Shown in pieces: positions 1 to 64,000 of a stretch of DNA of 64,000 nt. How positions within the stretch are numbered: the stretch's first letter is position 1; every line of letters starts with the position of its first letter. The DNA lies in the NCBI GenBank assembly GCA_026419785.1, contig JAODTK010001444.1:124001-188000 (forward strand). Reading direction: 5' to 3'. The position numbers and the translations under genes were made by a program. Source of the stretch: Sclerodactyla briareus. Its lineage: Eukaryota > Echinodermata > Holothuroidea > Dendrochirotida > Sclerodactylidae. The notes under the pieces are model-generated. The model saw nothing but the letters and a program-made list of their open reading frames with translations, had not been told where the DNA came from and did no database searches.

Positions 1-2011
1 ACGCACACCTACCTGATGCCACCAACTAACCATTGCCTCGAGTTGGCATGGATACCCAAGCAAGAACGGCATGGAATTTGATGGTGAAAGGCTAAAAAAT
101 CATTGACCTAACTAATATGGTTCTAAAAAATTTGAACCATTCAGCGCTCCCAATCTCTAAATACACTGAAAAAAAAGTACCAGAATTCAAAAAAGTCGCC
201 AAATTTTGCCGAAAATCCAAGTAAGTTAGATTCCCTCCCTAAAATACATGGTTTTTTGTTATCTTCGCGATTGTATGGAAAAGTTGTTAATTGGGACTTT
301 ACATTACTACAAATTTGAATCATTCCATGCTTTTGGAATCGTCAAATGTCTGAAAATAGTTGAAAAATGGGAAATGAAACAATTGGCCCAAAATGTTTTT
401 TTTCTGACTAATTTTGAGAGAAATATACATGTGTCAGTTTTATCATTTATGATCTTCAGGTTACGTGCAAAGTTTTTCATATTTGGCCACTCAAAGCGGA
501 GTAGTTGTGGTGCCTCTCAATGGATATTACTTAACCACCATATGGTTACAAAATAGCAACCATTGCTACGGAAACCAGCAACAGTAAAATAGGTGAAAAG
601 GCAAACAGGATACAATATCTAATCTGGCCCTTCAGGACCATTGAGATTATACACATGTGTATGTATGTATGTATGAACCTAGTATGTATGAACCTGTAAG
701 TAGTAGCATGTCTGGTGAGTACAGTAGGGGCGGTTATTCAAAGGGCCACTAACCCAGCCGAATGTCCACCCACAAGTCTCCTTCCGCCCACCAGTAAGCA
801 GACAGCTCAGTCACAACTCCACAATAGTGGCAATACTGTGAATACATACCAGTAAACTAGATTCATCGCAGCAGGAGCAGTTGAAGAGTTGCGTTTTGAC
901 CAATCCAAGCAAGGAGCCGACGCCCACGATAAATGCAGGGCAGTGTGAGGATCAGGGGGGCGATTCTGACAGATGATACCAAAGTAGTAACAGAACAGAG
1001 ATGAGGGAATATGTGCCCAGATCCGATGACAAATGCTATGGACGTATTGCCATTTTGATGACTTCTTACAGAAAATCGAAGGGTTATCCGTTCCAAGAGC
1101 ACTGGTAAAGTGATAGTGCTGATTTAAAGTCCACACTAGCCGGTGCTAACTGCAATTGGCTGGACTAGTTTATTACTTGAATGCTACAGGTTCAGAATAT
1201 CATCATTCCCTGTGACTCTGTATGCACAATCACCAGTCCACTACATGGATGTGTGCATGTGAGGTGTCTTTTTCCCCGATTTCGAAAGTCCTGTCCAAAC
1301 CGTGAACCGATCCAAGGGTTGTCGAAAGCAAAAAGAACGGTCCCTTAAAGAGTAGTTTCTCAAAGTCAGGTTTGGGGTTCAATTGGTGTACATTATTTCT
1401 TTCCAAACGACAATACAGTCAGGTAGATGCATTCAACCATAGTATACTTTATGCCCAGCAAATGAAAGACATCTGATTTTCATGGATGATATTAGGCAGG
1501 ATTCAATGTGTTCAACTGCTAGTACACACAAATCCTGCTTAGTGCATATATATTCAATAATATGGATCCAATTACGCCCATAGGAAAACGCCCAGTCTTG
1601 AATAAACAGCTAATCTCAGGTGTCAGTTACACTGAGGCATGTGCTTGGAGCTGTAAAAGCCCTAGATACAAAAACACTCCTTAACAAAGTAATACACCTG
1701 GAATGTGGCCCATGTATCTCTAGCCTGCATAGGAAGGCCATGCAACTGTGTAAGGTCCCAAATAACAAAAGAGCCCAGCTGTGATACCTGGTTGGTTCCT
1801 ATGGTAACCGGACGGCCCCGTACTTGCTGGTAAAGCAATGCCAACCCTGTTCCTGAAATAAAACTCCTCAAAATACAATTGTGCCAGTGCGTTTGTTGTT
1901 AAAAGTCAAATGGAGGGCAACATATAACAAGGTAACTTTTGTATGGCCATATTGCGAGCTGTGTGAAAGCTTTTTCCCCACAATGAGCAGGGGCATAACT
2001 TGGGGCTAGGA

Positions 2012-2012
<1 letters not shown>
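1..2012. other. Non-coding stretch, no gene seen
   Basis: I see no exon, RNA gene or element boundary that I can support. The short frames on both strands (60 to 109 codons) overlap one another and show no recognisable domain. A small TATG/GTAT microsatellite lies near 655-690, followed by a second partial copy of its flank. Near 1988 the text reads CAGGGGCATAACTTGGGG. This resembles the CAGGGGCGTAGC ends known from some hAT-type repeats, but no partner end was found. Confidence 0.6.

Positions 2013-2083
<71 letters not shown>
2013..2083. repeat. 71-bp poly-G run
   Basis: Seventy of 71 bases are G; the single exception is a T at 2046. On the opposite strand it reads as poly-proline in several frames, which creates two spurious small ORFs. 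It is the longest of many G/C homopolymers in this window (others near 3482, 4540, 16330, 18719, 26987, 28612, 29547, 41360 and 46637). A run this long could form G-quadruplexes. Its exact length is unreliable in any read-based assembly. Confidence 0.95.
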
Positions 2084-2088
<5 letters not shown>

Positions 2089-3623
2089 GGGCATAGGCAC
2101 AATTCATGCCTCCTACTAGCAGTTATGAAAACTTGCAAATGTTGGCCATTGAAATATGGGTGGTCAACCCCATCAGCTTAGACCTTACCCGACGGAAAGA
2201 TTTCTAAAGTAAGAAGGAGCGGGGGAGGGGAAGGGGTGGAGACAAATGTCAAGAATGGGAAGTAGATAGTGATTAATTAAGTTTTGTGACAAACTTTCAC
2301 AGACCTATTGGAATACAATGTTATTGAATTTCTAAGAAGCCCAATAGCCAGTTCCAAGTGACAGTTAATGAGATTAGAATGATATTGTTTCAAAGGTCAA
2401 GGGGAATGACCGCAGTTCAACGTTGAAACTTACATGTGCACGATCTTTTTGAACTCCCCTGCCAAAAATAACAAATCCTTTATAGATCCCCCCCCCCAAT
2501 ATTTATCAACAATAACATCTGAAACAAAGGATGAATTGGTTGCGTTTTCCAACTAGTGGGTGACAGTTTAAAAATAGGCCATAATATTATTGCTATGGGG
2601 GAAATCTGACAGAATCTCGTCTATTTCCCCCAAACTGTTCGTGTGAGCATACACACTTAGAACTATGAAGCTGCTAAAGCCCTACTGCCCTACTCCCGTT
2701 ATAATGTATGACAATGATATTGCTTAGCTCAATTGGAGAAACTCGACAGCTCCTATCAGATCCCTGGGGCTTGTTACCTGCAACCCCCCTCCAGGGCCTT
2801 AGCCTAGGGCGTCTCACCGTCATTGAGACGCCCAGGACCTGAGTTGCTGACGGCCGATTTCTTTCTGCAAGTGCATTTAATGCTATAGTGAGTTTCATCA
2901 TTCACAATGAGACAACCCTATTATTTTCCATTCCGGCTAGGCCCTGCCCCCCTCCCAATACTCACTAACAGGAGCACATGCCAGCAATGTATTGGGGTGC
3001 ATTCACCAGCCACTCCATCGCTAAGTTCTCCAGTCAGGGCGGAGACCATGCCCGGGCCTGACCCATAATGCAATGAAAATTGCATTAAGCACCTCCCAAA
3101 TACCTTGGCATGGTGGGTGAAGTGTGGGTCCCTATCAAGTCCAGAGTGGCTCACCATGTGCTACTTCTCACTTCCTGTTATTGTCCACTAATCTGTCTCT
3201 GGGGTTTCATTTTACTTGGTTCATGTAGAGACTATGGGGGAAAACCTGGCAATGCATTCAAAGAAATTATGTGTCATGTATGACATACCTGTGCAGTGAC
3301 ATCACCTGTCTAGGGAGTAGGAGGGGGCATCACGAAATGGACAAGTGCATGGAGCAGAGCTTAACCATGGTATGTCAAGAATACAGCCTATGGGAAGCAC
3401 ATCTCATGCGCTTCACATGCTACCAGTCCTGCTGAGGCACAAGATGTAGCAGAGAGGAGGGGGGGTAGGCTGGGTGGGGAAGCCTGGGGGGGGGGGAAGA
3501 CCCTGCTCTACCTTGTTGTTTCCTCGCGAACCATGACCTTACAGGCAGTGTCCTACTCCTTGGGCTTCCCCATTACTGTTTCCATGGAACTAACAATGTA
3601 AACATTTTGTAAATCAGAATTTT
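2084..3623. other. Non-coding stretch with G/C tracts and one hairpin
   Basis: No gene recognised. The interval holds short C or G homopolymers (near 2487 and 3465-3495) and the perfect hairpin listed separately at 2807-2833. The minus-strand frames at 2674-2901 and 2921-3157 have no domain signature. Confidence 0.55.
2807..2833. other. Perfect 10-bp stem hairpin
   Basis: GGGCGTCTCA is followed by a 7-base spacer and its exact reverse complement TGAGACGCCC. The stem extends outward (CCTA against AGG) with a one-base bulge. It could be the core of a small palindromic element or a transcribed hairpin. No flanking target duplication was seen. Confidence 0.7.
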
Positions 3624-3856
3624 GCATGATTTATGCGATTTTCGCAAACTGATTAGATTTCAACGAAACTTGGTGGATGGGGCTACATCGTTTCTTGACA
3701 AAGTTAAAGGTATTTCAAGGCCTCACGGAGTCCAATGTTGCATGATTTATCTGACTTTTTGGTAACGTCACTGGATTACAACCAACTTGATGGATGAGGC
3801 TACAGTATCTGGTTTTTCTGACCAAATGGAGGTCTGGGGGGGGGTTTAGGGGTGTT
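3624..3856 (+). repeat. Diverged two-copy tandem repeat, ~116-bp period
   Basis: GCATGATTTAT occurs at 3624 and again at 3740. About 45 bases further on, both copies carry a related phrase (CTTGGTGGATGGGGCTAC and CTTGATGGATGAGGCTAC). Similar wording appears as single diverged copies near 15000-15150, so this is probably a low-identity piece of a dispersed family. It has no coding signature. Confidence 0.5.
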
Positions 3857-6311
3857 AGAAACTTTTCCCAATGAAAAAAAATTGCTCAAAAGTGGGATTA
3901 CGAGTGGCAGTTTTACATCCTACACATGTCCTAGTTTTCTCCATAGTCTCAGTAGATATTCCATCAAACAAGAATGAACAGGATTTCCTGGGAAATACAC
4001 TGCATTTGGGTTTTGCAACATTCTGCTCACAATAATAAAAAAAACCCCCTTTTTTGCAAGCGCCCGCCCCCGGGTGGGATTTAGAAGGTATAGGGTAGTC
4101 CCACTTATACTATGTAACGCAATAAAAAACATCTTTGGTTAAACAACCCAGGCAAATGTAGTTGCTTCAATGTTTTATTACCCATAAAAAAGATTGGACC
4201 TTCGAGAATAGCATGCCAATTTTTCGGAGGATTCACAGCACTGAGGAATTATTAGAGTTGAAGAGTAGTAGTTGAGAAACAACATCCACCGGCAAGGCAT
4301 TATTACATAATTGAGCACAAGGTGTCTAGATACGTTTAAGATGAATGAATAGCCCAACTGCACTATGTCACTGCTTTTGTTTTCACATAGTGCATTGGCT
4401 CCAACTGTTAAGATGGTACAATGAGAATCCAATGCATCTTTCATGATGATGACGGAGCTCACAGTCCTAGCTTCAGTCCAAGGCCACGGTGGCATGCCTA
4501 GGCAGGGGGGTGGGGCCGGTTGGGCCTGAAATCTCCCTCCCCCCCCCCCCCCCCCGGTCCAAGAGTCCGGAAAATGATTTTGCGAGAAATTACCTCCAAG
4601 CTTGAGCCTTTTTCTGCAAATTTAGGTTCAAACATCCTACCTTTTGATCTCCGAGGCTTTGAAATGCACTTTTGAAATCTCGAGGGGAGGAGGAGAAAAC
4701 TTCCTATCAGCTGGCAAACAGTTAAATAATATTCCCCAGACGTGCTGCAAGAAGGTGACTGGGTAGAGAACAGTGAGCCCAAGTTCAAAAAAAAATTAAA
4801 ATTAGGCATGTGCTAATGGTGGTCATCCCTTGCCGTAAATACTCACTCTCTTGATTGGCTGAAACAGGTCCATCGGACCGTGCATTAACCAGCGTTAATG
4901 CACGGTGTTAATGCATTGTCGATCGGCACAGGCGAATTACTGGTGTATGAATTTTGATTGTTGCCAAGTGTCCCAACACGCAGCTGTTTTACAACGTATC
5001 AATGGACGGGCCCTATCACACTCATTGGGCTATGCATGTGAAAGATCCTTGTGCATTAGATGTTATATTAGGCGGATTACCAGAGGCCACGGCGTTACAC
5101 AGAACGTTTGAAAGAAACTTGTATGTATGTATCACGGTCGATTGTGTTTTAATCCTCATGATAATGCACTCCTCGGGAGTTAATTCTCACGCTGGATGCA
5201 CTCGGGCTGCGCCATCTTGCATCGCTTGAATAAACCCCCAGTCGTGCTTAATCCAGTGGTAAACACGCTCGACCGTTGATTACCCCTACTTGTTCACCTA
5301 CCGTAGTTTGACGAGATGTTGTAGTGTATTCAACACCCAGCCTCCATGGCAGGCATTTCCTTTAATAGTTCTGAAATTATTCCACTATGCAAACCTTCCA
5401 TATCACGTGTATAGGTAATGTTCCGAGCCTCCTGCCCTTAAACTCGATACATTACACCTGTTTCAAACAGATTTGAAAATTCAAAGTGTTTTAAAAACCG
5501 AGGTATTACTCCTTTATTACTTCCCACCGTACCCACATGACCCGTCCGTATGAATCATAAACCATGTTGAGTGTCGTTTACTAATCATATCCCCACAATC
5601 AATGTTGGTGTTTGGTGATATAGGGTTTTGGGGTTGAAAACAATGCCGTTGCGCTGTCAAACTGCCAGAAAGTGGGCGTTTAGCTATTAACTCATTACGC
5701 GCTATTCACACAATTGCGAGTACCTTACGATACTAATAACATCTTTTATCGGATGGAGTGGTTTCACAATTGTGCGATACCATGTCCCCAACGGTAATTT
5801 ATCAGACTGTCGAGTCAAAAAGTGGTAGGAGTTTCGTTGGGGATTTTTTTTTTTCCCTTCTTGGCACTCAGGCAGTGGAATAGCTTGTCAGGGGCCAAAA
5901 TTTGAATATCAAGAATTGTAATTTCAAAGCAATTCGGAGCCTGTGTTTCTCACATACTTGTACGAGGCATGGAATAGTGTTTTATCACCCAGTTTTGAAG
6001 CTGCGCAACACAGTTACAAAGGCCTTCTCTGTTGTTGTGTTGCATCACCACATCAGGGGCACCTTATTCCCTGTTTTCTGCCCTCACTGACTCACTTCCT
6101 CACCAGTCATTTTGCCACAAAAAACAATCACTATGGGGCGAAGTCTGGAAGGCAACCTCTAAGGCTGGTATCCACTGCTTCCAATCACCGGGCCTTCTCT
6201 GAGCAAGCGGAACTAAGCTTGAGCCTGGTCCCACTCCCCCAAACTCTTACGAGCAGCCTGCGCCAACCATTGAGATAGTGGCTGCCCCTGCCTCCCCAAC
6301 CAAGTACCTGT
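3857..6311. other. Non-coding stretch, no gene seen
   Basis: No gene or RNA recognised. It includes a C-rich tract at about 4540-4556 and the hairpin at 4877-4906. It also contains scattered TTAATGCA and TGCACTC words between 4884 and 5205 that may belong to a small decayed palindromic element. The frames at 4905-5229 and 5902-6278 overlap each other and have no domain signature. The interval ends at the left LTR of the BEL element. Confidence 0.55.
4877..4906. other. Hairpin with 13-bp perfect stem
   Basis: ACCGTGCATTAAC, a 4-base loop, then GTTAATGCACGGT. The arms are exact reverse complements. A third partial copy of the arm (TTAATGCA) follows at once. This is the strongest short palindrome in the first 6 kb. 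It is likely a remnant of a palindromic repeat, but no longer inverted arms or target duplication could be defined. Confidence 0.75.
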
Positions 6312-7258
6312 TGTCCATCGTCGCCCGATGGCATCTTTAGGGTGATTTGCAGTTACCTCGGTTTTGCGAATTCTGGGTTCCCCGCGCGTCTGGCATTGCC
6401 TTCCGTTATTGTATTGTTCGGAATTCCCTGAGGGATTACTTTCATAGATTGCCCACTGGGCATGCAAGTGGTGTCCTCATTGCGTGTATGCTTACACGTT
6501 GGGCGGAAGGATGGGGGAGAGTCAGAGTGTGTGTTACTGTGCGCTGATCAGCGGTTTTGTTGTAGAGAAGAAGTCGCCGCCGCAATCATAGCCGTCCACG
6601 GCTGTAATTCGCAGCCAACCATCCGAATTGATTTTTCTTCGCTGTTAGCCGTTATAATCAGATAATGTACACCCCGTTTAGCTTCCAGTTTAACGTGAAG
6701 TACGTCCACTAGCCCCGCACTACAGTCGTTTACCTCCACTCGTTTTTGTAAGTGTTTATTATCTGTAGTAGTGTATTCTGTCATGCTAGTATAGGGACAC
6801 ACGAGTTGTCTTATGGGCCGGTTCTTGGCCTCGGGCCTACAGACAGGATTGTTTTTTTAGGTTGGCTGGTGACTTGTACAGGCGTTACGGCGGGACGTTA
6901 TGATGGGACTGCAATATATTCACCTTTATTGGATGCAATTTGGTATATGGGTCAGGGTACATATGTCATGAAGTTTGGTGGGCTAGCGTATTCTAGGACA
7001 TATTAATGGTTTATATTAATTAAAGGCATTTAACTTATTAGTGAGTTTTAGTGGCTATCTATATTGAATTGGAAGTTCATGCTATGGATGGCTTGTAATT
7101 TCCCCATGCATTTGTTGCTTATTATATTTGTCGTTTTTTTAACCTTGGACCCCCGGTGTGTTTGACACCACGGTGTGGGAGTGAAGAATAATGAGGTCCA
7201 ACAATACGTACTTGAACCACGGTTTCCCGGTTACTTTCTTCATCGGGCCTGAGGGTCA
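6312..7258 (+). repeat. 5' LTR of the BEL/Pao element
   Basis: It aligns along its whole length with 13056-13988. Shared landmarks are the start TGTC(C)ATCG, the GGAATTCCCTGAGGG segment, TACAGTCGTTTAC, TTGGCTGGT and the terminal CATCGGGCCTGAG. It begins with TG. The end is placed at GGGTCA just before the leader, and both ends are good to a few bases. I did not compute the identity between the two LTRs. Confidence 0.85.
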
Positions 7259-7421
7259 CGATGCAGTGTGAAAAAAAAAAAGCTTCCATGAGGACGAGCG
7301 CCGCCTGGTCCTAGGCTGTGTCCAACGAGGACGTTCCCCACTACCTCAGGACGGACCTTGTCACGCCGCCACTCGTGATCCTTAATCCTGTGTTGCCTGC
7401 GTCGTTTGCCCGTTGCCCAAC

Positions 7422-7616
7422 ATGGAGGACTTCAAAGTCGCCAGGACTTCAGCCAAGAGAGCCGTGACGAAGGAGATTCAACCAACATCCGAACAAGTTC
7501 TGTTGCGAAAGGTAAATTGTGGAACATTTGTCAGATACATTACCACCTTAAAGGACCGTTTCACAAAGTTCTCAAAATGCCACAATTGGAATACCATGAG
7601 ATGTGGCTGTGATTGA
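7422..7616 (+). pseudogene. gag-like start of the BEL/Pao element
   Basis: A methionine frame opens about 160 bases after the 5' LTR, where gag is expected. Its first residues, MEDFKVARTSAKRAVTKEI, have the basic, helix-rich style of BEL/Pao gag N-termini. The assignment rests on position and style, since gag is poorly conserved. It belongs to the fossil element. Confidence 0.5.
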
Positions 7617-9769
7617 CGACGAGGGTGCGATGAAGTTGAGCAGTATTTCACGAGAGCAAAGCAAGGCAGAGAAGTTAGATCGCAGTCTTTTAAATTCTCA
7701 ATTATTTAGACCGACCCCCCAGGCTGAAACCGACAGGTGGTTTAATATCGAAGCGTAATCCAATCAAAGAGTTTTTAAGTGTTTTGTTTTAACCTACCAA
7801 AGTGAGCTTGAGGTGGTTTGATGGCAAACCCACTTCGTTACCAGCAATTAAATCAAAGCATATGTGATGTAACGTGGACAAAGTATGTGATGACCATTGG
7901 ATGTTAAATTGTCAAGACTTTTTATTGCAATACACCAATGGTTCAGCCAAGGAGGCTATCCGTGGGTGCCAGCTTTTGGGTGGCCCAACCGGGTAGTATT
8001 TCTTCAAGGCGCGTTTCCAGTTTTAGATCCCGGTTTGGTTATGCGCATCTTGTTACAGAGAGGCTTGTGCGTGAGTTGGAAATCGGGGAGTCAGGTTAGG
8101 TCCCTGTTGACATTTCAGGCAACTCGCTGTGATAATATGAGTAACGCCATACTCATTCTGTCCAAACTTGTTAATTTTACAGGAAAAGTGAGTTTCTCAG
8201 GCCTCAACTATTGGTAGGTTTTGGCCGATTTCCCAATTATGTCCACAGATAAAATGGAAAAAAAGAGTGCTCTCCAAAATTGGATGAAAAAAAAAGGGAC
8301 CGGTTCAAACATTACCCGAGTTTCAAAGATCTTGTAGAGTTTGCAGTGAGTGGGGTGGGATGGTGAAAGTAAAATGACCCAGTTTTTATGGCACGTTCAC
8401 CCCGCGGCGCTCTGAGAAAAAGCATGAGAAGAAGTGCACAAATGGCAACTTCTCTGTAAACTTGACGGGGCCTGAGTCGGGTGGGTAATAACAATGTTGT
8501 GGGTTGGTCGGTCCACTAGCAGGGAACTTACGCTAAACCAGAGCCCCCTGGTGGTCTTGTGCCTGAGAGCCGCTCGGCGCTTTGCATTGTGTAGATTTCA
8601 GCGCTTGTCTCCGACCGAACAGATTGGCTGGGTATAGGTAGTCAGGACAAATGGTGGCCCATTACATATAATTGCCTTCTTGCTTCCATGACACTAACAA
8701 TTGTTGGTAAGCGTTCAGTGTGTAAAGGTTTCTGGGTGCGGAAGGCGGCCACAAAATGATATTATTCATTGCCAGGATACTTGCTCCCCCCGGAGATGCC
8801 AGTAACTAAGGCGGGGAAGTTTATCTCCTGTCAAAGATCGAGAACGCACATTGCCACATTGTTAGAGTATCTGTTAATGGTTTCTTGCCCGCCTTGGCTT
8901 TATTTGGGACAGTGTGGTCCAACTAACACAATTTTGCTCACGTTAAGTTGGTTGCAAACGCCCTAGGAAATCCGGGCAGCCCCCCCTGACCTCAGCTGAG
9001 GCCATTGAATAGGTTCAGATGCCAAAAAATATCTGAAAAAGTAAGTAGTTCCTTGTCCCCTATCTTGCCGGTCTGGCGAGAGTTAAGTTGAATGCCGTGT
9101 ACGTTGTCGACAGAATTTACCTGCGAAAACGCCAGGTTGGAGTTTGGCCGGTATCCTCACGTTGAGTGAGAATTGGTCCCTTGCCCGCATACAGGGTAAA
9201 TGGCGTTTGCTGTTTGACGGGGCTTATTGGTCAGGATAATATGAAGCGCTGTTCCCCTTGGAAGAGTTGGGAAAAGGAGGAGCCCGGTGGACCCCCTTTG
9301 CGGTCAGGACCTTTGTTTGGTTGGTGTATAAATGGTCAGGTTCCCCCACTTGGTTGTCCCCAGTATAGGTAAAGTAAAGTGATCTCTAACTTAATATCTA
9401 CCAATCAATCACTCAGGATGACGGTTTTCACGGTTGGAGGGGAAGTAGAGAATGAAGGTATAGGTCTTACAGCCTTGTCTCAGGGAGATAAAGGTGTTCC
9501 TGGAGCTTATGGGATAATTGAGCAACAGGAAGGTAGGTGGAACCATAATGAGCTGCCCTATTCCTTGGAGGGATAGGTCGGAACCCCTCCCAAGTAAACT
9601 TTGTGATGCCAAAAGTTAGGGACTTGAGAATCTTCAGGGAATGAGCCTTTCCAGGATGCATGGCTTGAGAAAGTACAGTGGCAGAGATGCTAAGCATTGT
9701 GAGTAAGGGGCTGCTGAGCCCGTACCCGACCGTGAGATGAATGCGATTGATAGGACTTGGTGATTCTTC

Positions 9770-10250
9770 CCCACCATGCTGTGGTTTCGGACAAGAAACC
9801 AGATAAACTTAGGGTCGTTTTTGACTGTGCTAGTTAGTATGGAGGCAGTCCCAATGAACGACAGATTGCATTGCAGGGGGCCCTAACATGGATTAATGAG
9901 CTTTTGCCGTCTTGTGTTGATGGGTTTCGTCGCATGGCATTTGCAAATTCAAGCGGGATTTATATAGGGAAAGCTTATGTACAACCCAGTTAAGGTTCTG
10001 CCAAAGATCGTGATGCATACGATTTTTGTGGGTAATGTTGGGTCGCAGTTGGGTCCCATTTACAGATTGGGAAATCACCATTGTTGGCGGTATATCTGGT
10101 GTGCAGCCGTTTTGCCTTACGCGCCCTCAAGCGCCACAGTTGTGGATTATCCCCCAGGGCGATTTCATATCATTAGGGATTGTCGTTTTTTGAGGCGAAT
10201 CATTTTATGTGGATGGGGGATGACTGTTTGAAATCTGCGGACTCGCATCT
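9770..10250 (+). pseudogene. Reverse transcriptase region of the BEL/Pao element
   Basis: The phrase RVVFDCA at 9811-9831, preceded by HHAVV and KPDKL, is the diagnostic start of the BEL/Pao reverse transcriptase core. The following sequence keeps fragments of the expected palm region. The RT would copy the element RNA into cDNA. This is a degraded part of the fossil and is listed only to anchor the family call. Confidence 0.8.
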
Positions 10251-10789
10251 CTGGCAGAAGTAATCCTCAGGGAGACCCCAAAAGTCTTGAAAAAAAAAAA
10301 GTGGTTTGGGTTTCAAATCTTGACCCAAGTTTGTGGTGCAACGAACAAGCAGTTGCTGGCCAAGGGTTCCGGGTGACGCTTTTAGAGCTGACGGGCATTG
10401 CACACGACTTCTTTGGTCTGTCGATACCCCAAGGTAGGGCTTTTTGAGGGATTTTTTAAATGGTTGGTGGTCCTCTGACGAGTTCTGTTCGATACCGGTA
10501 ATGTTGGTGGTGATTGGAGAGCTCACTCGTTTAGGGGAAAAAAATGTTTGAGTGTGGTTTCTTCAGTGTTTGATCCTTTGGGGCTGCTGTTGGGGGACGG
10601 TGTGATATTTTCCGGCAAGTTGCTATTCCAGGAGGCAACTGCACGGTAAGCTGTCCTGGGATGATAGGGTCCCTGCAGACCTTGAAGGGACTGGTGCTGG
10701 CGGTTGGTTGCAATTCATTTGGCCAATGTAAAGACGCTGCGTTGTACCCGTGTATTCATACCTTGTGCATTTTGATTTGATGCTTATGA

Positions 10790-11150
10790 TCGAACTTCAC
10801 CACTTTTTGATGCTAGTTCCAAGGATATGGTTGTGCTGTAGTTATCATTCGTTCTTGGTTTAAAACAACTGGGGTGAAAATTCATGTGGCAGCTGTTAAT
10901 GAGTAAGACACAACAGTAGCCCCTTTGAAAGCAGTGTACCCATACCCCGTTTTGTTGGAGTTGCAAGCTGCGGTCTTTATTAGCAGGTTTAAAGGTGGAT
11001 GCCTTGCTGAAAAAGGGAGTTGTGTGGACATAGGTTTGTTCAGGAACTATTTCTGGAACGATTCTAAGAAGTGGTTACTGGGATACATCCCAGGAATTAA
11101 TGACAGCAGGAGGTTCATTGTGTTTAGTGGTAAACAGAAGTGAGTGTTGA
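10790..11150 (+). pseudogene. RNase H region of the BEL/Pao element
   Basis: FDASSKGYGCA at 10806-10838 matches the first catalytic-aspartate motif of the BEL/Pao RNase H domain. LLELQAAV at 10952-10975 matches the second conserved block (usually PRLELQAA). The spacing and order after the RT are as expected for the family. It is a degraded part of the fossil element. Confidence 0.8.
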
Positions 11151-12129
11151 TAGGGGTTTTGGGGGACATAGCCAGTGGTCGTACGGCGAATCTGCGGAAA
11201 ATTCTGCAGACATGGTCACAAGAAGTTGCTCAGCTTTGGATAGTGAGATCTGGCTTCGTGGCCCCTTCTTGAAGCTCGGCAGTTACAAGTCGGAATGGGC
11301 GGAATGGTCAGACTGTTTCGGTTGGTTTGTTAAGAAGGGATCCAGAGGTAGGAAGGTTTTTTCAGGTTGCATGTGGTTGTTACGGCTGGTTCAGGGTGGG
11401 TTGTGTGACGAGCCTCTGAAGTGCTGACTTCTTACTTAAGATAATCTGTTATTTTTCTCAATTTCTCAGATTTTAAGAAGACTCTTGCTTGGTGGCTGGG
11501 AAAAGAAGATCATCCGCTTCCTGAGAGATCGCAAGCCGGGGGGTTTGTTCCGCATTCGGTGCTAGATTCGCATGCTGAAACGTACTCCTCTGCGCAAGGT
11601 CAGTCTGTTCACCTTGGCCCGGAGAGGGGATTAGAAATTAGAAGACTGCGCCGAGGGGGAGAGAATGTTTGCTAATTCCCAGTTCCCTGGTGCGTCTTGG
11701 CCCTTTCCTGGTTGGTCAGGGACTTCTCAGGGTTGGTGGCCGATGAAGAGAGTCAGCTTGGTGGGTAAGCACCCCTGCGTTCTTTCAGGCAGCGATGTTC
11801 TATCGGAGTGCGATGTTTAGAGATTGTGGATAGTATGACCCCCCATGTAGGTGTTCGACAAGTGGGTTTGTTCCATAGTAGTAAGGGAGAAGTTTTGGAT
11901 TGTTTTTTAAGGCGGACGGCCATTGTTGACGCGCATCCTTAACAGGTGTGCGGGTTACTTTGCAAACGTTTTACGGCAAAGCCCATAGTTTGCAGGTGAT
12001 GGAAGATCTACCTGGTTGTCAGAGTACAGACTTCTGTCGCTCATTCTCTAGTGTGGCGTGGTGTTTTGGGGCCATTTATGTGGAAGTTGGGGTAGATCAG
12101 AGGTGGTGAAGCGCTATGGGTGCCTGTTT

Positions 12130-13015
12130 TAACATGTCTTGCGTCAGAAGCCATCCTTCATCAGAAGCTTTGATATCAATGGAGGCGAATCCTTCTTGAC
12201 TGCACTTAGGCGTTCACTGGGCACGCAGGGGTTGCCCCGAGGTTGGTGTATCAGGATAATGGCACTAAAACTTCATTGGGGGCGAGGCGGAGCTGAGAAA
12301 GTGCATGAGAGGTCTTACGAAGGAGTTTATTTTAAGCCTATGTGTTCGGAGAGATGAGATAGATTTATTGTGATTGGCGCTTCATTACACCCACCGCATC
12401 CCATATGGGGGGAGCTGGGAGAGGATGGTGGGTGTTATCAAGCGTGTCATGGCCCGCCCTCATCCCAGGAAAAAGAAACTTGTTAGGCTCACAGATGAGA
12501 TATTGCAAAACTCTGTTTTGTGCGAAGGGTGAAAGTATTGTCAAATGGGTCGGACCCCACTGACAACAAGGGTTCAGTGATGACTCCGGGATCCTAATCA
12601 CTCACGCGCCTAATCATTTGTTTGTTGCTTAGAGGTGCAACAGGGTGTCCCCCCTGGTTGATTTGGGACCAGTCCGAGCGCTTGCGGAGAAGACGTTGGA
12701 AAAATGTGCAGAAGTTTTTGGCAGACAGTTTTGGCAGACAAGTGGTGAAGCTTGTATTTGCCGGGTGAAACTGCAGAGCGGCGAAAGTGGTCACAGGCGT
12801 CTCAGGGAGTTTGGAAGTTGGGGATTGGTATTGTTTTAGATGAGGCGACGCTCGGCAATCTATATGTGCCTTTGCACTTATTACTACAGTTAATCGTTGT
12901 AGGATGTCCTTTGTCAGGTCGTTGCGGGGTTTTTTGAAGACAGTCTTAATGGTTGGGTTTTAGACCAGTTATAAGGTTGTTCTTTAGAGCGGCGGTTTTC
13001 CTAAGTGTCTTGTTG
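12130..13015 (+). pseudogene. Integrase core and C-terminal extension of the BEL/Pao element
   Basis: YQDNGT at 12249-12266 is the integrase motif around the second catalytic aspartate. Downstream, an HMGG motif and the basic stretch VIKRVM (about 12400-12462) fit the glutamate-helix region typical of BEL/Pao integrases. From about 12650 to 13010 the sequence resembles the small C-terminal domain (DUF5641-like) that follows the integrase in this clade. It ends shortly before the polypurine tract. It is a fossil copy and is not intact. Confidence 0.75.
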
Positions 13016-13040
13016 GTTGGTAATTGATGTGCTCGCTGAT

Positions 13041-13055
13041 CAAGTGGGGGGGGAG
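13041..13055 (+). promoter_or_regulatory. Polypurine tract of the BEL/Pao element
   Basis: A G-rich purine run (AAGTGGGGGGGGAG) lies immediately before the TGTCATCG start of the 3' LTR. This is the standard position for the plus-strand primer of LTR elements. Confidence 0.75.
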
Positions 13056-13988
13056 TGTCATCGGCGCCCGGATGGATCTTTAGTTATTTGCATGTATACC
13101 TCGTTTTGCGCATTTTGGGTTCCCGAGCGGGGCTGGCATGCCTTCCGGTATTGTTCGGAATTCCCTGAGGGAATTAGCTTTATTAGATTGCCACTGGTGC
13201 ATGCAGTGGGTCGTATCTGCGTGTATGCTACACGTAGGGCGGAGACTGGGGGGAGAGTTAGAAGTGGTGCGTACTGTGCGCTGCCTACAGCGGTTGTAGA
13301 GAAGTCCGCCGGGGCCGCCATCATGCCGTCCAAGGCTGTAATTTTTCAGCCAACTCCGACGATGGCTCTTCGATGTTAGCCGTATAATCCAGATAATGTA
13401 CCCCCCCGTTAGCTCCAGTTTACCGCTGAGTATCGTTCCACTAGCCGCACTACAGTCGTTTACTCCACAATCGTTTTGTAAGGGTTATTATTTGTAGTCG
13501 TGTATTCTGTCATGCTAGTTAGGGACGGAGTTGTCTATTGGCCGGTCTGGCATCGGGGGGCCTACCAGAAGGATGTTTTAGGTTGGCTGGTACTTGTTAG
13601 CAGGCGTTACGGCTGGGACGTTATGATTGATTGGGGGGGGGAAAATGCAATTTATATTTCACCTTTATTGGATGAATAATTTGGTCTATGGTTCTAGGGG
13701 TCATATGTCATGAAATTGGTGGGCTAGCGTATTCTAGGACAATATTTAATGGTGTATATTAATTAAAGGCATGTAATTATGTGAATGTTAGGGGCTATAA
13801 CAATTGAATTGGTAGTAATGCTATTGATGCTTGTATTCACCATGCATTGTTCTTAGGATATTTGTAGTTCACCTGAACCGTGGGTGCCACACGGTTGTGA
13901 CGTGAAGAAATATAATGAGGTTCCAAAACGACTTGAACACGGTTTCCCGTTCTCTTAAATTTTTTCTCATCGGGCCTGAGCAGGTTAC
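13056..13988 (+). repeat. 3' LTR of the BEL/Pao element
   Basis: It is a direct repeat of 6312-7258, collinear from TGTCATCGGCGCCC to CATCGGGCCTGAG. The two copies differ by scattered substitutions and many short indels. The right boundary is good to a few bases. Confidence 0.85.
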
Positions 13989-16611
13989 CCGATGGACATG
14001 TCGTTTGGACAACCCAGTCCGGCAGAAGTCTCCAAGGAATACAAACACACCACAAAGTGATTGTAAGCCAATACCAGCATTCAGTCTCCCGGCCTCAGTT
14101 CAACAAGGTAGCATCCACCACTCACAAGAGTTAATACGCAAAGAATGGAAGCACGTTGAGTGGAAAACAACTGTGTATACCTTGCTACTTCTCTACGGAA
14201 ATCTCAAAACCTTAACTATGCATTAGATCGACTCTTTATATCCCCGTGGCTTTTAACCGTTGCCTTGCTTGTTTTCTTTTCCTTCTCTTATTCACATGAG
14301 GTTTAGGTAAACTTCCCGTCAAGACAGCAGGCTGTGGATCGACCCCCTTTGGGGAACTTCCGCACACCTCCCATTGAGAATTCCTACCGCCCCCCTGCCC
14401 CTCTCAAACAGCCACATAACCCACCCCCTCCACTCCATCAACCACATATCCCCTGCCTTTGAATGTTACCTGATACTGGAGGATCCTCCGCAACACTCCT
14501 CCCCCTGCCCTCACTGGTCAATGCTACTATTTGGTACTATATGAGGGAGGTCATTATGTACGCAACTAAAATCGAGTTTTTGTATGTCCTATGTATGGCA
14601 GCGAATACAGCCGAGCAGCTTCAATGAGAGGCCATGTCTGCCCGGGATACGTTACTGCCCAATCTTTCATCAAACCCCTTATTTTAAATCACCAAAACCC
14701 ACTATTCACGCCAATATGGCCCGCAAGTAGCCCGTTTGTGTTCCATACTCCTGCTAAATTGAACAGTAAAGTTTATCACTGCATTGTGCATTTTTCTTTC
14801 CGATAAATTTAATCGTACAATAAAAGTTGAAATATTTTCAAACTCACCCATTAAAATAATTTATATCGTATCGCACTATTGTGACCACTCGCACTCCAAT
14901 TGAAAATAACATTTTTAACTTGACATCCGTAAAATTATGGTATCTCGTACCATCCCCACTAGTGTGAACAGCCCTCCATGCCTTACCCGAATTGATCCGA
15001 AACTCGGTAGACATGTCCACCCAGTAAAATCTTGGGTGAGTTCCAAAGTGAGAATTACCTCACTGCGCAACTCTGCTGTCCCTTTATTTAGAGGTTTTTA
15101 AACGTGAAAATTCGAGTTTACTGACATTTGATCGAAACCTGGTGGACATTGTTATTCTATCCGGATATCTCATTTGATTTTCAAGTTTATTGTGGAGTAC
15201 AAAATTAACAGACCATTGACATGATACCACTTTGTGAAACACATGCATTAATTGATGCTGACTCTATGGGAACACACGCTGCTATGGATGAGCCTTTATA
15301 CTACATATTCTGACTGGCAACTGCCGGTTAGTCTTTTTTCATATACTCTAACCAAGTGCATTTTTTCTCAACTGACCAGAGGACACTGCCTTTTCGACAA
15401 AGAGAGAAACCCTCCAGTCTCCAAGCACCTCAAAATGACAAAGTGGCTCACTCTCAGCCGGACTGTTTGTGAGCTGAAGGGTAGCACCCCTCCGCAGTTG
15501 TAGGCCTAATTCTTCTGGTTAACGCCAAATGCAGGTGCTAATTCTACAAGGCAGGCCCATTCGGAATATATAGTCTTGGCCATGATTGATAGATTATGCA
15601 TCAAATACGTCACAATTTTACCCTAGAAGCACCAATGGTGCTGAGCTCAACTGCAAACAAATGTACGCAAGACGAATGTACATTATGTCATGAATGTTCA
15701 AGATCATGAGGCCAAGGAGGCAGTTTTCAACAATAGCCTATTGTGCCCCTTTATGACTTCTTCTGACCATAATCCTTCATATGCCCCAAAGATGTCTTAG
15801 AGCATTCGATAAATATATTCCAACCATAATGGGCTGCAGGGCCAACATTCACCCTGGGCCATGGGTCCTAAACCCTTGGGCACCCTGCAGGTCCAGCTTC
15901 ACAGTATTAGAAACCGTCATTATAACTGAACGTCACACTGTGCAACAGAATTTGCAGGAGACTACAAGATTTTGTAGTATTCCATATATTGGGCCCTTGG
16001 GCTAAAAATTCCCAACCCCCTCCAATGGCCCTCTAAACCAAGGACCGTTACCTGTACTCGTTTAAGTGGGTTTGCCATGTGCCAAAAAATATTCCCGAAA
16101 TCCTTGTTATATTGTGAAAGCATCCTCTGAAACCATAATCCTTCAATTTTTGTTTCCTGAAATTACCCACCTCCCCCACGGGAGGCCCATCAATCAGCGA
16201 CTCCAGGCAGTCTCCATGAGAACCTCCGAGAGAAAGTACATTTGTGTATGACGTCAACCATTAGGACGGTTTGGTTGCATTGGATTTGAATCAACACACA
16301 AATCACACACAATCGCACACAAAACTATAGCCCCCCCCCCAGCCCCCCCGCCCCCCCCTGATTCATTCACCGTATTCAGCTCCACTAAGTGAGAAAATGA
16401 ACTGAAACGAGTAGAAAAGTTTTGACGAGCCTACTAATAAAAGCGTGAAGAATACATACCATCCTAGAGTACCACCTTACTGGCGTGGAAAATCGCAATT
16501 AGCTTTGAACAAGGTCGCACAGAGGGGTGTCATTCCCTCACAGAACAGCCTGAACACAAACTGGCCAATCAGAACACGGCAACAATCCACCATTCAAAAT
16601 TTATACCTAGC
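13989..16611. other. Non-coding stretch, no gene seen
   Basis: No exon or RNA gene recognised. Near 14990-15150 there are diverged phrases (GAAACTCGGTAGACATG, GAAACCTGGTGGACATTG) resembling the repeat at 3624-3856. A short CA/CACACA-rich piece and a C-rich tract lie at 16290-16362. The small frames at 13915-14226, 14591-14806, 15252-15503 and 15781-16005 have no domain signature. Confidence 0.55.
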
Positions 16612-16800
16612 CGTGGGTCGGCCTGTCAGCCGCATGTCTGCTCTGCCAAGCCGTGGGGTTCGGCTCTGCCAAACCATGGTCGCTCTGGCCAAGAGCCGTG
16701 GTCCGGCTCGCGAGCCGTGGGTCGTCTCTCTGAGCCTAGGCCGGCTCTAACCGACCCGTGGGTCTGCTCTACCGACCACGGTACGGGCGCTCCGGCCGTA
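16612..16800. repeat. GC-rich ~21-bp minisatellite (GCCGTGGGTCGGCTCTG-like)
   Basis: About nine degenerate units of roughly 19-24 bases follow one another, each with a variant of AGCCGTGGGTC(G)GCTCTGCCA. The block is far more GC-rich than its flanks. Overlapping ORFs on both strands across it (16445-16750, 16626-16931, 16717-16920) follow from the repeat lacking stop codons and are not evidence of a gene. Confidence 0.75.
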
Positions 16801-19284
16801 CTTGTCTCTCTTCTACTTTTACTCTTCTGCGTTAGTGTTAGGCTAGCTTTCAGTCCGCAAAACCTACAGCGAGGTAAGAAGCTAACGCCCACGCAGGGAA
16901 AGGCGGTAGAGAGAGAATAAAAACCTTTCACAACTCACGTAAGTGAAGATACTAAACGAAAGGTGACAGAAACGCTGACCACCAAATTTCAGCAAAAAAC
17001 TAGAAATGATGCTAGAAAACCAGAAAACAACGCTACTGGAATGAATTTTTGGGGGCGAATATCTAGAGCCAAAAACTTGACGACCTAGACAACATAGTCT
17101 GCACAAAGAGAAGGGCGATGGGGGTTGGCCAACCGCAGTTGTGTAATTGCAGAGGCCTCGACGTGGCAAGGTGGTTGCATAGTCCAGGGGGGTAAGTTGA
17201 TAATGACTGTTTGGGGGCCAAAAGGCAATTGTTGAAACAACTGGACGGACGGACTGGACGGACGGATAGATAGATAGATACAGTAGATAGATACGGTGAG
17301 GTGACATGCGATCGCAGATCTACTCAACCACATAGCTTGGTTTTTTGAGCAACAATGAAGAATTTGTTTTACTGACAACACCACATGGTACCTACATTGG
17401 TATGCAAATTGCATTTTTTTTTTTTATTTTGTTATCAACGTTCCAAGTTCGTCTTCACCGTTTTTAGCATCACGAATTATAACTAGTTATAACTTCCACA
17501 CACTAACCTACCTACATAGTTCAGTGGTATTTATGAATGTAAAATAGGCCGAGCTATCACCTGCCCGTACTTAGGTTATGAACTAGTCCCCTTTAACCAC
17601 TTCTCATGAGGATTAATCAATCCCACAATTTCCTGCATGAAGAGAGATGACCACTTCGTAAGTAATTGCTTTTCTAAGGATGCTTGTGGATCACTAAATG
17701 GCAATGCCATTCCTCAACACCATCCCTCCACTGATTCAGTCTCGGTTTTAATTTGTGGTTTCGGTACTTGGACTAAGTATGTATTCAATCTCTACTGTCC
17801 TTTACTGTGACTACGTAGTTTGCCTAATCTGAATGGCCTACTTGTACCCTGTAGATGGTATACAGGGCGCTACAATCTGATGGCACCAACCTGTACTCTA
17901 CTCCACAGCACACTTGTAGATGCACAATGTATGATGTTTACCATACCCCTGCCCTATTTAGCCTTCCAATAAGATTCACTTCACTGCCTGGGGATTGGGG
18001 AAAGTTAGTAGAGACCATTTCCAGTAACAATCTCCACTGCACCTGGCCTTCGAGACAAGGCCTCACCCCAGTGGCTCGCTGGTTGGCCATCAGTGGTTTC
18101 TTCTATCAGTCACCCTGCCAAAAAATTATGAGGCATCCCTGTGTTTGCTTTCAGATTTTGGTAATTACCACCCAAAAACCGCTTAATATTAATCAGCTAC
18201 AATTTCATTCCAATTTCATACAGACTGAATAATTGAGGCATGGTTACCAAAGGAGTACTACGTTTTTTTTTATGGAAATTGACTTTGATTTATTGTCAAT
18301 TGAAAATTAATGTTCAATTTCATTCATAGAAACAAAGACAAGTTTGTAGGGTTTTCAAGTAATTACATCATCATTACTATTGCCTGATGGGATGCCTTTT
18401 GATCTTCTTGTGCATACCCCTGTTTTCACATTACACAAACTTCAATACCGACTATAACTCCGTAACGACCAAGTTGCCTAGGAACTTCCTGTTGGAAAAC
18501 GACGCAATACGTTATTATCCACTATTATATTAGGCCCGCTATTATATTAGCCCCTTTTAAAATGATCCTGCAGTTGTTCTTTGAATATCTCAGGATCAAT
18601 AGTGGACTGCACTGATGTTTCATGGAATTCCGATATGCTTGAAAATTTGCATAAATGAAGCAAATCATGCACATTAAAAAACCCCTAGTGACTCAAATCT
18701 ATGCTAGAATTTTTTCTGGGGGGGGGGGGACTAAAGGAAGACCATACCCATCGAGCTTCATGGAAATCAAATAATAATGCAAATTAGCAAATTAATTTCA
18801 CCCAGTTCATCTACCTCAAGCTACGTTATGTACATATGTGCCAAGCCAAACTTTACAATTCATCCATAACCTTGCTTACAAAAAATGCAAGGGCCTTTCC
18901 ACAGTATGGGGTACAAATGATGTCAAACTGTTTGAGTGAAGGTAACTCAGTCAAATCTGCTATAATATACTGACATGTTGTTAAAAGTGATGTACAGGTC
19001 AAAAGATAATAAAAACAATATTGGCAATTTTTTTACATGCATTTTTATTTTGGGGAGATTTTATCTTCATATCTGCATGATATAAAGATCCTTATTTGTG
19101 ACATCAATTGCTCAGGAATTTTCTGACATAGTCGAGAATAAAGGGCACCCACCCCAGCTCAACAGTCCTATTAGGTTTCCTTACTTGACAGCATCTAAAA
19201 AAAATAAAATATGAACTCTTCAAATGAATATCAATGAAGGAAGTGCTTTCTACAGACACATGTTTGTACATGTAACGTACGTAA
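16801..19284. other. Non-coding stretch with GGAC/GATA microsatellite and a weak BIR-like frame
   Basis: A GGAC/GGACG then GATA microsatellite lies at about 17243-17297. The plus-strand frame 17855-18232 (125 codons) contains a 32-residue piece around TWPSRQGLTP and ISGFFYQS. It faintly recalls an inhibitor-of-apoptosis BIR repeat (WP...GL.P..LA.AGF.Y), but the zinc-binding CX2C and HX6C residues are not in place, so I do not call a gene. A G-run is at 18718-18730. Nothing else is recognised. Confidence 0.45.
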
Positions 19285-20045
19285 CAGTGTCCGTCCAACA
19301 TGTTCACGCGTCATTCACCTGCCCTTCTTTTCTGTTGAACCCAGCACTTTTGTTTACAATAAAACCATTTTAATTAAAAAACACCCTTTTATTTGCTCAA
19401 CAAAACCCAGGAAGGAAATACTTTTGCTGATATAGTTTTGAAGTTACTGACTATAAATGCCACCCCGAATGTCCGTCCACACAATTGTACGTATATAACT
19501 TGAAATATCTAAAATTTCTAGGAGGATATTTTCCCAAGGTACCTTGGTAAATTTAGTTGACTAATAGAATAGTTTTCTTTTCTTATAATGACAACCAGAA
19601 GTTGTTTGATATAACATGCATCGCAGAAGAGGTCGTATAGTGGGTCCTCCAACGTAACGCATGTAACATTTTCTGTCCATGTTACCATATCGGTACAAGA
19701 AAATGTCAAGGATTTTCAATTCGACTTTCAGCCAGACATTGTGCTCAAATAACCCATTTTTGATCGGCTCTATTTGATCCGACGATTTGTTCGCCAGCAA
19801 CAGATCACCTTAGGTAGGGAGATGTCCGTCCATGTACATACGTTAGCTCGGGGGTCAGGGGAAGACAATAATTAATGGCATTACAGTGGGTGATGCCGTA
19901 TATGAGGAAAAGGAAATATATGTGGGTCCTCAAATGACAACATATTCTTTGCTTTTGGGAAAACATCCTTTTCAGATATGTTATATTCCCCGGTTTCAAA
20001 AATATTCTGTCCGTCATGTTCGTACGTGAGTCGCTTGCTTTAAAC
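19285..20045. repeat. Diverged tandem repeat marked by GTCCGTCC + TACGTACG words
   Basis: The phrase TGTCCGTCCA(T), followed or preceded by a TACGTA-type word, recurs near 19288, 19470, 19670 (as CTGTCCATGTTACC), 19824 and 20008. Spacings are about 154 to 200 bases. The sequence between the phrases is strongly diverged and AT-rich, but shares pieces such as GGGTCCTC and AAAACATCC/CCCATTTT. This suggests an old ~180-bp tandem array. Short minus-strand ORFs lie inside it but show no domain. Confidence 0.4.
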
Positions 20046-20366
20046 AAACATATTGCACATGGTTTTTATTGTCTATAGTTATACCTTATATTGAGGCAAA
20101 GTAGCAGCAACTATATTTACATAATATGTATCAGAGAGAGAGAAACCAGGATATCTTGAAAATTTTTTTCCAATGTCACACATTTATCCCTTATGTGGAT
20201 GGAAAGGCCATTAATTACTAATTCCCCTATTTCTAAAAGTCTCTCCGAACTTTGTTCAGGTGAGACAAAAGAGTCATGTACTCTCCAAGCCAGCCGATGA
20301 AGGCCCTCTGCTTTAATGTCAATCATGAATAGCCTCTTTCTTCCCAATGGAAAAATGTCTCTAGAA

Positions 20367-21489
20367 ACAGACCTTCTAAATCAGAGTAAAGTGCAACATC
20401 TCAAGTGGAGCGCACCATGGGTTGGCACGGGATCGTGGAGAGAATTTTCATCCAGCGAACCCAGCAGATTGCAGGAAACGCCTTAGCAGTACCAGCAAGG
20501 TCCATAAATGAAATAGTGCGGTATTTTCATTTCAGAAAAAATTCATTCGGTGAAGGAAAACCGATCAACAGCATTCAACATTAGATATTTGCAAACGCTT
20601 CTGGAATGCTGGGGATAGTACGGGGACCGACTCACATATGGTTGAGGGCTAACGGCAGGTTTATGAGGTGGAATATGGTGCAGCAACCCAGCGACTGGAT
20701 TTGGACCCTTCTTGAAGTCTGTTATGTGTTATTTCACTATTTTCGGGACTTCTTGCAAGTTCTCAAAAGTTTCATTGATTGTGCAACAGCAGTACAACAA
20801 AATACAGAAATATCAAAGTAAACGGCAATATATTAAATGAACTCTATGTTGGGGGGGGGGCCTACTGTACCTTAACTTCCATGGCTGGGTTGCACTTCTT
20901 GCTCATGCGATTCCTCAAAGTTTGGTGTGTATGAAGTAGTTGCCATGCGCAGCCAATGCTTGAGATGGGCGCCTTTTTCAAGCTGCTGCGAACGGTTTTG
21001 ATCATGTTCAGACATGAAAAACTTTGCTCACAAATGTATGTTGTCCCCAAACATACTTGAAAATTAAGTCCTAATATAGAGTTCCCCATATGTGACCATT
21101 CAGGTTCACCCAGAAAGGTGCGCGAAATGATTTCCTGATTTGTCAACGTATTAATCAGTCATTTGCCGTCTTGATTTTGAGAGTGTGGGCACAAAGGGGA
21201 TTGCATGGTTTGACCACTGATTCCAATGGGCAGAAACCGAGAAAAGGTGCCCTTGTCATCAAAAAGAAGATGCAACGCACATCTTGAACTCCTGGTCGAG
21301 GATTATCAATAAATTTTATGAACTGTTGACTCGTAACAGTGAGCACTCAAAAAAATAAATTTTCACTGTCTGACATGTGTCTGATTTTATTGACTTTATT
21401 CTCAAAATTGTTGCTGCCAGTCATAATGAAGCCACTTGAATTCTCAAAGCGCCACAAGTGGCGCGTGCACCATCAGTGAGAAGGCCCTG
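20367..21489 (-). mobile_element. Deleted hAT-superfamily DNA transposon with perfect 8-bp TSD
   Basis: CTCTAGAA lies exactly at 20359-20366 and again at 21490-21497, giving the 8-bp target-site duplication diagnostic of hAT elements. Inside it, the ends match as inverted repeats: CAGACCTTCTAAATCA from 20368 on the plus strand, and CAGGGCCTTCTCACTGA read from 21489 on the minus strand. A subterminal palindrome GCGCCAC-AA-GTGGCGC lies at 21449-21464. At 1.12 kb the element is far shorter than an autonomous hAT (usually 2.5-5 kb). It retains only a C-terminal transposase piece on the minus strand, so it is an internally deleted, non-autonomous copy. The coding direction agrees with the end orientation. 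Confidence 0.85.
20862..21146 (-). pseudogene. hAT transposase C-terminal (dimerisation) fragment
   Basis: The 94-codon minus-strand frame contains LGTTYICEQSFSCLNMIK, followed by a basic stretch and a downstream LLHTHQTLRNRM region. The phrase (F/L)G(S/T)TY(I/L)CEQ.FS.(M/L)...K is the conserved start of the hAT C-terminal dimerisation domain, as in ZBED/FAM200/GTF2IRD2-type proteins. The methionine here is only the first in frame, and the true protein would start far upstream. The catalytic core is absent. The fragment lies within the TSD-bounded element 20367-21489, so it is transposon-derived and not a host gene. Confidence 0.75.
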
Positions 21490-21497
21490 CTCTAGAA

Positions 21498-23123
21498 CTA
21501 TGCTGACCAGTTGAATTATGCTAATGCTCTACAAGTACATGGGGCCCATCAGTCTTCAGAATTTAAATGTCCCAAGTGGTGTCATTTCCATAACTTACAG
21601 GCCTTTGCCATCCATATCTTACACGTATAAACTCAGTTTATTCGAGCAGAGCATTATTTTCATTCTGCATGGTGCTTTATTTGCTCTTGCATAATATATT
21701 ATATACAAGCGTGCCAAACTAACAACCCTCCTTGTACATACAATAATGATGGCGTACTGTTTCCAACATTCAAGAGGCCGAAAACAATTTACAGGGTTTG
21801 ATTTTCAAACACAATACGACCAGACTGCTGCTATTAATCTAGCTGTAAGTTGGTTACTGCTGGAGTACAAATGAGAATGAAAGGGAAGCAATGTTTTCAT
21901 TTCAATTCACCCTCTAATTGGTAACACTAACCCTTCGCATGCTGTACTTAGCAAACCTTGCTCTTGCCCATTTGCAGTTTACGGGAAAAAAGTAAGGTCA
22001 TAATTCCAACCATTAGAGCTGACGTTAACTGGCTGAGATATGCAGTGGCAGAAATAAGGCTAAGGTACATGCCTATAGACCACGAATAAACAGCCTCGGA
22101 TTTCTAGCCAGTTCATCCCTCCTACTTTATGACTGCAGAAAAAGATCCCCACACTGATAACACAAGCTCTGCAACAAAATAAGCATGCTCGGAGAAAGTA
22201 AAGAAATCACAAATCATCCTCCCAACTTTTGTTTTTATTTTCATATTCACACAACATTCAAACCAGGAGGTGGCCGACCTAATAGAGGTTAGCACTCGTA
22301 ATTGTGCAGACCGGGTCGAGTGTCGCAAAAGGGGTCCTACAATTACTGCACATTGATGCACCTCTCAGTCACTTTTGATAAGTAATGTTTCCCTATTATT
22401 TTCTACACAATTCGATGGGAAGGACACATCCCAGAGTCAGCTTTGTGACAGCTTCGATTCCTAGGGAGAGTGATGCACTCGTGAGACACTTTGATTAGAC
22501 AATGAGAACCACATTTGAACTGACGGGTATTTGCCACTCACAGCCCTAAACTGTAAGTAGTGAAGCCGTGGTGTGATTGGAGGACAGCCTCAGAGCAATG
22601 AGGACAGCAGGAATTTATTTTTGACTGAGGGGGCTCTTTTTTGGGCAATTGGGAGAGAGGGAGAAATTTGCCTTCAAATGGGTTCTTCCTACAACTATGT
22701 CTGTATGGGTAAAATCACCCGTGGTCCACTGTTGGGGGCTATTATGATGGTATTGGAGGATTGCATGGAAACCTTCCTGGTGAAGGGGTTTCTAAAACAG
22801 GTTCTGAAATACAGAATCGGGAAACCCCCAAAGACGAATGTTTCTACCATTTAATAGACCAAGCGTTCTTCGTCCTACATTTTTCAAAATGGGCTGATTG
22901 GTTAGCAAATAGTTTGCCTCTGAACTATTCTTCACTCATGCCACTGTCCCAGTACTTAATGGACCAATCAGTGCTTGTTCCTGCATCCATGAGCATGGTC
23001 ATGCTTTGAGTGCATTCTTTTCCAAGATTATAAATCATGTTGCATTTCCCAAAAAGTGATAAAGTTGGTAAAGATTGCCACAATTGTTTGATCCCTAAAG
23101 TATACCCACTTGTTCTCACTACA
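21498..23123. other. Non-coding stretch, no gene seen
   Basis: Nothing recognisable. The frames at 22122-22361 (minus) and 22573-22854 or 22761-23009 (plus) overlap each other and have no domain signature or splice context I can support. Confidence 0.55.
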
Positions 23124-23129
23124 AGGGAG

Positions 23130-23260
23130 CAGTGAACAAACTTAGCAGTAGTTCGGTAGTCCGAGACAAGCAGAACTTTACAAGTGTGTAGGTAGTCTTG
23201 ATTGAAGGAATTTCTGGATGCAGACTACCAAAAGCGAAAAATTACCTACTTTGTTCACTG
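23130..23260. mobile_element. 131-bp MITE with 11-bp TIRs and 6-bp TSD
   Basis: The element starts CAGTGAACAAA (23130-23140) and ends TTTGTTCACTG (23250-23260), an exact inverted repeat. Similarity continues inward (GGTAGTC on the left against GACTACC on the right). AGGGAG lies directly against both outer ends (23124-23129 and 23261-23266), a perfect 6-bp direct repeat. It has no coding capacity. The CAG start recalls hAT-like ends, but hAT makes 8-bp duplications, so I leave the superfamily open. Confidence 0.75.
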
Positions 23261-23266
23261 AGGGAG

Positions 23267-24448
23267 GCAACCTGATTATACATCTATTCATTTTGTAGGT
23301 CATGGTATTTTTTTCCTGTTTCAAATCCCGTTTATAATGTATATTTCTTTTTTTCTCCTATGTTCAGATTGTACACATGCCTCACATTGTGACTTGAAAA
23401 CTGCTAGATACACTTATGTATACATATGTAAAAGGGCTTTATTAGGAGGGAACCAACTGTATTATGACCATGCTAGTGAGGTTGCATTTTCAATCAGTCA
23501 AACTGTGGCCCAAACCCAAAGACAATGGTACCCTTTAAAGAACAACAGACCCTTGGCCACTGGCTGTGCCATGCAGTATATGGATAAGTCATATCCTGAA
23601 ACACTGAGTGATCTCAAGGTATATCAAGGTTTTAGGGCTGTGCCAAGCTGCTGTCGCCGGCCGCTACTGGAATCTTTTAGGATTCTGCGCATAACTCTTC
23701 ACTGCTTTTATTTTGATTGATTTAGAACTTGTACACATGCTCAACCTTGTGAATCCTGAGGTTCGAGGTGGGCATACTGCAAATACAGAGTTAGAGTCTG
23801 ATTTACATGAAAATTGTGGGTGGTGACAGAACAGGGTCAATTTTTTGTTAGTTGGGGCTTACCATTAACTTTGAATGGCTTCAAATGAACTCGTGGATGT
23901 GGACTGCTGTGAGTCCTTAATAACTGAAGGTCATCTGAAGGTCACAGCAGGTTAAATTTGCTAATTTTATGCAATTCTTCTAATTTGCTGTATTTTAAAA
24001 AAAAACCAAACTTGGAGAATGTTGAGCAACAAGTTGCTCTGAACAAATGTAGGTCATTTCAAGTTACGGATGCCTATAAATGGACTTGATTTAATTAAAT
24101 GTTCTTCCTCTAGTAATGAGGTCCACAAGTAATGTCCTGCAGGATATCATGTCTATGGTTTTAACCCGCCCTGCACTAGCCTCATTCTACATTGACATAT
24201 CATTGTGACCATAGCCATAATCGATATTGTCACACTAGATGATTTTCCTTATATTGCTATGCAGAACAACGCCGCTGTTGATTTTGCGCCAGTTGTTACC
24301 AGACGACATGCGATCTTATAATCTGTATGTTACCTACCTGCTCCGTCTTTCCAACTGAAACTGCCTCATCGGATGTGGGAACGATGCACCCGCGTACCCA
24401 ACAGAGGATCAGAAACGTGAAGAGGAAAGGACCATGTTGAATTCATTG
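23267..24448. other. Non-coding stretch, no gene seen
   Basis: The plus-strand frame 23337-23720 (127 codons) shows no known domain and no flanking splice evidence. The remainder is AT-rich sequence without recognised features. Confidence 0.5.
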
Positions 24449-25235
24449 CTGTATGGAGAACACAGAACATTACTTGTGTTACAACTGTATTAACATGTAT
24501 GTTGCATGCGGACTTAATACTGTATGGATAAACACAGAACATTACTTGTGTTACAACTGTATTAACATGTATGTTGCATGCTGACTTCATACTGTATGGA
24601 TAAACACAGAACATTACTTGTGTTACAACTGTATTATCATGTATGTTGCATGCTGAATTCATTCTGTATACAGAAACACAGAACATTACTTGGGTTATAA
24701 CTGTATTATCATGTATGTTGCATGCTGAATTCAATCTGTATGGAGAAACACAGAATATTACTTGGGTTATAACTGTATTATCATGTATGTTGCATGCTGA
24801 ATTCATTCTGTATACAGAAACACAGAACATTACTTGGGTTATAACTGTATTATCATGTATGTTGCATGCTGAATTCATTCTGTATGGAGAACACAGAACA
24901 TTACTTGGGTTATAACTGTATTATCATGCTGGATTCTTACTGTATGGAGTAGAACAGAACAGAGTGAACAATACTTGTTTATATTTTGTGTTGTTGTCTA
25001 TTTATTTTCTTTGAACCACCACTATTAAACACAGAGAATTTATTCACTCTTGTTACATGTCATGATGAATTATGCCTGTATGGAGACACACACAAACACT
25101 GTATCATCATGGATAGTCCATTCCAAAGGTTGTTCTGTGTGGACGATTACTACTTTACTTGTCACACCTGTATTATCACTGTATTTACATGTTAATAACT
25201 TCTGCTCTGCATGGAGAAACACAGACCAAAGTAAG
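24449..25235. repeat. 72-bp minisatellite, ~7 good copies plus decayed tail
   Basis: The CTGTATGG/CTGTATAC word that marks each unit recurs at 24449, 24520, 24592, 24664, 24736, 24808, 24880 and 24940 (spacing 71-72 bases, the last 60). Every unit carries AACACAGAACATTACTTG, ACTGTATTA(T/A)CATGTATG and TTGCATGCTGA. Further degenerate units continue to about 25235 (near 25078 and 25201). Because 72 is divisible by three, the repeat reads open on both strands: a 170-codon minus frame at 24366-24878 and a 90-codon plus frame. These are repeat translations with no support as proteins. Alternating TATACAG and TATGGAG variants suggest a two-unit higher-order pattern in the middle. Confidence 0.95.
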
Positions 25236-25489
25236 ATTTGAATCAAGTTTAACACCCCAATTCATAATTGTCTGAAGTGTGCGCAGTATCCCAGGAGCTC
25301 ATGGGCAGACACTGGCCGATTCTAGCCTCACTTTCAAGTATATAGTGTCCAGAGCTCAATGGGGCCGGTGTGCTAGACACCTACTCTCAGGACCACCATT
25401 TGACATCTTCATCTGATAGACATGAGCACAGTTTTCAGCTACGTTCCCTCCACAGAATGAGCAAGGTGAAATGTGGTATCGGATGTTGG

Positions 25490-25556
25490 CATCAAGGCCT
25501 AAACCAGGGACCTCTGTTACCGCAGTCAGACATCTGCCACCTCACGGCCCTAGTGA
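25490..25556 (-). mobile_element. tRNA-derived SINE fragment
   Basis: Read on the minus strand, the interval runs GCCGTGAGGTGGCAGATG (A-box-like), GTCTGACTGCGGTAACAGAG (anticodon-arm-like), then GGTCCCTGGTTTAGGCC (B-box-like; tRNA B box is GGTTCRANNCC). The order and spacing fit a tRNA-derived SINE head. It is too diverged for a functional tRNA: the acceptor stem is not complementary and the B box is altered. The 3' body and tail were not delimited. Confidence 0.55.
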
Positions 25557-25584
25557 AAACTTTCACCAGAGTGAAAGGTACATT

Positions 25585-25920
25585 AGGGTTCCCAGCATCC
25601 CAAGAGAATAGGATAATTTTATGATATTTCCATGATTTTTGAAATTTCAATATTCCAGGATGATGATGCACTACTCACTTTTGGCTTTTTAGTGCTGAGA
25701 TGCTTTCACGTTCTGATCACAACCACCTATGGTGTAAGCACACTATAAAGGAGCCACCATAGCCATCACTTATTATGTGTGTGTTTGGCCAATCAAAATT
25801 CCATGGGTTATCCAGGATTTGAAGCATTTTGCCTCAATTCCATGACTTTTCCAGGATTTAAAGCCTCTTCTTCAAATTTCTATGACTTTTCCAGGTTTCC
25901 TAGTAACAGCTGGGAACCCT
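25585..25920. mobile_element. hAT-like MITE with AGGGTTCCCAGC termini
   Basis: AGGGTTCCCAGC at 25585-25596 is the exact reverse complement of GCTGGGAACCCT at 25909-25920. The 336-bp interior is non-coding and carries repeated TTCCATGACTTTTCCAGG phrases near its right end. (C)AGGG-type ends are common among hAT MITEs. I could not confirm an 8-bp target duplication, so the superfamily is a guess. Confidence 0.6.
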
Positions 25921-25927
25921 GTATAGT

Positions 25928-26404
25928 ACTTGTGTGTTACAAATACAACCATGTAGATATAGTTAACATGCTGATTATATTAACCTCGCAATCCTGTTGG
26001 TGTTTGAGATATTATGGTTTTGGGGATATTGTCCACAGCCTCAGCCGCCACCGGAAACGTTAGACGTTGGCACAATAACTGTTAACTTTGACTCTTTATC
26101 AGATTGATCTGAAACTGAAAAAATCTCAGATGGATTCGAAAGTGGAGGTCAAATGGACTAAATGAGGTCCACAAAAGTAATTGTCTGTGGGATATACACG
26201 TTGATGGTTTATCCGCCTGGACATATATTTTGAGAACAATTTTGTAACTTTTCATTCGGATCCCACCTAAAGTTCCATTTGTTACAGGGTTTTCAAAGTA
26301 CACGTTTTATATCGGCTTGTATCATAGGGGACCTGTAGTTCCCCCCTGTGATGTCACAAGGCCAAACTTGCAATAAGTGATTGCACCTTATCATTGCACT
26401 CGGA
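25928..26404. other. Short spacer, no gene
   Basis: AT-rich sequence between two MITEs. The minus frame at 26082-26303 has no domain. Nothing else seen. Confidence 0.5.
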
Positions 26405-26406
26405 TA

Positions 26407-26677
26407 AAGGCGCTTTCACACCGGGCGCGACGCAACGCGGCGGAACGCGATGTGATAAAAAGGTGGCAGGACCTTCACACCGGCGGGCGATGTTTTTAAA
26501 TATCGCTCGCGACACTCGGCGACAAGCGACAAAAAGTTGAAATTATTTCAACTCAAAAAAATTGTGTCGCGCCGCATCGCGTCGCGTGCCGGTATGAAAG
26601 GGCTAACTAATCTTATTGTTTTCAACTTTTTCATCGCGTCCTGTCGCGTCGCGTCGCGCCCTGTGTGAAAGCGCCTT
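26407..26677. mobile_element. 271-bp MITE with ~28-bp TIRs, TA-flanked
   Basis: The left end AAGGCGCTTTCACACCGGG and continuation CGCGACGC match the reverse complement of the right end (AAGGCGCTTTCACACAGGG, CGCGACGC) with one mismatch. TA lies outside both ends (26405-26406 and 26678-26679), fitting a TA target duplication. Inside, a second copy of the terminus (CTTCACACCGGCGGGCGA) and its inverted partner (GTGCCGGTATGAAAG) form a nested inverted repeat, and the element is rich in CGCGTCGCG words. It has no coding capacity. TA duplication suggests a Tc1/mariner-like or similar mobiliser, but the ends do not identify which. Confidence 0.8.
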
Positions 26678-26679
26678 TA

Positions 26680-27581
26680 GCTGAAATTTCATATGGAGTT
26701 TGTTTGGCAGCCAAAATGTAACAAACAGATAGTACTAAAAGTTCACATCCCCATTGTTCTTTAATAATGAAATAGTCATGTGGTTTGAAACCAGGGAATG
26801 GCAACGAACTTGACTGTGTCTACGAAGAAACGGAAAATCTCTCAACAAGAGATCAGTCTGCTGATGAGGAGACTTGGCTGGTATGGACATTTCAAGGCCA
26901 ATGATGAATGGATTATTAGGAGGGGACCGACCTGCAGATCGCTGAACAGCACTCTGACACAGGTTGCACAGGGTCTGGAAGTGGGGGGGGGGGGTTCAGT
27001 CATCAAATGTCCTCCAGCCCCCCCCTCACAAAAAAAAAAAAAAATATTGTCCACAACCTTTAAAGCTCCATTCAGCCGTTGAATTATTCGAGAAAATAAG
27101 CATCAATGATGCCTTTTTGCAAAACTCATATAGAAGAATTTCAGTCAAAATTACAGCACGCAAATCCATTCTAGTTTGGAGACGCATGGTGATCAGCAGT
27201 CTGTGAAAGCGGCCCGCCATAACAAATATATTTGTTTCACCGCCAGGGAATCTATTTTACAGATGGAAAAGGCATTTCCACCAATGATGAGGGATCCCAA
27301 CTTTGGGGAAAGTTAGGCTCTCCATCAGTCAAATGTGGTACTCTGCCAGATGCCTCCACATCCTAATCAGCCCCCCGCCCCCCCATGCCTGCCAAAAAAC
27401 AACAACAAAAACAGATTGACTCTAAAACCATGCTAATAGCAATGTTGAAAGACCACAATAGACTGGCGAGTAGGATTAGGTATTGAGAATTTGAGCCCAG
27501 ATCCTATCCGAAGCTGTATCACAGAGAACGCTCTGTCCGGAGGGTCCCAGGACAGTCACTACAAACTGTCTTCAAACCCAG
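26680..27581. other. Spacer with G, C and A homopolymers
   Basis: No gene. A poly-G run (about 26986-26996), a C-rich piece and a poly-A run (27031-27044) produce several overlapping small frames on both strands. A second C-rich piece lies near 27370-27383. Confidence 0.5.
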
Positions 27582-27584
27582 TTA

Positions 27585-28483
27585 AGCTGCGTTTCCATGC
27601 CACAGGGCGGGCGGACGGGCGGACGGGGGGGGGGCGGGCGTTTGGAAGACTCGTTCCATGACACGAGGGCGGCGCGGCGTTTTCTGGGAGTCAAGCACCT
27701 CTTTCACTTTAGGTGTATGCGCTATATAAGAGCCATGTGTATGTAATGACTATTATTATATTTTATCATTATTTATGTGATTATGTTATTATATTGTTAT
27801 TTTATTGTGGTTTATGTTGTCGTTGTCGTTGTCGTATGTGTTGTGTTGTTGCCGTGTTGGTTGTCGTCGTTGTTGTCGTCGTGTGGTGGTGTAGTTGGTT
27901 TGTTGTCCTTGTCGTTGTTTTCGTTGGACCGGGTTGTCAAAAATCACCGGACGCTACTAGTGTTTAAACCTAAAACACCGGTGTTCAATTTCTGAAAACC
28001 AATTGTTCTGAATGTCAACGATTACAGCCCACCATTTAAACTTCACAATTGACATGGTTTGGAGATTTTAATTAGCAAATCTTGACAGTCATGGTTTAAA
28101 CCGTAAAGATGTGTGTTCAAAAAGGTTTGTTAGCCGTTTAATTTAGACACAATCTGTATAAAATCTAATCCCTTAGTGTTTGAAACAGTTATGAAGTTGT
28201 TTTGGAAAATTATTTGAACCTAAAACTATCCTCTACTCTCCATTATCGCTTCAGCCCCGTTAAGATTGCAGGAAAATCCCCTGGAATTGATTGCGAAATA
28301 CCACGGGGACGGAACACGCGGGCGGGCGGAAGAAAAAATCGTAGTACATGACGATTCAGAGAAAACGCCCGCCCGTTCGCCCGCCGCCCGCCCCGCCCGG
28401 TCGCGTGCATGTAGACGGCTCAGTTGAAAATAACGATGAGCGATGAGGACGCCCGCCCGCCCCGCGTGCATGGAAAAGCGGCC
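27585..28483. mobile_element. 0.9-kb PIF/Harbinger-like element with TTA TSD
   Basis: The plus-strand left end (AGCTGCGTTTCCATGC then GGGCGGGCGG) matches the reverse complement of the right end (GGCCGCTTTTCCATGC then GGGCGGGCGG) over about 30 bases. TTA lies outside both ends (27582-27584 and 28484-28486), the 3-bp TWA duplication typical of PIF/Harbinger. The subterminal regions repeat CGCCCGCCC words in inverted orientation. The middle has an ATT-rich and then a TCG/TTG-rich low-complexity stretch (about 27750-27915) that reads as an artefactual small ORF. No transposase remnant was seen, so this is a non-autonomous copy. Confidence 0.75.
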
Positions 28484-28486
28484 TTA

Positions 28487-30494
28487 CTCACTGGAGGATT
28501 CATTCAATGGCTAAACGAACGGGATGATGGGACTACTACAGGTACTGTTACACAATGAAGCAGTGAATAGTAAACAAAGGGACTGTGTGTCTAATCGTCT
28601 GAACCCCTAACCCCCCCCCCCCCCCCCCCACCCCTCCTTATGGAGACACATTGCTAGTACAGCAACAGTAACATTACATACATGTACAATGGTTTATTTC
28701 AGACAAAAAATACTTACCCTATTGCATTTTGTACATAGCTCATTACCTGCATGAACACAGCGGTAGTATTGGAAATGCTGCAGAGTGAATGGTCACAGTA
28801 GCGAAACTAAATGCTTGGAAGTTGGTACTTTCTATAGTGAAAGGCTCACCTTAATCCCATGGTGCAGCAACCGGTCTTAGATGCTCATTTAACAAACAGC
28901 TCCTCTAACAGATAATACGAGATAGAACTGTTTTTGATAACCCCAAAGGAATGATGGCTACTTAATATATTACCATAACTATATTGAAATAAGGATGTGT
29001 GATTCTGTATGACATTTATGCTACCAGCATATACAGATCAGGAATATGCATGGCTGGACAGTCAATGCTTATTAATTATACCAGTAACCGAAAGGTCAGA
29101 CATCAAAACAGTCAAGCCAGGCAAAGAGCGTTTTAGAATTACAGGAGACACTACAATTGGAGCGTTGCAAAATGACGTTCACCAAAGCATTATGTAGAGG
29201 TGATATAGTTTGCCAGTTCTCTAAGAGGCATGCTCTGATTGAATTGAATTTGAATTTATGAATATTGCACTTTATTCATCTTGCAGCTGGAAGCTGAATT
29301 GCATGAAATATTACAATTAAATCAAATTAATAAACATAAAAACTTGAAATACATACAACTATCTAAAAGACAAGTCCTATCATGTGACCATTTCAAAAAC
29401 ATGTGGGACTAACTGTTGACCAGTCTACCAAAGGGGTATTAGTATAGTGGAGAGAGAGGCAGACAAACTGTTGCATGCCCTCAAATTTGAAACATTGTTG
29501 TGGAGGTAGCGTGACTGAGAGGCAGTACCGTTTTTGGTGGGGAGTGGGGGGCGGGGGGGGGGGAGGGAGTGTCAATTTAGAGTGCTGGCAAACAAGCTGA
29601 TTTCTTACCCTGTCCTTGCGCGTTGTTTAGTCACAGTAGTCAAGGGTTTTTTTGAACCTAAAACTGTGTACAATATGCCTGTCACTGCATGCTTTTTCCT
29701 ATTTTGTGTAATATTACTTAATTATTGGGGCTTTCCAAGAATCAAATGGCCCCCTTAAAAAAATGAGTGGACTCAACCTCAAGTGAGGGGACCCCGACGA
29801 TGATGAACTGATGAAACAAGAAATCAGAAAACTGTTTCACGCAGCCTTCGCAGATATTCCCACTCCAGCCAATAATGCATGAACTAAAAGAAGCAAGAAA
29901 CAAAATCATAAATAAACTACCAGGTAGTTGTAGCAGGAGCTGCACTCAAACTTTAAACCCCCAAAAACCACATAATGTATCAATGCGAAGAGAGGTTTTG
30001 TATTGGAAACCACTTCCGCGCAATTCTCTACAAAGGGATGTGGAAAGTATGGCCGAAAACGAGCCTCGATATTTACGTGCCTTGCTCTCAGTAGGGATTG
30101 CAAGCCCCACCCCCTTGCTATTGCTTCTCAAATAAAAAAGTCGGGGCTATAATGTGCCTACAGTCAACATATTCATATTCCATTCAAGTCGTAGTTGATG
30201 TCGGGGGTTGAGACCTGAGTGGGAGGCAATAAAGAGTTTGTAAATCTCCCATATCCAGCATGCAGTCCCCCCCCCCACTAGCAACACCCAGTATATTGAA
30301 ATGACTTCTTCTTGTGTTACTGGGCTGTAATTACGGGCTGGAATACATTAAAATTAAGCGAGGAAAAGAACAGGTCAATTTCAAAATTTCAACAAACAGT
30401 TCTCATTTGCTGGGGTTACGGGAGCATGTGAAGAACCAAAACCTATTCAAAAAGTATTACAGGTAGAATTGATATCTCTTTTGATTGGGAAGGG
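28487..30494. other. Non-coding stretch, no gene seen
   Basis: A poly-C run (about 28611-28630) and a G-rich run (29546-29570) are present. Small overlapping frames (29009-29197, 29534-29758, 29875-30135 and their antisense partners) have no domain signature. Confidence 0.5.
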
Positions 30495-30925
30495 GGAATC
30501 AAATTACTGTTTGCCTTCAGTACTGCAGAGTCAATGTACAATGGATGGCACTTTTCACTGAAAACCATAGCCATTCTTTATCAATCTATTGAGCTACAAA
30601 ATCATTTCATAGTTGATTAGAGGAAAAATGGAACCCACACCAGATTTGAGGGCCTTTGATGCAGTTATTAAAATTGGATGACGTAATTTATAGGAGGTCG
30701 AAAAGGATATGTAGAATGAGTTTCTCTTTTCATTGGAAAAAGGGAGGAGGGAATCAAATACAAATGTTTAGTACTGCGGTTAGTGAATGTACATGAATGC
30801 ACTCTTTTCAATGGAAACATGCATAGCATTCTTATCAATTCTATTGAGCTACAAAAATCAGTCATAATGATTAGGGGAATAAGAACAGATGTGAGGGCCT
30901 TGAAGAATTAAAAATTTGGATGACC
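30495..30925 (+). repeat. Two-copy tandem duplication, ~245-255 bp period
   Basis: GGAATCAAAT at 30495 recurs at 30750. The following order of phrases (AGTACTGC, AATGTACA, ATTGAGCTACAAAA, GAGGGCCTT, TTGGATGAC) is the same in both halves. The copies are diverged by substitutions and short indels. A minus-strand 65-codon frame falls in the second copy only, so it is not conserved. Confidence 0.7.
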
Positions 30926-33900
30926 GTGGCAGATGGGATTGTACACCCCTGCTTTTGAATATCATTGAACACATAGAAGAGAAGGGGTGTTATCGCTGGT
31001 GGTGTTCATCCATGACCAATACGGCCAGGGTTCCTAATGAGCCGCACTTGGCTTCTTGAAACCCGTAGAATTCAAAATCATATCGAAACCAAGCCCCAAG
31101 GCACTTTAGTGGTTGAGGCATGCACTTGTGTTAGCAGATCAACCACCCCACCTCCCTCATTGGCCCATGTACACCATGGTAGTAGAGGCCACCTTAGGCA
31201 GATGGTGTGGCCAGATCAAAGCACCCGGGCAATGTATGGCCTGGCTAGGAATGCACTCTTGTTCCAGCAAGCCAGTGGCCACCACTGGAAAAGTAGGTAG
31301 CCATGGGGAGCTAATTCTTCGCCTACACTGGGCCAAGCTCTCTCTACAACATGCTGGAGTATTTAATGTTCCTTTCAATGCGATACGCATCATGTTCTCA
31401 GTCTGATAGGCGAGGAAACTAAGTAACCTGATGTCAATGACTAGGTGGGCATTACAAACTTGTGTAGGCTGGATTATGTCAAAGTGGTGACAATTCAAAT
31501 TGTTTGAAATGAATGAATAACCCCGTCTTCCACATGAAGTCCACATTGCCTGGCTCTGTGTTCACGGCGGATGTTGTGCAGCGCCAATCTGCCACCACTA
31601 ATGCACCTTTTATGAGTTTTGACATTTGCCCGAAAAGTGGCGTCCTAAAAAATATGAAACCATTATATTCATGATAAGAGAAGCACATGCCCAAATAGAG
31701 GCATACCTATATTTGTCTAACATTATGCTATTTTTGTGTCGAAGAATAGTAGATATTGGAGGTTAAAACAGGAATTTCGAACTAATTGTGTCATTCTTAA
31801 CGATCAGACAAACAACCAACTGTAATGTACATGATTACTTTGTTGTGTTTTTTGTAATATAGTGTGCAATACGCACGTGATCTGCATTATTTTGAGTTGG
31901 GGTGTCAACCAGGATGGGGCTTATAGGTGTCATGGATCACTATCTGCACGAAATTTGGTATCACGGTTTTTGATTAGTGGCTGCGTAAGGTGTTAGTTAG
32001 TGTTACTTGAGCAAACTGAATAGAAAGATATTCCAATATGGCCCTGAATTTACCTGATTATTTGATAATTGATCTAATAATATTGGGGAAGATCCCTAAA
32101 GTTGTCTGATAATTATTTTATAAAATTTTCAGGGCACTAACAACTCAAATAAAATACCAAAAGTTAATATTTTTCACAATGGTGAGCCTAACTGCACAGA
32201 ATTAGCAGCGCAGAGCTGCATGATTGAGTACAACAAGCACCAATCACGTTTCGAAAAAAAAATTCTTTCTGATGGCAAAAAAAATTGGATGTAAACAAGA
32301 ATTATTTCAATTAGTCTATAATATTGACTCGAAAATGATCTTCTGTGTAGCGCCGTGAGGATGGCCTTTATTTCTAACAAAAAAGAAGGACGTTTTTTGA
32401 TTGTGCAAGATTTTTACTGTTTGTATTTAGCAGAGAAATCATAACTTTTGTTGTATTCCAAGTGAATATAGCATTTCAGGTGTTGGCTAGTGTGATCCCT
32501 ATAGACCTGTGAACTCTGGCTTACAGGGGTCAACTAAAATGTTCAGCTATCCGTATCTGCGTTACTTTAGATATCCATCCATACAAGCCTTTAATGGGTA
32601 GTTGCTTTGCTCTAGAACCCAGTGTTGTTTAAGGTAAACTATGTTTTACTTGGATGGGGAGGTGATGAAGGAATTTTGGGTGGGGGTGGCGGTCTGTATG
32701 TGAGAGCCAATATCCAGACTAAAATTTGCTTTGATATTAAACTTGTGTTTGTTCAATCCTTGATTTTTTGGAGCTCAAAAACTTGTTCAGCCAATAGCCA
32801 TGGGGAAAACATTTTAGAAAAAACAAGAATAATTATAATAACCATGGTACTTTTATGTATAAGTATTATTGCTGGGGTCTGCAGCATCGAGCGTTGTGGT
32901 CTTGGGCTTGCTTCGCCCTCAGATGCAGTGGCCTCGACTACAAACATAGTTCATTTAACGTGAGACAAAGGAATGTCTGGTGAATGTAGGGCCTAATTCT
33001 CTGATGATACCCAGATAGAACGTTGAAAAGGCCTATAGGGTATTATATCTGGAGTATTTGACAAACATCGATCTAGGCCTATTAAGCATGGGAGACTATA
33101 ACTACTTTAGGACAGTGGCGAATAGGTACCTGAATGACATCCCGTCACGATGCAAATCGAACTATGCTGATAATGGAATGTAACTTGAGGAAGTTTTGTG
33201 GTCGACCAATTAAAGAGTGGGTAGTACTGAACTTAACTGGTCATAACACCATATACATACATAGGTCATGAGGGTGTATGTATGAATGGTTGACCTGTCA
33301 TAACACCCAAGAGGCTTGATTACAGGTTCTATTGAAAAAACTTAGTCATGGAAACAATCTATGATGAAAAATTACAGTAACTTTCTTGTAGAAAGTCAGT
33401 AATCCAGGCAGGCAGGTTTAACTCACTGATCCATGACCTCTCCAGGCCGAAGAGCTGGTTTTACACAATAACAATTGTTATCATTGCTGTACATCTTTTA
33501 AAATATCAGGCTGAACAAGGGAAAGGGGCCTATAGTGGTACTAAATTTACAGAATAGTATAGGGAGGCCATCACAATTACCACAATGGGGGAAATACAAC
33601 TTGGAAGGTACCCAGACCATCAGTATTGCAATTACTAATAAAGAACACCGCCCCCAACCAAAGCCCAGGGCATGCTCTCACACGTGGGATGATGTGTTCA
33701 GGCCGAGAGTTTTAGAGCGGGTTGCTCCTGTCGGAAAACCAGTGTTGCATTTTGGTTGTACCGAGGAGAAATAATGGTTGTCGGGCAAGTTACCAGGTTC
33801 AAGATTGAGCGGCTCTCTCTGTTTCTGCTGCTTTTTTTTTAATGTGGCCAGGCTTACCACATGTTATCTGGAGGCTCTCAATGGGAGGGACCTACAACCC

Positions 33901-34370
33901 TACCACAAACCATATTCAGATGCCCATGATTTCCAAATTTACAGAACATTAATTCGCTTTCCTTGTCATTACCTAGCCATGGTTATAGGCCAGGTTTGAT
34001 AGCCACACTCTTGCAATTTGCATTGCTGTGCTCTTCATATTGGCTGCTTTCAGTCCCTGCTTTTTTCTTCTTGCTCCTTAATTGAGGAGCAATAACGCCC
34101 ATTGTTCAAAAGAGATAATAGCCCACTCACAATTTTCATCAAAAGGGGGATTTTAAATCAGGGGGGGGGTTTTTAGAAAAAAAGAACCAGCAGTTTTTTG
34201 AGACCACTGCATGACCACCGAACATTGCCACATTGCCAGGTTTTAACCAATAGGATGTGTTCCCTAAGGGGTTACAGCCCCCCTCTGGCCCAAGTCGTAA
34301 TCACGGGCTCCTCTCTCCAATCGACAGACATTGCAAAACTATTGATACATAAGTTACACTGCGATTTAGG
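30926..34370. other. Non-coding stretch, no gene seen
   Basis: No host exon recognised. Small features: an imperfect inverted repeat built on CATACATA/TATGTATG at 33246-33290, and the perfect hairpin at 34071-34092. The frames at 31113-31406/31157-31546, 32622-32963 and 33535-33774 overlap or lack domains. Confidence 0.5.
34071..34092. other. Hairpin with 8-bp perfect stem
   Basis: TTGCTCCT, a 6-base loop, then AGGAGCAA. It is short and has no clear context such as a T-run terminator. Recorded as seen. Confidence 0.5.
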
Positions 34371-34560
34371 CAGTGGAAGGGGTACCTGGGGCTTAATGCA
34401 CCCATGCCATAACATCCTGCTCCATCCCATAGCTACCTGACTGTTGCCGAAAGGGGCAAATCCTTCAACAGCGACATTTTTCTGGCCCATAGGAATGTTC
34501 TGTCCAGGCAAAATTGTATTTGTGTGGATAAATAAGAAAAAAAAAAAGATAAATTTTCAA
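34371..34560 (+). repeat. Dispersed repeat, copy A
   Basis: It shares an ordered series of words with 38591-38790: ATAGCTA(C/T), GAAAGGG, TTTTTCTGGCCCATAG, CCAGGCAAAATTGTATTT and GATAA(A)TTTTCAA(C/T)GG. Both copies are on the plus strand, about 4.2 kb apart. It is an unclassified dispersed family with no coding signature. Confidence 0.65.
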
Positions 34561-37500
34561 CGGCTCTCACTATTTTCCAGCAGTGGCGGAGCTACTGAAC
34601 TTGCTATGATTTGTACAGGGGACCACACTTAGCCTAGAGCAGAAAAGTGATTATTTGAAGACACCGTGCAAGAACAATGATTCAATTTTTGTGAAATGTG
34701 TTGTATCAAACATCTACAGGGCCGGTTTCTTATTTGCGATTTTCAAAGTTGTCAGATTTGCAGTTTTAACGTATTCACAGTGAATTTGGTCCCATTCCAC
34801 ATGTTAACATAGAAGTGTTACATACACCGTGCTACAAAATCAATGTCAATATATAACGTTTATCGAGTTTGGGTGAAAAAATACGGTTTTTCCTTCATGT
34901 CTGCATAGTGTTACGTGTCTGACACACAAAATATGAGGATGCATATATGGACCGGAAGTACCGAGATCGTGATTGGTTGAATTGAATAAAGAGTGCAAAT
35001 TACTATTTCATGTGTTGATTAACTCGTAATTGCCTAATCATGACTTGTTGCGTAAAATTGAGTGCCGGGGCCCGTGATTCGTGTCAGGAGTTTCAGGTGG
35101 GTATTTGGGTTTGTGTGGGGGGGGGGGGAAAAAAAAAAAAAAAAAACCAAAAAATTTCGAAAATAAATTGAAAAATCTGCATTTATATTATGTTTTACAA
35201 ACGATGTGAGAACAAAAGTTTCCTTGTAGGCTAAATTGTAAACAAAAAAAGTGTGGTAGTCCAGCGGAAACAATCATGTCCAAAAACTGGGTGTCGCTTA
35301 AGATTTAGTGTCTCGACCGATTTTTTTTTTCGACGACCGCTAAAATATTAAAATCGAGCCTGGTGTGTTGGTAGTCCTGGTTTTCCATTGGTATGACAGC
35401 ACTACAGGGCACCATTGCATGTGACATCTGTGTTTTACTTTCAACTGGGGAAGTTTTCGTTGGGCAAAGGTCAGAAAAGTTAGGCTGCATCTTGGTGTTG
35501 TAGGTGGTCACTCGTGAACAGGACACAGTGTGTAATGGTGCTTCCCTCTGTGTGCTCAGTTCAGCTACAGTTTGGGGGGGCCCAATGCAATATGCAGAAG
35601 CCTCTATACAGGCAGGGGGACTACGTGCTAATCCATGGGGTCAGTATATATTACTGACTACTGTTAGTTTCTATATACAGTAAGCATCCTGTGCGCCATT
35701 CTCAGATGTCAACCACACCATTTGTGTGGGCATAACCACTTACGTCACAGTTCATTGGTGGACCAGGGTGGTAACCAGGCCTGATAGTATTGAGGTATAT
35801 CCACGGAATAAACATGTTGTTTGATTATCAGGGAGGGAGAACAAAATTTCTGGTTTACTGGGTATTTCAACAGCTTAGTATATACTTAGCTTCAAATGAG
35901 GGTGAAAGAAGTTGTGTAGTAAGCACACCAAAGGCCAAAATGGGCACTCAGGGTTGAGTGGAAAAATCACTGCGGGGTTAGTTATTACAATAGTCTGATG
36001 GTTAACAATGTTGCCTAATTGTAAAGCTGCAGGGGTGAGGTAGCGAACATTTATTCGTATTCATTATCAATGGGCCAAGAGTGAATAAAAAATTGATACA
36101 TATGATTGGCATGACCAGGGTATATGCATTATGCAGAAGTTTCTATTTTTGACCTAACAGCCAGAAGCCATCTCAACTAACCTAACCTGTGACCATGTTA
36201 GGGCCATTATTCATGACACTCCAAAGTAGTCTCCATACTGGGATATAGGCAGTGTTCCTGATTCGCTGCTGTTTTTTTTGTGAGCAAACTAGAGATTTTC
36301 ACAAGAAAATGTTCCAACTGACCTGATTCTCCCGGTTCCAGTGTTGACATGGTATACAATACTGTAAATGTGACTGGTTATTCTGCAGGTCCCTGAGATT
36401 CAACTTAGCTGCCATTCTGCATTGTCGAGTTTCTAGGAACCCATGATCTGGGGATCAGTATTGACAGTGGTGACTATGTCAGTTGGAAATGGGTTAGTAA
36501 TGTATAACGTTCAACCTCCATTTCAGATCTTTGCTCTTCATTCTAACACCTAGTGCCATCTTCTTCTTCTTCGGTGATATGCCCAACATCCGCGAGGGAC
36601 CAAAATGAGCAGGGATAGGGTGTGCGTGAAAGAAAAGGTGAATCAGTTAAGCATTACGAATTGTTTTGCACCTTTGGATGACATACATGTTCTGAAGAAT
36701 GATTTTCCCTACCATTTGTTTACAGAAATCATCCCGATGGGTTGATCCTATTTCTTCGGTCAGGACCTTTACACAAATACAGTTGGAGATCATTATTGGC
36801 GGTGTACTCCGCGTGCTGTGTTTTGACATTTCTGTGCTCAGATTCTCAAGCGTTGACACTCTCTGCATGCTTTGATTAACATTTGGTGTACTGTAGTCAC
36901 ATGTAACTCTGGAGTTTTGCAGATGCTGATTCCAGGTGTTAGCATTAAGTTGTAGCAACCACATTAGTTGTGGGGTCATGCTGCCAACCAGGGCTTGAGA
37001 TTTCCAAATAATACGGAGAGCACTGAATTGCTCTCCCCAAGGTACAAAGCTAAAAATGCTCTCCTGGGCAAAATAGTCTTTTGAAAGCACACATAGATTT
37101 TGCTCTCCTGGGGGGTGTCCTCAAAAATATGCAAGTGAGTGAGTGCAATATAGCACACCCCAAAAAACAGTACGCCTCGGGAAGATTTGCGCTTCACCGC
37201 ATGATTCAGGGAAATTTTGGCACTTTCAGGTCGTCGTTTATGCAATCTGGTGCAAAATAGGCCACACACAAACCAGGGACCACGCAGAAGGAAGACCATG
37301 CTGGGTGGTGGTTACGGGGGCTTATAGCATATCACGATCCGTTTCCTTGGTCAAATTTGCACGCGCTATACGCCTAACACTTTGTCAAAACGTATTCTGG
37401 AAGGCGGTAGCGCTTTCAACTCCCAAGCTTCCGGGCCTTCTAGTCCTTGCCTCTTTCCCCTTTCGTCAAATCGGCGATCATTTTTCTTTTTTTGAGCTTG

Positions 37501-38590
37501 GTTCCAAGAAAAAAGAAATATTGAAGTCTTTTTTATGACAATAGATCAAAAGAATTGTAGGCAGCGCCCAAGACGTTAAGCCTATCATTACCGAGACACG
37601 TGTATAGACTACAGCAAGGAGGGGGTCTAGACCAGCACTGAAGGGAGGGGCAGATTCACCAGGTGCGCTAAAGTCTAAAAATTGCCTGGGTGTAGTGGGC
37701 AAAAAAATAGTCAGAAGCCACGATGGGGGTCAAACAGAGGGGGGGTTTTTTGGTGTAATCATTCATGAAGGGCTGCGACGGACTATCTGAGCGAAGCGCA
37801 CTATCAGTGATTTTTCAGCCTGGAAAACCCCTTAATACAGGAAATGGCACTTCCTGAGTCATTTGAGGCGGTTCCATATCGGTTTATTAGATCCGGGAAA
37901 TTTTCATCCCGAGGAAAAAAAAGGTTCCATGATTTCTCCACAATTCTGGTCCGCCGAAAAGGCCTGTTCCGTCCTGGGTATCACCATTTCGGCGTATGAT
38001 GCTGCACATATGTAATCGCAGTATAAGAAGAACAGGCCCCTTTCGCCGTCACGATGTTGAAATTAGTTTAACAGGAAGCCTTGTTCACGTTGTATACTTA
38101 TGAGACGGGTTTGAGACCAGCCCAGTTCCCCAATCTGGACATGCTTGTAGTTGATGCGAAACAGAGAGGACTCGCGCGAAGCGCGGAAAAAAAACCCGGT
38201 GTGGTGGTGAAATCCAGGTATTCGGCATCAAATTCGGTGATTTGAGTCTTTGTCCTATTCAACATACAGGGGGGCGCATCCAGGAATCTTCGAGGAAGTA
38301 GTCAAACCGAACATTGCCATTCAAGTAGCCCACTGTTTTTCGAATTTTTGTACCATTTTTATTTCCACGTTCCATTTTTTTTTACTCATGCGACAAATCA
38401 AACTGCCGCTGCTCACATGCGCCTCTTCTATTTTCCTTAATATTTTTCGTGTATGGCATGCTAAAAAATGGGGGCGGCCCATTAGCCCGCCCCGCTGCGA
38501 CGCACCTGCAGCCTCCTTCCTGGCCCAGTTTTTCCCCTGACTCCCTCTCTCCGAACGACTGCTTGCAAACTTTGGCTACAATTTACACTC
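34561..38590. other. Non-coding stretch, no gene seen
   Basis: A G-run followed by an A-run lies at 35117-35147. The minus frame 36647-37090 (147 codons) is the longest here, but it has no recognisable domain and its right end overlaps the repetitive GCTCTCC region near 37015-37110. Between 37780 and 38180 are phrases such as GAGCGAAGCGCACTATC and CGCGCGAAGCGCGG that look repeat-derived. No exon is supported. Confidence 0.5.
37015..37110. repeat. TGCTCTCC motif cluster with a perfect 8-bp hairpin
   Basis: GGAGAGCA, a 6-base loop and TGCTCTCC at 37015-37036 form a perfect stem. TGCTCTCC(TGG) recurs near 37059 and 37100. This looks like a fragment of a dispersed repeat and is not a gene. Confidence 0.45.
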
Positions 38591-38790
38591 TTGAGTGGGT
38601 ACAGTACATGGGTAAATACCATCCCTGGCCATACCTTCTGCTTCCCTCCTATAGCTATGACTGTCGCTGAAAGGGCATAAATCTATCCAACTGTTCACCC
38701 ATTTTTCTGGCCCATAGTGAAATGGTTCTTCCCAGGCAAAATTGTATTTTATGTGAATCAATAGAAAACAAAAATGATAATTTTCAATGG
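38591..38790 (+). repeat. Dispersed repeat, copy B
   Basis: It is collinear with 34371-34560 (see that entry). It lies immediately downstream of a small plus-strand frame with no known domain. The two copies are diverged, so this is not a recent segmental duplication. Confidence 0.65.
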
Positions 38791-39233
38791 CATTTACTAA
38801 TGCCCACAAGGTACCAGCAGGTACTGCGTCATTCATGCAAGCTGGGGCAATGTTCTAAAGGATAGGAGTTGCAGGCTTTTACAGCCTGCTCATTCCCTGA
38901 TGTCGCATATGTCCGTAAAATATGCGTAGTTAAATAACGAATGGAGGCATTTATTACTGTTGCCCCGCATGTGTTAACAAAGTCTCAAAAATTGTTAATA
39001 GTCCATGTCTCGATTGCTTTTCCAAATCACAGCAGTTTTGTTCAGTTGTGAAAGCTTCTGCACATTATCTCTGGTTAACAGCATTCAATGATCCATTAAA
39101 AACACCACTGCCAGTCTGGCCACCAGTTCAGCGCACAAATAAAACAATCCATCAATAGATTGGCCTACATCAGTACATGATGATTGGACCCTACGAAGTT
39201 CAGTAGTTCACGCAAGTTTAGTCCACGCGTACA
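38791..39233. other. Short spacer, no gene
   Basis: AT-rich sequence in which I recognise nothing. Confidence 0.5.
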
Positions 39234-39711
39234 CTATAAAAGGAAACTGGAAATATTCAATCCAGAGCCGGTAGGTTTGTCACAGGTCGAGACCAATGCA
39301 CTCTGACCGTACAACTGACTTGTCTCTTTCTGAATTGGGATCACTTGAGCATATAGGCTTAGCCGATCCTTGTCACCTGCCCTAAAAAATCCTCCATCAG
39401 GATTAGCTGTCCCCACACCAAATGTCTTTATTCCTCCACTAGCGATTACTAGGTCCTTCAAAAATATAGCTCCCAGGTCAATGCTGTCAGGGGACTTTTT
39501 CTTCAAGACCATTTTCAAATGGAACACACTCCCTGATAGAATTGCTGGATTAGGTACCGAGAAGGCTCTTCGAAGATGGCAGCTAACTCGGGTTGCTGAA
39601 CCAATAATGGTCCATCTTGCAGACGTAACCAACTATCTTCCATCCATTGGGAGTCATTCGATGAAGATGAAGTGTTCGGAGTCATTCAAAAACTTTGTTT
39701 CGGGCATGTAA
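39234..39711. other. Region open on both strands, unrecognised
   Basis: A 132-codon minus frame (39234-39632) overlaps a 113-codon plus frame (39370-39711). The plus frame contains FKTIFKWNTLPDRI, reminiscent of the F..T...WN.LP phrase near the C-terminus of many LINE reverse transcriptases (for example CR1- or Jockey-like). The upstream RT motifs are not visible. It may be a short LINE 3' fragment or chance. The stop of the plus frame is followed within a few bases by AATAAA. I give neither frame a gene call. Confidence 0.25.
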
Positions 39712-39789
39712 ATAAACAGTCTGGGCAGTGTTAGTTGGACCGCTGAAATAACCTGGAACTCTAGACCTGAGACAAGTTATTAAAGAAGT

Positions 39790-39870
39790 CATCATGGCGC
39801 AATGAACGAGGTGTCAGTCCATAACCTAGCATTGGAGGATGCAAGTTCAATTCCTTGGTCTCAGAAACTC
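39790..39870 (+). mobile_element. tRNA-Met-like SINE head
   Basis: TGGCGCAATGAACG (A-box-like) is followed by GGTGTCAGTCCATAACCT, then by GGATGCAAGTTCAATTCC containing a B-box-like AGTTCAATTCC. Elongator tRNA-Met reads GCGCAG..., GTCAGTCTCATAATCTG, GAGTTCGA.CC, so the order and anticodon-arm wording match. The acceptor ends do not pair and the D-arm is altered, so this is a tRNA-derived SINE and not a working tRNA gene. The 3' body was not delimited. Confidence 0.6.
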
Positions 39871-41768
39871 TGGGATTTGGGTTTCCTGCAGAGTGGTGGC
39901 TTACAATCTGCAAAAGTTGGTCCAACTCAAGCCAGGAGCCACAAACTTGACAGCATAGACACGACATAGCCCAGGTCTTCGAATCAATGAATGCCGCTCT
40001 GACTTAGCATGTTTAGGCATTGGATAGTTATAGTCGAACACATGGGCTTTGGAAACTGAACATCGCCTGGGCCAGGGTGTGTTAATGGATGTAAGGAATT
40101 GACCTAACCCCACCCCGAACCTAGTAGCCTAGGCTAAATCCCCAACACTGACAGTCGGTGTCCCAGATTACTGTTGCAAACACCAATCTCATACTCATAC
40201 GGGAGCAGGTCACTTCACCCCAAACCCCAATTTACCCCACTACGTTTCAACCCCATTAATATCCAAACACAATGAAGGTACAGATCGAGGTGCATAGCAT
40301 GGTCCCATCCTCATTGCGCCCTAGCCACTCTGACTGCAATAAATTTCCTTTGTATGGACTCCAACCTAATAATAATCACAACCATTGGAATCACCTCCTC
40401 ACGCTCTTCAATGATACCTAAATGGGCCAACATCCGGTGAAAATTCAGAAAACTATGGGAAGAATAACCAAATCAGTAATTTTATTTGAAACACTCCTCA
40501 TTGAGCATTTGGAACTGAATGGACCTGCCACTAAATTCAGACTTTTTTCTCTGGAAGTAATATAAACAGGTACAAGAAGATACTCAATTTTCTACTGAAA
40601 AATTGCCGATTTGACTAAATGAAGACGATGGAAAGTCACGAAGACTGAAACAATTGCGATTTTCGAAGTTAGGCTACCAGCTTAGCCCTACGAATTTAGT
40701 GTGGCTAGGGATAGGACAGGTACGCAAATTGAGGGTAGTTGACGATACTACAGCCAGGTACACAGAGGGTATCAACTATCATTATGCAATCATGCCTAGG
40801 CCTAAGCCCTAACCCACGACTACTGATACTATTACTAGACTACCGGGGCTAGGCCTAGGCTAGGTCTAAGAAGTAGGTACCAAATGAAGTTACTAAAAAA
40901 GTCGAACTGTTTCCACGTTTCTTAGACTAGGGCGTGGCTACTGTGGTGGTGTAACTGTAGCCTAACTAGTTCTAACTTAGGCCTAGATTAGGCTACTTGC
41001 AGTTGCCACGTGCAATGGCCCCACGTTAACCCAAGCACGAAAGCTATCGTTAGACTAAGTTACTTGCCCACCCGCGTTGGGGATTGGATTGATTATTCTC
41101 TAGAAAGCCCATGCAAACCCACAAAGTTAGAAATACAGCATTATGATTTCCTGGAAAGCTGTGATCCCCTCTTTCGACTGAAAGATGAAAGATTTCTGGA
41201 GCCCGTGCGTAGACTAAAGTTAAAGTTAGTCCGAGGTGCGTCCCCGGTAAGGTGCGAGATACCAACTTACAGATGAACGAGTTCGATCGAGTGTGGGGGA
41301 GTTGATGGAATTAGAACGCAACACTGCGTAGGGCTTTTTTTTTTTTTTTTTTTTTTTTTGGGGGGGGGGGGGGTTGGGCGGGCGCGGAGATCTTATTTTA
41401 TGCCTGTAATTTCCATAGCATAGGTTTGGACTGATGTGTGAACATTTTAACACAGTGGAAATGAAATGACCCCAAATGACCTCAGAAGAGTTTGACAATA
41501 TTCATGGTGTTTAAAATGTCTGGCTGTAGGCCAGTGTTCAAGGGACTGTCAACCTTCAGAAAATTCAAGAAAAATCGTGGAGGTGGTGCTGCGCAAACTT
41601 GAGGGGTTCTTTAGTTCTGGGAACAATGTGTACGTATACTATAACATTAGGACATGCCCCCAATATTGCGTTCACTCGAGATAGGGAGGCTAGAAAGTGC
41701 TGGGGATTGGTTTAAAACACAAATCTCATTAGTGCTTATCAGATATAAACGTTTAATCAGGTTGTAGT
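39871..41768. other. Non-coding stretch with TAGGCCTA-rich segment and T/G homopolymer
   Basis: From about 40795 to 41000 the sequence is rich in CTAGGCCTA-type palindromic words, a compositional style often seen in introns and spacers of some deuterostomes. T(25) followed by G(14) lies at 41335-41373. The 88-codon plus frame 41010-41276 has no recognisable domain. Confidence 0.5.
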
Positions 41769-41846
41769 CGAGCACTGCGGCGAGGCCAAGGCGAGGCCGC
41801 ACCCCTCCAGGCCGAGGCCAGCACCTTCCGAGGGCCGAGGCCGGCA
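41769..41846. repeat. GAGGCC-rich GC block, left
   Basis: A dense run of GGCGAGGCC, GGCCGAGGCC and GGGCCGAGGCCGG words, much more GC-rich than the AT-rich flanks. A longer block of the same vocabulary lies at 44876-45008. GAGGCC-rich self-similar blocks are often terminal or subterminal parts of mobile elements. The two blocks could be the ends of one ~3.2-kb element, but I could not show a clear inverted alignment of the outer edges. Confidence 0.55.
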
Positions 41847-42339
41847 ATAATATTATAGCATGCAATTTAAATTACAGTGTTTATAACATAAAGTAATGGT
41901 GTGTGGCTTCCCATGGCACAGCTATATAGTCATTATGCTAATATATGAGACAAAAAGGTTAAGGTCTCAAAAATGAGAATGGCAAAACAATTTGATATGC
42001 AACACTTTTTATATCTTGTAGTTAGTGCTCAGAATGAAAAAATATGAATGAAGTTGTAAAAATGTTAATGCTTGTGAGATTGCTATAAAGGTTATACTTC
42101 TCAGCAAAATTTACCACCACATCAAATTGCAGATATACATTATTTACCTAGGCTTTTGCCACCACAGGGTTCTCGTTGAGGGGTTGTTTAACCAGTGTAG
42201 GGGAAAACGGTGCACAGTATTAATGTTTCAATGGCCTTATCAGTTACCTGCACTATCACACTCAGATTATTTAGTATTGCTAGACCCATGGTTAAGTTAC
42301 TAAGCAATACATAGCAGTAGCACAACCTACGACCAAAAC
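41847..42339. other. Short spacer, no gene
   Basis: AT-rich sequence in which I recognise nothing. Confidence 0.5.
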
Positions 42340-42500
42340 AAAAACCAAAAAGCCAAGAGGCTTAGTGATTCCTTGACTGCCTTGAAGTTTGTTGACCTCG
42401 GATAACCTTTGACCTTGACCCCGAAACTAATAAGGATCCTGTACTCCATTATGGGGGACCCACATACCATGTATGAACTTGATCCACAAAGGGGGGTCGA
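42340..42500 (+). repeat. Solitary relative of part of the 2.49-kb tandem unit
   Basis: AAGCCAAGAGGCTTAGTGATTC and TTGAC match the tandem unit (AAGCCAAAAGGCTTAGTGATTC, TTGAC; for example 57254-57279). CTAATAAGGATCCTGTACTCC then recalls the TCCTGTACTCCTAATAAG segment of the unit. Between them, ACCTTTGACCTTGACCCC echoes the unit's TTTGACCTTTGG/CTGACCCC pieces. The copy is single and diverged. The tandem unit therefore contains, or was built on, a dispersed repeat family present elsewhere in the genome. Confidence 0.65.
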
Positions 42501-42517
42501 GATCATGTTGACCAAGC

Positions 42518-42566
42518 CAGGCGGGCACGCAAACACACACCCATACACACACACGCAAACAAACAA
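42518..42566. repeat. CA-rich microsatellite
   Basis: Interrupted (CA)n with CCATACACACACACGCAAACAAAC wording. It directly follows the dispersed repeat copy at 42340-42500 and may be its tail. Confidence 0.7.
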
Positions 42567-43349
42567 CTGTCATGGCGCATAGTTATACAAACATAATTTT
42601 GTGTGATTTTATGATGTACAGACTACAGACACGGCTACAGACTTACAGTGTAAGTTAGGCTAATTTGACAGATATACTAAATAGTGTTTAAATAAAAAAA
42701 TTTATATAACAAAATTGCAATTCAAGATTGCTGGAGCAGTAACCTTAGGCATAGGACTGTGCAGAGTCCCCGCAAAATATAATTGTATATTAAATAATAA
42801 AATAAAAAGTCACAAGTTTTTCCCCCCCCCAAAATTGCAGAAGAACCACATTCTTTCACCTCGAAACTGCTACTACGACATTCAGGGTTTCGATAATCTT
42901 CTTCATCATCAATTGCATTACCTACAAAACCTACAATTCCCGCAAAAATTGTTGGAACAACTCCTGAAATACCGTATTTGGAGCTTTGCGGCCGGTCAAT
43001 TTGGTAGGAGGGCCATCAACCGACTCCCCCACCCCCCAGTTTCAATGTTGGGGAAAGTGTCTTGGGATGGAATGACACTAATAACATGCATTCAAACCTG
43101 CAATCGGGAGCGCCAGGGCTTTGCGGCACGTGCAGTTTGTTTCCAACTACTTTTGGCGGGATTGTAGGTCTAGCCTTCCAGGCATGTGCCCCCCACGGAG
43201 TAGTGAGTGTTCACATGTGACCGCGCCGGTGCAGGATTCAATGATTGACACACATTAAGTTAGTACATATGCGTATGTTGCAATGTGCAGTGCAAGTCAT
43301 TCACAGTGTAAGTTGCTATATGGACAGCTAGCTCGCTAGGCATACGGCA
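42567..43349. other. Non-coding stretch, no gene seen
   Basis: The plus frame 42715-43167 (150 codons) begins in AT-rich sequence, crosses a C-run and shows no domain, so I do not call it a gene. No other features seen. Confidence 0.45.
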
Positions 43350-44757
43350 CTCTAGCACTGCAACTGGGGATTAAATGGCGAAACGGCTATGGAAAGCCGT
43401 GCTGGACAGGAAATACCATTGTTAATGCCTACCAATATATTTCCATTTATGGTAGATATATTCCACTTATAGGTAGCATATATTCACATCCAATGGAAGG
43501 CAGGAAATATGTAGCATTAAATCGGAATGTATGGTAGCATCAAATCGAATATATGCTACCATATATCGATATATGAGACCATATATTCGAATATATGCTA
43601 CCATATATTCGAATATAGGCTACCAATATTCGAATAGATGCTACCATTATTCGAAATTTATGTGCATTAAATCGATATATGCTACCATAATTCTGACGTC
43701 TATTGGCTGTAAATATATGCTTACAATTAAATTAAAAATGCTACCATAAAAAAAAATTTCCGGGAATTTATGGTACCATGATCGCAATATGCTACCATAT
43801 AATCGATTTTGTTTTTTAAATGTACCATAATTCGATTTAATGCTACCATATAGTCGGCCAATGTCAACTTCCTGGAGAAAATATTAACCAATCACTATTG
43901 TCATTTGCTTACCGCCAACCGTAGACAAATTTTTTTCCGCACAAGTTGGTATTTGCTCTCTGCTCTCGATATGTAGCCGATATTATACCTGTCGGAGGGC
44001 GTCGACAAAGCTGTTTCTCCCTCTCACATAATCCAGAACATCATTTAATCGTTCCGTGGCCGGTAAAATGGAAGGAGGACTATGGGAGATTATCACCGTC
44101 ATCTTGAACAGCAGCAGTAGCATATGGCGTTATGAAGGTACGTTAGTACGTACACGTTTCGGACTCAGCGCGGCACTCTATTATACGAGCGTACGAGACA
44201 TCATATTATGGGATACAGCAGGCTTAACAATTTCATATGCGCGCGCAATCCTCGTTAGCCATATTTTTTTTACACAGAATAGACTTATCTACCACAGCCA
44301 AGGAAGGCAGGAAATATATGGTAGCATTAATAGAAATATATGGTACCATAATCGAATATATATGCGTAGCATATATTCGATTTAATTGCTACCATAAATT
44401 CGAATTATATGGTAGCATATATATTCGAAATATTATGTAGGATATCATCGATTTAATGCTACCATAATTTCGAATATATGGTAGCATATATTCGATTAAG
44501 TACCATACATTCGAATATATGATAGCATAAATTCGAATCTGGTAGCATTATATTCGATTTAATGCTACCATAAATTCGATTTAATGCCCATAATTCGATT
44601 TAATGATACCATATATTCCTTGCTTCCCAGTGGCTGTGAATATATGCTGCTACATAAAGGAATATATGCTACCATAAAATGGAATATATGGTAGCATTAA
44701 AAATGGTATTTCTGTCCAGCATGGCTTTCCATATACGGGGGCCGAGTGCAGCTAGAG
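43350..44757. mobile_element. Foldback-type element with nested ATATATGGTAGC palindromes
   Basis: The left arm reads CTATGGAAAGCCGTGCTGG, ACAGGAAATACCATT, AATGC.TACCA, GCATATATTCACA.CCA from 43387. The right arm, reverse-complemented from 44734, reads ATATGGAAAGCCATGCTGG, ACAGAAATACCATT, AATGCTACCA, GCATATATTCACAGCCA. The inverted alignment runs for at least 150 bases, and in decayed form over about 400 bases per arm. Weaker pairing continues out to CTCTAGC (43350) and GCTAGAG (44757). Each arm is itself palindromic: an inner unit starting GGAAGGCAGGAAATAT and ending in its reverse complement occurs at about 43478-43715 and 44294-44637, filled with GAATATATGGTAGCAT in both orientations. The ~430-bp loop (43861-44293) is unique and carries a small frame. 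No target duplication was found. Confidence 0.75.
44056..44134 (+). other. Candidate short exon in the loop of the foldback element
   Basis: Two in-frame methionines (44056 and 44068, the second in an AAAATGG context) open a frame reading MEGGLWEIITVILNSSSS and ending at GAAG|GTACGT, a good splice-donor consensus. It looks like a first coding exon or captured host fragment, but no acceptor or downstream exon is recognisable in the AT-rich right arm. The frame is short enough to be chance. No domain known to me. Confidence 0.2.
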
Positions 44758-44875
44758 CCTACATTATTGGCAGTCTTTTGGGTGATACGAGTATGCTATG
44801 TTAGTCGCGGGTAATTCAAAACAAAAGTATCTTCGGTGACATAGAATTTGTTTTTAATAGCCCAAAAAATATGTC

Positions 44876-45008
44876 GGCCTGACCCGGCCTCGGGAAGCAC
44901 GAGCCGAGGCCGATAAGGCCGAGGCCCCGCAGCCTCCGAGGCCGAGGCGAGGCCGCCAAAAACTAAGGCCGGCCTCGAGGCCGGTCCGAGCCGAGGGGCC
45001 GGCCTCGA
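44876..45008. repeat. GAGGCC-rich GC block, right
   Basis: It has the same vocabulary as 41769-41846: GAGGCCGAGGCGAGGCCGCC, GGCCGGCCTCGAGGCCGG, in both orientations, so parts are self-complementary. It ends at CTCGAGTCCTAAAACAC. The two blocks bracket the foldback element and about 2 kb of AT-rich sequence on its left. Confidence 0.55.
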
Positions 45009-45301
45009 GTCCTAAAACACGGCTAATTCCACGTCACATTTTTCTCTCAAATGGTGCACTTTTTTTCTCTGGAAAATTCGCCCTTGACATTCTACCTTGC
45101 TTGCAAGGGTCAGTGAGTTAGATTCGACAACTATTCAAAAACATTACAGGACATGATGGCAAGTCAACCGGATCTTCTGATCTAAGTCAGAAGCCTTTTA
45201 GAGGACATGACCTTTCATTACTGTTCGCTAAAACGTCAATAACTTAGTTAGCTATAAACAAAAAAAAAAGGGCATCCTAGAAGGGGAGTATAATTGCCTT
45301 T

Positions 45302-45403
45302 TTTGTTCGTCTATGCGAGACGAATTCAGTCGTCGCAAGAAGTCCACAAGGTCCAAAATGTCAAGAGGCAAATGAGGTCATCCTAGTTCGCATAGGCGAC
45401 AAA
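45302..45403. mobile_element. ~100-bp palindromic MITE
   Basis: The left end TTTGTTCGTCTATGCGA (45302-45318) pairs with the right end TCGCATAGGCGACAAA (45388-45403) as an imperfect inverted repeat. A local 7-bp hairpin TTCGTCT/AGACGAA sits in the left end. The interior is unique and non-coding. No target duplication was established. Confidence 0.5.
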
Positions 45404-48400
45404 CTTCACATTAGGGACATCCCCTAGATTTTTCGTTAAGAAATATCCATAGGACCTGTAGGAGACCCTTTTCGACGTTCGACCGTTCCGGATTAATTCA
45501 GGTAATATCACTTTATTTCCACCTCTACTAATTATGTTTAATCGCTCCTGTTATCCCCCCCCCCTCCGACAAAACGCCCCCCCCCCCCAAAAAAAAATGG
45601 GACTCTTAGAACCGCGTGGATAGTGAGTAGCCCAGACTCGAGGCATACGACCGGCCTGGTCCCAGATAGGGCCCAATATTCACTTACAATTAATGGTGAG
45701 TGGGAAATATGTTCAAGCACGATTCAAGACAATAAAGGAGGAACCGGGATTTTATTATTAAAATAGTTTTTCAAGCGGAGAGATGATAAGCGTTGCAGGA
45801 GAAAAAGTTGTGTCTTCAAATAAACTAGCAAAACAATGACAATACTCTAGCGTCAATTAACACGAGATTTACAAACGACCCGCAGTGATGGGCTGTCGGT
45901 ATTGTATAGAACAGTTTGTCAAAGTGTATTGTCATGATTGGGATTAGAGTAGGATTAATTCCTGTACAGCCATTAACCAACGCTGGAATAGACTTGTAAA
46001 AATCTGAGTATTGACCCTATAAGATGCTGCTGTATTGTTGAAAGTATGTGAGATTCAATTATTTTTTAATTTGCTAGTGAATTTGTAATTCTGCATGGCG
46101 ACTAAAATATACAAAGAAAATTTATATCCTGGGCATCTTGAATGGACTAACTGGAGGATCTTGACGGCCCCTTGAAAAGTGAGATTCGACCAGATTCCAA
46201 CGAAGGGGTACTATGCATTTGTGCTCAGCACATTTTGACCCGCAAAACATTACACGATTCAGAGGCAGTGAATCGCTCTAAGGACATGTGAAAATGTGAA
46301 TTATTTTTTAAAACGAAAAAATGAGGTTTGAAGGAGTGCTCAAAATGCGGCCAAAGGGTGGGGGAGGGACGAGGGGGGAGGACGACCCGCACCTTTTTGA
46401 GTGTTATGTGTTTTTTTTTTTTTTGTTTTTTTTTTACTCATTCACTTGCCGCAAAGGACCCTACCTATACGAGGCCCCGAAGGGTGCGGGGACCGGATAT
46501 ATCACACGAATTGTCAGCGGCGAAGCGAACCTTCACCAGGTAAACGGAAACAAGGCGATGCAATTATGCATCAGGATTGCATCTGAAGACACCTGAAATG
46601 CAAAATTTTCTAAAAGTAAAGTTGGAGAATTCCGGGGGGGGGGGGGCGGAAGAGGACGTCAGCTGGTCCTCTGAAAATTGAGATTTATATGAGACTTACT
46701 AAATCTTAATTGCCCTCATTCGAATGGGGGAAAAAAATACAAGATATGAGCAGCAAATCGCATAATAAAGGACATGTGGGAAAGCAAAAATTTCGGGAGA
46801 ATACCCCTCCCCTTAGATTACTCAGCAGATAGTCATCAAATTGTGTGATGACGGTGACGTTCTAGCATGTTAGGTGATGAAGGCGATCCTGTACGTGGGT
46901 TCAAGTATGTTTCGACTTTGATGTTAAACTAGGGATATACATCTGTGGGTTTCTCCGGACAATTCCCACCGGACAATTCCCAGTGCACGAATCAAACCTC
47001 ACTAGGGATATGACGGGATTCTCATTGTTCTATGCAAAACCACTGGATGCCAGTAGGCCTATATGGGGGGTGAGGGGGGGGTTGAGACAATTTCGACTAT
47101 TCACCCCACTCACCGCCCTACAAAAAAAAAAAAAAAAAAACAGACGCTTGGCTCAAATTACGCCCAATCGCCGCCCCTTGCATAATCATGTCCGGTCTTG
47201 TTTTCTCTCCTTCCCCCATCTTCTTTCTCTCCCCTTCCCCACTTTCTCATTTTTAAAAGATTTCCCTCTCATTTTTTTTTTGGAGGGGGGGGGGCGCCCC
47301 AATCGCCTCGGAGCCTTCCCTCTAGCTACGCCCCTTGTGAACATGATCTCCACGCTGATGACTGAGCGGGCGGCAGAGTTTTGTAACGTTGGAGGTTCGA
47401 TATGTCCGAGTCAGGAAAAAACCGAAGAGAAGGCTGTTCCATTCAGTCGGGTTGGACAGTAATTCGGTGTATGCGCTTATCATAGAGGTATGATTTTACC
47501 AATTCTGTAGAGAACAAAAGGGAATCCGAACATATACTATTTGACGTGATGGGAACATTAGTGAGTGACTGTCCAGGATGATACCCAGATCGGAGTTTCG
47601 TCTGAAGGGGGTGATGATATCTGTCGTTACCGGAATGGATATGAAGAATCCGTTGGAGATTGGACAGACGTGAGGTGGAAGTATTCAGCTCGTTTTTACT
47701 TTCAATTGAGCAGCTCAATTAGTTGGTCATCATCCAATTTCTTATGTCCCCTAACACATTTGTTCTATTCGGTCAGAGGAAGGCAGTCAGTATATCCGGG
47801 ATCAAACGACAAGGTAGATCTGATCGATCGTAATCAGCATAGAAAACATACTAGATAGGACCATGTAAGGGTGCAATGATATCTCAACAGGGGCAAACAA
47901 GAAGGTGAAAGCCAAAAGCCCGAGAATTTAGGCAAATTAGATGGATTGTGGATTTCCTCACTGAAACCTATGGCTAATACCATTTGAAACCCACTCGACA
48001 TGCTATTCGATTAGCAAACAAACCGAAATTGATATCTTTTCTACATCTGGGTCAATGACATTTACCAGAATTCAATTGTGGCATACTTCAAAACGTCCAA
48101 ATTCAGCATTTCAGAAAGTGACGTTTTGGTGTTGGTTTGGAGAATCCCATTCCCTCTATTTTCAGTCATCCTATGTATATGTAACCATCTGAATACTATA
48201 ATTATAATCATCATTCATCAGTGCCACATCCAAATTCCGTGTGGTTGGGGTTGTTAAAATTTGGCCATGGCTGCCCAAGCTTGCCATTTTAGGTAAACTA
48301 CTAAAGGGCGAGGACAGCAGGGCTGAAACATCATAAGGTAAATTGAGCGATACTATTTATGACAACGCATGATTGTTTGCGCATGATGTTCGTTATCACC

Positions 48401-49339
48401 TTCCACCTTGCCACGTCATCAATATTCTATTGTTCCATGTCAGTCCTGTTTGTCAGTTATTTTGGGGGTTGAAAAAAAATCTAAGAGATATATGTTGTTT
48501 TGATTTCTTCTCATATTGGATGTCACTAATTAGCAGATAGAGAGTACAATTGGTGGTATTCAGAACTATGCAATGCATTGTAAGATGGTATGCACTCTAA
48601 ACTATAGAAAACAACTTTGCCCTCGAATGTTGGTTGTGGACTTGTGGATGATCGTCGAAATTGCATGTGTTCGAATTTCAAAGACATTCAGACTTGAAAA
48701 CACGAAATAATTTTCCACTGAATGGGGTTGCGTTTATCACAACTACGGCACACCGTTGCCGTGACCCAAGTACCCAAACCAGGACTTCCCCGTTTTTATT
48801 GATGTTTTTTCGAGCATGGTTGACCGTCGGCCGCTCGTTGTACCGCATTTCGAGTCAGGCGAATTTTAATGTTACGGTGAAGATTTCGAAGAGAAGAGCG
48901 TAGTAAAACACTTGTCTCAATTTCACTGTCTTTTTCGACATTACTCGACAAGTAGAACTAGAATCGTCCGAAGGGGAACCGCCAACGTATCGTGTATTAT
49001 CCCTAGTCCCACAATTGAGCATCAGTCAACAAACCTATCTAAACTCATTGTATCAGAATGGTATCCATGCCCCCCCAAAAAAAAATAGTTATTCCCCATG
49101 AACCGGCTGAAGTTGGTTTGAAGAAAAATGTTTGCAAAACAATGGGGGCCAAAAAATAAAAAGTTGGTTTTTTAAAATGATCGCATTGTCGAACAGCGTG
49201 AAGCAGTTTTTGTTTTTTTTTTTTTTTTTGTGATGAAACAAAAATTAACGCCAGGCGGGGGTCCCGGGGGCGGACACTAAAGTTGATCACAAAACGATCC
49301 GCCACGTTCTGAAAACGCGTATAGCTGCGATAAAAATTC
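45404..49339. other. Non-coding stretch with homopolymers, no gene seen
   Basis: C and A runs lie at 45556-45597, a T-rich run at 46411-46436, a G-run at 46636-46647, an A-run at 47122-47140, a pyrimidine-rich tract at 47197-47280 and a T-run at 49209-49229. CCGGACAATTCCCA occurs twice in tandem (46956-46983). CTAGCTACGCCCCTTG near 47321 resembles the reverse complement of the CAAGGGGCGTAGC ends of some dispersed repeats. The 159-codon frame 46983-47462 crosses the A-run and pyrimidine tract and is not credible. Frames on both strands at 47443-47858 have no domain. Confidence 0.5.
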
Positions 49340-49462
49340 GTAAGAAATCAAGATGACCGCCACACATTGCTCGGGCGAATTTTCAAACCCATCCGCATTC
49401 TACTATAACGATGAGGGGTTGTAAAAAGTTCCGGAACAATTGAAATCGGGAAGTGCTGTAAA
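49340..49462 (+). repeat. Decayed edge of the 2.49-kb tandem array
   Basis: Before the first good copy, ordered but diverged words of the unit's end are still visible: AATCAAGATGACCGCC (unit AATCCAAGATGGCCGCC), CGAATTTTCAAA (unit CGATTTTCAAA) and GAAATCGGGAAGTGC (unit GAAATGTAGAAGTGC). Identity jumps to array level at GTTTTTTCGGCG. This is probably an old, partly deleted terminal copy. Confidence 0.45.
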
Positions 49463-49580
49463 GTTTTTTCGGCGCGGAAAATCTTTCGAACGTGGCGGGC
49501 GGCGAAGCCACCAAAACCATTATACATTGGGTGATGATATATTTATTCAGGCATATTAATTCTAGGTTACAATGTAAACT

Positions 49581-49720
49581 TCGTTTATTTCAGGAACAAA
49601 CCAAGCGGCGGGTACAAGTTACAACATGATGAAACTCGCACAAATGTACAACAAAATTGGACTAACACACTGTTGTAATAAAATAAAACTTAAACGTTGA
49701 AATAAAACTGTCACTTAATT
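49581..49720 (+). promoter_or_regulatory. Splice-acceptor-like site and AATAAA cluster in the array unit
   Basis: CTTCGTTTATTTCAG|GAAC (CAG at 49591-49593; same word at 52081-52091, 57083-57095 and 59540-59551) has the form of a 3' splice site. About 90-115 bases downstream, two AATAAA-type motifs (around 49676-49690 and 49700-49708) precede a GT-containing stretch, which would fit the end of a transcript. In the consensus, the frame after the acceptor reads NKPSGGYKLQHDETRTNVQ before a stop inside the AATAAA cluster. These are motif-level observations, and no transcript is shown. Confidence 0.3.
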
Positions 49721-49907
49721 TTTCCGTGCACGAGTGCGTGCGAACCAGGAAGCCAAAAGGTAGTGATTCTTTGACTCATTCTGGACAACCTGTGGCCAGG
49801 CACTTAGACAAATAAACAAGATGTACTAGCTAATTATGGGCAACAGACATGTCTGAAAAATTCTGCATCCCATAAAAAAAGACGCTATCTTGATCAAGCA
49901 CTAGTGG

Positions 49908-50165
49908 TCCTGTACTCCTAATAGAAAGCTACACACTGAAATCCAACATCAGAACAAGATTTGGGGACGTTATCAAATTGGCAGGGCTCTTCCAACTTCG
50001 GCCTCTCGCTGTTGATCTCTCACATGGACCCCAAATGATGCCACTAATCTGCTCATGTAGTATCATGAGCTTCATCCATTGATGATGAAGCTGGAAACAA
50101 TAGGGTTCTCTACTAGCCATAAGGAAGCCTACACCCAATTTTCAACTTGATTGGGAGACCAAACC
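49908..50165 (+). repeat. Internal ~190-bp duplication inside the array unit
   Basis: TCCTGTACTCCTAATA(A)GAAAGC, TACACACTGAAATCCAAC and a GACC(A) follow one another near 49908-49955. A related series, TTCTCTACTCCCAATAAGGAAGC, TACACCCAATTTCAACTTGAT and GGACCAA, follows about 190 bases later (50104-50165). The same pair is present in every unit (for example 57410-57470 and 57605-57665). One half resembles the solitary copy at 42340-42500. Confidence 0.7.
50068..50094. other. Unit hairpin A (AGCTTCATC/GATGAAGCT)
   Basis: GAGCTTCATCCATT is followed by the inverted arm GATGAAGCT. In most copies the arms are 9-bp perfect with a 4-5 base loop (52591-52613 and 62529-62551). In this first copy the right arm carries an extra GAT. 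Its retention across copies mostly reflects array homogenisation. Confidence 0.5.
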
Positions 50166-50952
50166 ATTATGGACTATGTGTTGACAAGGTTTTCCAGCTT
50201 TGACCTTGGTTACCTCAGATGACGCTGACCTGAGTCGAGGATTTGAAACAAGAAACGTCATACCAATTTTTTCAAAATTTGCAGAACAGAGGCAGGCGAT
50301 TTACTATGCAACTTAAGAGATCATCGAACACGAAGTCCGGTCGAATCAGATGGAATACCGAGGTGTGCATGATGGGAGGTGATATTACTAACAGAAAAAA
50401 AACCCCCGCAATATCTATATACATATAGAACATCGCCAAGAGACCACTTTTTAGTGACTCCAAATATAGCGACATTGGTCACCCAGAAGTAGCCTAACCT
50501 TGATGAAAGTACATTGCCAAAGCAACGAACAAACCGGGATATGTGAGTGTGAAGGTCATTCAGCTCTAGACAGGAATGAAACATTGAATAATTGACCCTG
50601 ACCTGCTGTTGTACTACACAATGTTTCTTGAGTGTTGAGCTGCTGTTGGGCCTCCACATATTTGTTGCAATTACCGATCAGCAGCGAATACCCCGATACG
50701 GATCCATGAAAGATAATTTGATTGCTATGATTTTATAAGGCCTTCGTGTATGGACGCGTGATATTCATCCACCACAGTATGACATTTTCACGTGATTTAA
50801 TTCATTACACTCATAACTCTGCTCGATTTGCGGTCCCAAGATTTTATAGAGAGTTCCCGCAGGCGATTACGTATTGGTCTCTATGAGATACCATACATTA
50901 ACCAGATAGAAAACCGAATAGTCCAATTAATTAAACATTCGACCAAATGGAT

Positions 50953-50964
50953 CATATAAAATCG
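50953..50964 (+). promoter_or_regulatory. TATA-like motif in the array unit
   Basis: GGATCATATAAAATCGCGGC matches a TATA-box consensus (TATAAAA) in an otherwise mixed context. It is retained at 53440, 55951 and 63395, and as CTATAAAATG at 58424; copy 5 is altered. If it is a promoter, transcription would start about 25-30 bases downstream and cross the hairpin at 51466 and the AATAAA stretch at 51529. This is motif evidence only. Confidence 0.3.
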
Positions 50965-51465
50965 CGGCAGTTTGGTCACGGATAATAATTTCTAGGAGGA
51001 TAATCAAAATCGGATCTTCTTTGAACTAATATGATTTCCCGTTCCTTAACCTAGTTCGCCACGAATTGTCGCATGTCTATATACAGAATACATCTATATA
51101 TCTCGTACCGTAGACCGGATCTGTAACGAAGTCAGTCTGGGAATTTCTGGCAGCTAGCCACGGGCCGGCTCTTTTCGCACATTTTCTGCGACACACAAAT
51201 GTTCGCTACCATATTGGGGCGCCGAAGAGGCGTGTGGACCCCTACGTCTGCTAGATGACGAGGACTCTACCCGATTTACTCTAATACCTAATCCTAATCA
51301 TGATAACAAGGTATTCATATACGACACGAACAATCAATTGTAACCAATTGTGACATGTATAATTTCGCAATAAATAGTAGGGTGATTTGCTATGGAAAGA
51401 CTACAGTCGGTTGATCACAAACGAATTTGAAAAGAGGGTGTGTAACGCTCCAGTCCTTCGTTGGA

Positions 51466-51498
51466 TAGTCGCTATGGTGGTACATTGTATAGCCACTA
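51466..51498. other. Unit hairpin B (10-bp stem, 13-nt loop)
   Basis: TAGTCGCTAT, a 13-base loop GGTGGTACATTGT, then ATAGCCACTA: nine of ten stem positions pair. It is unchanged at 53947-53979, 56467-56499 and 63911-63943, and altered by indels in copies 4 and 5. About 30 bases downstream lies an A-rich AATAAA-containing stretch. The layout (hairpin then A/U-rich stretch) would suit an RNA 3' end, but nothing shows transcription. Confidence 0.5.
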
Positions 51499-51955
51499 CT
51501 AGGGCACAATTTATATCTCCTCGAGAGTCAAATAAAAATAAAAAAATAGGCGAGGGTTGTCACAGCTAAAGTGTCGGCGGAAGTGTGCAGTGGCCAAAAT
51601 CCTAAATGCCGCTGTCGGCCATCTTGAAAATTTCGTTTTAAATAGTGTGCGGGACACCTAGCTTAAAAACATCAGTACTAGGTTTTGGGGGTCGAATTTT
51701 AATATTCCATATCAGTTTTATAATTCAAGTCTCTTTAATATCTAAATCCAAGATGGCCGCCTGTATAACAGTTTCCGATTAGTCGATTTTCAAAGTTCGT
51801 CGTGTTGAGTGTTAAGTGAATGGGTGTTCACCAAATTTAATACTGGAAATGTAGAAGTGCCCCCTCCTCCACCTTAAAAGATGCTCGTCGATTTGATAAC
51901 AACGCCAATTGGGTAATTTATAAAATTTACCGCTTCAGAATGGGCTCAACTGAGA

Positions 51956-54447
51956 GTTTTTCGCGCGGGAAAATCTTTCGAACGTGGCGGCGGCGGCGAA
52001 AGCCAAAACATTATTTACCTCTGGGTGATGATGATATATTTATCAGCAATCTAACTTCTACGGTTACATGTACAACTTCGTTTATTTCAGGAACAAACCA
52101 AGCGGCGGTTACAAGTTACAACATGATTGAAACTCGAAAAATGTAAACACATGGGATAACACACTGTTTTAATAAAAAATAAAACTTAAAACTGTGTAAA
52201 TAAAACTGTCACTACAGTTTTCTGTGCAAGCAAGAGTCGTGCGAAAACCAGAAAGCCGAAAGGTTAGTGATTCTTTGGACTCTTTCTGACAACTGTGGCC
52301 AGTTAACTTATGACAATAACAAGAGTACTATAGCTAATTATTGGGCACACATGACATGTCTGAAAAAATTTCTGGATTTCCCATAAAAAGACGCTCTTGT
52401 AAGCAATAGGGTTCCTGTACTCCTAAATAAGGAAGAGTACACACTGAAATCAAACAATCAGACCACAGATTGTGGGGACGTTATCAAAATTGGCAGGGCT
52501 CTTCCAACTTCGGCCTCTGCTGTTGATTCTCTCCACCTGACCCCAAAATGAGCCACTCATATGCTCAAGTAGTCATTCATAGCTTCATCCATTTGATGAA
52601 GCTGGAAACAATAGGGTTCTCTACTCCCAATAAGGAAGCATAACACCCAATTTCAACTTGATTGGACCACCATATGGCTTATTAGGTGGTTACAAGGTTT
52701 CAGACTTTGACTTTGGTACTAGATGACTCTGACCTTAGTCGAGGATTGAAAAAAGAAGTCATACAAATTCACCAATTCTGAAGAACAGAGGCAGGCGATG
52801 TACGTTGCCACTATAGGCGATCAACGAACACCGAAGTCGGTTCGATCCGAATGAATACCGAGGTGTTGCATCGATGGGAGGTGAGATTTAAAGCAAACAA
52901 AACCCCGCAATTATTCGATATACATATAGACACATCCGCACGCAGACCACTTTCTAAGTGACTCCAACTATCGAACATTGGTCCCATAAGTAGCCTACCT
53001 CTGATGATTTGAAAGTACATTGCCAAAGACAACCTAACAACCCGATATGTGAGTGTGAAGGTCATTCAGCTCTAAGGAAGGACATGAACATTGAATACCT
53101 GGACCTGCTGTTTTACTAAACATGTTTGGGGTTTGAGCTGCGGGGTCTACACATATTTGTGCAATACGACTCCTGCAGGAATACCACACCATACGATCCA
53201 TTGAAATAATTGATGCGTATGATTTTATAAGGCCTTCGTGGTGGACTGCGTGATAGATCCACCACAGTGATTGAACATTTCAGTGTTTAATTCATTACAC
53301 TCAGATATCTGTCGTTTGCGCTCAATATTTTATCGAGGAGTTCGCCGCAGGCGATCGTATTGGTCTCTATGATCGGATACTCCCAATTAACCAGGATAGA
53401 AAACGCCATTAGTTCCAATTAAACCTTACCAAATTGGATCATATAAAATCGCGGCTTCCTCACGTATAAGAATTCTAGGAGGATAATTCAATAAATCCGG
53501 AGGATCTTCTTTTGAACTAATATGTTTCGTTTAAATTAACCTAGTTCGCCACGAATGTGCATTCTATATACAGAATACATATAATATCTGTCCGTAGGCG
53601 ATCTGTAACCGAAGTTCAGTCCTGGGAATTTTCTGGCAGCTAGCCACGGCCGGCTTATTTCGACAAAGTTCTGCGCACAACAAAGGGTCGCTACATAGGG
53701 GCGGCCTAGAAGGCAGGGTGTGGAACCTACTTCTGCATTAGCTGACGAGGACCTACCCGATACTCTATATACCTAATCCTAATAGATAACAATTTAGTCT
53801 ATACGACACGAACAAATCATTGTAACCATGCACTGTGACTGAGGACATGATATTTCGCAATAACTAGTAGGGTGCTTTGCATATGGAAGACTACAGTCGG
53901 TGATCACAAACTGAATTTGAAAAGAGGTAGCTCAGTCTTCGTTGGATAGTCGCTATGGTGGTACATTGTATAGCCACTACTAGACAATTATATATCCTCG
54001 AAAGGTCAAATAAAAATAAAAAATAGGCGAGGGTGCCTCACGCTAAAGTGTGAGCGAAAGTCGTGAGTGGCCAAATCCTAAATGGCCACGCTGTTCGCCC
54101 ATCTTCGAAAATTCGTTTTTTTGTTTTTTTTTAAATAGTTTGCAGCTACACCATAGCTTAATACATCACTAGGTGGTGGGTGTCGAATTTTTAATATTCC
54201 ATATCAGTTTTATACTTTCCAAGTCTCTTAAATCCTCAAATCCAAGATGGCCGCCGATTAACAGTTTCCGATTAGTCGATTTTCAAGTTTCGTTCGTGAG
54301 TGAAGGGAAGGTTTGTTCACCAAATTTAATACTGAAATGTAGAAGTGCCCTCCTCCACTCTTTAAGATGTTCGTCGATTGGATATGACACAACGCACATT
54401 TGGGTAATTTATAAATTACCGCCTCTCCAGAATGGGCTCAACTGAGA
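51956..54447 (+). repeat. Array unit 2 (2492 bp)
   Basis: Full copy. The TATA-like motif (53440) and hairpin B (53947-53979) are intact. The plus frame 51940-52146 at its start (68 codons) has a counterpart only in unit 6. Confidence 0.95.
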
Positions 54448-56960
54448 GTTTTTTCGGCTGCAAAATCTTTCGAACGTGGCGGCCCGGCGAAGCCAAAACC
54501 AATTATACCTCTGGGTGATGATATATTATTCAGCAATCTCTTTACGGGTACAATGTACAAACTCTTTATTTCAGGAACAACACCAAGCGGCGTGAAAGGC
54601 GGTTTGGGTTACAATGTTACAAACATGATGAAACTCGACAAATGTACAACACAGTGGACTAACACCATGTTTTAATAAAAAATAAAACTTAAAGGTTTAA
54701 ATAAAATTGTCACTAATTTGTCAGTGCAGAGTGCGTGCGAACCAGGAAGATAAAAGGCTTTGTGATTCTTTGGACTCATTCCTGACAACTGTGGCCAGTC
54801 ATCACTTATGACAAATAACAAGATTTTGTACTACTAGCTAAATTAGGGCACACATGACATGTCTGAAAAATTTCTGGATGCCCATAAAAAAGACGCTATC
54901 TGATAAGCAATAGGGTTCCTGTACCTCCTAATAAGAAAGTACACACTGAAATCCAACAATCAGACCAAGCATTGTGAGACGTATCAAATTGGCCAGGGTC
55001 TTCAAATTTCGGCCTTCGCTGTTGGTGTTGATATATCACCTGACCCCAAATTGATGCCACTCATCTGACCTCAGTATCATCATGAGCTTCATCCATTGAT
55101 GAAGATGGAAACAATAGGGGTTTATCACGCACAATGAAGGAAGCCATACACCCAATTTCAACTTGATTGGACCAAACATTATGGATTATCGTGTTTTACA
55201 AGGTTTCAGACTTTGACCTTTGGATTACCTAAGATGACCTCTGACCTTCGTCGAGGATTGAAAAAGAACGTCATACAATTCACCCAATGTTCTGAAGAAC
55301 AGAGGCAGGCGATTTACGTCGGCACTCTAAGGCGATCAATTCGAACACCGAAGTCCGGTCGATCAGAAGGAATACCGAGGTGTTGCATGATGGGAGGTGA
55401 TAAAAAAGAAAAAAAACCGCAATATTCTATATACAATAGACACATCCGCAGGGACACTTTTAAGTGACTCAACTTCGGACTTGGTAACCCCATAAGTAGC
55501 CATACCTATGATGAAAGTAACATTGCCCAAAGCAACTAACAACCCGGGATAGTGAGTGTGAAGGTATTCAGCTCTAAGCAGAGACAATGAACATGAATAC
55601 CATGACTGCTGTTTTGAAACAACCACTGTTTGAGTGTTGAGCTGCGTGGGCCTACACATATTTGTGCAATACGACTCCTGCAGGAATACCACACCGATAC
55701 GATCCATTGAAAATTTGATTGCTTATATTTTTATAAAGGCCTTCGTGTATGGACTGCGTGATATTATCCACCACAGTATGACATTTTCACGTGGATTTAA
55801 TTCTTCCACTCATAATCTGTCGTTTTGCGACTCCAATATTTTTATCGAGGTTCGCCGCAGGCGTTTACGTATTGGGCTCTATGAGATACCATACATTAAC
55901 CAGATAGAAACACGCCCATAGTTCCATTAATAACCATTACCAAATTGGATCATATAAAATCGCGGCATTTCCTCAAGTATATAATAATTCTAGGAGGATA
56001 ATCAAAATCGGATCTTCTTTGAACTAATATGATTTCGGTGTATTAACCTAGTTCGCCACGAATGTCGCATTTCTATATACAGAATTACACTATATAATCC
56101 TCCGTACCGTAGAACGGATCTGTAAAGACAGTAGGTCATGGGAATTTTTCTGGCAGCTAGCCACGGGCCGGGCTCTTTTCGACACATGTTATGCGCACAC
56201 AAATGTTCGCTACCATATTGGGGCGCCTCTAGAAGCAGGCGTGTGGACCTACTTCGGCATTAGCTGAAGAGACTCTACCCGATACTCTAATACCTATCCT
56301 AATCATGATAACAATTTATCATATACGACACGAACAATCAATTGTAACCAATTGTGACATGTATAATTTCGCAATAAATAGTAGGGGGATTTGCTATGGA
56401 AAGGACTACAGTCGGTGATCACAAACTGAATGAAAAGAGGGATGGTGGTAGTCAGTCTTCGTTGGATAGTCGCTATGGTGGTACATTGTATAGCCACTAC
56501 TAGATCAATTTATATCTCTTCGAAGGTCAAATAAAAATAAAAAGGACGATGGGTGCCTCACGCTAAAGTGGCGAGGAGGGCGGAGGTCGTAGTGGGCCAA
56601 AATCCTAAATGGGCCCGCTGTCGCCCATCTGAAAATTCGTTTTTAAATAGTTGAGGTACTACAACATAGCTTTTTTTAAACATCACACTAGTTTTGGGGT
56701 CGATTTTTAAGTATTCCATATCAGTTTTATAATTCCAAGTCTCTAAATCTCAAAATCCAAAGATGGCCGCCGATTAACAGTTTCCGATTAGTCGATTTTC
56801 AAAAGTCGTTCGTGATGAAGGAAGGTGTTCACCACTTTAAATACTGAAATGTAGAAGTTGCCCCCTCCTCCACTCTTTAAAGATGTTCGTCGATTTGGAT
56901 AACAACGCCATTTGGGTAATTTATTAAATTTACCGCCTCGCAGAATGGGCTCAACTGAGA
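54448..56960 (+). repeat. Array unit 3 (2513 bp)
   Basis: Full copy and the longest one. Extra bases include a short duplication-like insertion at about 54591-54612. The TATA-like motif (55951) and hairpin B (56467-56499) are intact. Confidence 0.95.
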
Positions 56961-59419
56961 GTTTTTTCGGCGCGAAGAATCTTTCGAACGTGGCGGCGGC
57001 GAAGCCAAAAAAACCAATTATACCTCTGGGTGATGATATATATTATTCAGCAATCTAACTTCTTACGGTTACAATGTACAACTTCGTTCATTTCAGGAAC
57101 AAACCAAGCGGCGGTTACAAGTTACAACATGATGAAACTCGCACAAATGTACACCACATTGGCTAACACACTGTTTAATAAAAAAATAAACTTAAAAACT
57201 GTTTAATAAAACGTCCCTAATTTTCGTTGCGAAGCGTGCGTGCGAAACCAGGAAGCCCCAAAAGGCTTAGTGATTCTTTGGACTCATTCCTGACAACATG
57301 TGGCCGTTCACTTATGACAAATAACAAGATGTAATAGCTAATTAGGGCACCACATGACAGTCTGAAAATTTCTGGATTCCCATAAAAAAGACGTATCTGA
57401 TTCAAGCAATAGGGTTCCTGTTACTCCTAATAAGAAAGCTACACACTGAAATCCAACAATCGACCAAGCATTGTGACGTTATCAAATTTGCAGGGCTCTT
57501 CCAACTTCGGCCTCTCCTGTTGATCTCTCACCTGACCCCAAATGATGACACTCATCTTCATGTAGTCATCATTGAGGTTCATCCATTGCTGAAGCTGGAA
57601 ACAATGGGTTTCCTACTCCCAATAAGGAAGCCATACACCCAATTTCAACTTGGTGGACCAACCATAGACTGATCGTGTTTACAAGGTTTTCAGACTGACC
57701 TTTGGTTACATCAGATGACGCTGACCTTCGTCGAGGATGAAAAGAACGTATACAATTCACAATTCTGAAGAACAGAGGCAGGCGATTTACGTCTGCACTT
57801 AAGCGACAATCGAACACCGAAAAGTCCGGTCGATCAGAATGGAATACCGAGGTGTTGAATGCTGGGAGTGATTATAAAGAAAAAAAAACCCCGCAATATT
57901 CTATATACATATAGACACATCCGCACGCAGACCACTTTCTAAGTGACTCCAACTATCGGACATTGGTAACCCATAAGTAGCCTACTTGTGAAAGTACATT
58001 GACAAAGCAAATACACAGGGATATGTGCGTGTTAAGGTCATTCAGCTTCTAAGGCAGGTGAACATTTTTGAATTACCCTGACCTGCTGTTTAATACACCA
58101 TGTTTGAGTGTTTGAGCTGCGTGGGCCTACACAGATTTGGCAATACGACTCCATGCAGGAGGAATACCACACCGATAAGATCATTGAAATAATTGATTTC
58201 TATGATTTTTATAAGGGCCTCGGTATGACTGACGTGAAGTATGCCACAGTATGACATTTTCACGTGATACTTCATTACACTCTCATATCTGTCACGTTTG
58301 CGCCTCCAATATTTTATCGAGGAGTTCGCGCATGCGATTACGTATTGTCTCTATGAGATTAACCAACATTACCCAGATGAGGAAAAAGCATAGTTCCAAT
58401 GATAACCCATTACCAAATTGGATCTATAAAATGCGGCATTTCCTCCGATATAAGTTCTAGAGGAGGATAATCAAAATCGGATCTTCTTTGAACTAATATG
58501 ATTTCGTTTATAACCTAGTTCGCCCGAAGTCGCATTTCTATATACAGAATACTCTATATATCTCGTTACCGTTAGACCGATCTGTAACGAAGTTCAGTTC
58601 CTGAGAATTTCTGGCAGTAAGCCACGGGCCGATTCTTTTCGACACCCATGTTTGCGCACACAAATGTTCGCTACCATATTGGGGCGGCCTAGAAGAAGGC
58701 GTGTGGACTACTTCTGCAATTAGTGACGAGACTCTACCCGATACTCTAATACCTAATCCTAATATGATAACACATTATTAATACGACACGAACAATCAAT
58801 TGTAACCAATTGTGACATGTATAATTTCGCAATAAATAGGGTGATTTGCAATGGAAAGGACTACAGTCGGGTGATTCACAACTGAATTTGAAAGAGGTAG
58901 TTTTAGCTCAGTCCTTCGTGGATAGTCGCTATGGTGGACATTTGTATACCATTTCACTAGACAGTATATCTCCTCGAAGGTCAAATAAAAATAAAACATA
59001 GGGCGAGGGTGCCTCCACGTAAAGTTTCGGCGGAAGTCGTGAGGGCCAAAATTCCGAAATGGCGCTGTGTCGCCCACTTGACAAATTCGTTTTTTAAAAT
59101 AGTTTGAGGTATTCTACACCATAGCTTAAAAAAATCATCACTAGGTTTGGGGGTTCGAATTTTTAATATTTCCATATCCGAGTTGTATAAATTCCAAGTC
59201 TTTAATATCTCCAATCCAAGATGGCCGCGCTTAACAGTTTACGATTAGTCGATTTTTCAAGTTCGTCGTGAGTGAAGTGAAGGGTGTTCACAATTAATAC
59301 TGGAAATGTAGAAGTGCCCCCTCCTCCACTCGTTAAAGGTTCGTCGATTTGATTAACACAACGCACATTTGAGGTTAATTTATAAATTTAACCGCCTATC
59401 CAGATGGGCGCAACTGAGA
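56961..59419 (+). repeat. Array unit 4 (2459 bp)
   Basis: Full copy and the shortest one. The TATA-like motif is altered to CTATAAAATG, and hairpin B is disrupted by small indels around 58923-58957. Confidence 0.95.
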
Positions 59420-61906
59420 GTTTTCGGCTGCGAAAATCTTCTCGAAACGTGCGGCCGGCGAAGCCAAAACCATAGACCTCGGTTGATTGATATATTTATT
59501 CAGCAATCAAAACTTCTACGGTTTACAATGTTACAACTTCGTTATTTCAGGAACCAAACCAAGCGGGGCGGGTTACAAGTTATACAACATGATGCAAACT
59601 CGCACAATGTACAAATTGGACTACACACTGTTTTAATAAAAAATAAAACTTAAACTGTTTAAATAAAACTGTCACTAATTTTTCCGTTGCAGCAAGAGTT
59701 TGCGTGCGAAAACCAGGAAGCCAAAAGGCTTAGTGATTCTTTGACTCATTATGACACCTGTGGCCAGTCACTTATGACAAATATACAAGATGTCCGAGCT
59801 AATTATGGGCACACATGACATGTCTGAAAAATTTTGGATACCATAAAAAAGACGCTATCTGATCAAGGCAATAGGGTTCTGTACTACTAAGAAGAAAGGC
59901 TACACACTGAAATCCAACAATCAGACCAAGCATTGTGGCGTTATCAAATTGGCAGGGCTCTTCCAACTTCGCCCTCTCGCTGTTGATCTTCACCTGACCA
60001 AATGATGCCACTCATCTGCTCATGTAGTCATCATGAGATTCATCCATTTGATGAGCTGAATACAATATGGTTCCTGTTCTTTTTTTTACTCCAATAAGGA
60101 AGCATTACACCCAATTTCAACTGGTGAACCAACCGTAATGGACTTATCGTGTTTACAAGGTTTCAGACTTGACCTTTGGTTACCTCAGATGACCTTGACC
60201 TCGTCGAGGATTTGAAAAGAACGTCATACAATTCACATTCTGAGAACAGAGGCAGGCGATTTACGTCTTGCACTCTAAGGCGATCAATCGAACACCGAAG
60301 TCCGGTCGACTGAATGGAATACCGAGGTGTGCATGATGGACGGTGATTGATAAAGAAAAAAAAACCCGCAATATTCTATATACATAGGAGAAACAGCCGC
60401 ACGCAGACCATTTCTAAGTGATCCAACTATCGGACATTGGTAACCCATAAGTAGCCTACCTGATGAAAGTACATGCCAAAGCAAATAACAACCAGGGAAA
60501 ATATGTGAGTGTGAAGGTCATCGCTCAAGGCAGGAATGAATCATTGAATACCCTGACCTGCTGTTTACTACACAAGTGTGAGTGTTTGAGCTGCGTGGGC
60601 CTTACCATATTTGTTGCAATAGACTCCTGCGTAGGAATTACCACACCGATTAGTCATTGAAATAATTGATTGACTAATGATTTTATACGGCCTTTCGTGT
60701 CATGCGACTGCGTGATATTATACCACAGTATGGACATTTTCACGTGATTTAATTCATTACACTCATATATCTGTCGTTTGCGCTCCAATATTTTTATCGA
60801 CGAGTTCGCGCAGGCGATTACGTATGGCGTCTCTATGAGATACCATGAACCATTAACCAGATAGAAACACGCATAGTTCCAATTAATAACCATTACAAAT
60901 TGGATCATAAAAATCGCCGGCATTTCCTCACGTATAATAATTTCTAGAGGATAATCAAAATCGGATCTTCTTTGAACTAATATGATTTCGTTGATTAACA
61001 TAGTTTCGCCACGAAGGTCGCATTCTATATACAGAAATACATCTATATATCTTCGTACCGTAGACCGGACTTACGAAGTTAAGTCCTGGAATTTCTGGAA
61101 GCTAGCCACGGGCCGGCTTCTTTTAGACACATGTTCTGCCACACAAATGTTCGCTACCATAATTGGGGCGGCCTAGAAGGAGGCGTGTGGACCTACTTCT
61201 TGCATTAGCTGACGAGACTCTACCGGATACTCTAATACCTAATCCTAATCATGATAACAATTTATTCATATACGACACGAACAATCAATTGTAACCAATT
61301 GTGACATGTATAATTTCGCAATAAATAGTGGGAGGATTTGCATATGGAAAGACGACCGTGGTGATCAACAAACTGAAGTAAACAGAGGGTAGCTCAGTCC
61401 TTCGTTGGATTAGTCGCTTTGGTGTAACATTGTATAGCCACTACTAGACAATTTATATCTCCTCGAAGGTCAAATAAAAATAAAAAAAATAGGGCGAGGG
61501 TGCCTCCGCTCAAGTGTCGGCGGAGGAACAAAGTAGTGAGTGGCCAAAATCCTAAATGGCAGCTGTCGCCCATCTTGAAAATTTCGTTTTAATGTTTTGA
61601 GGTTTATTACACCCATAGCTTAAAAACATTCACCCTAGGTTTTGGGGGTCGAATTATTAAATTTCCATACAGTTTTATAATTCCAAGTCTCTTAATATCA
61701 AATCCAAGAGGCCGCGATTATTAACAGTTTCCGATTAGTTCGATTTTCAAGTTGTCGTGAGTGAAAGTGAAGGGTGTTCACCAAATTTAATTACTGAAAT
61801 GTAGAAGTGCCCCCTCCTCCAATCTTTAAAGATGCTAGTCGATTGATAACAAGCACATTGGGTGAATTTATAAATTTACAGCATCTCTAGAATGGGTCAA
61901 CTGAGA
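59420..61906 (+). repeat. Array unit 5 (2487 bp)
   Basis: Full copy with a T-run insertion at about 60080-60088. The TATA-like motif and hairpin B are altered by small indels. Confidence 0.95.
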
Positions 61907-64000
61907 GTTTTTTCGGCGCGAAATCTTTCGAACGTGGGCGGCGGCGAAGCCAAAACCATTATACCTCTGGGTGATGATAATTTATTCAGCAATCTAACTT
62001 CTACGGTTACAATGTACAATTCGGTTATTCAGGAAACAACCAAGCGGCGGTGTTACAAGTTACAACATGATGAAACTCGCACAAATGTACAACACACATG
62101 GAATAACACACTGTTTTAATAAAAAATAAAACTTAAAAAACTGATTTAAATAAACTGTCACTAATTTTTCCGTGCAAGAGTGCGTGCGAAACCAGGAAGC
62201 CAAAAGGTTAGTGATTCTTTGACTCCATTTCTGACAACCTGTGGCCAGTCTTATGACAAATAACAAGAGGTATAGCTAATATGGGCAACATGACAGTCTG
62301 AAAATTTCTGGATTCCCATAAAAAAAGACGCTATCTTGATTCAAGCAAAATAGGGTTCTTCCTGTACTCCTAATAAGGAAAGCTCAACACACGGAAATAC
62401 AACAATCAGACACAAGCATGTGGACGTTATTCATTTGAAGGCTCTTCCAAACTTCGGCCTCTCGCTGTTGATCTCTCACCTGACCCCCAACAATGGGGTT
62501 CATGTAGTACTCATTATGAAAAGTTTGAGCTTCATCCATTTGATGAAGCTGGAAACAATAGGGTTTCTTCTCTCCAATAAGGCAGCTACCCCAACTTTAA
62601 CTTGATCGAACCAACTATTTGGGACTTATCGTGTTTACAGGTTTCGACTTTGCCCTTTTGGTACCTCAGATGAACTCTGACCTCGTCGAGGATTGAAAAA
62701 AGAAACGTCCATACAATCACAATTCTGACAGAAACAGGAGGCAGGCGATTGAGGTCTGCACGATAAGGCGATCAATCGAACACGAAGTACGGTCGATAAG
62801 AATGGAATAACCGAGGTGTGCATGATGCGGAGTGATAATATAAAGAAAAAAAACCCGCAATATTCTATATATACATATAGACACATCCGCACGCAGACCA
62901 CTTTCTAAGTGACTCCAACTATCGGGGACATGGTCACCCATAAGTTAAGCCTACCATCTGATGAAAGTAACATTGCCAAAAGCAATCTAACAACCCGCGG
63001 GCTTATGTGAGTGTGAAGTCATTCAGCCTCTAAGGCAGGAATGAACATTGATTACCTGACTGCTGTTTTCTACACCAATGTTGGAGTGTTTGAGCTGCGT
63101 GGGCCCTACACATATTGTGCAAATAAGAACGCCTGCGGGAAACCACACCGATACGATCATTGAATAATTGATTGCTTGATTTATTAAGGCCTTCGTGTAT
63201 GGACTGCGTGATTGACACCACAGATGACATTTTCAGTGATTTATTCATTACACTCATTATCTTGTAGTTTGCGCTCCAAATATTTTTAGCGAGAGTTCGC
63301 CGCAGGCGATTACTATTGGTTCTCTAGAGATACCATACATTAACCAGATAGAAACACGCATAGTTCCAATTAATAACCTATTACCAATTGGAATCATATA
63401 AAATCGCGGCATTTCCTCACGTATTACTAATTTATAGGAGGATAATCAAAATCGGATCTTCTTTGAACTAATATGATGTCGTTTAGTAACCGAGTTCGCC
63501 ACGAATGTCGCATTCTATATACAGAATACATCTATATATCTCGTACCGTAGACCGGATCTGTAACGAAGTTCAGTCCTGGGAATTTTCTGGCAGCTAGCC
63601 ACGGGCCGGCTTCTTTTCGACACATGTTCTCGCAACAAAAAAAACAAATTCGCTACCATATTGGGGCGGCCTAGAAGCAGGCGTGTGGACCTACTTCTGC
63701 ATTAGCTGACGAGACTCTACCCGATACTCTAATACCTAATCCTAATCATGATAACAATTTATTCATATATGCACAAACAATTCAAAATTGTAACGCAATT
63801 GTGACATGTATAATTTCGCAATAAATAGTAGGGTGATTTGGCATATGGAAAGACTACAGTCGGTGATCACAAACTGAATTTGAAAAGAGGTAGCTCAGTC
63901 CTTCGTTGGATAGTCGCTATGGTGGTACATTGTATAGCCACTACTAGACAATTTATATCTCCTCGAGGCTCAAATAAAAATAAAAAATAGGCGAGGGTGC
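61907..64000 (+). repeat. Array unit 6, truncated by the window edge
   Basis: At least 2094 bases, ending within the A-rich AATAAA stretch after hairpin B (63911-63943, intact). An A-rich insertion is present near 63636-63646. The array therefore continues beyond the window. Confidence 0.95.

What the first reader, a model, noticed from the sequence alone, without database searches (positions are those of the whole stretch)
49463..64000. Macrosatellite of ~2.49-kb units with gene-like internal organisation
Seen: six anchors spaced 2459-2513 bases apart, with near-identical copies. A unit this long, with a TATA-like motif, two hairpins, an acceptor-like site and AATAAA clusters in ordered positions, is unlike a simple satellite. 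It could be a macrosatellite, a non-coding RNA gene array or a decayed spliced gene array. I do not recognise it as 5S rRNA, a spliceosomal snRNA, a histone cluster or rDNA.
Basis: partly seen in the sequence, partly recalled or inferred. Interest (0 to 1): 0.78.

Follow-up and report, generated by a model that had tools for sequence, protein, structure and literature searches.

The report
Non-coding tandem repeat, unpolished sequence
A stretch of about 2.45-kb apparently non-coding DNA is repeated head to tail at least six times, and the differences between copies look mostly like sequencing errors, so this is most likely an ordinary long satellite in an imperfectly corrected assembly.

Summary
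The array is real in the sequence: five full head-to-tail units (2459-2513 letters) and a sixth cut off by the window end, 49463-64000. Raw copies are 80.5-82.6% identical to the first. The differences are mostly singletons and indel-rich; 13% of substitutions are transitions and 65% are A<->C or G<->T under the gap-tolerant scoring. Published raw PacBio reads show that kind of profile (PMC7671305, passages). So the underlying units are probably nearly identical (about 1-2% substitutions or less, inferred) and this stretch unpolished. An LTR-like pair in the same window shows the same signature. The consensus has no ORF above chance; 10 ORF pieces gave no Pfam match; Rfam gave nothing at gathering score; no tRNA was found. 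CpG observed/expected is 0.96 against an upstream mean of 0.62, partly a regional trend. Best reading: a homogenised, non-coding long-unit satellite. Ordinary.

The parts
49463..51954 (+). unit 1 (2492 letters); left edge of the array, abrupt change from unlike flank just before TTTTTTCGGCG
   Evidence: self-BLAST; unit alignment; sequence read
51955..54446 (+). unit 2 (2492)
54447..56959 (+). unit 3 (2513)
56960..59418 (+). unit 4 (2459)
59419..61905 (+). unit 5 (2487)
61906..64000 (+). unit 6, cut off by the window end (2095 letters)
49677..49706 (+). A-rich stretch with clustered AATAAA in unit 1; the consensus has AATAAA at positions 213, 220 and 240
   Evidence: sequence; consensus
50068..50092 (+). 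place of the best perfect hairpin of the consensus (AGCTTCATCCATTTGATGAAGCT, 9-bp stem); copy 1 differs from it by extra or missing letters
   Evidence: stem length is at the shuffles' 95% point
51477..51502 (+). short hairpin-like motif, identical 26 letters at four places of the array (51477, 53958, 56478, 63922)
51750..51759 (+). AAGATGGCCG motif (YY1-like, a recalled label), identical at 51750, 54244, 56760 and 59218
   Evidence: motif count reaches but does not exceed the shuffles' 95% point

Best explanation
A homogenised non-coding long-unit satellite (macrosatellite type, unit about 2.45 kb, at least 5.8 copies and open to the right) in an unidentified, probably eukaryotic genome. Shown: head-to-tail order, read-error-like variation between copies, no coding or known RNA content found by the searches made. 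Inferred: the units are kept alike by unequal crossing-over and gene conversion, as in other satellites, and are passive DNA rather than genes. Because reads cannot be placed uniquely in near-identical units, this stretch was probably left close to raw PacBio quality, which makes the copies look 18-20% diverged.
For: Array geometry. Rates against the six-copy consensus: insertions 4.94%, deletions 3.34%, substitutions 2.39%. Singletons are 1148 of 1268 variants and 391 of 421 substitution variants under the second scoring scheme. All 15 unit pairs are about equally similar, 72.5-76.7%. Transitions are 45 of 342 substitutions and A<->C plus G<->T 221 of 342 under the first scheme; under the second 86 and 254 of 457; under the most gap-averse scheme 171 and 367 of 754. 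Uniform random errors realigned under the second scheme gave 35% transitions and 185 of 568 A<->C plus G<->T. PMC7671305 passages: raw PacBio reads have about 13% error, insertions above deletions above substitutions, and raised A<->C and G<->T; ONT reads instead have raised transitions. The LTR-like pair in the same window shows the same spectrum, 11 transitions of 62 substitutions and 93 gap events, A<->C plus G<->T 40 of 62 in the same scheme. The 72-bp tandem array at 24433-24928 has few indels: 23 substitutions and 2 indels in 6 units. No ORF above chance, no Pfam match in 10 pieces, no Rfam at gathering score.
Against: Insertion rate (4.5-4.9%) is lower and substitution rate (2.4-3.3%) higher than the raw PacBio averages in PMC7671305 (8.0% and 1.7%), so partial correction or some real divergence is mixed in. 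The same substitution in two or more copies occurs at 30 sites against about 12 expected for independent errors, and 22 variants of any kind are shared by three or four copies, so some real variants or consensus errors exist. The bias weakens under gap-averse scoring. The 72-bp control also has few transitions (7 of 23). Copy number, reads and organism are not available; homogenisation is inferred.
Confidence: 0.8

Rival explanations
1. Anciently diverged satellite or decayed gene array: copies have really drifted apart by about 10% each from a common ancestor.
For: Raw identity of only 80.5-82.6%; 30 substitution sites shared by two or more copies against about 12 expected.
Against: Indels outnumber substitutions (707+478 against 342). 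Transitions are only 13% (25 A<->G, 20 C<->T of 342) under the first scheme and 23% (171 of 754) under the most gap-averse, where neutral divergence usually has a transition excess (general knowledge). Pairwise similarity is even. An unrelated repeat in the window has the same signature.
Confidence: 0.07
2. Array of non-coding RNA or short-ORF genes, one per unit, transcribed from a unit promoter.
For: AATAAA cluster (3 in 40 bp, above all 200 shuffles), TATA-like sites, and CpG observed/expected of 0.96 in the consensus against an upstream mean of 0.62, which could mark unmethylated, active DNA.
Against: No Rfam match at gathering score (only two chance-level hits), although many structured RNAs should survive about 10% noise in six copies (inference, not tested). 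No tRNA. Longest consensus ORF 115 aa against a shuffle median of 95 and 95% point of 134. TATA-like and hairpin counts at chance. High CpG is partly regional: windows starting at 45.3 and 46.6 kb already show 0.82.
Confidence: 0.07
3. Copy number is an assembly or library artefact (for example a concatemer of a small circle, or repeated passes over one molecule).
For: Each copy carries its own errors, as repeated passes would give; the array begins abruptly beside unlike flank.
Against: All copies are on the same strand with no inverted copies in the self-BLAST, whereas repeated passes over a SMRTbell molecule alternate strands (general knowledge); the array is joined to flank in the sequence.
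Confidence: 0.06

Closest known systems
Macrosatellites such as human DXZ4 (3-kb units; title and abstract start of PMC3218863 seen in the listing) and D4Z4
   Same: Kilobase-scale units head to tail; for DXZ4 also 'not obviously protein coding' (abstract wording).
   Different: No CTCF-core match in the consensus (two recalled regexes), whereas CTCF binding is described for DXZ4 (title). No DUX4-like ORF was seen (D4Z4's ORF is recalled; no direct comparison). Copy number here is unknown; no sequence comparison with these arrays was made.
Long-unit satellite DNAs in general (review PMC8122249, abstract start seen in the listing)
   Same: Non-coding tandem repeat, probably homogenised.
   Different: Unit of 2.45 kb is far longer than the nucleosome-length or 5-10-bp units that the review's abstract calls most common.
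rDNA, 5S, snRNA, tRNA and histone gene arrays
   Same: Tandem units of kilobase scale.
   Different: No Rfam match at gathering score, no tRNA, no Pfam match in the 10 ORF pieces scanned of 58.

Membership tests
macrosatellite / long-unit satellite DNA | kilobase-scale units repeated head to tail | tested here: met
   five full units and one cut-off unit, same strand
macrosatellite / long-unit satellite DNA | high similarity among units (homogenisation) | tested here: inconclusive
   raw 80.5-82.6% to unit 1; the differences have a read-error signature; true identity needs accurate reads
macrosatellite / long-unit satellite DNA | many copies, variable in number between individuals | not testable with these tools
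   window ends inside unit 6; no genome is held for the window
DXZ4-type macrosatellite | CTCF site in each unit | tested here: not met
   0 matches of two CTCF-core regexes (recalled motif) in the consensus
structured non-coding RNA gene array | match to a known RNA family in each unit | tested here: not met
   0 matches at gathering score in 64 kb; two hits at E 1.3 and 3.1, each in a single copy, in E-value mode; novel RNAs are not excluded
protein-coding or decayed gene array | ORF or protein domain in the unit | tested here: not met
   consensus ORF of 115 aa lies within the shuffle range; 0 Pfam matches for 10 of 58 listed ORF pieces; spliced short exons are not excluded
read-error stretch of a PacBio assembly | indel-rich singleton errors with raised A<->C and G<->T | tested here: met
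   against PMC7671305 passages; insertion and substitution rates do not match the published averages exactly

The most novel reading that the evidence does not exclude
The array is an actively used, CpG-retaining (germline-unmethylated) macrosatellite whose units each make a non-coding transcript ending at the AATAAA cluster, in a lineage where such an array has not been recognised.
Probability: 0.06. Interest if true: 0.5.

Novelty: new member of a known kind. Interest (0 to 1): 0.15.

Why it matters
Mainly a caution. Apparent divergence and indels between these units are most likely read errors, so a reading of 'decay' or of evolving unit variants would be unsafe, and frames in other long repeats of this window may be broken for the same reason. 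The satellite itself may be useful as a chromosome marker once accurate reads exist.

Tried and rejected
Searches for relatives gave nothing useful. Plasmid and phage collections with raw unit 1 (one of six): no match. An exact 26-mer in viral contigs and in bacterial/archaeal genome contigs: none. An 18-mer in viral contigs: 3 contigs, whose similarities to the consensus are that 18-20-bp match in each plus one 21-bp 90% match in L002; by my rough estimate (collection size recalled) about chance. The collections on hand offer no eukaryote genomes. Consensus against the upstream 49,462 bases: one 36-bp 86% match at 42343-42378 (E 2e-4) and two marginal matches (E 0.40), each listed twice because the query wraps round.

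Organism: not identified. Pfam scan of 20 of the 49 upstream stop-to-stop ORFs of at least 95 aa (two more of the 49 were among the pieces) gave one sub-threshold hit (Pterin_4a, E 0.01, 16.4 bits against a cut-off of 26).

Insulator-type motifs: CTCF-like none. YY1-like pattern with AA-ATGGC-G occurs 2 times against a shuffle mean of 0.21 (95% point 2), and AANATGG 3 times against 2.13 (95% point 5); not pursued. Paper searches on read errors, macrosatellites and polishing of repeats: only PMC7671305 was opened, by passages; the rest are listings. None listed was recognised as describing this unit, and without an organism I do not claim that it is unpublished.

Full report
What is there. Self-comparison of the window shows a head-to-tail array from about 49463 to the window end: five full units of 2492, 2492, 2513, 2459 and 2487 letters and a sixth cut off after 2095. 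All copies found lie on the + strand. The tandem-repeat finder lists no array here; its longest period is 500.

The copies are not near-identical as written. BLASTN identity to the first unit region is 80.5-82.6%, and the 15 unit pairs agree in 72.5-76.7% of alignment columns. Such evenness is a star rather than a tree. Against a six-copy consensus of 2451 letters the copies carry 4.94% insertions, 3.34% deletions and 2.39% substitutions. Under a second scoring scheme 1148 of 1268 variants, and 391 of 421 substitution variants, occur in one copy only. Under the first scheme transitions are 45 of 342 substitutions (13%) and A<->C plus G<->T 221 of 342 (65%). Under the second they are 86 and 254 of 457 (19% and 56%), and under the most gap-averse scheme 171 and 367 of 754 (23% and 49%). 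Uniform random errors realigned under the second scheme gave 35% transitions and 185 of 568 (33%) A<->C plus G<->T; errors simulated with two thirds transitions gave 60% transitions. Differences are spread along the unit, 41-85 per 100 consensus bases summed over the copies in the 24 full bins (the cut-off unit does not cover the last bins).

That is the kind of profile reported for raw PacBio reads. PMC7671305 (passages read) gives about 13% total error, insertions above deletions above substitutions, and raised A<->C and G<->T for PacBio, against raised transitions for ONT. The fit is not perfect: insertions are lower (4.5-4.9 against 8.0%) and substitutions higher (2.4-3.3 against 1.7%), so some correction or some true divergence is mixed in. 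Substitutions shared by at least two copies occur at 30 sites against about 12 expected, and 22 variants of any kind, mostly indels, are shared by three or four copies (most listed). These may be real variants, alignment ambiguity or errors of the consensus. If true divergence has at least half transitions (general knowledge), the 45-88 transitions of the first four schemes in about 14.3 kb bound it at roughly 0.6-1.2%, and the 171 of the gap-averse scheme at 2.4%; this is an inference.

Controls in the same window. A pair of direct repeats about 930 bp long, 6.7 kb apart (6316-7253 and 13059-13980), has 93 gap events, 65 of them single-base, and 62 substitutions with only 11 transitions; A<->C plus G<->T make 40 of 62 there, and 36 of 52 under the first scheme. 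By contrast, six units of the 72-bp array at 24433-24928 show 23 substitutions (7 transitions) and only 2 indels, and 8 of 15 variants are shared between units. Four smaller repeat pairs were also examined. Indels are frequent in three of them (15, 24 and 26 gap events in 179, 241 and 318 columns), but transitions are rare in only one of the three (43388-43691 pair: 6 of 26; the others 11 of 20 and 6 of 15). The fourth, a 48-bp pair, has 5 substitutions (4 transitions) and no gaps. So the read-error signature is clear in the array and in the LTR-like pair, and not established elsewhere. Failed polishing where reads cannot be placed uniquely is the likely reason (inference).

Is there a gene in the unit? 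The longest consensus ORF is 115 aa; 200 mononucleotide shuffles give a median longest ORF of 95 and a 95% point of 134. Ten of the 58 listed ORF pieces gave no Pfam match at E up to 0.1. Rfam gave nothing at gathering score in the whole window, and two hits, at E 1.3 and 3.1, each in a single copy, in E-value mode. ARAGORN found no tRNA in the window or the consensus. The TATA-like count and the hairpins are at chance; the AATAAA cluster exceeds all 200 dinucleotide shuffles but lies in an A-rich stretch. Motifs in fixed order across copies are a trivial result of copying.

What stands out a little is CpG. The consensus has observed/expected 0.96, while 39 overlapping upstream windows of 2450 bases average 0.62 (s.d. 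0.18; 2 of 39 at 0.9 or more). The contrast is partly regional: the windows starting at 45.3 and 46.6 kb show 0.82, the one starting at 47.8 kb, which runs into the array, 0.88, and those starting at 42.9 and 44.1 kb 1.07 and 1.05. It may mean lack of germline methylation or recent amplification; neither was testable.

Verdict. The most likely reading is an ordinary long-unit, non-coding satellite kept homogeneous by recombination, seen through unpolished sequence. The organism is unknown (no genome held), so novelty of the exact sequence cannot be judged; the kind is known.

Noticed in passing
6316-7253 and 13059-13980: Direct repeats of about 930 bp flanking about 5.8 kb, with a G-rich stretch just before the right copy (about 13042-13055) and strong positive GC skew at 8-14 kb: looks like an LTR retroelement whose end repeats differ by read-error-like changes; 10 of 48 listed ORF pieces, searched apart, gave no Pfam match.
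   Followed up: partly
24433-24928: 72-bp tandem array, 6.9 copies, with hardly any indels.
   Followed up: partly
43388-44733: Interleaved direct and inverted repeats of a 21-22-bp motif (TATATGGTAGCAT / ATGCTACCATA type) in a large palindromic arrangement.
   Followed up: partly
26400-26684: 53-nt inverted repeats, 87% complementary, 179 nt apart, with GC-rich arms: MITE-like.
   Followed up: no
2013-2083: Run of 71 bases that is almost all G.
   Followed up: no
42876-64000: CpG observed/expected is 0.82-1.07 from about 43 kb to the window end, against about 0.6 on average before.
   Followed up: partly
42343-42378: 36-bp stretch 86% identical to positions 281-315 of the array unit consensus.
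   Followed up: no
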